From Thermoplasmata archaeon (GTDB taxonomy: Archaea; Thermoplasmatota; Thermoplasmata; Thermoplasmatales; Thermoplasmataceae): DNA of 35,482 bases. Below are positions 1 to 35,482 of this stretch, piece by piece. The position numbers were made by a program, and so were the translations under genes. Numbering within the stretch: position 1 is the stretch's first letter; each line of letters starts with the position of its first letter. Location: NCBI GenBank assembly GCA_021794355.1, contig JAJYRA010000054.1:1-35482 (forward strand), given 5' to 3'. Below the pieces are notes generated by a model. That model searched no databases, had not been told where the DNA came from, and saw only the letters and a program-made list of their open reading frames with translations.

Positions 1-483
1 TCTGTATCGATTTACTCACATCAATGTACATAGTGCTTACAAATAATAATATATAAAAAATAAAAGCCTTTCTATCAAACAAATACTTAGTGGGGAAATA
101 AAGAAGTGAATTATTCATATTTCCGTTGAAACACTGGTTCAGATCAGAAAAGTGAGCTGGAACTTCCGATGGAAGCTACAGAACCAACAGATGTCATACA
201 ATCAACTGACAAACATAGTGAAGTGGCTTAAATTCATTGTGTTTTAAGGTCGTTTTGCAAGAGTATTGTACATAAAGTATGCAAATGGTGTGATTCTAGT
301 GGAAAAGAAGAGAACCAACCAGGTGGTGGAATATCTCAGGAAGAACGAGGAGAATGTCTATCGGTGGGATGTAGAGCTGACAATGGAAGAGGAGGAGAAT
401 CTAAAACAGTAGAGATATAGCAGAAGAAGCTAAATTCGGTTTATATATTTGTTCAGCACAGCACATTTCATCTGGTTGATTTC
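1..483 (+). other. Decayed transposase upstream region, no intact gene
   Basis: No intact reading frame is visible here. Short plus-strand stretches, for example about 301-411, encode charged peptide fragments (VEKKRTNQVVEYLRKNEEN and similar) that end in stops. They fit the middle of the IS1634/IS4-type transposase whose C-terminal part follows at 484. I read the stretch as the decayed upstream portion of that element. No terminal inverted repeat was found, so the left limit of the element is unknown. Confidence 0.4.
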
Positions 484-912
484 ATGTTCGGAAAGAATGT
501 TCTCTTCACGAATAGGCTTGACATGGAAACATCATCCATCATTGAGCATTACAAGGATCGGTGGATCATAGAGGATGGATTCAGGAAGATGAACTATGAC
601 GATAACATATCTGTAACGCCCATGTTCACATGGACAGACCAGCAGATATCCCTGCACATGTTTGTATGTGTCATTGCATTGCTCGCACTGCGTATCCTGA
701 GACAGAAATTAAAGGAATCCGGGATGGAGATGAGTGGAGAAAGGGCGTTGGAGATCCTCAGGAATGTACAGGCAGTCGGATCATTATATGAAAAAAGGAA
801 GATGGAATGGAATCTCAGCGAGATGGATCAGGATGCGGAACAGTTGATGGACATACTCAAACTGAAACCGTTCTTCGATAAAATGGTAGGTAATACAAAA
901 AAATTGAAATAA
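484..912 (+). pseudogene. C-terminal fragment of an IS1634/IS4-like transposase
   Basis: The 142-residue frame carries the C-terminal signature of IS4-superfamily DDE transposases. It reads TNRLDMETSSIIEHYKDRWIIEDGFRKM, here at about residues 9-36, the Y-x-x-R-W-x-I-E block holding the catalytic glutamate. A hydrophobic stretch with WTDQQISLHMFVCVIALLAL follows at about residues 50-69, which resembles the IS1634 branch. The N-terminal half with the two catalytic aspartates is missing, and upstream DNA has stops in every frame. The initial ATG is internal to the ancestral gene. It is therefore a truncated, presumably inactive transposase; the family assignment rests on motif memory. Confidence 0.75.
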
Positions 913-919
913 AATCTCA

Positions 920-1309
920 TGGAAAATGCGCAAATGACTGATCATGTGAAATCCCGCATTCTAAACCGTTGTAAACTTGAGTTATATCAATTGAAGGTGA
1001 ATAGATTAGACAGAGCCGATTATTCCACGTCCAGTTTGAATTGTTTTTCCATTATTACTTACAGCTCCCTTACTTGCGGTTTCCGTGTAGACAGTCCAAC
1101 TCACCTTCTCGTGAGAAGGCTCTGCCAAGAGCAAGTAATACCCCCGCCTCGCTACGCACAAGTGCGAAGCACAGGACACTCTACGGCACGCCAACCTCCT
1201 GAACAGGGGAGGGGGTTCGCGGGAAAGCTCTTAAAATTTCAATTGGTAATAATACGGGCTTTCCATTGCGATAACCTTTCTTAAAAAGAAAGTTTAATCA
1301 AAGAAAAAA
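920..1309. other. Intergenic stretch with GC-rich, hairpin-rich core
   Basis: The core at about 1080-1235 is much more GC-rich than its surroundings and has several self-complementary segments: CCTTCTC/GAGAAGG at about 1104-1119, GCAC/GTGC at about 1156-1165, and CCTCC/GGAGG at about 1195-1212. Both strands have open frames (121 codons plus, 62 minus), but neither has recognisable domains or convincing composition. Structured GC-rich DNA beside transposase relics fits an IS200/IS605-type right end (an omega-RNA-like segment) or another small structured RNA. It could also be neither. Confidence 0.35.
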
Positions 1310-1702
1310 TTAACTACCATGAGAAGGAGAAATTAAGGGTGTAAACTTAAGCACAGCTGAAACTACTATAATCAGGAATACTTGAAGTATCGCAACTACA
1401 ACTATATTTGTGAAACCTCTCAGATAAAGATACACTTCTATCTCCGATAACATTGCAAAGAATACGGTAAATAGTGAAATAATATTAACAAACCTCGAAA
1501 ACCCATACCCTCTTTTTTTGCCCCCAAAGAAACCAAGACTGTAAATGAAACCAAGAACAAAAACAGCTATCAAAACAAGAAATAGGACCATGTCTTGCAG
1601 ATTCACATATCTAAAGGAAATAAGAAACTGAGATAGTATTGCAATGACTCCAAGAGCCTGTATAATAGTGTAAAATTTAGTAAAACTGATAACGTTCTTC
1701 AA
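1310..1702 (-). CDS. Small four-helix membrane protein, candidate immunity protein
   Basis: This 130-residue protein is mostly hydrophobic. Four probable membrane segments lie at about residues 8-30, 37-60, 70-93 and 97-120, with a basic GGKKRGYGFSR loop after the second. No enzyme motif is visible. The start lies 10 bp after the stop of the secreted Cys-rich precursor at 1713-2645 on the same strand, so the two are almost certainly co-transcribed and possibly translationally coupled. A small polytopic protein encoded directly downstream of a secreted antimicrobial-like peptide is the usual position and shape for a self-immunity factor. That role is inferred from context; I recognise no family. 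Confidence 0.65.
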   Translation of the reverse strand: MKNVISFTKFYTIIQALGVIAILSQFLISFRYVNLQDMVLFLVLIAVFVLGFIYSLGFFGGKKRGYGFSRFVNIISLFTVFFAMLSEIEVYLYLRGFTNIVVVAILQVFLIIVVSAVLKFTPLISPSHGS

Positions 1703-1712
1703 ATATGATCAC

Positions 1713-2645
1713 CTAGCACGCGTAATTTATCGCAATAACTTCAACAATTGGTAAAGCATTAACTGTTATGAAGAATAGAGCACAAGGTATGCCAAAACCA
1801 ACCCCTGTAAAGCACGCAGATGCTTCTGAAACTAATACTGCACCTGCAATACCCAAAGATACCAGCTCTGCTATGCAAGCGGCGAGATTCCCATCGATAA
1901 GGTATACTCCTGTTATATCAATCTTTTGCTTAAGAATATGAACAGGGGTAAGTTTGATAAAAGATGTCAAAGATTGTGCTGTAAGCAAGTAGTAGATACC
2001 AAGAGTTGTCATTGTTTTATTTCCGGATTCCATATATTTTGTAGCCAATGAGTATATTCCGGATTGTATACTCAAAATCTGACCTTTTAGGTTAGAACTG
2101 AAGTTAGTTACTAGCAGATCTCCTAGATGTAAATCTTTACCAAGATTGGGCTGAAAAGCAATTGCCATCATTGATAAACTTTCATTTCCATATTGTGAAC
2201 CACGGTTAATTAGCACGTCTGTCATTTTTAATCCAAAAAGTGAGGTATTTGTAGTATATGTCAAAGTTTTCATGGTATAATTTCCTATTTTTCCGTAACT
2301 ATATGCCAATTTTACTCCAGACTTATGGTATTCCTTAACTCCAAAAATTTGAATTACTGGTTTAGATACAGAGACTTGATTTACGCCGTTACTACCGCTG
2401 CCTTCTATATTGGGATTACTGAGATAGCCACCCTTAGAAACTATATATTCACCGATGAAATTTGTTTGTCCAACTTTTACATCCATGAATCCATTTCCGG
2501 TAGCAATTGAATCACTTAAAACATTATGCTCGGAAGAATTGGTAGAACTCACGCCAATGTACATTCCGCTCGAATACACACTAAAAGCAAATATCGCTAT
2601 TCCAACAACCAAAAAGAGTGTCATAACTTTTATTCTTCCTTTCAC
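1713..2645 (-). CDS. Secreted precursor with halocin C8-like Cys-rich hydrophobic C-terminus
   Basis: The 310-residue protein begins with a GTG start (an ATG seven codons in is an alternative). A signal or anchor helix lies at about residues 8-27, followed by a long polar region rich in Ser, Asn and Gly. All four cysteines sit in the last 54 residues (C257, C278, C288, C310), inside a Gly/Ala/Val-rich hydrophobic segment, and the last residue is Cys. IDITG precedes this segment at 242-246. As I recall them, mature halocin C8 starts DIDITG, is hydrophobic and Cys-rich, and ends in Cys, although it has ten cysteines. The architecture also resembles SdpC-type precursors, which release a hydrophobic disulfide peptide. 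A membrane protein gene follows 10 bp downstream. Antimicrobial function is inference; an ordinary surface protein is the alternative. Confidence 0.6.
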   Translation of the reverse strand: MKGRIKVMTLFLVVGIAIFAFSVYSSGMYIGVSSTNSSEHNVLSDSIATGNGFMDVKVGQTNFIGEYIVSKGGYLSNPNIEGSGSNGVNQVSVSKPVIQIFGVKEYHKSGVKLAYSYGKIGNYTMKTLTYTTNTSLFGLKMTDVLINRGSQYGNESLSMMAIAFQPNLGKDLHLGDLLVTNFSSNLKGQILSIQSGIYSLATKYMESGNKTMTTLGIYYLLTAQSLTSFIKLTPVHILKQKIDITGVYLIDGNLAACIAELVSLGIAGAVLVSEASACFTGVGFGIPCALFFITVNALPIVEVIAINYAC

Positions 2646-2663
2646 ACTATTACGATCATATGA

Positions 2664-2676
2664 AATTACTTAAAGT
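2664..2676 (-). promoter_or_regulatory. Probable TATA region for the halocin-like gene
   Basis: Reading the minus strand, an AT-rich ACTTTAAGTAATT element lies about 20-30 bp before the GTG at 2645. This is the position expected for a TATA box of a leaderless archaeal transcript. The insertion sequence end at 2690 is only about 14 bp further upstream, so the upstream promoter element may be formed by or altered by IS DNA. Confidence 0.35.
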
Positions 2677-2689
2677 TTAGCCCCTTTAG

Positions 2690-2720
2690 GAGTGTGGGAG
2701 AGATTCTTGGATACCGAGTG
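2690..2720 (+). repeat. Left terminal inverted repeat of the DUF2080 IS
   Basis: A 31-bp sequence matching the reverse complement of 3988-4018 with one mismatch (ACC versus ATC before GAGTG). It marks the outer boundary of the IS on the side facing the halocin-like gene. Confidence 0.9.
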
Positions 2721-2761
2721 ATCCCTTATATACTTCTTTGAAAAATTTTTATTAGATATGA

Positions 2762-2776
2762 GTTAAGTCTCTTAAC
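2762..2776. repeat. Subterminal palindrome inside the IS
   Basis: GTTAAG-TCT-CTTAAC is a perfect 6-bp inverted repeat with a 3-nt spacer, 40 bp inside the left TIR. It could be a transposase or regulator binding site, or a short hairpin that blocks read-through transcription. Its role is not known. Confidence 0.4.
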
Positions 2777-2815
2777 CTTCTATTTTATGTTTATTTGTCG
2801 GCTTTTACATGCAAA

Positions 2816-2848
2816 ACTTTATAATATAGATTGCAATATTATTGCAAT
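2816..2848 (+). promoter_or_regulatory. TATA box plus two ATTGCAAT operator-like palindromes
   Basis: CTTTATAATATAG (2816-2828) is a good TATA element about 25 bp before the ATG at 2849. Immediately downstream the self-complementary octamer ATTGCAAT occurs twice, at 2830-2837 and 2841-2848. The copies are 11 bp apart, about one helical turn, and the second abuts the start codon. Placement across the expected transcription start suggests a repressor site controlling transposition, possibly bound by the DUF2080 protein itself. That last step is inference. Confidence 0.5.
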
Positions 2849-3028
2849 ATGAAAAAGAAGACTGCCGAAAAACCGATGAATATCAAGATGGAGGGATACG
2901 AGGTTATAGAGAAGGTTGCAACACAGCATGCCACTTCAGCCAAGGTACTTGTGCCAAAGCACTGGATAGGGAAGAAGGTAAGGGCTGTGAGGATTGATCC
3001 AGAAAGTGAAGAGAAGAAAGAAGACTGA
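2849..3028 (+). CDS. DUF2080-type transposon-associated small protein
   Basis: The protein has 59 residues from the ATG at 2849; a TTG six codons earlier is less likely because it falls inside the operator-like repeats. The sequence is strongly basic and contains the hallmark block ATSAKVLVPKHWIGKKVRAVRI (described here by its core VLVPKHWIGKKV, about residues 32-43). That block is typical of the short archaeal proteins annotated as DUF2080 or transposon-encoded. The fold looks like a small beta-rich, SpoVT/AbrB-like DNA binder, which is inference. The stop overlaps the transposase ATG by one base (TGATG), so the two are translationally coupled. Confidence 0.8.
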   Translation: MKKKTAEKPMNIKMEGYEVIEKVATQHATSAKVLVPKHWIGKKVRAVRIDPESEEKKED

Positions 3029-3792
3029 TGGATTATCAGATAACTTACAGGCCTCCGGGAAGAGACCTTAACCTTGGGAAGTCTTCCGGAATTCGCTGGA
3101 ACCTCAATGTGCCAAATCAGGAGATGCAGGATCGTTCAGAATACATTTTCCGCATGGATCCAATGCTGGACTACGACAGCATTGCCTCAATTATCATGGA
3201 GAAGTACGACAATTTCAGCTGCAGGTTCTGCTATTCTCCCCTTGTCATGGACGGGAAGAATGGATCCGGTACAAAGGAATTCCTCTGCACGAAATGCAAG
3301 AGGAAGATGTCGTTATACAACACATTCGAACTTGTCACATTCAGGTACAGGAAAGAATTAACGGCATTCCTCTCCTATATACACAGTAACTCTTCGGAAG
3401 GATCAGCATCCCTTTACGGCCTTGGAATGGATCTTTTCAACGAGATGAGGATGTCCCTGCCCGAGATACATTATTCAAGGAACGGTGAGCCGGATAGCAT
3501 CGAATATGACGGTACCACATATGGAATCGTAACCATAGACATGATGTACAAGGGCCACAAAGGATTGATGCTTGGCGTTTCCGGCGGCCTGAAATTCGGG
3601 AACCTCGGCAATGAGGATTCCGGTGAGGGAATGGATGAATTCTTCAACACACTGGAGGAACAGATCCACGCCGATAAGATCATCTTCCTCATGGATATGA
3701 AGATGAGCGTTGCTCACAAAATACTTGAAAAGTGGAATGACAAAGCCATAATAATACTGCAGAGCCATCGCACATGGGGCGATGGGCAGTAA
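3028..3792 (+). CDS. Zinc-ribbon DDE-type transposase, probably frame-disrupted at its 3' end
   Basis: The frame has 254 residues. A CxxC...CxxC zinc ribbon lies at about residues 65-93 (CRFC ... CTKC), a common N-terminal DNA-binding module in archaeal transposases. The beta-rich region VTIDMMYKGHKGLMLGVSGG (about residues 169-188), containing an Asp, looks like the start of an RNase H-like catalytic fold. The reading frame ends at WGDGQ. A well-conserved-looking basic tail continues about 65 bp later in another frame (3858-3983), so the gene has probably lost frame and the element may no longer move by itself. I cannot place the family securely. Confidence 0.7.
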   Translation: MDYQITYRPPGRDLNLGKSSGIRWNLNVPNQEMQDRSEYIFRMDPMLDYDSIASIIMEKYDNFSCRFCYSPLVMDGKNGSGTKEFLCTKCKRKMSLYNTFELVTFRYRKELTAFLSYIHSNSSEGSASLYGLGMDLFNEMRMSLPEIHYSRNGEPDSIEYDGTTYGIVTIDMMYKGHKGLMLGVSGGLKFGNLGNEDSGEGMDEFFNTLEEQIHADKIIFLMDMKMSVAHKILEKWNDKAIIILQSHRTWGDGQ

Positions 3793-3857
3793 GGAATCAC
3801 AGAACAAAGCTGATTATTGGAAAGAGATAAAAGATTAATTACCACGATAGATCAACA

Positions 3858-3983
3858 GTGAAAACTGAAAGAACCATCAAAATAATGGAAAGAAAGAGAA
3901 AATACATCATCGCGCACTGCCATCTCAGGAATGCAGTGAGGACAGTCAAGAGGAGCAGGATTAAGAGTATTAAATCTGTCTAA
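3858..3983 (+). pseudogene. Out-of-frame C-terminal tail of the zinc-ribbon transposase
   Basis: A 41-codon open stretch beginning GTG encodes a very basic peptide containing MERKRKYIIAHCHLRNAV. This looks like the C-terminal helix region of a transposase (E-R-x-R-R-Y-I-I-A-H-C). It lies inside the same pair of TIRs as the 3028-3792 frame but in a different reading frame. I read it as the true C-terminus separated by one or more frameshifts. Confidence 0.55.
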
Positions 3984-3987
3984 TTAT

Positions 3988-4018
3988 CACTCGATATCCA
4001 AGAATCTCTCCCACACTC
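3988..4018 (-). repeat. Right terminal inverted repeat of the DUF2080 IS
   Basis: Reverse complement of 2690-2720 with one mismatch in 31 bp. It closes the element just after the transposase tail. Confidence 0.9.
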
Positions 4019-4061
4019 GAGAGCATTGTAAGGTTTAAGAATAAGACCAGGATCATTACTT

Positions 4062-4169
4062 ATGCCTAAGTATACCCAGAAAAGAAATCCTTAAGCTGGT
4101 GCAGTTGGCTTCATAGGGCTCGCCCTCTCCATCGCACTTCTGGTCCACGGGCTTTCTCTTATATTATAG
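4062..4169 (+). pseudogene. Remnant of a small membrane protein gene
   Basis: An ATG at 4062 starts MPKYTQKRNP, then a stop. The same frame continues with the hydrophobic AGAVGFIGLALSIALLVHGL and stops at 4167. This looks like a decayed short protein with one transmembrane helix, broken by a nonsense codon. The remainder of 4019-4421 shows no coding signal. The evidence is weak because it is short. Confidence 0.3.
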
Positions 4170-4386
4170 TTTTACAATCACAGAACTTTTTCCTTCCAGG
4201 AGAAGTGAAATCTCATCCTCGAGAACTGTGAAACCAGATTAAGATTTTCATTTTAACACTGTAAAGTAAAGGATTTCCTGATGGCTTGGTAAGTGAAGAT
4301 TATAACGCGGGAATATAACCGAATATTTATGCCAGAAACCGTGGCGAAAGTCTTATGAGCCACAAATTGAAATGGACCTATCAAGA

Positions 4387-4400
4387 AAAAACCTTATACA
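4387..4400 (+). promoter_or_regulatory. Probable TATA box for hicB
   Basis: AAAACCTTATACAC lies about 25-30 bp upstream of the hicB ATG at 4422, the spacing expected for a leaderless archaeal transcript. No Shine-Dalgarno is visible before the ATG. Confidence 0.45.
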
Positions 4401-4421
4401 CTTGTTAAACATAGTTTCTCA

Positions 4422-4631
4422 ATGAGATACACTGTTATCCTTGAGAGAGGTGAGGATGGATATATAGTTGCTAATGTGCCTGCCCTCCCGGGATGCATAA
4501 CACAAGGGAAAACTGGGGAAGAGGCCTTGAAAAACGTCAAAGAAGCCATAGAACTATACATTGACGTTTTAAGAGAAGACAACGAACCTATCCCACAAGA
4601 TGTTGGCACAGAAGTGGAAATCGATGCCTGA
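4422..4631 (+). CDS. hicB: HicB-family antitoxin
   Basis: The 69 residues cover the complete HicB partial RNase H-like fold. They read Y-T-V-I-L-E-x-x-E-D-G-Y-I-V-A-N-V-P-A-L-P-G-C at residues 3-25, followed by TQGKTGEEALKNVKEAIELY at about residues 27-46. This is the standard HicB pattern. There is no C-terminal DNA-binding domain, which is normal for the short class. HicB neutralises the HicA mRNA interferase. The 3' end overlaps the start of the HicA frame at 4624. In this locus the toxin frame is interrupted by a stop, so the antitoxin may be an orphan, perhaps guarding against related toxins. Confidence 0.92.
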   Translation: MRYTVILERGEDGYIVANVPALPGCITQGKTGEEALKNVKEAIELYIDVLREDNEPIPQDVGTEVEIDA

Positions 4632-4848
4632 CTGAAAGGCGCTCCCAGTTGTTTCAGGAAACGATATTGTCAAGTTATTATGTAAGAACGGTTTTATCGT
4701 GAGAAGACAAACCGGAAGCCATATTATCATTAAACGTGAGAGAAGACAGGTAGTTATACCAAATCACAATGAGATTGATAGAGGCACCCTCAGATCGATT
4801 ATAAAACAGTCAGGACTTACCGTGGAAGAATTCCTTAAGCCCCTCTAA
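4624..4848 (+). pseudogene. hicA: HicA-family mRNA interferase toxin with a stop at codon 4
   Basis: The frame starting at ATG 4624 (overlapping hicB) reads MPD, then TGA at 4633, then KALPVVSGNDIVKLLCKNGF. It continues through RRQTGSHIII, QVVIPNHNEIDRGTLRSIIKQSGL and TVEEFLKPL to the TAA at 4846. Apart from that one codon it is a full-length HicA double-stranded RNA-binding-fold protein, with the G-S-H catalytic histidine and the VPNHxExxxGTLRSI block. No ATG, GTG or TTG follows the stop before the conserved N-terminal strand, so an internal start cannot rescue it. One CGA-to-TGA change would explain the stop. It is probably a recently inactivated toxin; sequencing error or read-through is the alternative. 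Confidence 0.85.
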
Positions 4849-5394
4849 AATGAGCACAAAAATGCCATTGAGTATATTCCAAAAGAAAACATTGGAATTG
4901 AAAAAAATGGCAGGTAATATAACACTTTAGTGCCATGGAACAAGGACTTAACACACACTTTCTCGTGTCGTGAACAGCTGCTTATGTACCAAAGTGGTCT
5001 GACCACTTAGGGGATCAGTTGTGAAGGTATATACGAATTGTATCAAAAACGAAATCATAACTTGACAAAATGTAAGTTTTGGTAAGTTATAATTTAAACA
5101 AGTATGTCATCAAAATTTATTGCATAAACGGGAACTTTTTTGCCCAGTTTTCGGAAAGCCTCTTTTCAAGAAGATGGAAAGAATGGATGGAGATATAGAG
5201 ACATTGTGCGAGTATTCACAGTTCTTAAATCTAAAGATTTCCTCTTCCTGAGATGGTATCAATTGTACCGTATCTATGTTATACTAAATGAATCTCTTAT
5301 AGGAAAAACACAATCAGAAGCGCCTGTAATCTCAACTGGCGGCAACGATAAGTGGAGGACTTTGATACAGAAAGCCTCATTAATATGCTTGGAA
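4849..5394. other. Intergenic region without a convincing gene
   Basis: A 26-codon frame follows hicA directly (4850-4930) but looks like chance. A perfect hairpin, AAGTGGT-CTG-ACCACTT, lies at 4992-5008. A TTG-initiated 87-codon plus-strand frame (5140-5403) has no recognisable motif or clear translation signal, and I do not call it a gene. The DNA is AT-rich and probably carries decayed accessory sequence. Confidence 0.4.
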
Positions 5395-5595
5395 TCAATC
5401 TAAATGCCGTTCTCTCTGCCTAATCTTTTCATTGATCATAAACGAACCCCCGTTCTGGAATGATCCATTTTTATCCTTATATCTCTTGAAATCACTAGGC
5501 ACGTTCTCTTTTTTGACTGGCATTACTATATGATTTGCACCTATTATTGCTTTTTTAAAATGCAAAACTGGGTAATTCTCAATTCTTCTAGCCAT
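5395..5595 (-). CDS. Short basic hypothetical protein, third gene of an unknown operon
   Basis: Sixty-six residues from the ATG at 5595; a GTG at 5610 would add five. The protein is basic and soluble with no recognised motif; a stretch IIGANHIVMPVKKENVP lies near the middle. Its start overlaps the end of the preceding minus-strand gene by 8 bp, so it is probably translated from the same message. No Shine-Dalgarno of the GGTGA type is visible. It could also be the remnant of a larger protein. It is kept as a gene mainly because of its position. Confidence 0.45.
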   Translation of the reverse strand: MARRIENYPVLHFKKAIIGANHIVMPVKKENVPSDFKRYKDKNGSFQNGGSFMINEKIRQRERHLD

Positions 5596-6019
5596 GGATT
5601 TTCTCAGCACTCCCTTCTTTTATTAATAAATCAAAACACAAAAGAGCAAGATCAATATCAATGCTTTCTAATTCTGCAAACTCCCAAGGATCAATCTCTT
5701 TTCCTATTTTAAGAATATTAAGTACCTTTTCCTTATAACGTTGAATGGTTATATCATCGTAATCTGGGACTTCTAAATAACTAACATCTACTCCGATTAA
5801 GTTATCAACTAATTGTTCTAAGCGGCTTACCTTTGATTCTAATTCCTCTAAGCGATCATTAAATTCATTTTTGATGACTGTGTCAAGCCTTGTTTGAGCC
5901 CACCCGTGACTTATCGTGTCCATTATTTCCTTGATTTTCTCTGATTCACTGATCGCAGGTAAAAAGTGTCTCATTTGAGAAATTTTATTAGGTTCTTCAG
6001 AGTTTACATATCCTTCCAA
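5588..6019 (-). CDS. Hypothetical protein with coiled coil, second gene of an unknown operon
   Basis: The 143-residue protein starts with TTG. The start is supported by GGTGA placed 5 nt before it and by its position just after the upstream gene's stop. Residues about 50-75 form a heptad-like coiled coil (RLEELESKVSRLEQLVDNL). The rest is acidic and helical, ending in a region with WEFAELESIDIDLALLCFDL that could form a small winged-helix or helical bundle. There are no membrane segments and no enzyme motif. The gap to the upstream gene is 5 bp and it overlaps the downstream gene, so the three form one operon. I do not recognise a family. Confidence 0.65.
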   Translation of the reverse strand: MEGYVNSEEPNKISQMRHFLPAISESEKIKEIMDTISHGWAQTRLDTVIKNEFNDRLEELESKVSRLEQLVDNLIGVDVSYLEVPDYDDITIQRYKEKVLNILKIGKEIDPWEFAELESIDIDLALLCFDLLIKEGSAEKIHG

Positions 6020-6024
6020 CTAAA

Positions 6025-6336
6025 TCACCCCACTTGTTGTTCATTCTCTTTTAGTTTTTTCAAAATAGATAGTACTATTCTTAGATCTTTAGGATCATCA
6101 CCCTCCACGCCCAAAATGCTATTCTTAAAATCATCGGACGAACCATGAATAAAGTGCATATGATCCTTCGGTTTTCCATCCTTAGTTTTTGTGTAGAGCA
6201 TTAGGGCCACATATTGAACTTCAGGCAACTCCTTTTCAAGCAAACCTACAAACTCACTATCTAACAGTCTTTTTAAATTATATTCTTGAATTTTAACACC
6301 AACCTCTTCACGTTTTAAATCTTTATGAGAAGACAT
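6025..6336 (-). CDS. Hypothetical protein, first gene of an unknown operon
   Basis: The most likely start is the ATG at 6336 (103 residues), which lies about 25 bp downstream of a TATA-like box; two TTG codons precede it. The protein is small, soluble and charged. It contains a central beta-like segment (VQYVALMLYTKTKDG) followed by HMHFIHGSSDDFKNSILGVEG, and a helical C-terminus ending in KKLKENEQQVG. No known domain is evident. The neighbourhood (toxin-antitoxin remnant on one side, repeats and IS on the other) is accessory, so a defence or mobile-element role is possible but unproven. Confidence 0.65.
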   Translation of the reverse strand: MSSHKDLKREEVGVKIQEYNLKRLLDSEFVGLLEKELPEVQYVALMLYTKTKDGKPKDHMHFIHGSSDDFKNSILGVEGDDPKDLRIVLSILKKLKENEQQVG

Positions 6337-6357
6337 CAACAAGGTATTACACCTAAT

Positions 6358-6370
6358 CTATAAATAATTA
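6358..6370 (-). promoter_or_regulatory. TATA box for the 6336-5395 operon
   Basis: On the minus strand TAATTATTTATAG lies 22-34 bp before the ATG at 6336, a textbook position for a leaderless archaeal promoter. It supports ATG 6336 as the first start codon of the operon. Confidence 0.55.
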
Positions 6371-6466
6371 TTCCTCAACTTGAGAGAGCAAAACAAAGGG
6401 AATTAAAGATAAAATTTCATCAACTGACTTTTTACAGTCTCATTGATCTATTGCTAATGATCTAAT

Positions 6467-6732
6467 CCCTTTAGTATTGAACAAATTTTAATGAGATACA
6501 TTAAAGTTAACAAATTATTATTTCCTCATTCAGACTCTACATCTAAGTGATTGAAAAGGAGTCATAATTGATTAGCGGATTCACAAATTTGAAGAATAAT
6601 GGAAGGTATATCCGACTATTTTAATGGTTACAATTGAATGCTAAGTTGTAGGTATAACAGCCTTTTGGAGTGCGGCATTACGGAAAACAGATCAGATCAC
6701 AATGGGTGTCAAAGTTTAAAGGGAGCTCATCA
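6467..6732 (+). repeat. 266-bp dispersed repeat, copy A
   Basis: This segment matches 32533-32798 over 266 bp with no gaps and about 21 mismatches by hand count (about 92% identity), in the same orientation. Identity starts at CCCTTTA and ends at GAGCTCATCA; the flanks on both sides are unrelated. No conserved reading frame runs through it, so it is either a non-autonomous element, part of a larger decayed IS, or a conserved non-coding unit. Copy B is followed directly by a TnpB C-terminal remnant; copy A is not. Confidence 0.9.
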
Positions 6733-6796
6733 TCTAACTTGACTGAACTATAACGGAAAGAACGGATGGGGACGTGATCAATTTTTACAAATCGGA

Positions 6797-6841
6797 ACGA
6801 TGATTTTAAGATGGGATTCTTGTGTCGTTCTCAATCATCGT
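6797..6841. repeat. Inverted repeat, 9-bp arms
   Basis: ACGATGATT (6797-6805) pairs with AATCATCGT (6833-6841) around a 27-nt loop, and a run of seven T residues follows at about 6847-6853. It could act as a terminator-like hairpin or a decayed element end. No gene is visible between 6733 and the IS at 6923. Confidence 0.4.
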
Positions 6842-6914
6842 AAATCCTTTTTTTAAAAACTTGAATTAATGTAATGGATAATATTGGGGGAAACAATCAC
6901 CTATGGGGAGCTAA

Positions 6915-6922
6915 ATGCAGTG
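6915..6922 (+). repeat. Target-site duplication of the IS66 element (left)
   Basis: ATGCAGTG is repeated exactly at 8463-8470. Eight bp is the duplication length typical of the IS66 family. A perfect duplication points to a fairly recent insertion. Confidence 0.93.
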
Positions 6923-8462
6923 GTAACTGGTCAGTCTAAAGTGCATAGTATGTTTAGAAATAGCGTGTAATGAACCGAAAGATCCTTATATAATGAATAC
7001 ATTATATTAATAGAATGATTAAACTTTGTGCAGAAACACCTAGAGATCAGGATATGATCGACAAATTCCAGAGAGCTTATAACAATTTGAAGAAGATCGT
7101 TGATAGACTGCAGGAGGAGAATGAAAAGCTCAAGAAAGAGCTTGACGAGTATAAGAAAAGACATCCAGCCAATATTGGTATTAAGAATGGAAAACCTTAC
7201 GTGATAACGACAGAGGAAAATAAATCACATGAAGATGTTAACAATATTGATGCTAATACTGCAAACAAAGAGGAAAAAAGAAAACCGGGAGCACAGAAGA
7301 ATCACAAGGGGCATTATAGAATCAGGAAGAAGATAACAGATAGAATAAATGTCCATTCTACCGATTCAATCTGTCCTTCATGCTCATCAACACTTGTAAG
7401 AAGAGGAACAAGGAAGAGGGTTATTGAAGATATCCCTGAGATATCTCCAGTGACACAATACCGCATTGACAAGATGTACTGCAATAAATGCAGGAAGATG
7501 TATGAACCGGAAGTAACAGATGCACTTCCCAAGGCAACGTTCTCATTGAGAACCATGCTAACGGTTGCATACTTCCGCATAGGCATGAGGATGAGTATTG
7601 AGAATGTGCAGACAACCATGGATGGTGTATTCGGAATCGTGATGTCAGAGGGTGAGGTTCAGAACATACTGTCACAGCTATCTGACAGTCTTGGGGAAGA
7701 GTATGAAAAGATTCTTTCCCTCATACGTGAAGCAGTAAGCAGGAACATGGATTCCACCACATACCCCATCAACGGAATAACATACAACCTGTGGACATTC
7801 CTCACAAAGACAGAATCCATATTCATCATATCAAGAAGCAACGGTCATGTTGTTCCATTAACTGTACTGGGAGATCATAAAGGCACAGACATCCATGACA
7901 GATACAGTGCATTCGAAACCTTTGCAGAAAAGACAGGCAATGATCAGCAGTACTGCTGGTCACACATCAACTGTGATGGAAAGGAACTGGAAGAGTTCTA
8001 TGGAGAGGAGGGTGGAAGAATCAAGAGGGCATTGAAGAAGATCCACAATAAAGGAAAGGCATTCAAGGGACATGGAACGATGGAAGATGTGGATAAACTG
8101 TATCAAGAACTGGTATTTCTCCTTGATACGGATTATGAACACCTGAAATGCAGGAATTTTGTTAAGAATCTCCTGAGAAGAAAGAAAGAATGGCTCTTCG
8201 CATATGTCATGAACCCGGAGGTGGAATCCACAAACAACAGGGCAGAAAGAGCATTGAGACCTTCTGTTATATATAGAAAGGTTTCAGGTGGATCACGAAC
8301 AGAAAGGGGTGCCGATATATACGCAAGATTATCATCCATATATTACACATCAAAGCTCAGGAAAAACAGTTTCATAAAGGATACACCAACGGTCATAGTG
8401 AGAAAGAAAGGGAATCCAAAACCTGGATGATAAGTGTCATGCACTCAAGACTGACCAGTTAC
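6923..8462 (+). mobile_element. Complete IS66-family element (single-ORF, ISBst12-like)
   Basis: The 1,540-bp element is bounded by 24-bp terminal inverted repeats. Left 6923-6946 begins GTAACTGGTCAGTCT; right 8439-8462 is its reverse complement with two mismatches. A perfect 8-bp duplication flanks both ends. It holds one transposase gene and no accessory tnpA/tnpB genes, like the ISBst12 subgroup. All parts look intact, so it may be active. The right end lies directly beside the TATA region of the XPB helicase gene. A relic of a related element's 3' end lies at 35213-35331. Confidence 0.95.
7015..8430 (+). CDS. IS66-family transposase
   Basis: The 471-residue protein has the family's layout. 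An N-terminal coiled coil is at about residues 20-50 (LQEENEKLKKELDEYKK). A CxxC...CxxC zinc ribbon lies at about residues 121-162 (CPSC ... CNKC). The catalytic domain includes the first Asp in RNMDSTTYPING (about residue 245), and a CWSH block follows at about residues 312-315. The C-terminal NNRAERALRP signature at about residues 407-416 holds the catalytic Glu. The length and ends look intact with no frameshift. The enzyme cuts and joins the element ends at 6923 and 8462. Start choice is uncertain within a few codons, but the ATG at 7015 sits close to a TATA-like region. Confidence 0.93.
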   Translation: MIKLCAETPRDQDMIDKFQRAYNNLKKIVDRLQEENEKLKKELDEYKKRHPANIGIKNGKPYVITTEENKSHEDVNNIDANTANKEEKRKPGAQKNHKGHYRIRKKITDRINVHSTDSICPSCSSTLVRRGTRKRVIEDIPEISPVTQYRIDKMYCNKCRKMYEPEVTDALPKATFSLRTMLTVAYFRIGMRMSIENVQTTMDGVFGIVMSEGEVQNILSQLSDSLGEEYEKILSLIREAVSRNMDSTTYPINGITYNLWTFLTKTESIFIISRSNGHVVPLTVLGDHKGTDIHDRYSAFETFAEKTGNDQQYCWSHINCDGKELEEFYGEEGGRIKRALKKIHNKGKAFKGHGTMEDVDKLYQELVFLLDTDYEHLKCRNFVKNLLRRKKEWLFAYVMNPEVESTNNRAERALRPSVIYRKVSGGSRTERGADIYARLSSIYYTSKLRKNSFIKDTPTVIVRKKGNPKPG

Positions 8463-8470
8463 ATGCAGTG
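8463..8470 (+). repeat. Target-site duplication of the IS66 element (right)
   Basis: Exact copy of 6915-6922 (ATGCAGTG), immediately outside the right terminal inverted repeat and just before the XPB promoter. Confidence 0.93.
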
Positions 8471-8484
8471 GTTAATTTAATATC
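8471..8484 (+). promoter_or_regulatory. TATA region of the XPB-Bax1 operon, abutted by the IS66 insertion
   Basis: GTTAATTTAATATC lies about 21-34 bp before the ATG at 8505. The IS66 target duplication ends at 8470, so the element has been inserted directly upstream of the TATA box, in the place of the TFB recognition element and any upstream regulatory site. Confidence 0.5.
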
Positions 8485-8504
8485 CATGAAGAAATTTGAT
8501 ATGG

Positions 8505-9848
8505 ATGAAAGTGTCCTTTTCAAGGGGAACATTAATTGTAAATGACCCTGAAGAACGATTACCTGACTATTTAACGTTTGATGAAAGAATACAATCCTAT
8601 AGTTGCCAGGCCTTTCATTATGCATCCCTAAAAAGGAGCTTCAAAAATCTTGAAGATGTTGTTTTTACTGAGTCAGAATCATTGAATTTGCATCATGATG
8701 AGAAACTGAGGTCATACCAGAAAAAAGCCATCGAAACGTGGGCCTCAAATGATTATCAGGGCGTTGTAGTTTTGCCCACGGCTGCCGGAAAGACTCACAT
8801 AGGCATCGAAGCAATTTCCATTTTATCTGTATCCGCCATCATAATTGCTCCAACCATTGAACTTATTCAGCAATGGAGAACCAAACTGGAAGAAACCTTC
8901 AATATTAAAGTGGGTCAAATAGGTGGAGGTGAAAAGGATCTTCAAGCAATAACGGTATGTACCTATGATTCAGCATATCTGATGGCAGAGGACCTTGGGA
9001 ACAAATTCAAATTTCTTCTGGTGGACGAAGTCCATCATCTTGCATCAGAAAGATATCAGGAAATTGCGAGAATGTACGCATCACCCTATAGATTGGGGTT
9101 GACTGCCACATTGGAAAGGGTGGATATGCTGCATGAACAGCTCGGGGATTTAATGGGTGGCAAAGTATTTGAGCAGGGTTATGAGGAATTAACCGAATTT
9201 CTATCAGATTACGAAATTGTGAGAATTGCTGTGGAATTGGAGCAGGAGGAAGAGGAAGAATATGAGCGAAACAGAAACATTTTCGTTTCTTATCTCAGAA
9301 AGCACAGAATTGCCCTAAGAGGCCCATGGGATTTTGAAAAATTTATCCTATCATCATGGAACCCTGAAGGAAGAGAAGCACTTCTTGCATGGAGAACTGC
9401 AAGAGAAATAGCATTCAACGCAAGAATCAAAACAGACACTGTCAGGCAGATATTAGTGAAAAATCGAGGAAAGAAGACACTCATTTTTGCAGAGGATACA
9501 GTAACTGCCTATTTGATGTCAAGAGAATTTCTTATTCCCTGCATAACATACCTCACTCCCGGGCCGGAGAGGAAAAAATATATGGAAATGTTCAGGGAAG
9601 GTTCCATAACTGTCCTTGCCACCTCCAGGGTGCTGGACGAAGGAATTGATGTTCCTGATGCTTCCATAGGAATAGTTCTGAGCGGTTCTGGAAGTACCAG
9701 GCAATTCAGGCAGAGGCTTGGTAGGCTTTTAAGGCCCTCAGAAGGAAAAAAATCAGTTCTTTATGAAATTGTAAGCAAGGGTACCTCAGAGTATGGTACA
9801 TCAAGAAGGAGGCGAAAGGGTGTTCCCAGTTCAACTGATGACAATTAG
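8505..9848 (+). CDS. xpb: XPB-family DNA helicase
   Basis: The 447-residue superfamily 2 helicase starts at ATG 8505; a TTG three codons earlier is possible, and an in-frame stop lies just upstream. Motifs are Walker A PTAAGKT (91-97), motif II DEVHH (174-178) and motif III TAT (200-202). The second RecA domain has VLDEGIDVP and the Q-x-x-R-x-G-R motif QRLGRLLRP. A thumb-like insertion separates the domains. The length is that of archaeal XPB. The RED motif position reads R-V-D (205-207) where archaeal XPBs normally have R-E-D. The next gene, overlapping by 11 bp, encodes the Bax1 nuclease, its known partner in DNA bubble unwinding and incision. Confidence 0.9.
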   Translation: MKVSFSRGTLIVNDPEERLPDYLTFDERIQSYSCQAFHYASLKRSFKNLEDVVFTESESLNLHHDEKLRSYQKKAIETWASNDYQGVVVLPTAAGKTHIGIEAISILSVSAIIIAPTIELIQQWRTKLEETFNIKVGQIGGGEKDLQAITVCTYDSAYLMAEDLGNKFKFLLVDEVHHLASERYQEIARMYASPYRLGLTATLERVDMLHEQLGDLMGGKVFEQGYEELTEFLSDYEIVRIAVELEQEEEEEYERNRNIFVSYLRKHRIALRGPWDFEKFILSSWNPEGREALLAWRTAREIAFNARIKTDTVRQILVKNRGKKTLIFAEDTVTAYLMSREFLIPCITYLTPGPERKKYMEMFREGSITVLATSRVLDEGIDVPDASIGIVLSGSGSTRQFRQRLGRLLRPSEGKKSVLYEIVSKGTSEYGTSRRRRKGVPSSTDDN

Positions 9849-11157
9849 GAGGTCCAAGAACGGAACCATAAGAACTATTTTTCTAACCTCGGAAAATAGC
9901 GATTACTGTTCACAAACCTTGAATTTATTTAAGGAAAATATTGGCAACTCCAGGTCTGAAATAGAGGGAAAATTAAAAATTCTTGAATTGAAGGTCCAAA
10001 ACCCAAAGGTAATCAAGGGTTTGGCACTAATCATTTTCAGGGAAGCAAGAATGGTAACTCCAGGAGAACTTGATCCAGTTATGGTTAGAAATACCATATT
10101 CAGTAAGGTGAGAATACCGCCAATCTCGGAGGAGACACGAAACGAAATACTGGTCTCCATGGCAGAGGAGTTACATTCTGATAAGGATGAGGTGATCAGA
10201 TCCATGTATGGTGATCTCGAAAGGGAGCAGATACTGAGTTCCATTGGAAACCTTTCCGAAGATTACCTCATTAAAAAATACAATCAGGAGCAGGTTGAAA
10301 CCGTTCTGTTAAAAAGTAAATCAATTGAGTTGTATATTAAACAGGTTAATGGAAGATTAATACGTAAAATCCGCAGTCTTGGACTTTTATACACGGAAGT
10401 CAGTTCGGAGGACTCTCACAAACTTGAAATCAGTGGACCAATATCCATGGAAAAACACAGTGAGAGATATGGAGCAAGACTTGCCCTATTCGTAAGATAC
10501 CTTTTCTCTTTCAGCGAGTGGAAGCTGGATTCCACGGTAGTTCTGACATCTTCAGGTAAAAAAACAGAGTACAGGTACTCGCTGGATGATTCCGTAATTG
10601 AGTATATGCCTCCAAGAAATCGTTCCGATTCTTTCAGTGGAAATGGTGCATTCGTCAGTGATCCGGAAGGGATTGAAATGACTAAAAACATTATCTATCC
10701 TGATTATTCCATTAAAGTTAATGACACCACAATTAATATCTTTATTACAAGACCGCCATATTTTGAGGAAGATTTTTCTATTGTCCATAATCTGCAGAAG
10801 GAAGGTCACAGGGCTGAAATTTTTTGCATTTTAGATCCTCAGGAGAAGTGTCCAAAAGGAGCCCATTGCATGAAGGGAACTTTCAACTTCAGGGATGCAG
10901 AGGATTATCTCAGGGAAAAAAATACCAACGAAAAGAAAAGGTCAGAGAAAAGAACCATTGTAATTCCAGTCCAAGAAAACCACCTAACAGGCAAAGAGAT
11001 AAGTCCTGTGGTAATAAAGCACCTGTCAGATCTTTTTCCCGACTCACAGGCAATGGTGGATTATCTAGATTTTATGGGCTTTCTGCCTGCAGAAACACTG
11101 GAAAAACTCGGGTACCGTGTTAAATGGCACGGCCTGAGAATTGAGGTTTTAAAATAA
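9838..11157 (+). CDS. bax1: Bax1 nuclease, XPB partner (DUF790 family)
   Basis: The chosen start is the ATG at 9838 (MTIRRSKNG, 439 residues), which overlaps the xpb stop by 11 bp; a longer frame from 9793 would run deep into xpb. Length, the position directly after xpb, and a C-terminal region with PDYSIKVNDTTINIFITRPPY and HRAEIFCIL (about residues 295-345) agree with DUF790/Bax1. In that family the C-terminal half carries a restriction-endonuclease-like nuclease and the N-terminal part contacts XPB. Together they are thought to act in archaeal nucleotide excision repair. Coupled translation fits a stoichiometric complex. The identification rests mostly on context and general resemblance. 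Confidence 0.85.
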   Translation: MTIRRSKNGTIRTIFLTSENSDYCSQTLNLFKENIGNSRSEIEGKLKILELKVQNPKVIKGLALIIFREARMVTPGELDPVMVRNTIFSKVRIPPISEETRNEILVSMAEELHSDKDEVIRSMYGDLEREQILSSIGNLSEDYLIKKYNQEQVETVLLKSKSIELYIKQVNGRLIRKIRSLGLLYTEVSSEDSHKLEISGPISMEKHSERYGARLALFVRYLFSFSEWKLDSTVVLTSSGKKTEYRYSLDDSVIEYMPPRNRSDSFSGNGAFVSDPEGIEMTKNIIYPDYSIKVNDTTINIFITRPPYFEEDFSIVHNLQKEGHRAEIFCILDPQEKCPKGAHCMKGTFNFRDAEDYLREKNTNEKKRSEKRTIVIPVQENHLTGKEISPVVIKHLSDLFPDSQAMVDYLDFMGFLPAETLEKLGYRVKWHGLRIEVLK

Positions 11158-11202
11158 TTCGCAAAAATAAGATGATAGAAGGAAAAGAGCAAATCCTATA
11201 AA

Positions 11203-12387
11203 TCAACTTTTCAAAATAGTTTTACCATAGAAATTTGCCATAAGGAGGGGAAATATTGGAATAAGTGTCATTGTAATTAGCACGTAATAAATTGGCACAA
11301 AGTTTACCAGCACAGAGAAAAGTCCCAAGATGATCATTATAATTGAATTCACCATAAGATGAACGGAACCGTTGAATTTTCCAATGTTCTCTGATTCAAT
11401 CCTATTCATGGTTATGGTGTTTCTACCTATTCTCGTCCCACCATTTCCAATTCCAATGAAGGGTCTGAATATGAAGAAAAAGTAAAGAAAGGGAAAAATA
11501 ACAGTAAATATTGAAGAAATGGAAAAAATTATGGAGTAAATCCCGACAGTAGGTATTTCCCTAAACTTTCCAAGTGTTATTGGTGTAAAAAGGCCTGAAA
11601 GAATGGCACCCATGGCGTAAATGGAAGAATATATGGCAATATCATCAACATTCCCTCCTAAAAACTTGATTAGGAAAATTGGAACAATAAAATTTCCTAT
11701 CATCACGTAAATATAAGGAAAATTTAAGGCAGTCACAAAGAGGATAAGTCGGGAATTTTTTCTTACATAATCAAAATTCGATACCTGTTCTCTTTTTATT
11801 CTCTTTCCACTACTTAAATTATTTTCATATGGGTATCCCATCATAATAATTGAAACAAGAATGCAGAGAACCCCCGAGGTTAAAAATGAATACTTAAAGT
11901 TAATTATGCTGGAAACGAGGACAAAAACGAAACCGGAAAACAAACCCGAGGCCTGACTACTGATTTCAGAAATACCGTTGTTGGTACCAACATTGGAAAA
12001 GTTGGATATATCCTTAATTAGAGAATTAAATATTTGGTACAACCAACCATAAAACAACGAAATAATAGCGGAAACCACCAGGAGAATGAACAGGTTGACA
12101 CCACGATAAAATAGAAACATCAGGATCATAAACATTCCCAAGAGCAGCTGAACTCCAATTGCCATGTATTTTCTGTTGATACTATCTATTAATCCTGATA
12201 TTAATTTCTGGGAAAAAATCGATAATGCAATCCCTATCATTATGGATATTCCAAAATATGAATAAAAATGACTATTGGATGAAAAATAAAAAGTAATATA
12301 AAAATCCGTGGAAAACATCGTACTACCGGCCAGGAATTTAAAAAATGGTAATTGCCAGTTCAGTTTAGCATGCTTAATTTCTGCCAT
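11203..12387 (-). CDS. Major facilitator superfamily transporter
   Basis: The 394-residue protein is strongly hydrophobic with about 12 predicted membrane helices. A basic central loop (about residues 190-210, SGKRIKREQVSNF) divides it into two six-helix halves, as in MFS proteins. A loop with SQKLISGLIDSINRKYM (about residues 53-69) matches the position of the conserved MFS loop 2-3 motif (G-x-x-x-D-x-x-x-R-K). The substrate cannot be told from the sequence. It is transcribed away from the SufR-like regulator at 12462, across a perfect palindrome, so its expression is probably controlled by that regulator. An exporter of a drug, metal chelate or metabolite linked to iron-sulfur status is a reasonable guess. 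Confidence 0.85.
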   Translation of the reverse strand: MAEIKHAKLNWQLPFFKFLAGSTMFSTDFYITFYFSSNSHFYSYFGISIMIGIALSIFSQKLISGLIDSINRKYMAIGVQLLLGMFMILMFLFYRGVNLFILLVVSAIISLFYGWLYQIFNSLIKDISNFSNVGTNNGISEISSQASGLFSGFVFVLVSSIINFKYSFLTSGVLCILVSIIMMGYPYENNLSSGKRIKREQVSNFDYVRKNSRLILFVTALNFPYIYVMIGNFIVPIFLIKFLGGNVDDIAIYSSIYAMGAILSGLFTPITLGKFREIPTVGIYSIIFSISSIFTVIFPFLYFFFIFRPFIGIGNGGTRIGRNTITMNRIESENIGKFNGSVHLMVNSIIMIILGLFSVLVNFVPIYYVLITMTLIPIFPLLMANFYGKTILKS

Positions 12388-12405
12388 ATTTATGCTATAT
12401 TCCTG

Positions 12406-12433
12406 ACTTTATTAATTTAATAATTAATAAAGT
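12406..12433. promoter_or_regulatory. Perfect palindromic operator between MFS gene and SufR-like regulator
   Basis: The arms ACTTTATTAATT (12406-12417) and AATTAATAAAGT (12422-12433) are exact reverse complements around TAAT. The site lies 19 bp upstream of the MFS start and 29 bp upstream of the regulator start, so it overlaps the AT-rich TATA region of both. A homodimeric winged-helix protein such as the neighbouring regulator is the obvious candidate ligand. Confidence 0.75.
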
Positions 12434-12461
12434 TAATTAAGTCCGAGAATATGTATAGATC

Positions 12462-13100
12462 ATGGAAAGAGAAATTTCAATAAACGAGTCAGAAATCTTG
12501 AAAGCTCTGAAGGAAAATGGACCAATGACTATGGCAGAATTGGGAGAAAAATTCAGCACATCCAAGGTAACGATTTTGAAAAAATTAAAATCTCTTGAAC
12601 AGAAGGAACTGGTGGAGCGAAGAATTAGAAAGACAGATATGGGGAGGCCGACGTTTGTTTTTCGGTCTATTACAGGTTCTAATATTCCCATGAATAATAA
12701 TGCTGCATTGAATTTACTTGTAAATCTGGGAGAATTTCTTCACGAGAAAGGTAGGGATAGGGATATGGAAGAATTTTTGGAAGATAGATACGAGAAAACC
12801 TATGAATTATATCTTGAAGAAATGAAAAAGAGTAACAGGAACTCAAAATTGGAACAGCTTGCTTCAGTGCGAGAAAAAGAATTATATGAACCCGAGTTGA
12901 GCACCTTTCCCTCTGGAGATAAGGTACTGGTTGAATATAACTGTCCGATTTTCCAGATAGCGAAAAGATACCCCATAGCATGCCACCTTGAGAAAATAAT
13001 GTTTTCCAGGTTAACTGACATGAAAGTGGAGAACGAACACAGGCAGGTAAATGGTTATTCCTGTTGCAAGTTCATGTTCAAACTGAATAATAAAAAATAA
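12462..13100 (+). CDS. SufR-like winged-helix regulator with C-terminal Fe-S cysteines
   Basis: The protein has 212 residues. Residues about 8-60 form a winged helix-turn-helix (MTMAELGEKFSTSKVTILKKLKSLEQKELVERR), followed by a dimerisation-type helical middle. The C-terminal domain holds CPIFQIAKRYPIAC and GYSCCKF, with C161, C174 and C201/C202. The C-x12-C-x27-C spacing is what I recall for SufR, the cyanobacterial [4Fe-4S] repressor of Fe-S assembly genes. It probably senses iron, oxygen or nitric oxide through a cluster. It is divergent from an MFS transporter with a perfect palindrome between them, suggesting autoregulation and control of the transporter. Suf genes are not in the window. 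Confidence 0.75.
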   Translation: MEREISINESEILKALKENGPMTMAELGEKFSTSKVTILKKLKSLEQKELVERRIRKTDMGRPTFVFRSITGSNIPMNNNAALNLLVNLGEFLHEKGRDRDMEEFLEDRYEKTYELYLEEMKKSNRNSKLEQLASVREKELYEPELSTFPSGDKVLVEYNCPIFQIAKRYPIACHLEKIMFSRLTDMKVENEHRQVNGYSCCKFMFKLNNKK

Positions 13101-13242
13101 TTGCAATTAATCTCAGGTATTTCAACTGTGGGCGATGTCCAGGGGATTTGAAAACACTGATCTCACCTAAAGAGAAGGGTAGGTTGTTTTCTAAAAATAT
13201 TCAGTAGCTGATTTTCTGTTAAAAATAGGTTGTAAAGGGAAA

Positions 13243-13278
13243 CCTTTTAAAACCTATTCGCTATGTGGAAAAAAAGGT
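13243..13278 (+). promoter_or_regulatory. Promoter and Shine-Dalgarno of rps8e
   Basis: CCTTTTAAAACC (about 13243-13254) is a TATA-like element. GGTGA at 13274-13278 lies 6 bp before the ATG at 13285 and complements the 3' end of archaeal 16S rRNA. This gene therefore has a short leader and a strong ribosome-binding site, unlike the leaderless genes elsewhere in the window. Confidence 0.6.
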
Positions 13279-13284
13279 GAGTAA

Positions 13285-13662
13285 ATGGGTCGATTTCAGG
13301 GTAGATCATCTAAAAAATTTACAGGTGGTAGATACAAACAATTCAGGGCAAAAAGGAGATCAGAGATAGGTAGGGAGCCAACGTTTACAAGAGTAAACGC
13401 CACACAGAGAAAAGTTCTCAGAATTAGGGGAGGCAATTTGAAGGCAGTGTTGCTAAATGATAACTTTGCAAACGTTTACGATCTAAAGGAGAAGGTAACT
13501 AAAAAGGCAAAAATAAAAACTGTAAAAGCAAACCCTGCAAACCCTCACTATGTTCAGAGAAATTTAATGAATAAGGGGACTGTAATTGTTACGGATCTTG
13601 GTGAGGCAAGAATCACATCTAGACCCGGTCAGGATGGAGTAATTAACGCAGTTCTTCTATGA
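13285..13662 (+). CDS. rps8e: 30S ribosomal protein S8e
   Basis: The 125-residue basic protein has the S8e features. The N-terminus is [20 protein letters not shown], followed by REPTFTRVN and [15 protein letters not shown] (about residues 45-59). The C-terminal block is [35 protein letters not shown]. S8e is a small-subunit protein found in archaea and eukaryotes only, so it is a good lineage marker. The length is typical of archaeal S8e. The TGA stop overlaps the ATG of the SRP19 gene (ATGA), indicating one transcript. Confidence 0.97.
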   Translation: [125 protein letters not shown]

Positions 13663-13910
13663 AAGTTACCCTATATTCACAATATTTTAATCCAAAGATT
13701 AGTCGCAGATTGGGTCGAAAAATTCCCCTTGAGGCGGCAAAAAAATTCAACGATCAGAAGTGTCAGGATATTTTAAAGGCTTTAAGAATCAATTATGAAA
13801 TAAGGGAAGGGTATTATTCAAGGGCGCCCTATGAAAAGTGTAAAATTTACACCCTGGACGGTAACCTTAAAAAGGGCACTATCATAAAGATGATAGAGAG
13901 AAAGCTTTAG
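13659..13910 (+). CDS. srp19: Signal recognition particle protein SRP19
   Basis: The 83-residue basic protein matches archaeal SRP19: an N-terminal YSQYFNPKISRRLGRKIP block, a middle segment NYEIREGYYSRAPYEKCKIY, and a glycine-lysine C-terminus. SRP19 binds helices 6 and 8 of 7S RNA and helps load SRP54. It overlaps rps8e by 4 bp. Its stop codon overlaps the stop codon of convergent priL by 2 bp (stops at 13908-13910 and 13907-13909), so the two transcripts meet tail to tail. Confidence 0.95.
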   Translation: MKVTLYSQYFNPKISRRLGRKIPLEAAKKFNDQKCQDILKALRINYEIREGYYSRAPYEKCKIYTLDGNLKKGTIIKMIERKL

Positions 13911-14905
13911 TTTCTTTTCTGGTTTTTCTTCTTGATTTTATAGTAAGTCAGGGGATGGGTCATCCTCTCTTCGTGACACAGGGAATCGTCGTCCCAATAG
14001 CAAAGATGGTTTGATCTCAATGTAACACACTTTGGGGGTGAATATTTTATTCCAGATATTTCTCCTATTATGTGCCTTACCTGATATTCTGTTATTTTTT
14101 TACTGAAGTCCGGTACGGTACCGAATATTTCTATGATGCCCTGTTCACTCATTCCCACGTTGTTTAGAAATGATACCATTGTGAATCTTGCTAGGTGTGG
14201 TAAATTTACTCCCCCTTTCACATCACTGATAAAATGAATAATACATGGTGGAAAGCAGGAGGAATCCACGGAACCAAGTTCCGTGCTTTTGCTCATCTCA
14301 ACAGCCATATTCCTGATTTCCTCTATTTTTTCAGCCTGGCTTCTAAATATTTCCACAGCCCTGGATTTATCAATGATGGAGGTCATTTCCCTGAGGTTAC
14401 TGGCCAGTGTTTCTCTCAACAGTTTTATAACTGCATTCTTCTCAATAAGTATCTCTCCCCTGTCAAAGGATTGAAACACAAGTCTGTATTCCGATCCAGA
14501 TATCCTGGAACAATATTTCGTAAACTCGAAAAGTTGAGCCCTGAAAATCCTGTTTTCCCTGTCATAGCTAACCGTGATATCATGTTTGCCAGCAATCAGC
14601 TCAAGTTCACTATCCTCAACAGACTCCAGATAATTTTCAAAGGATTCCCTGCACGTATTAATGAAACGGTTTGAAAAAACCGGCACATCGATACACTTTA
14701 ATAAAAACTGAATTGCTATGCCCCAGTCATCAAAACTATCCCAGGGTAGGTTTCTGATTTTCATGACCTTTTGTGTAATCTGTTTATGAAGATTATCGAG
14801 AATTCTATTAATGATTTCAAAGTAAAAATCCCCCTTATCTGTAAATTGGTTTACCATCTCGTCCATTTTTTTATATATAACATCATCCTGGAGATATAGG
14901 GCCAT
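13907..14905 (-). CDS. priL: DNA primase large subunit PriL
   Basis: The start is ATG 14905 (332 residues, MALYLQDDVIYKK); a TTG three codons upstream is weaker. The helical N-terminal half is followed by a C-terminal region with four conserved cysteines. One lies in SCFPPCI; the others are in KCVTLRSNHLC and WDDDSLC near residues 293-310. This is the PriL/Pri2 pattern that ligates a 4Fe-4S cluster. With PriS, which is not in the window, it forms the archaeal-eukaryotic primase that starts RNA primers. The gene converges on srp19. The length is within the archaeal range. Confidence 0.88.
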   Translation of the reverse strand: MALYLQDDVIYKKMDEMVNQFTDKGDFYFEIINRILDNLHKQITQKVMKIRNLPWDSFDDWGIAIQFLLKCIDVPVFSNRFINTCRESFENYLESVEDSELELIAGKHDITVSYDRENRIFRAQLFEFTKYCSRISGSEYRLVFQSFDRGEILIEKNAVIKLLRETLASNLREMTSIIDKSRAVEIFRSQAEKIEEIRNMAVEMSKSTELGSVDSSCFPPCIIHFISDVKGGVNLPHLARFTMVSFLNNVGMSEQGIIEIFGTVPDFSKKITEYQVRHIIGEISGIKYSPPKCVTLRSNHLCYWDDDSLCHEERMTHPLTYYKIKKKNQKRN

Positions 14906-14966
14906 GGACACCAAATCAATTTTACAATTTAAGCCTATGGAGAAAACTCATTCCGTTGATAAAATA

Positions 14967-14992
14967 AATGTAAAGGGCAGATCATTTACATT
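14967..14992. promoter_or_regulatory. Inverted repeat upstream of priL
   Basis: AATGTAAA (14967-14974) and TTTACATT (14985-14992) are perfect 8-bp arms around a 10-nt spacer. The site lies between the ggt stop and the priL start, both on the minus strand. It could be an operator for priL or a terminator hairpin after ggt. Confidence 0.4.
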
Positions 14993-15019
14993 GGGAGGAT
15001 ATTAAAGATAAGTGGAATA

Positions 15020-16573
15020 TCAGAGGGGCATTGCAAATCCATCCCCCCTCGGATCAGCTCCTCCAAAAAGAGTTCCATTTTCTCCCATCTTAATAATCTG
15101 GCAATGTCCATGTGCGCTGTTCAAGTAATTGGTCTGGTGGAATCTCTTAAAGTATTTATTGATATCAAAATCGAGTGTTTTTCCGTTTTCGTAAACCAAT
15201 AAGTCTGGGTCCTCATATATATTTGCAGGAATACTCATCCTCGGCAAATCAATTGATTCCTGAGGTGAAAGACCCAAATTTATCAATTCATAGATTTTAT
15301 TCACATGTACCTGAGGTTGTATGTCTCCCCCCATGGTGCCCAGTGCGTATTCAAATTGCCCCTCTCTTTCTATCATGCAGGCGCATAATGTGTGAAAGGT
15401 TCTTTTGGAGGGCTCCAAAAAGTTATGATGATCCGGATCAAGGGAGAAATAGGAACCTCTGTTTTGCATGGAAATTCCTGTTTCAGTGGGGACGCACGCG
15501 GACCCGAAACCTGTATAATTGCTCTGGATCATTGAGATTGAATCACCATTTTCCGTGGCTATGGCAAAATATGTCGTGTCACCATCCTTCCCAGATGCAC
15601 TTTTTCCATTGAGGTCCTCCTCCTTAATTTTGCTGAAAAAAGATTCATCAAGAAAATTTTGTGGCAACGGCATCCTATCCGGATCTCCAATATACTGCCT
15701 TCTAAATTTGTTAGAAATGAGCTGGCTTTTAATGAGTTTTTCTTCCCTTGTAATCCTTTCATCTCCCATGTATTTCAGGGCATTCAGGTTGAAATTCACG
15801 GTAGCTCCCTGGCTGTTTGGGGGTAACTCATAAACAGTTCTATCTTCATAATTTGAACTTATGGGTCTACCAACTACGGCATGGTGATCCCTTAAATCCT
15901 GTGAATCGATAACGATCTCACTGCTTTTAAAGGCCCCCGCCAGTTTATCCGCAAGGTCCCCCCTATAAAATGACTCCAGCCCTTCATCGCTTAAATTCTG
16001 AAATATGTTTGCAAGATCTTCTTGATAGAATATGTCACCCTGCATGGGCGGCATACCATTGTTCGAAAAGGTCTCTATAAAGTTTTTATCACCCGTTCTC
16101 TTGAGTGTGGCTTCAATTGATTTTGCATAGTTATGGGTAACTGGAAAACCTTCTCTAGATATTTTTATGGCATCAGCGAGAAGATCCCTGATTTCGAAGG
16201 ATGCATGCTTTTCCAGTTCTATCCATAATCCAACAAGGCCCGGAACTGTTATGGCAGCCAGGGAACCATGGTAGGGAATGCTTTTCAATCCCCTTTTCTC
16301 ATAAATTTCTGCACCTATATTTCTGGACGACTTTCCGCTACTATTTATGGAAATAACTTTATTATTCTTCCTCAGGAGTGCAAAGCCATCACCACCCAGG
16401 CCACACAGGTTGTTCTGCGTGACAGCAAGAACAGCACTTGTTCCTATGGCGGAATCTGCAATATTTCCACCGCTGTTCAGTATCTTAATCCCGGTCATTG
16501 AAGCCTGAATGCTGGATGTCGAAACTATGCCCTTTCTGGACGTTATATCCGGTCTGGTTCTCACGCCATTCAT
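15020..16573 (-). CDS. ggt: Gamma-glutamyltransferase / gamma-glutamyl hydrolase
   Basis: I chose ATG 16573 (517 residues) because it overlaps the upstream peptidase stop in the ATGA form; a longer frame would run into that gene. The protein is an N-terminal nucleophile hydrolase precursor. D-G-D-T-T-Y-F places the autocatalytic cleavage and nucleophile at T333, and NLCGLGGDGFALL (55-67) and NNLNALKYMGD-like sequence fit GGT. No signal peptide is visible, suggesting a cytoplasmic enzyme. It transfers or hydrolyses gamma-glutamyl groups of peptides. Coupling to an Xaa-Pro peptidase points to peptide and amino-acid salvage, which suits heterotrophs living on protein. Confidence 0.93.
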   Translation of the reverse strand: MNGVRTRPDITSRKGIVSTSSIQASMTGIKILNSGGNIADSAIGTSAVLAVTQNNLCGLGGDGFALLRKNNKVISINSSGKSSRNIGAEIYEKRGLKSIPYHGSLAAITVPGLVGLWIELEKHASFEIRDLLADAIKISREGFPVTHNYAKSIEATLKRTGDKNFIETFSNNGMPPMQGDIFYQEDLANIFQNLSDEGLESFYRGDLADKLAGAFKSSEIVIDSQDLRDHHAVVGRPISSNYEDRTVYELPPNSQGATVNFNLNALKYMGDERITREEKLIKSQLISNKFRRQYIGDPDRMPLPQNFLDESFFSKIKEEDLNGKSASGKDGDTTYFAIATENGDSISMIQSNYTGFGSACVPTETGISMQNRGSYFSLDPDHHNFLEPSKRTFHTLCACMIEREGQFEYALGTMGGDIQPQVHVNKIYELINLGLSPQESIDLPRMSIPANIYEDPDLLVYENGKTLDFDINKYFKRFHQTNYLNSAHGHCQIIKMGENGTLFGGADPRGDGFAMPL

Positions 16574-17649
16574 AATTCCATCAGTTCCTTTGTTGCCCCG
16601 TGGGATATGACTTCGCATCCATTTTTAGTAACCAGCACATCATCCTCTATTCTTACACCAAGTTTTCCCGGAAGATATATTCCAGGTTCGTTGGTTATGG
16701 TCATGTTCTCCTTCAATGGAAAATCAAGAGTGTAGGAAAGAGCGCTGTGATCGTGGACATCTAGCCCTATGCCGTGGCCCAGAGAATGAATAAACCTTCC
16801 CTTGTACTTTGTGGAATCAATGACATTCCTTGCCTTTATGTCCACATCCTTCCCGTTGGCCCCTTCTTTAATTAATTTCATTGATTCTGATTGTGCCTTA
16901 AAAACTATCTCGTAGACTTCCTTCATTTCCTCACTGGCCTTTCCAAAGTTTACAGTTCTTGTAACATCTGAGCAATAACCATTGTAAAGGGCTCCATAAT
17001 CGATCAACACTCCATCACTTTTCTTCAGTTTCCTTACCCCTGGAGAATAGTGTGGCTGTGAAGCATTCTCCCCAAAGGCAACGATTGTTGAAAAAGATGG
17101 GCCATCGGCCCCGTTTTTCATCATTTCATAAACTACCCTGGCGGCAACTTCCTTTTCAGTTACCCCTTCCTTGAGAGATTCATGGACGGGTGAAATGGAA
17201 TCGCTCGCAATTTTTGCAGCCTCCTTCAAATTCTTTATTTCATCCCTATCCTTGATTATTCTGGCTTCTTTAATGGAAACGGAAACGTCTACAAAATCCT
17301 TGTCGGGTATTATTCTTAAAAGATTTTTGTAGTTCTCAAGAGAAAGGGAAGAATAGTTTAATCCCACCATATTGAATTTCTTGAGGGAATCCCTCATCAT
17401 GGATTCATATTCCTGCCTGCCGTGAAATATTTTTACTTCAAGCCCCGTTCTTCGGGCAGTCTCTTCTTCCAGGATTGATGTGTAGATGGTTGCACCTGCA
17501 GGTTCAGCAACAATGAATGAACCCTCAAATACACCACCTGATGCTTTGGTTATATACTGGAAAGTCTTATCCAGAGAATTTTCTCCACCATTAATTATCA
17601 ATATGGCTTCGCTCTCTCTGGCAAAATTAAAAATATCGCTATATCCCAT
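16570..17649 (-). CDS. pepQ: Xaa-Pro aminopeptidase/dipeptidase, M24 family
   Basis: The 359-residue protein has a creatinase-like N-terminal domain and a pita-bread catalytic domain with all five metal ligands. These are D217 in IDYGALYNGY, D228 in CSDVTRTV, H292 in HSLGHGIGLDVHD, E321 in TNEPGIYLPG and E335 in GVRIEDD. It cleaves X-Pro peptide bonds using two Mn or Co ions in the cytoplasm. The stop codon overlaps the ggt ATG (ATGA). A TATA box precedes the ATG by about 25 bp, so the pair begins here. It could be pepP- or pepQ-like; sequence alone does not separate them safely. Confidence 0.93.
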   Translation of the reverse strand: MGYSDIFNFARESEAILIINGGENSLDKTFQYITKASGGVFEGSFIVAEPAGATIYTSILEEETARRTGLEVKIFHGRQEYESMMRDSLKKFNMVGLNYSSLSLENYKNLLRIIPDKDFVDVSVSIKEARIIKDRDEIKNLKEAAKIASDSISPVHESLKEGVTEKEVAARVVYEMMKNGADGPSFSTIVAFGENASQPHYSPGVRKLKKSDGVLIDYGALYNGYCSDVTRTVNFGKASEEMKEVYEIVFKAQSESMKLIKEGANGKDVDIKARNVIDSTKYKGRFIHSLGHGIGLDVHDHSALSYTLDFPLKENMTITNEPGIYLPGKLGVRIEDDVLVTKNGCEVISHGATKELMEL

Positions 17650-17668
17650 ATTCTAACATTATACCCTA

Positions 17669-17679
17669 TTATTTATAAC
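17669..17679 (-). promoter_or_regulatory. TATA box of the pepQ-ggt operon
   Basis: On the minus strand GTTATAAATAA lies 20-30 bp before the ATG at 17649, the expected position for a leaderless archaeal promoter. Confidence 0.6.
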
Positions 17680-17723
17680 TATTCTACAGTATAACGGTGC
17701 CCTGAGAAAAGATCCTTTTCCAA

Positions 17724-17772
17724 TTTTTATAATCACATCCGCACAATCAATCAGAACCCTTTTTTAAATATT
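17724..17772 (+). promoter_or_regulatory. AT-rich promoter region of arcS
   Basis: Two TATA-like elements are present: TTTTTATAAT (17724-17733) about 50-60 bp before the ATG at 17784, and TTTTTAAATATT (17761-17772) only about 12 bp before it. The first would give a leader of about 25 nt; the second seems too close. The choice cannot be settled from sequence. Confidence 0.35.
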
Positions 17773-17783
17773 AGGTATTAACC

Positions 17784-19352
17784 ATGGTGATTAAGTCACA
17801 GTCCTTCTTCGCATATTCAAGAATTGGTTCCTATAATCATGGGGAAAGTTCTTACGATTTCCCATTTATTGTTCCAGTTGGTTCGTTTATTAGAAACAAC
17901 GATGATCTTAGATTCATGGATGAAGAGTGTTCGATAAAAAATGTAAATGTCAGGAATAGGGAAATTAAAATTTTAGAAACTGAAAATTTTTTTATTCCCA
18001 TGACCACGCCATTCTTTCTGAAACGAAGCAAACAGACGGTAAATTTTATCATTGATTTAAAAAAAGAAATTGGATATGAAAAATTGTTATATATCCCAGG
18101 AGTAAGCGATCCCTATCTGATTCCACACTTGTTCTCTCTGGGTGTTGACGCATTTGACACAATTAACGCATCTGTGGAGGGGAGCCACGGAGTATTATAT
18201 ACAATGATGGGAAGATTGAATAATGGAATGGATCATTCCCCGGAGAATGCAGAATTCATCCACAACATTATATTTCTCATCAAAAATGGGGTTGATTCCC
18301 TAACTCTGATGGAGATGGTGGAAAGGTGGAATATCAGTTCAAAGGGCAGGGAAATATTGCGAATACTGGAAGAATCAAGGGGAGGGGATTTTGAGGAGGT
18401 ATATCCAAGAACTACAGGGTCCGTTATTGCTGGAGGACTGGAATCACTGGAGAGGCCCGACATTTTAAGATTTAATTCCTATGTAACAGGAGACTATAAA
18501 AAATCAAACGATCTGGAAACGGTACTCTTTCTTCCATGTGCCGCAAGGAAGCCTTATTCCCAATCCCGATCCCATCAGGCAATTTTTGAAGCACTGGGTT
18601 CTCTCAGGAAACACATTAATGAAGTAATAGTAACTTCACCCATCACCCTGGTACCCAGAGAACTGGAAGAAACCTATCCTCCAGGCTTCTATGATATTCC
18701 CGTAACAGGAAACTGGTTCCTGGAAGAAAAGGAGAACATTGTAAATTCCATAGAAATGTTTATCCAAAATAACCAGTATAAAAACGTAATTTTCTTTCTT
18801 CCAGAAGACATGTCTTTCATAAAGGAAAAATTGAACATAGATCAGAATTTCATCATCTGGAAGAAGGGAGAATCTGGGGAATTTGACACATTGAGAGAAA
18901 CAATATCGGAGATCGTGTCCAGGGAACGGGATGGGCAGAAAAGAGATTTCTTGAAGGAAAAGCTCGTTTCAATCGCTCAATACCAGTTTGGACCCTGGAT
19001 CAAGCCTTTCATATCTGGACTCAGGATAAATAGGATGTTCAACCAGTTCATGCTTGTGGAAGGGAATAAGCCGTATTTTGTCTACAACGAAAGACTTGGG
19101 AAATTGACGATTCACAGGAACGCTGCCCATATATTTGTTGAGCAGAACCGTTTTCTCGTGGAGATTGACAATTTTAAGCCAACTGCAAACATATACTCCA
19201 TGGGAGTGCTGAATTGCACGGAGGATATCAGGCAGGAGGATGAAGTGGTTATTCACCATGGGGGAGAAATAAGGGGAACAGGCATATCGAAGATGAGTCA
19301 CCAGATCATGCTGAAAACAAAGAAAGGTATAGCCGTAAAGGTTAGGAATTAA
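17784..19352 (+). CDS. arcS: Archaeosine synthase ArcS (DUF5591 and PUA domains)
   Basis: The 522-residue protein resembles tRNA-guanine transglycosylase in its N-terminal half but serves as ArcS. The diagnostic motif is PCAARKPYSQSRSH at residues 251-264, where the DUF5591 core begins. A C-terminal PUA RNA-binding domain covers about residues 440-520 (IYSMGVLNCTEDIRQEDEVVI). ArcS adds lysine to preQ0 at position 15 of tRNA on the way to archaeosine, working with a radical SAM partner in many archaea. Neither that partner nor tgtA is visible in this window. The gene is followed 95 bp later by the surface protein operon. Confidence 0.92.
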   Translation: MVIKSQSFFAYSRIGSYNHGESSYDFPFIVPVGSFIRNNDDLRFMDEECSIKNVNVRNREIKILETENFFIPMTTPFFLKRSKQTVNFIIDLKKEIGYEKLLYIPGVSDPYLIPHLFSLGVDAFDTINASVEGSHGVLYTMMGRLNNGMDHSPENAEFIHNIIFLIKNGVDSLTLMEMVERWNISSKGREILRILEESRGGDFEEVYPRTTGSVIAGGLESLERPDILRFNSYVTGDYKKSNDLETVLFLPCAARKPYSQSRSHQAIFEALGSLRKHINEVIVTSPITLVPRELEETYPPGFYDIPVTGNWFLEEKENIVNSIEMFIQNNQYKNVIFFLPEDMSFIKEKLNIDQNFIIWKKGESGEFDTLRETISEIVSRERDGQKRDFLKEKLVSIAQYQFGPWIKPFISGLRINRMFNQFMLVEGNKPYFVYNERLGKLTIHRNAAHIFVEQNRFLVEIDNFKPTANIYSMGVLNCTEDIRQEDEVVIHHGGEIRGTGISKMSHQIMLKTKKGIAVKVRN

Positions 19353-19447
19353 CCTATTTGTGGAAATTATATTTATTCATTAGCTGGCGCAATGTTTTCA
19401 CACTTCGTTCCAAAAGATTAATAATCTTTTCCAGTTTACATACTATA

Positions 19448-22441
19448 ATGCCTGAAATAAACGCCAAATTCATAGCTGTCATAATAGTTGCAGCCGTAAT
19501 TATTGGCACAGGGTTGTCATTTTTCCACGAAACCTATAATGCAAAACCCTATGAAAAAATCAAGATACCTCCACTCTTTTCAAATGAAGAAAGAATGTTT
19601 TCCTTCAGCCAGAAAGGCTCCTCCTTCAGTCCCATCGGGAATAGCTCCATAACGCTGAAGGGTTATGTAACCATCAAAAACGGCGGAGCACTGAATGGAC
19701 CCATTTCCATATATGATTTTCCATGGGTTGTGCATACGAATCTGGTCAACGGATTTTATTCCGTAACTCTTCTTCAATATGGTGCATTCACCATAGGCTA
19801 TAAGGCAAGTGGATATAACACCGGTTTTTCCAAATTCACCATCCTATCAGGGTCCACTCAATGGGCCAATGTCACCGTGACTCGAGCAACTTTCTACACA
19901 ATTAGCGGTGAAACACTGAATCTCTCACACAGCAGTGTTCCCCTTGTAAATCTAAGTTTTCCGTCATTCTTTGGTGTTTACAACGGCTCTTCAAACATTA
20001 ATGCAAAGTATAACGTAACCCTGCAAAATGGGACGTATGTTGCTTTCACAATAAAACAAAATTACTACCAAACTCCAAAGCCTGAATTTTTTAACGTCAC
20101 TGGAAAAGGTATAACTGGCTTGAACTTTTTGATGAACAGAACAAAAAATGCTTCATACTTCGTTTCAGGATATGTTCATAATCAGCTGGGAAATCCGGTG
20201 GGAGGAGTAAAAGTTACATCCTATTCCATCTTGAATGGTACACCTTTCAGTTCCTCGGTCACGGATTCCCACGGTTTATATACTGTACTGGCCCCTCCCG
20301 GATACGATTACCTGGAAACACCCTTCACATCGGCTTATATGCCGGCAAAGACCGGAGGGTTTAAGGTAAATTCAACGGTAACCAACAGAGACATTACCCT
20401 TCAGGCCATTGATCCATTTGTGGCATTTCACTCCACAAAGGTGGAAAACGGTACTAAACCCCTTCCCTCTTTCATGCTTCCGAAAGCCAGGGCATTCCTT
20501 TCAAGAAACCTCACCTCCACGGGATACTCGAAAGGATTCTATAGCTCCGGATCCATTGGTATTCAACTTAAGAATATCTTTTACCCCTCATCACCACAGA
20601 ACAGTAATCTTATGAAAACTTTCACAATAATGGTAATGGGAGATTTCAACGGTTCCATATACTATACTCAATCAATAGTGGGTGGAACAGGTCTCGTATC
20701 AATCCCAATGCATTACCAAGGAAGTTACCCGCTCTTGATTTATGTTCCTGGGTTTAACCTCTCCGATTATAAGTTTAATTATAAGGCCAATAATTCAAGT
20801 GGACCCTTTGCTCACATAAATTTAACTCCATTACCAGGTCAATATTTTACTGTTAACGGTCAGGCATTAAACCTAATCAATTCGGCTCCTCAGCTATACC
20901 CCAATGTAACCCTGTGGGAAAATGGATTACTTGTCAATGAATCAATAGAACAATCAAATAAAGGATTTTTCAGTTTTTACTACTTTTTTGACACCCAGCA
21001 AAAATACAACATTACTTTAACTCTAAACATCTCTCAGGCCGGGTTCAAGAATTATATTCTTTCAAAACAGATAGGTACCAGTACCATAAATAGATTCAGG
21101 AATATCTCCAATATAAAAGCGGAAATGGCTCCACTGTCAACCATTGGGAATGGTTTTAACAATATTTATCTAAATATACCTGGATACAGCAAGCACACCA
21201 TTCAGAATAAACTGCTAAACGGTGTATCCTCAAATAAATATAATTTTGGCAAACAAGAAAACATTTTACAATTAAGTACAAAATCTAACGGCGACCAGTT
21301 TGTTGCATACACGGAATTAAATGGTGTTTTATATTCCAGGGTGGTGAACCCTGTTAATGGTTCCATAACTCTTAATACAACCTTTACAACATTCCTGAAT
21401 ATCACCGTTATAGGACAATTCTCGAAGTCTTTTAACATTGAGTTTACACCTTCATTTAAACCCATCAAATCTGTATCCCTGATCACCAGGAGGACAAGTG
21501 AAGTAAATATTACAATGGTAAATATGTTAAATTACACTGTAGATAAGAGATTCGGAAAGCAATATGGTGTGAACTTTGATCATCAGGTTCCATGGGGAAA
21601 CCTTTTCATAAACAGTTCATCATCTGCCATACCAATGAAAGCCTTAGATCACGGAAATTACCATGCAAACACCTCTGTAATTTTTCAACTGCCTCAGGGC
21701 AATTACAACTTCAGTTTTACCGGCAACTCCTTTGTAACTGGAAATTTGAGATTTACTAAAAATAATATTACGAACACAAGGGAAAATCTAAACATTTCAG
21801 AATATGGATTTGTAATTCCCATTAAGAGTAAGGTATCTCTCACATACACTCTAAAGATTTTAGCCAATGGTAAACAGAACACCATATTTCAGGGTAATTA
21901 TAATTACGTTACCGCTTCCAGTGGAATTGTCCTCGATCTATTTCCGGAGAACGTAAATGGCAATTCCTTAGGTGGAATGTATTATGAGATTAATGTGGAT
22001 AAGAGCTACTTCAATTCCCCAACATTCAGTATTACAAAGAATAAACCATATGATATACAGTATATCAACGTCTCCAGTAAACAGATCACTGCAACATTTG
22101 ACGAAACTGGATCCAGCAGTGCAAACGGGACATATCTATGGAATAATTCTGTAGAACTTGGTTCGCAGTCAGGTATTATTAAGAATATAACTGTTAAAAC
22201 CAACAATGGACAAATATATAATTTGACGAAATATTCCACTCTTGTCATTGATAATAAAAACATAGAAACCCTGAGTGCGAATGGAAAAGAATTTAATTAC
22301 CTCAACTATTCATTCACCAGTGGGGGTCATCTCAATATGCGTATCTATCTTGGGGGGAAGATTTTAACAACTTACACTTTCTTCAATGTTTATTTTGGGA
22401 TATTAAACGTTAATTATACAAATCAAAATGGGGTTGAGTAA
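19448..22441 (+). CDS. Large exported surface protein with carboxypeptidase-regulatory-like repeats
   Basis: The start is ATG 19448 (997 residues); a longer TTG frame from 19358 adds no plausible sequence. One N-terminal helix (FIAVIIVAAVIIGTGLSFF, residues 8-26) anchors or exports it, and the rest is extracellular. It is rich in Asn, Ser, Thr, Gly and N-x-S/T sequons. Several beta-sandwich units resemble carboxypeptidase-regulatory/CnaB folds: ISGETLNL, VSGYVHNQLGNPVGGVKVTS with VTDSHGLYTVLAPPG, and VNGQALNL. There is no C-terminal membrane helix and no enzyme motif. It heads a tight operon with MoxR and DUF58 genes, so its folding or display may depend on them (inference). Confidence 0.85.
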   Translation: MPEINAKFIAVIIVAAVIIGTGLSFFHETYNAKPYEKIKIPPLFSNEERMFSFSQKGSSFSPIGNSSITLKGYVTIKNGGALNGPISIYDFPWVVHTNLVNGFYSVTLLQYGAFTIGYKASGYNTGFSKFTILSGSTQWANVTVTRATFYTISGETLNLSHSSVPLVNLSFPSFFGVYNGSSNINAKYNVTLQNGTYVAFTIKQNYYQTPKPEFFNVTGKGITGLNFLMNRTKNASYFVSGYVHNQLGNPVGGVKVTSYSILNGTPFSSSVTDSHGLYTVLAPPGYDYLETPFTSAYMPAKTGGFKVNSTVTNRDITLQAIDPFVAFHSTKVENGTKPLPSFMLPKARAFLSRNLTSTGYSKGFYSSGSIGIQLKNIFYPSSPQNSNLMKTFTIMVMGDFNGSIYYTQSIVGGTGLVSIPMHYQGSYPLLIYVPGFNLSDYKFNYKANNSSGPFAHINLTPLPGQYFTVNGQALNLINSAPQLYPNVTLWENGLLVNESIEQSNKGFFSFYYFFDTQQKYNITLTLNISQAGFKNYILSKQIGTSTINRFRNISNIKAEMAPLSTIGNGFNNIYLNIPGYSKHTIQNKLLNGVSSNKYNFGKQENILQLSTKSNGDQFVAYTELNGVLYSRVVNPVNGSITLNTTFTTFLNITVIGQFSKSFNIEFTPSFKPIKSVSLITRRTSEVNITMVNMLNYTVDKRFGKQYGVNFDHQVPWGNLFINSSSSAIPMKALDHGNYHANTSVIFQLPQGNYNFSFTGNSFVTGNLRFTKNNITNTRENLNISEYGFVIPIKSKVSLTYTLKILANGKQNTIFQGNYNYVTASSGIVLDLFPENVNGNSLGGMYYEINVDKSYFNSPTFSITKNKPYDIQYINVSSKQITATFDETGSSSANGTYLWNNSVELGSQSGIIKNITVKTNNGQIYNLTKYSTLVIDNKNIETLSANGKEFNYLNYSFTSGGHLNMRIYLGGKILTTYTFFNVYFGILNVNYTNQNGVE

Positions 22442-22443
22442 AA

Positions 22444-23022
22444 ATGGAAAATGAAAATGGGGATCAGGAAGCAATAAAACAGATACAGGATATGTTAAAT
22501 GGAAATCCGAAAACGAAGAAAAAAAGGGGATTTTTTAGTAAGAGAAAGAGGTCGGCCAACGAGGAAACAAAGATACGTGTAAAAACACTGTTGGATATCC
22601 CCCCTCTTGTAAATGCCAGAAGAAATGTTGGAAACAAGGATATGTTCAAGGCAGCGACCGAGGCAAAAAGAGATGTACAGAAAGACATCGAAAGATATTT
22701 CAACATAAATCTGGGCGGAAATCTTCCGAACATGGCAAGGATATACAAAATTCTTAAGGATAGTGACAGTGACTTGACAGAAGATGTGGTTGTTGATTCA
22801 ATTTCACTAGCCCTTGAAACCGCAATGATAGGAACAAAATCCACCGGTGATCAGCAACTTAAGGAAATGGCATTAAAAAAATACGCCACCTTTCTTATGG
22901 AAACCTACTTACCTGCGGCATATTCAGAGGATAATCAGATAGATGGAGAAAAGCTCATTTCCCAGATAACTGATATATACAATTATCTGGATATAAAGAA
23001 ACTCTATTTTGTGGACGAGTAA
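22444..23022 (+). CDS. Soluble hypothetical protein of the MoxR operon
   Basis: Starting 2 bp after the stop of the surface protein, this 192-residue protein is hydrophilic. It has a very basic early segment (KTKKKRGFFSKRKR, residues 23-36) and a helical remainder. It contains no membrane helix and no catalytic motif. The region ENGDQEAIKQIQDMLNG at the N-terminus is acidic, and the C-terminal half (TYLPAAYSEDNQIDGEKLISQITDIYNYLDIKKLYF) could be a helical bundle. The position suggests an adaptor that links the membrane components to the MoxR ATPase. I recognise no family. Confidence 0.8.
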   Translation: MENENGDQEAIKQIQDMLNGNPKTKKKRGFFSKRKRSANEETKIRVKTLLDIPPLVNARRNVGNKDMFKAATEAKRDVQKDIERYFNINLGGNLPNMARIYKILKDSDSDLTEDVVVDSISLALETAMIGTKSTGDQQLKEMALKKYATFLMETYLPAAYSEDNQIDGEKLISQITDIYNYLDIKKLYFVDE

Positions 23023-23028
23023 AATTTT

Positions 23029-23547
23029 ATGCTCTATGTAACTGTGCCCATGCAATCGTTTCCAATTTCCGTTCCGAAATTCACCCTTACAGAATTCTTT
23101 CTTCAACTGGAAGTCAAGCCATACATTGTGTTCATTTTCCTAGTTCCAGTCTTGATGATATTTTTTTATTTCATCATATTGAAGATTAATACTCACAGGA
23201 GGAAAGTGGATAGTGAGCCCACATTAAAACAGGAGAAAGAAGACTTTAAAATACCCGAAGATTATATAAATACGGAGATGTTGTTTGTGCAAAACAGGGA
23301 TTATGATCATTTTGAAACCAATCTGGAGAATAGTTCAAAGAAAATTACTATTCTTTCCAAGGATTTGAACAGAAAGGCCAGAAAGTATAGGAGAATGAAA
23401 TACAGGATAACCTACACCGCCAGTGAGAGAAAAAAACAGAAACTTTCCAAGGCAATGCAGGAGCAATTTAAGGAAGTGATGCAAATATACGCCAGCATAC
23501 AGAAAGTCACAATTGATCTTGACCTAAAGAAAATAGAGGAGGAATAA
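23029..23547 (+). CDS. Single-pass membrane protein with cytoplasmic coiled coil
   Basis: The 172-residue protein has one strong transmembrane helix at about residues 32-52 (FIFLVPVLMIFFYFIILKI). A long charged C-terminal part rich in Lys, Arg and Glu follows (about residues 70-172) and is likely coiled coil. The short N-terminal part would face outside if the basic residues after the helix stay inside. It lies 6 bp after the previous gene and 1 bp before moxR, so it is part of the same operon. It could anchor the ATPase at the membrane; this is an inference from position. Confidence 0.8.
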   Translation: MLYVTVPMQSFPISVPKFTLTEFFLQLEVKPYIVFIFLVPVLMIFFYFIILKINTHRRKVDSEPTLKQEKEDFKIPEDYINTEMLFVQNRDYDHFETNLENSSKKITILSKDLNRKARKYRRMKYRITYTASERKKQKLSKAMQEQFKEVMQIYASIQKVTIDLDLKKIEEE

Positions 23548-23548
23548 A

Positions 23549-24511
23549 ATGGTAACATTAACAGATACAGAATTAAGAAAGGTGAGAAACACCATAGAAT
23601 TAATAAGTGACGAAATAGGCACTAAGGTGGTGGGTTCTAAGGAAATTGTAAAATTCATGTTTGTTGCCCTAATCAGCAATAATCACGTATTGATGGAAGG
23701 AGTACCCGGGTTGGCAAAAACAATGCTGGCCAGTGAATTTTCATCTCATTTGAAGGCACTATTCAGGAGGGTTCAGTTTACGCCAGATATGTTGCCATCA
23801 GACATAACAGGTAATATGGTCTTCAATCTGGAATCAAGAAAACTTGAATTCAGGGAAGGTCCTGTATTTACCAATGTTCTACTGGCTGATGAGATAAATA
23901 GAACTCCAGCAAAGGTTCAATCCGCACTTCTGGAGGCCATGGAAGAAAGACAAGTCTCCGTTGGGGGGGTAACTCATCAGCTACCGATGCCTTTCATCGT
24001 GATCGCCACTCAGAACCCCATAGAGCAGGAGGGAACGTTTCCCATTGCAGAAGCTCTTATGGACAGGTTTCTTTTCAGGTTAATTCTCACATATCCTTCC
24101 AGAGATGCAGAGGTCCAAATACTGAATAGGTCTTACAGGAAGGCCCAAACACAGACCTACATGGACGTGGATCTCATATTGAAACTCAGGGATGAGGTAT
24201 ATGATGTGTTTGTATCACAGCCAATCAAGGAATACATGGTTGATCTGATGCGGAAAACCAGGGAGAGCAAGAAGGTTTACGTTGGTGCCAGCCCGAGAAC
24301 GACCGCAAAACTTCTGCTTGCATCTAAGGCATGTGCCCTGATCCACGGAAGAAACTTTGTCATTCCTGAAGACGTATTCTATATCTCCAAGAACCTCTTG
24401 AATCATAGGCTCATTTTGAGGCCAGAGGCAATGCTTGACGAGTCTGATGTGGGTACGGATGTTGCTTTCAAGGTGATAGAAGAGATAATTTCTGAGGTGC
24501 CTGCTCCTTAA
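23549..24511 (+). CDS. MoxR-type AAA+ ATPase
   Basis: The 320-residue protein contains all MoxR landmarks: Walker A GVPGLAKT (51-58), Walker B LLADEIN (D114, E115), sensor 1 in VIATQNPIEQEGTFPIAEA (N156), and an arginine-finger region MDRF. A C-terminal lid follows (about 230-315), with the sensor 2 arginine in GASPRTTAKLLLASKA. MoxR proteins are chaperone-like ATPases that work with VWA-domain partners, often to assemble or activate complexes. The stop TAA shares one base with the DUF58 start (TAATG). The substrate may be the surface protein encoded upstream (inference). Confidence 0.95.
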   Translation: MVTLTDTELRKVRNTIELISDEIGTKVVGSKEIVKFMFVALISNNHVLMEGVPGLAKTMLASEFSSHLKALFRRVQFTPDMLPSDITGNMVFNLESRKLEFREGPVFTNVLLADEINRTPAKVQSALLEAMEERQVSVGGVTHQLPMPFIVIATQNPIEQEGTFPIAEALMDRFLFRLILTYPSRDAEVQILNRSYRKAQTQTYMDVDLILKLRDEVYDVFVSQPIKEYMVDLMRKTRESKKVYVGASPRTTAKLLLASKACALIHGRNFVIPEDVFYISKNLLNHRLILRPEAMLDESDVGTDVAFKVIEEIISEVPAP

Positions 24512-25833
24512 TGATAAAAAAAAGAGCTTACAGCATTCTGGCCATACTTACCATAGGGTTGCTTGAGTCATTCATTTACAACCTATACGGATACCAGATG
24601 CTGACATTCTTTTTTCTTACGGGTATTTTCATAGTATGCACGGACCTCTGGACACTCAACCACGGTACATTCAAGTCAATGAAATTGCTTGAAGTTAGAA
24701 GAGTTCTGGAAAGGGAGGAGATGAAAAAGGGGGACCACGTAAGGGCAGATCTTTATATTAAGAACAGATCACGAAGAAACTTACAATTCCAATTTTTTGA
24801 CACACTTGCGGATGTTTTTGAATTGAGTGGGGATTACAGTGGCCATATATATCTTAAAAGGGGGGAGACGGTAAAGAAAACATATTATCTCAAACCGGAA
24901 GCCATTGGAAAATACAGCATTGGACCAATCAAAATCATATGCACGGATTCCCTAGGTCTTGGGTTCATAAAGTTTGTTGCTGATCAGGTGGACATGGCCA
25001 GAATTGGGCCTTCCTCCAAGGATACTTTTATGCAGAGGAGTGAAAGGCTAAGTAATGTTCTATTTACAAATGGGCTTCATATCTCAAGAAAGGCAGGCCA
25101 GGGATACAATTTCTTTGGAATAAGGGCATACAATGAGTCTGATGATATGAGGCATGTGGCCTGGAATAGATATAATATCTACGGAAACGATGATCTGTTT
25201 GTCAAGGAATGGGAAGAGGAAAGGCAGGTGGATGCCGTTATAGTTATAGATTACAGCTTAGGTTCCAACGTCGGGAGCAGCAAATTGAGAATGTTTGATT
25301 TCATGGTAACCAGTGCCATAAATGCCTCATACACCATGCTTAAAAACCAGGATAAGGTTGGTTACATAATATTTTCTTCCGATTATCATATCTATATTAA
25401 ACCATCCTCGAGGAATGAAGCCATAGAAAATCTTCAAAAGAAGGTCTCCGATATCAGGCCATCTGGAACATTCAACATTGGTGACGCCAACAGGTTCATA
25501 AATAAGTGTGTTAAGAAAAATGCCCTCGTATTTATGATCATATCGCCTTTTTCAGGAAAAAGTATTGAGGGCATCCTTCCCAAGGACCTGAGGATGGAAA
25601 AGCAGGAATACCTGTATATTTTAAACCCTCACGGTTTCTATGAGATACATGATACGGAAACCATTGGTATCTTTGGAAATGCCCTGATCACCAATGAAAA
25701 TAAGATTTTGGACGCAAACGTTAAATTTTATCGCAGATTTGGAATAGTGGCAAGAAACGTATCAGGGGAAAGGGTTCTTGTATCCCTGCTTTCAGATTAT
25801 GTGAATGGTAGGGCGACAAACAGGGGTGCATGA
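24511..25833 (+). CDS. DUF58 protein with VWA-like domain, MoxR partner
   Basis: The 440-residue protein has two N-terminal membrane helices (about residues 7-24 and 30-48), then a beta-sandwich region. The DUF58 signature GIRAYNESDDMRHVAWNRYN follows at about residues 205-224. Downstream, DAVIVIDYSLGSN (about residues 244-256) begins a von Willebrand A-like fold with a D-x-S metal-site motif. DUF58 genes are nearly always next to moxR. The start overlaps the moxR stop by one base and its own stop overlaps the next gene's ATG by 4 bp, so production of the set is coupled. Confidence 0.93.
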   Translation: MIKKRAYSILAILTIGLLESFIYNLYGYQMLTFFFLTGIFIVCTDLWTLNHGTFKSMKLLEVRRVLEREEMKKGDHVRADLYIKNRSRRNLQFQFFDTLADVFELSGDYSGHIYLKRGETVKKTYYLKPEAIGKYSIGPIKIICTDSLGLGFIKFVADQVDMARIGPSSKDTFMQRSERLSNVLFTNGLHISRKAGQGYNFFGIRAYNESDDMRHVAWNRYNIYGNDDLFVKEWEEERQVDAVIVIDYSLGSNVGSSKLRMFDFMVTSAINASYTMLKNQDKVGYIIFSSDYHIYIKPSSRNEAIENLQKKVSDIRPSGTFNIGDANRFINKCVKKNALVFMIISPFSGKSIEGILPKDLRMEKQEYLYILNPHGFYEIHDTETIGIFGNALITNENKILDANVKFYRRFGIVARNVSGERVLVSLLSDYVNGRATNRGA

Positions 25834-26729
25834 TGAATCGTAGTGACATATATCTTTACATTTCCAACGTTCTCATCATGATGCCGGCAATGGCGTCTTT
25901 CGTTTACATATTTCCCATAGAGAGATTATGCTGGGAACCCTGGGTGATTATTCTTTTCATCCTTCCTTTTATAAAATATTTCTCCCCAAAGGACTATAGA
26001 TCCAAGGTTTATTTCTTGGCAGCCATCGTAATTCTTCTCTATATTCTCCTGTCAGATCTGGTTTTAGTTGATCACATAACCTTTTTTTCCTCAGGTCTGT
26101 TCACATACCCAATTGATAGTACTAACTTCACACCCTTTCTTTTCACGCTCACAACAGGGGCAGTGTTTATATTACTTTTCGAAGGCATTCTATCCAGAAA
26201 GACCTCCAGAACCATCACCTATATGGTAATATCTACAGCATCCACCGTGTATATGATTGCAACCATTACCTTTTCCTTAATGGTGTTCAAAAATGCTCCA
26301 CTGAATGATGTTACAGTTTATCATGCCTATGAAATTACTGGAATTCTCATATACCTGAATGTGTATCTTCTGCTTTACAAAGGCTATGAATTCATCACTC
26401 TGCTCTTACAACCAAATTCATTTGTAACCACCTTTTTAACCGCAACCTTTGTCATTTCCATAGTGGGGCTGGTGATGAACCTTTACCTAGCTGAAGAAAA
26501 TAAGAGTAGGAAGTCTCTGGAATTCCTCGCCTATCCCGTACTCAGTGGTGCCATATTTTCACTGGCCCTCACATTTTTCCTGTTCTATATTCCTTTCAGT
26601 ATATACTCACTGTTCATTACCTCATTCACAGTTATATTTTTCATGTTCCTGGTTAAGAGAAGTGACAGAAAAGAAAATTACCAGTTAAGGATTATAGAAG
26701 AGAATGCAATCATCGAAGATAGAACTTGA
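25830..26729 (+). CDS. Polytopic membrane protein of the MoxR operon
   Basis: The 299-residue protein is mostly membrane, with about eight hydrophobic helices (first at about 9-28, last at about 252-276) and a basic C-terminal tail (KRSDRKENYQLRIIEENAIIEDRT). No enzyme or transporter motif is visible. It overlaps DUF58 by 4 bp (ATGA) and the following amidohydrolase by 26 bp. Many MoxR-DUF58 operons include multi-pass proteins, sometimes with transglutaminase domains, but none is seen here. It is likely the membrane core of the system encoded by 19448-26729. Confidence 0.82.
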   Translation: MMNRSDIYLYISNVLIMMPAMASFVYIFPIERLCWEPWVIILFILPFIKYFSPKDYRSKVYFLAAIVILLYILLSDLVLVDHITFFSSGLFTYPIDSTNFTPFLFTLTTGAVFILLFEGILSRKTSRTITYMVISTASTVYMIATITFSLMVFKNAPLNDVTVYHAYEITGILIYLNVYLLLYKGYEFITLLLQPNSFVTTFLTATFVISIVGLVMNLYLAEENKSRKSLEFLAYPVLSGAIFSLALTFFLFYIPFSIYSLFITSFTVIFFMFLVKRSDRKENYQLRIIEENAIIEDRT

Positions 26730-27978
26730 AGATATTGAATACTACCATGGCGAATCGGGAACCTTCCGGCATGGAAATTTGACCATAGAAAATGGGATAA
26801 TAAGATCCATTGAGGATTCCCAGAGAAAATCTGAAGGAAACCTCTTTGTCATTCCCGGGTTTATCAATACACATGCACACATCGCCATGAGCCGCTTCAG
26901 GGGTCTTCTGGATGACATGAATCTGGAGAAATTTCTCCAAAAAACATTTGCCCTGGACAGGGACAGATCTGAGGACGACATCTATAACTCTTCCGTATGC
27001 GGCATATATGAACTTTTGCGGAATGGAATCACGTCATTTTTTGATCTCTACTACGATGAGCATATCATATGGCAGGCTTGCAATGATATGGGCATAAGGG
27101 CTTTTCTTTCCTGGAATACACTGGATAGGGAAATGACCACGCAGAACGGTGATCCGGTCCATAATGCTGGTGAGTTTATCAAAAAATTCAGGCACAAAAA
27201 CGAACTCATAGAACCCTCCGTGGGAATACAGGGCGTATACGTTGCATCCCTGGAAACCATGGAAGCTGCAAATGAAGTATCAAGGAAAAATAATACAATT
27301 CTCCATATGCATGTTTCTGAAACGAGAAAGGAAGTTTACGAGTTTCAGGAAAGGATGGGAAAGAGACCGGTAGAATACCTGAATGAAAATTCCCTTTTGA
27401 GTCATAGAATGAATGCAGCACACTGTGTATGGCTAAACGATCATGAAATAAAGGCCCTTGGTAAAAATGAAGTTAATGTTTCGTGGAACGCAGAAAGTAA
27501 TCTTAAACTTGGAACTGGCGGAATACCCCCTGTTCCAGAAATGATCAAACAAAACATAAATATAACCGTGGGCACGGATAGCAACGGGAGCAACAACTCC
27601 TTGAATATACTGGAAAGTGCAAAGACAGGTGCTATTTCCATTAAAAATACAAGATGGGACGCAAGTTTAATCACTTCCAGAGAAGTGTTTTATATGCTCA
27701 CCCTAAATGGAGGAAAAGCTTCCCGTAAAAAATATCTTGGAGAAATAAGGGAGGGAGCACCGGCTGATCTGAATATAATTGATGGAGATCACCATTCCAT
27801 TCAGTGTTCAAATCCGAATAATGTGTTGAACCAGATCGTATATAGCATGAATCCTGAAGCCATTCGTGATACGATCATAGGCGGTAAATACATCAAGAAA
27901 GACTGGAAAATGAACAATGATGCGGAAGAGAAATTCAGGAATTCCCTAAAATTCCTGAAGAGCAATTTCAAAATCTGA
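26704..27978 (+). CDS. Amidohydrolase, SAH/MTA deaminase-like
   Basis: The 424-residue protein has the metal-dependent amidohydrolase pattern. These are H57 and H59 in NTHAHIAMSRFRG, H201/H203 in LHMHVSETRKEV, H240 in AHCVWL and D292 in VGTDSNGSNNSLNI. This arrangement is typical of the S-adenosylhomocysteine/methylthioadenosine deaminase and cytosine deaminase-like subgroup. It would convert the adenine base to hypoxanthine in the archaeal SAH salvage route; the exact substrate is not provable here. Its start lies inside the end of the preceding membrane gene, so it is co-transcribed although its role seems unrelated. Its 3' end overlaps convergent pheS by 11 bp. Confidence 0.85.
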   Translation: MQSSKIELEDIEYYHGESGTFRHGNLTIENGIIRSIEDSQRKSEGNLFVIPGFINTHAHIAMSRFRGLLDDMNLEKFLQKTFALDRDRSEDDIYNSSVCGIYELLRNGITSFFDLYYDEHIIWQACNDMGIRAFLSWNTLDREMTTQNGDPVHNAGEFIKKFRHKNELIEPSVGIQGVYVASLETMEAANEVSRKNNTILHMHVSETRKEVYEFQERMGKRPVEYLNENSLLSHRMNAAHCVWLNDHEIKALGKNEVNVSWNAESNLKLGTGGIPPVPEMIKQNINITVGTDSNGSNNSLNILESAKTGAISIKNTRWDASLITSREVFYMLTLNGGKASRKKYLGEIREGAPADLNIIDGDHHSIQCSNPNNVLNQIVYSMNPEAIRDTIIGGKYIKKDWKMNNDAEEKFRNSLKFLKSNFKI

Positions 27979-29449
27979 TTCTATAATTCTGAAGCCAGTT
28001 AAGGTCACTTTCATAAAGTTTCCTGAGGTCATCCAGTCCATAATAAAGAAGGGCAAGTCTTTCCAGTCCTAAACCCCAGGCGATGACATTATGTTTAAGA
28101 CCCAGTATGGAAGTGACTTCCGGCCTAACCACTCCCGATCCTCCCATCTCCAGCTCCTTTCCATTAACGTATACCACCACATCAAGACTCGGTTCTGTAT
28201 AGGGGTAATAGGATGGTACAAGTTCAATGTGATCAAACCCCAGTGCTGAGTAGAATTTTTTCAGATACCACTTCAGGGTACCCAGATTTGCATCCCTGGC
28301 ATGAATTGCCCCCTCCACCTGATGGAACTCAGCCAGATGCTTCCAGTCCACACTCTCGTGTCTGAAAACCCGGTCCACAGAAAAGACAGCCTTCTCTTCC
28401 CTTGACGTTCTGGACAGAGCTCTCATGGTACTTCCAGTTGTGTGTGTACGCAATAAAATTCTCTCTGCCTCCTTTTGATCCCATTTATAACCCCATCCAG
28501 AATAGTTTTTTGAACCCTTTTCATGTATTTTCCCGGCCCTCCTGAAAAGAGCCGCATCCCGGGCACTGGGTTCCAGTTTGTTTCCAGATTCCAGAAAGAA
28601 GGTGTCCTGCATGTCCCTGGCAGGATGGTCCTGTGGAATAAATAGGGCATCCATGTTCCAGCCTGCAAACTCAATATATGGGTCTTTTAATTCATTGAAT
28701 CCCATGGACAGAAAGATTTTTCTAACCTCGTCTATGAGTTCAGTGAGGGGGTGTTTTCCATGCCTTCTTATATTCTTTCCCGGCAGATTCAGGTCATAAG
28801 CCCTGAATTTCCTGCCTTCCCATGTTCCATCCCTGAGCATTTCCTGGGTTAGTTCCCCAATGGAATCGGTGGAAACATTGAGATTCCCAACTACTTCAAG
28901 CCCCTTTTCATTTATTTTAATAATTCTTGATTTTCTTATTTTTCTCTCAACAATTCCGCTCCTCTTCAATATGGAATCCATAATATCCCTGTTTTCCTCA
29001 GATACCAGAGAATGACCTTTCTCTATGGATATGAGTATTTCCTGTCCTTTGAGAATAATCTCCCCCGCAATATCTTTTCCCGAGAGCTTTATTTCTCCAT
29101 TAACCGGTTTCATTCCAAGCTTTGCAAGCTGGGATATGGCAATTTTAAACTCTTTGTCACCCAAAAGGTCCCTTATATGTTCAATCCTGGCTGCCCCCTC
29201 TTTTTTTAATAAATTATAAACCCTGAGTTCCGGGAGACCCACGCTGAAATATGTTTTACCCTCATCACTGAGAGAAAACTCCTCTGTTTCAACGGTCCTG
29301 ACATCTATTAATCCTTTCTTTTCCAGCCATGATATGGCTCCTCTCACATTTTCCACGCTGAGATTATCCAGGCTTATATCTTTTTCATTAACTTCATCCC
29401 TTTTTTTAATAAATAGAAGAAGGGACGTTTCCTGAGGGCTAAGTTCCAC
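27968..29449 (-). CDS. pheS: Phenylalanyl-tRNA synthetase alpha subunit
   Basis: The 493-residue protein is the archaeal/eukaryotic form. The N-terminal winged-helix DNA/RNA-binding repeats (residues about 1-170) precede a class II catalytic core. Core motifs are HPLTELIDEVRKIFLSMGF near residue 240, FRHESVDWKHLAEFHQVEG (motif 2), PYTEPSLDV and GWGLGLERLALLYYG (motif 3). It charges tRNA-Phe together with PheT, which is not adjacent in this window. The 3' end overlaps the amidohydrolase end by 11 bp on the opposite strand. Upstream (29450-29532) is AT-rich with a TATA-like GTTATACTTATT about 20-30 bp before the ATG. Confidence 0.95.
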   Translation of the reverse strand: MELSPQETSLLLFIKKRDEVNEKDISLDNLSVENVRGAISWLEKKGLIDVRTVETEEFSLSDEGKTYFSVGLPELRVYNLLKKEGAARIEHIRDLLGDKEFKIAISQLAKLGMKPVNGEIKLSGKDIAGEIILKGQEILISIEKGHSLVSEENRDIMDSILKRSGIVERKIRKSRIIKINEKGLEVVGNLNVSTDSIGELTQEMLRDGTWEGRKFRAYDLNLPGKNIRRHGKHPLTELIDEVRKIFLSMGFNELKDPYIEFAGWNMDALFIPQDHPARDMQDTFFLESGNKLEPSARDAALFRRAGKIHEKGSKNYSGWGYKWDQKEAERILLRTHTTGSTMRALSRTSREEKAVFSVDRVFRHESVDWKHLAEFHQVEGAIHARDANLGTLKWYLKKFYSALGFDHIELVPSYYPYTEPSLDVVVYVNGKELEMGGSGVVRPEVTSILGLKHNVIAWGLGLERLALLYYGLDDLRKLYESDLNWLQNYRIRF

Positions 29450-29532
29450 CGACCAAAATAAGTATAACCATTAATAATTTTACTGTAATCCCTACGGCGG
29501 AAATTGTCCGGTAGATTTATTGACATATACCA

Positions 29533-30345
29533 TCACATGGGGATGGAATTTCGCAATGCATAGGCTTTATCCATCAATTCATCATTGTATGCATTATCAG
29601 ACAATGAATCATTGACTATCATTTCTGTTGCTTTCTCTACCAGTTTCATGATCTTCTTCTTTGTCATTCCAGGTTTCTTGAACGGTTTTCTGTATTTTGA
29701 AAACACCGATGCAATGTCCTGTTTTCCAAATATGATCTCAATATATTTTGTATTGGCCATGTTCTGGAACGTTGCCAGTGTTACCCCACTCCTTGCAAGT
29801 ATCTTCTTTGTAGCAATATTCCCACATCTTTTCCTGATGTTTCTGTTCAGTTTACGGAAGAATATCTCCATTGCATTGTTTGTTCTCGGTATGGAATGTT
29901 CAGGATTGTTTGCGAATAACATCACCTCACGTTCATGATATTTCATGACTATGTGTTTAGCAGCGATGAATATGTGTGTGGGTATATCCACATTCAAATA
30001 TACTTTCATCTCCCCTATGATGATGTTGCACTGGTCATGGATGAGATCATCATCCTTCATATCATCCGAAAGGTTTCCCTTTTCAGGAACCTTGAATGCT
30101 GATCTGATCTTCTGGAAAAGCATGTTGATGTCAGAGAGTTTGTCTGCAATCTCCTTAATGGTATGGTCTTTGGTAATGCGCCTGATCACCTTCATGGTAT
30201 TGTTAAGTAACTTCATGGAATTATCCATCCTGATTTTGCCTGAAAGAACATCAAGTTTATTCTCCGCTTCCTTACAGGAACGATAGAAGTTCAAATGTTC
30301 CAGAGTGAAAGGGAAACCATAACCGGAACTTCCATTGACCGTGAG
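29533..30345 (-). pseudogene. Truncated DDE transposase (unassigned family), C-terminal part
   Basis: The minus-strand open frame extends to 30561. Only the part below about 30345 looks like protein; the rest is antisense to the ISAzo13 relic. Recognisable blocks are SSGYGFPFTLEHLNFYRSC at the truncated N-terminus, RTNNAMEIFFRKLNRNIRK with the probable catalytic region, and CGNIATKKILARSGVTLATF. A helical C-terminal tail follows. The catalytic N-terminal half is missing because of the junction with the oppositely oriented ISAzo13 gene. I cannot name the IS family confidently. The element end is probably near 29490-29530. Confidence 0.7.
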
Positions 30346-30355
30346 TATCGTCTCC

Positions 30356-31378
30356 ATTGCAACCGGCATGGCAAGGAATACGGTGGTTAATGGCAGGAAT
30401 GAAGTGACTGCAGGAAAGAAATCAAACGGAAGAATCAGGGATAAAGGTGCAGGACGAAAGAAATCCGTTGATACAATACCGGGATTAACGGAAAAACTGC
30501 AGAAGATCATTGATCCGGTTACAGGGGGTGACCCCCAGTCACATGTTATGTGGTCCAGCAAGAGCTTGAGGAAATTATCGGAAGAATTGAAGAGTGAGGG
30601 ATACCATATCAGTTATAGGACTGTAAGAATTCTTCTTCGTGAGATGGATTTACAGTCTCAAGAGCGACAGGAAGATGAACGAGGGGAAGAGTATGCCGAT
30701 CACAACCTGCAATTCGAGCACATCAATTAAAAGGCAATAGAATTCATGAACGGGAATCAGCCGGTCATATCGATCGATACAAAGAAGAAGGAACTCATCG
30801 GCAACTTCAGGAATGCAGGAAAGGAATGGAAGCCAAAGGGTGAATACGATGAGGTTAACGTATACGATTTCATGCAGCTGGCAGAAGGAAAGGCTGTCCC
30901 TTATGGTATATATGACATGAAACTCAACGAGGGATACGTAAACGTGGGAATTGATCATGATACGGCGGAGTTTGCAGTGCAATCCATAAGGAAATGGTGG
31001 AATCTCATGGGGAAGAAGAGATATCCCGATGCAAAGAGGCTGATGATCACAGCAGACGGTGGTGGATCCAATGGATCAAGGGTGAAGCTCTGGAAGATCG
31101 AGCTGCAGGAATTCGCCAGCGAAAGCAACCTTGAGATAACTGTATATCACTTCCCGCCTGGAACAGGCAAATGGAATAAGATTGAGCACAGGCATTCTCA
31201 TTCATAACTAAGAACTGGAGAGGCAATCCGCTTGTCTCATGCGAGGTGGTTGTAAACCTCATAGCCCATACGAGAACAGACAAAAGGTCTCAAGTACGAA
31301 AAAAGGATCAAAATAAGGAAAGAACAGATGCTAAATTTGAATATGATTCTTGATGAACTCCATGGCGAATGGAATTGA
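30356..31378 (+). pseudogene. ISAzo13-family transposase, broken by a nonsense codon and frameshifts
   Basis: Homology begins abruptly inside the N-terminal helix-turn-helix (IATGMARNTVVNG) and continues through DPVTGGDPQSHVMWSSKSLRKLSEEL and YRTVRILLREM. A TAA at 30728 interrupts it, but the same frame resumes with NQPVISIDTKKKELIGNF, VGIDHDTAEFAVQSIRKWW, LMITADGGGSNGSRVKLWKIEL and FPPGTGKWNKIEHR. About one base is missing near 31189; the next frame gives FSFITKNWRGNPLVSCEVVV, then a further shift leads to DELHGEWN and a stop at 31378. These are hallmark ISAzo13 DDE sequences. The gene is inactive. Confidence 0.9.
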
Positions 31379-31575
31379 ACTATTGGTCTCAGAAACGTTA
31401 AAAGATTATGTTACTTAATCATAGTGCCTAAGTGCCAGAAATAACATCCCAATTCTGAGTTCAAAGAAAGTCTCAACTTTAATAGATCTGTCATTTTAGT
31501 TCGGCTCAACTTCACATACAATTGGTGCATAACGAAGTTCCACTATAACCTGAAAAACCTACTCAAACACATGCC
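31379..31575. other. Intergenic DNA after the ISAzo13 relic
   Basis: No gene is visible. The phrase TTCGGCTCAA occurs near 31500 (non-coding) and again at 31590 inside the 3' end of vapC, which may be a trace of a small repeat. Confidence 0.3.
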
Positions 31576-31971
31576 TCAGATAATCTGATTCGGCTCAAGC
31601 CTCTTTATGTCGAGGTTGTCGAAATCGCGGTCAAAAGAGACTATGCCCTCTGCGCCCAGTTTTTTAACGACATAATATTGAAGGGCGTCATCAAAATCTA
31701 ATTTTGATGTTTCTTGAAATAGTGCCACGGTTATCTCGTCCTGTGTATCGGTATCGTATACACGGAGGCCAATTGAAGAATTGACATCTCGGAGGAAGGT
31801 TCCTATCATTTCACCCTTGCCAACTATAGCTTCGATAGCATGAATGGAAAATCTGCTGACAACACCACTCAATTCACCCCTTGCCATCTTTTTCAGAAAC
31901 GTTTCACATTCGTCCGCTCTATTTTGATCCAGCATTGTCTCGAGAAATATATTTGTATCAACTACCAACAA
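31576..31971 (-). CDS. vapC: VapC-type PIN-domain ribonuclease toxin
   Basis: The 131-residue PIN domain has all acidic positions. D5 is in MLVVDTNIFLE and E47 in SIHAIEAIVG. D92, D94 and D95 are in KLDFDDALQYYVVKKLG, and D114 is in IVSFDRDFD. These coordinate Mg or Mn for RNA cleavage. The C-terminal FDRDFDNLDIKRLEP is typical of VapC. It starts 25 bp after the VapB-like antitoxin stop on the same strand, forming a conventional antitoxin-toxin order. It sits between transposase relics, as such modules often do. Confidence 0.9.
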   Translation of the reverse strand: MLVVDTNIFLETMLDQNRADECETFLKKMARGELSGVVSRFSIHAIEAIVGKGEMIGTFLRDVNSSIGLRVYDTDTQDEITVALFQETSKLDFDDALQYYVVKKLGAEGIVSFDRDFDNLDIKRLEPNQII

Positions 31972-31996
31972 GTCTTATCCACTCCTACAGGACACT

Positions 31997-32245
31997 TTAT
32001 CTCACTGATTTATCTCTGATACCTGACCAAGCATTGTGCTGGAGTTCTACCGATGATTCTTTCCTCCCCTTCAATATGCCTCTAATGTTGTCCCAGTTTG
32101 CAACACCTTCGTCTGTGTAATCCCGAATCATTGATTCAATTGCCATCTTCATTGATCCTTTCTTGTAACCAAACTGCTCATACGCCTTCTTTCTGAATTT
32201 TCTGGCGAGTTCCTCGTCAAGTTCAATCTTTATTATCTCCGTCAT
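31997..32245 (-). CDS. vapB: VapB-like antitoxin
   Basis: The 82-residue acidic/basic protein begins MTEIIKIELDEELARKFRKKAYEQFGYKKGSMKMAIESMI, a ribbon-helix-helix-like strand-helix-helix pattern. A toxin-binding tail (NWDNIRGILKGRKESSVELQHN) follows. Its position 25 bp before vapC and the size support an antitoxin that also represses its own promoter. The family cannot be fixed more closely. Confidence 0.82.
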   Translation of the reverse strand: MTEIIKIELDEELARKFRKKAYEQFGYKKGSMKMAIESMIRDYTDEGVANWDNIRGILKGRKESSVELQHNAWSGIRDKSVR

Positions 32246-32264
32246 ATGAAACTACAGTATTGAG

Positions 32265-32277
32265 TACAATATAAACC
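32265..32277 (-). promoter_or_regulatory. TATA box of vapBC with nearby GTAC sites
   Basis: On the minus strand GGTTTATATTGTA lies 20-32 bp before the ATG at 32245. GTAC tetramers occur at about 32264 (on its edge), 32291 and 32307; they may form part of an autoregulatory operator. Confidence 0.5.
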
Positions 32278-32532
32278 TTATAGATAGTATGTACCATTTG
32301 TCCCTTTTGTACCTTTAGGTATCAATATCTATGAAGCTCTTCAGCAGAAAAAAATAACACGGCAATTTACGAACTTGTATGGATTTGGGAGATGATACAA
32401 TAGTCAGTCCGGGCATTCAGTATAACACACTAACTCAACAATTTAGCTTCAGTTGCATCATAATAAAACAAGTAAATTGCAATTGAAGTAATAGTGCTTA
32501 GACTTCAATATGGATAGTGTGAGTTTTTTGAG

Positions 32533-32798
32533 CCCTTTAATATTTGGCAAATTTCAATGAGATATATTAAAATTAACAAATTATTATTTCCTCATTCAGA
32601 CTCTACATCTAAACGATTGGAATGGAGTCATAATTGATTATTGGATCCATAAATTTGAAGAATAATGGAAGGCATATCAGACCATTTTAATGGTTACAAT
32701 TGAATGCTAAGTTGTAGGTATAACAGCCTTTTGGAGTGTGGCATTACGGAAAACAGATCAGATCACACTGGGTGTCCAAGTTTAAAGGGAGCTCATCA
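32533..32798 (+). repeat. 266-bp dispersed repeat, copy B
   Basis: Same orientation and exact length as 6467-6732, about 92% identical by hand count with no gaps. It ends exactly where a TnpB-like C-terminal reading frame begins. The stretch 32278-32532 before it shows no gene. Confidence 0.9.
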
Positions 32799-32929
32799 AT
32801 CGTGCCGATGCCAATGCTTCATTCAACATAGCATTGCGTCCCGAATTTGTGGAAGGCATGGATCAATTGCGTGTAGACAGGGATGCACGCAAGGGGAACA
32901 CTGATATCCACAGAGAGGCAACTCCATGA
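32798..32929 (+). pseudogene. TnpB (IS200/IS605) C-terminal remnant
   Basis: The frame reads NRADANASFNIALRPEFVEG and continues to a TGA at 32927. D-A-N-A-S-F-N-I is the conserved last RuvC block of TnpB (usually D-x-N-A/G-A-x-N-I), and the basic tail fits the extreme C-terminus. Nothing of the remaining roughly 350 residues is present upstream; the preceding DNA belongs to repeat copy B and has stops in this frame. A perfect hairpin follows 30 bp later. It is a fragment left after deletion. Confidence 0.6.
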
Positions 32930-32959
32930 ACGATGGAGACCTTAGAACCTCCGATGCTT

Positions 32960-32983
32960 TAGCTGAGGAGGGTAAGTCAGCTA
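32960..32983 (+). repeat. Hairpin downstream of the TnpB remnant
   Basis: TAGCTGA (32960-32966) and TCAGCTA (32977-32983) form a perfect 7-bp stem with a 10-nt loop. Such hairpins are found at the right ends of IS200/IS605 elements, where TnpA recognises them and the omega-RNA ends. Its place supports an IS605 right-end relic. Confidence 0.5.
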
Positions 32984-33059
32984 AAATATATCCGCAAAAG
33001 ATCCAGATTGCGTTTCCTCTCAAAATCAAAATTTTATTAGGGCTACGCAAAGATATGTA

Positions 33060-33830
33060 ATGAGGAATTGCATTATCATAGTATTGAAAGATCTGGAAAT
33101 TGAGGAAAATGTGTATTTATCAGACCTATATTGCATATACCTTGCTGATATTTCAGCTGCTGTAATATCTGATCTTCACCTTGGGTTCGAGGAAGAAATG
33201 AATCTGAACGGTCTATTTCTCCCCAAATTGCAGCGAAATCACGTGGAGGAAAAGGTATCCCAGATCATTGAACGGTACAACCCGGAGAAATTAATTATAA
33301 ATGGGGACTTTAAGCAGGAATTCAAAAGGAACCTTCCCCAGGAATGGGATGACGTAATTCACTTTATAGATCTTTTTTCCCAAAAAACAGAATTGATTTT
33401 CATAAGGGGGAATCATGATAACTATCTGCAGTCGATTTTAAGTAAAAGAAATATTATGCAGATAGATTTTTTCGAGGACGACCGATACTATATTTATCAT
33501 GGCGATCGGGACTTATCCTTTAAAAAAATAACAATCCTGGGCCATGAACACCCTTCCATCGTTCTGAGAGACAAAATTGGTGGGGTGTATAAAATTCCAG
33601 CTTTTGTATATGACAGTCAGGATCACATTGCCATAACTCCGGCAATGAGTTTCTTTTCGTCCGGAACCGATGTGACTCAATCCTTACTGAGTGACGAACA
33701 CTTTACCCCTGTCCTGAAACATGTAAAGGAAAAAAATTTCAGGATTTTTGGCATAACTGACGATTTTGGATTGGTGGATTTTGGCTTTCTCTTTGATCTT
33801 CAGACAAAGAACCGATATCCTTATCGGTAA
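33060..33830 (+). CDS. Calcineurin-like metallophosphoesterase
   Basis: The 256-residue protein has the classic phosphoesterase motifs. These are ISDLHLGFEEE (D38, H40), INGDFKQEF in place of GD-x-x, IFIRGNHDNYL (GNHD), YIYHGDRD and ITILGHEHPSI (GHEH). Two metal ions are expected. The layout matches small archaeal phosphoesterases related to the YfcE/DNA-ligase-associated type, possibly nucleotide or DNA processing, but the substrate is unknown. The 3' end runs 92 bp into the end of convergent hemA. AT-rich AAAATTTTATTAG about 20-30 bp before the ATG is a possible TATA element. Confidence 0.9.
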   Translation: MRNCIIIVLKDLEIEENVYLSDLYCIYLADISAAVISDLHLGFEEEMNLNGLFLPKLQRNHVEEKVSQIIERYNPEKLIINGDFKQEFKRNLPQEWDDVIHFIDLFSQKTELIFIRGNHDNYLQSILSKRNIMQIDFFEDDRYYIYHGDRDLSFKKITILGHEHPSIVLRDKIGGVYKIPAFVYDSQDHIAITPAMSFFSSGTDVTQSLLSDEHFTPVLKHVKEKNFRIFGITDDFGLVDFGFLFDLQTKNRYPYR

Positions 33831-35013
33831 ATTTCATGGCTGAATCAAGGAAATCTCTGACGCTTTCTGTTTTGCCCTCCCTGATCATTTTTTTGAGCGT
33901 CAGGGTTTCTGGAGCTAAAACCTTATTTACAATGGAATTTCCAAGCATTTCTAGAGCATCCCTTGTTTCTAACCCATTTTCCATTGAATGTCTATATTTT
34001 TCTATTTCATCATTAAGAATATCCTTTGATCTGCTGTAAATAGAAGCAATGTAACCTTCTATTTCGCTTTCGGCCATCTTGGCATAAATCTTCTTCATTT
34101 CCCTATCGATAATAGATTCCGCAACTTCTATGTCCTTCTCCTTCCTTCTCCTATTTTCCTGAAGTATCTGGTTTGCCATCTCAAGATTTATCAGTTCAAC
34201 CTTTGGGTTGTTGTAACTCTCCTCTATATTTCTGGGATTTGAAATATCAATGAATAACAGGTTTCTGTCTATCTTTTCTATTATGTCCCTGGTAATGAGT
34301 GGCGTCTTTGAACTGGTAGCGGTTATAACCACATGGCATTCCTCCACTATAGTACCTACATCCAGTGTTTTCTTGAAATTTACCGCAAATAATTGGGAAA
34401 GTTCTGAACCCGCTTCATCATTCCTTCCATATAGGGTTATTTTTACCGATGGCTTCTTTCTGAGATATTTTACCACAGTGGCTGCCATCTTTCCGGTTCC
34501 TATAACACCTATGGACCTGTTATGGAGTAGACCCTTTCTTTCAATCTGTTCTATCATAATTGAGGGGATGGAAACCTTACCGTGGGAAATCTCAGTTGTT
34601 TCCCTCACCTCCTTTCCGACTTTTATGGCCCTCTGAAAAATCATTGATAAAAATTTATCCGTACGTCCCTGTTTATGGGCAGCATCGAAAGCTTCCTTAA
34701 TCTGTCTGAGTATTTCCTGCTCTCCCACGGACATTGACTCTAAACCGGAAGCTACTCTTAAAAGATGTCTGATTGCATCCTCATCACTTAACACTTCTGC
34801 ATATTCCATTTCATCATCTGAAAATAGGACATCTTCATGATAATATATTTCCAGTCTGTTGCATGTTCTTAAAATTATTCTCTTTTCTACACCCTTTGCT
34901 GAAAGTATCTTTTGAAGGTCTTTATCATCATCCTGCAATCTCTTTTCCAGTATGTTTTCCTCCATTTTATAATCCCATCTGATTATCTTAAGTTCAGAAT
35001 TCAAAAGTATCAC
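33739..35013 (-). CDS. hemA: Glutamyl-tRNA reductase
   Basis: The 424-residue protein has the catalytic cysteine C51 in LRTCNRLEIYYH and the substrate-binding ASGLESMSVGEQEILRQIK block (about residues 90-108). The NADPH-binding fold IGVIGTGKMAATVVKYL lies near residues 168-184, followed by a helical dimerisation domain. It reduces glutamyl-tRNA to glutamate-1-semialdehyde, the first step of tetrapyrrole synthesis. The start is GTG at 35013, and the first residues differ from the usual GluTR N-terminus, so a slightly different start is possible. The C-terminal tail (after about residue 394) overlaps the phosphoesterase gene and is poorly conserved-looking. Confidence 0.95.
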   Translation of the reverse strand: MILLNSELKIIRWDYKMEENILEKRLQDDDKDLQKILSAKGVEKRIILRTCNRLEIYYHEDVLFSDDEMEYAEVLSDEDAIRHLLRVASGLESMSVGEQEILRQIKEAFDAAHKQGRTDKFLSMIFQRAIKVGKEVRETTEISHGKVSIPSIMIEQIERKGLLHNRSIGVIGTGKMAATVVKYLRKKPSVKITLYGRNDEAGSELSQLFAVNFKKTLDVGTIVEECHVVITATSSKTPLITRDIIEKIDRNLLFIDISNPRNIEESYNNPKVELINLEMANQILQENRRRKEKDIEVAESIIDREMKKIYAKMAESEIEGYIASIYSRSKDILNDEIEKYRHSMENGLETRDALEMLGNSIVNKVLAPETLTLKKMIREGKTESVRDFLDSAMKFTDKDIGSLSEDQRESQNPPIQNRQLCQKS

Positions 35014-35063
35014 TTCCGGATTTAATCATCGATATCCTTAGGTGATTTCTAACACGCAATTAA

Positions 35064-35077
35064 GTTTTATTTTATAG
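35064..35077 (-). promoter_or_regulatory. Probable TATA box of hemA
   Basis: On the minus strand CTATAAAATAAAAC lies about 50-65 bp before the GTG at 35013, suggesting a leader of about 25-35 nt. It is the best TATA match upstream of hemA. Confidence 0.5.
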
Positions 35078-35212
35078 GAGTACTGACATATTATCACAGA
35101 TATCACATATGATACTATTTATAAGGTATTAAAATAATTGCAGTTTGATAATCTTCCTGGATCTGAGAAGAACTAAAAACCTTTTAAAGGTAAGTTGAAA
35201 TCGATGTAAGTT

Positions 35213-35331
35213 TTAACTGGCCATTCTTTAGTTCATGACACTTATAATCCCAGTTTTACATTCCTGCAATTTCTCACTATGACCTTTGGCGTATCTTTTG
35301 TGAAACTATTTTCTTGAACTTTAATGTATAC
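35213..35331 (-). pseudogene. 3'-end relic of an IS66-family element
   Basis: Read on the minus strand, this segment encodes NSFTKDTPKVIVRN, then a stop. The end of the intact IS66 transposase reads NSFIKDTPTVIVRKKGNPKPG. The nucleotide match continues through AAGTGTCATG and CCAGTTA into the terminal inverted repeat near 35213. The rest of the element is absent. A related but diverged IS66 copy once lay upstream of hemA. Confidence 0.8.
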
Positions 35332-35341
35332 TAGGTTGTGA

Positions 35342-35366
35342 TTTATGTTAACCATGTTAACATAAA
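35342..35366. promoter_or_regulatory. Perfect 11-bp-arm palindrome
   Basis: TTTATGTTAAC and GTTAACATAAA are exact reverse complements around CAT. The site is next to the IS66 relic and upstream of a possible gene at the window edge. A regulator binding site or a transposon end are both possible. Confidence 0.5.
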
Positions 35367-35403
35367 CCTTTGGAAGTTATCATCTGTTTGATGCTTAAAC
35401 TTC

Positions 35404-35481
35404 GTGGATGTAGAGTAGATGGTGGGTAGCTCTCTCCTGATTTATGCCTTGACATCCCGTCAAGACGAAGATTGCATCCAC
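35404..35481. repeat. Terminal inverted repeat-like structure at window edge
   Basis: GTGGATG (35404-35410) pairs with CATCCAC (35475-35481), with an inner stem CTTGAC/GTCAAG at 35448-35464. A short open frame, MVGSSLLIYALTSRQDEDC, starts at 35419 and runs off the window, so this may be the 5' end of a gene rather than a structured RNA. Confidence 0.3.
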
Positions 35482-35482
35482 T

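Follow-up and report, generated by a model that had tools for sequence, protein, structure and literature searches.

An assembled contig of a Thermoplasmata archaeon (JAJYRA010000054.1; its 35,482 nucleotides are here called the window) carries, on its minus strand, a gene for an exported-looking protein with a hydrophobic, cysteine-bearing end, immediately followed by a gene for a small membrane protein. This raises the question of whether the two encode a peptide antimicrobial and its immunity protein and, if so, to which of the known systems they belong. The initial annotation had proposed such an antimicrobial with its own membrane immunity protein and had attached it to halocin C8; the comparative evidence presented here strongly favours the effector/immunity part of that proposal and separates it from the halocin C8 assignment.

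The gene pair of the window

The pair and its parts, all on the minus strand, are as follows:

1713–2645, minus strand: predicted exported precursor of 310 aa (carrier plus payload tail); an ORF with a GTG start that has homologues and belongs to no known family
2571–2642, minus strand: N-terminal hydrophobic helix (residues 2–25), predicted from the model and hydrophobicity to be an export signal or membrane anchor
2106–2354, minus strand: beta-strand domain of the carrier (residues 98–180); AlphaFold model from a 52-row alignment, with block-mean pLDDT of about 74–86 over most of the span
1932–2090, minus strand: helical region of the carrier (residues 186–238), pLDDT about 89–95, duplicated in the cassette copies of relatives
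1908–1922, minus strand: IDITG (residues 242–246), lying at the xIxxTxxxxxxD junction motif of the carrier according to the alignment and the junction listing
1716–1889, minus strand: payload tail (residues 253–310) with Cys257, Cys278, Cys288 and Cys310, delimited by hydropathy, dN and helix prediction
1310–1702, minus strand: four-helix membrane protein of 130 aa with a TTG start, the predicted immunity protein on the basis of position and type pairing

As initially described, the only four cysteines of the precursor (residues 257, 278, 288 and 310) fall within its last 54 residues, with Cys310 as the final residue; if four cysteines were placed at random over 310 residues, all would lie in the last 58 in about 1 in 800 cases. 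The membrane gene, equally as described, starts 10 bp after the precursor stop, and its 130-aa product has four membrane segments by hydropathy count. The payload tail has a mean hydropathy of +1.58 and, in a low-confidence model, is predicted to form helices at residues 252–279, 285–295 and 300–309. The carrier is modelled better, with residues 98–250 mostly at pLDDT 74–95 (52-row alignment), whereas the tail appears as low-confidence helices. Foldseek searches of the PDB with two models returned nothing below E = 0.2, leaving the carrier fold without a significant match; no solved structure is a relative by sequence, and for neither protein of the window did NCBIfam, Pfam, PHROGs or PADLOC yield an acceptable match. 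By reading, the precursor N-terminus (MKGRIKVMTLFLVV) lacks a twin-arginine motif.

The pair is conserved in two related genomes (G010 and G023), where the precursor is 78% and 70% identical and homologous membrane proteins stand behind the same tail type. Within the window clade, which these three members form, dN is 0.03–0.14 for the tail (with dS of 1.6–2.1, near saturation), as against 0.17–0.22 for the carrier and 0.31–0.35 for the membrane protein. Constraint is thus strongest on the tail, weaker on the carrier and weakest on the membrane protein. Because both relatives keep the pair and the tail is its most constrained part, a chance origin of these features can be excluded.

By reading, the locus is flanked (at positions 484–912, 2842–3028 and 7015–8430 of the window) by transposase-like genes or parts of such genes and by a small ORF of transposon-associated appearance; it thus lies in a mobile-element-rich region. 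Farther away (19358–25833) we read a 1027-aa exported-looking protein followed by genes resembling those for a MoxR-type ATPase and a DUF58-type protein.

Relation to halocin C8 and SdpC

Mature halocin C8 starts with DIDITGC, and the IDITG of the window protein had initially been taken as a signature of that family. Ten residues (247–256) stand between IDITG and the first cysteine, and the segment aligns with the loosely conserved carrier motif xIxxTxxxxxxD, which in relatives reads MEINKTLGIAID, MNISETNAMVID or LQVSSTQVQVFD. G010 and G023 lack the Gly of IDITG, and the other relatives lack the motif altogether. Judged from the alignment, its likeness to halocin C8 is a coincidence.

Profile searches, the check that the initial annotation had named, point the same way. 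The curated halocin C8 model TIGR04449 (family cut-off 24 bits) gave no match to the window protein at any reported E-value, and neither this model nor that of SdpC stands among the matches listed for 52 members of the family (the best 25 of 31 families). The same model matches other genes in 11 of the 117 genomes of the order, over cut-off in 5 and with up to 55.6 bits; it scores 52.9 bits with one Thermoplasmatales halocin C8-like protein scanned singly. Its match in the genome that carries the window is another gene, on contig 35, which at 16.9–19.1 bits stays below cut-off. As TIGR04449 works in this order yet misses the window protein, the latter is not a member of halocin C8 by the curated criterion. 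An hhalign comparison with haloarchaeal halocin C8-like proteins gave a probability of ~0.1%, a weak test with only two near-identical halocins; profile-profile comparison also left apart two sets that TIGR04449 links, and for that reason its negatives are weak evidence. The SdpC model TIGR04032 (cut-off 99.2 bits), the other profile initially suggested, was over cut-off in none of the 117 genomes of the order and without a match in the window's own genome, and membership in SdpC was likewise rejected.

A divergent halocin C8 member would share with that family an archaeal exported precursor ending in a hydrophobic, cysteine-containing peptide, and a small membrane ORF directly follows haloarchaeal halocin C8-like genes too. 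Against this stand a model that finds other genes in the same order but is absent from the matches listed for the 52 members scanned, the hhalign result, the missing twin-arginine signal and a tail with two to four cysteines instead of about ten. Nor does the idea of a halocin version with four in place of ten cysteines hold, since four is itself exceptional: exactly two tail cysteines are found in 43 of the 53 members analysed, and the four-cysteine tail of the window is a special form of this two-cysteine plan. Moreover, immunity to halocin C8 has been attributed to HalI, the N-terminal part of its own precursor (PMC11509114), whereas a separate gene is the predicted immunity determinant here. 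We therefore rejected membership in halocin C8, and even a divergent kinship seems barely credible.

The searches also brought up a second, cysteine-rich halocin C8-like set in Thermoplasmatales, with 12–15 cysteines and TIGR04449 scores of up to 55.6 bits. Its loci are L141 3575–4186 (contig 35 of the window's own genome), L142 3181–3801, L143 3044–3685, L144 3427–4128, L147 2983–3624, and L148 2152–2793 and 4144–4785; between one and three small membrane genes stand behind each gene, and several lack an obvious signal peptide. A protein of 293–310 aa with 14 cysteines and without an NCBIfam match (L149 642–1574, L144 1637–2518) adjoins halocin C8-like genes and has two or three small membrane proteins behind it. 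Downstream of haloarchaeal halocin C8-like genes, by about 20–25 bp, lies a 68-aa ORF with hydrophobic segments (L123 1784–1990, L100 1219–1425), possibly an unrecognised immunity partner.

A family of constant carriers, variable tails and matching membrane genes

Homologous pairs, for which the initial annotation had suggested a search in Thermoplasmatales, exist in Ferroplasma and other Thermoplasmata. A single-protein search recovered homologues in 13 of 101 related genomes, a profile search in 16 of the 117 genomes of the order, and 18 of 400 genomes of the class contain them, including the distant G146, G261 and G374 of another family; named records among these are several Thermoplasmata MAGs, Ferroplasmaceae archaeon UBA567 and Ferroplasma acidarmanus Fer1, whose gene is at about 760,445–761,250 of NC_021592. 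At the level of the phylum, 390 genomes drawn for the search added no members beyond those already known in the class. Single-protein scans of genome and viral contigs found no relatives, and profile scans of viral contigs, together with plasmid and phage records, yielded no members; these empty searches give no hint that the family came from a phage or a plasmid.

Members share a common plan, in which a carrier ending in xIxxTxxxxxxD is followed by a hydrophobic tail of ~60 residues with cysteines capping both of its ends. Over the family the mean hydropathy is +1.36 in the tail as against −0.22 in the carrier, and the 53 members have 106 cysteines in 3166 tail residues but 8 in 6514 carrier residues. 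The first tail cysteine comes 5 or 6 residues past the junction Asp in 46 of the 53, a count taken over members whose junction is clear, and the last stands at or near the C-terminus. Even the distant loci L084–L086, from another family of the class, keep the carrier, the Cys-to-Cys hydrophobic tail and the membrane gene behind. Among the 52 members scanned, weak matches to unrelated families (above E = 1e-3) were taken as noise from hydrophobic sequence, with the exception of PKD in L036, and one member matched DUF4013 at E = 3e-4 in a hydrophobic region. The searches placed the protein in no unrelated structural family, and its homologues have lost neither the membrane neighbour nor the cysteines; on these points the initial annotation had made its proposal depend.

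Several relatives depart from this plan. In L036 (7587–8999, from G054) PKD-like surface domains recognised by Pfam extend the N-terminus ahead of the usual carrier end and Cys-to-Cys tail. Several relatives have broken 5' ends: four full-length g18 copies (L025 about 5100–5560, L027 8330–8800, L029 7000–7600 and L030 6400–6860) have an extra A in the same poly-A run, which shifts the carrier out of the reading frame of the signal peptide, and a fifth (L028) is in frame at that run but without a signal peptide. The frameshift may reflect phase variation, slippage or copied decay. The Fer1 copy (L011/L033) has lost its signal peptide and has a transposase gene just ahead, and the near-identical copy L032 is intact. 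Decayed carrier or tail remnants occur at L005/L014 (G006), L006 (G033) and L008 (G026); those of G033 and G026 are nearly identical, surroundings included, even though the two genomes are placed in separate genera. This points to transfer or to a binning error.

A small membrane ORF lies directly behind 49 of the 53 members; to be counted, it had to have at least two membrane segments and to start between −60 and +40 bp relative to the stop. Of 162 other genes with products of at least 200 aa, which served as controls from these loci, 5 had such a neighbour. Starts at −45 to −58 arise because the longest possible ORF was taken. The membrane proteins fall into two size groups, one of about 60–104 aa with two segments and the other of about 119–168 aa with four. 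No gene beyond carrier and membrane gene recurs in more than 3 of the 19 loci compared, and no dedicated processing gene, such as those for SdpA or SdpB, is common to them.

Fifty tails fall into 26 types, and within genomes the median normalised similarity is 0.91 for the last 45 carrier residues and 0.15 for the tails. In the g10 (Ferroplasma-type) and g18 genomes the full-length genes are followed by tandem cassettes (L026, L030, L031, L069, L071 and others), each of which starts inside the carrier (MKTLINS...), with a carrier-profile match that begins near position 38 of 102, and continues through the carrier motif and a new tail into a new small membrane gene. At L030 three cassettes share 187–216 bp with the full-length gene at 94–99%, and the match stops at the carrier/tail junction. 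At separate loci of G105 the carrier DNA is about 93–95% identical and the tails differ, the match again ending at the junction in L066/L068.

The type of tail also predicts the type of membrane protein across genomes, and the carrier does so much less. For cross-genome pairs, tail and membrane-protein similarity correlate with a Mantel r of 0.74 (0 of 5000 permutations as high), although the correlation is firmer than the exact probability, because the permutation treats members as exchangeable despite some recent shared ancestry. The carrier, although joined to the tail, correlates at only 0.27 with it and at 0.26 with the membrane protein. Tails of the form ...FWFLWG..LSQCNW or ...LLTQCNW, for instance, come with matching four-segment proteins in G056 and G104, which belong to different genera. 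Physical linkage of tail and membrane gene alone raises such a correlation, and it is also what is expected of a toxin/immunity unit moving as one.

This covariation bears directly on the alternative raised at the outset, namely an ordinary surface protein with a structural disulfide tail, whose neighbour would then have nothing to do with it. The beta-domain of the carrier is indeed typical of surface proteins; however, with a membrane gene directly behind nearly every member and with tails and membrane proteins varying together throughout the family, we regard this reading as exceedingly improbable.

Somewhat more can be said for antigenic or phase variation of a surface protein, in which the cassettes would vary an exposed or anchoring segment (for virus evasion or adhesion) and the membrane protein would be an assembly partner of each variant. 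Antigenic-variation systems, too, have silent partial copies beside a full-length gene, the poly-A run out of frame at the same place in four g18 copies recalls phase-variable surface genes, and one member (L036) has PKD surface domains. Yet the variable part is a hydrophobic, membrane-prone end rather than a polar domain on the outside, every variant is accompanied by a membrane gene that matches it, and the strong conservation of the tail within the window clade (dN down to 0.03) is the opposite of antigenic drift. On balance such variation is an unlikely account of the family.

Matched types of tail and membrane protein would equally be expected of a ligand and its receptor, so that the pair could serve kin recognition or peptide signalling, the small membrane protein acting as receptor or modulator for a strain-specific ligand, the tail, with no killing involved. 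There is precedent in the proposal that hypervariable archaeal modules, whose membrane proteins are matched to them by type, act in telling self from nonself (PMC8416519). The membrane proteins of the family, however, are of 60–170 residues and consist mostly of membrane helices, and a profile search of that of the window detected no receptor or signalling domain. We hold signalling to be quite unlikely as well.

A predicted peptide toxin with dedicated immunity

From these comparisons, the locus is likely to be one simple member of a polymorphic peptide-toxin/immunity family of acidophilic Thermoplasmata. It probably makes an exported peptide, presumably a membrane-attacking one, along with a membrane protein dedicated to immunity against it. 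We envisage that the precursor would be exported and that its conserved extracellular carrier (beta domain plus helices) would present the ~60-residue hydrophobic C-terminal tail, in which the cysteines at both ends probably form a disulfide tying together two membrane-seeking helices. The tail, either released by cleavage or displayed, would insert into the membrane of related cells lacking the matching protein, like SDP and YIT in Bacillus, and the small membrane protein from the next gene would shield the producer against its own tail type. In Ferroplasma and its relatives, the extra cassettes (carrier piece, tail and membrane gene) would recombine into the carrier, possibly in real time, such that weapon and immunity change together. 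Arrays of this kind are seen in relatives only, the window's own genome having a single locus without a cassette array.

The closest functional parallel is SdpC/YitM of Bacillus subtilis, by analogy of logic and not by homology. SdpC and YitM have the N-terminal three quarters in common, unlike hydrophobic C-terminal toxin domains and a membrane anti-toxin each, and the mature SDP, of 42 residues, collapses the proton motive force (PMC6818787). The archaeal family resembles the SdpC/SdpI and YitM/YitQ pairs in its constant N-terminal part, variable hydrophobic end and predicted type-specific membrane anti-toxin; it differs in that its tails are found in cassette arrays and the putative immunity gene lies directly behind that of the toxin, and, unlike SdpC, it has no SdpA/SdpB-like neighbour among the loci compared. 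Polymorphic toxins (CDI, Rhs and others) have as their hallmark standalone toxin-immunity cassettes, in which one recombination replaces both (PMC3482391). With these the family shares a constant delivery part, a variable C-terminal payload, an adjacent predicted immunity gene and the cassettes themselves; however, the payload here is a short, hydrophobic, Cys-capped peptide and not an enzyme domain, the putative immunity protein is a small membrane protein, and the carrier has only about 250 residues. The VARTIG modules of Thermococcales are likewise hypervariable archaeal modules with variant-linked membrane proteins (PMC8416519), but VARTIG proteins are large, Ig-domain proteins without a hydrophobic peptide tail. 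By these analogies the family would combine the logic of polymorphic toxin-immunity systems with SdpC/YitM-like hydrophobic peptides as the putatively toxic payload.

In the curated families and literature searched, the family is undescribed; the survey by Makarova et al. 2019 lay outside that search, and it reportedly expanded halocin C8 and listed candidates for analogous systems, which may include these genes. Categorical novelty would possibly follow only if hydrophobic-peptide payloads in cassette arrays prove undescribed. As a tentative proposal, for which we would claim rather less than an even chance, the family may represent a new archaeal class of polymorphic toxins, in which a cassette-swapped disulfide hairpin, matched by membrane immunity and perhaps governed by a poly-A switch, would pierce the tetraether membranes of acidophiles.

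Very little is known of how archaea, and acidophiles in particular, combat their own kind. If the reading of the locus as a peptide-toxin/immunity pair is true, it would provide a named carrier family, about 26 toxin/immunity types and cultured Ferroplasma hosts for direct tests of antagonism, and it would show cassette switching, which has been known chiefly for the large enzyme toxins of bacteria, at work in small membrane-active peptides.
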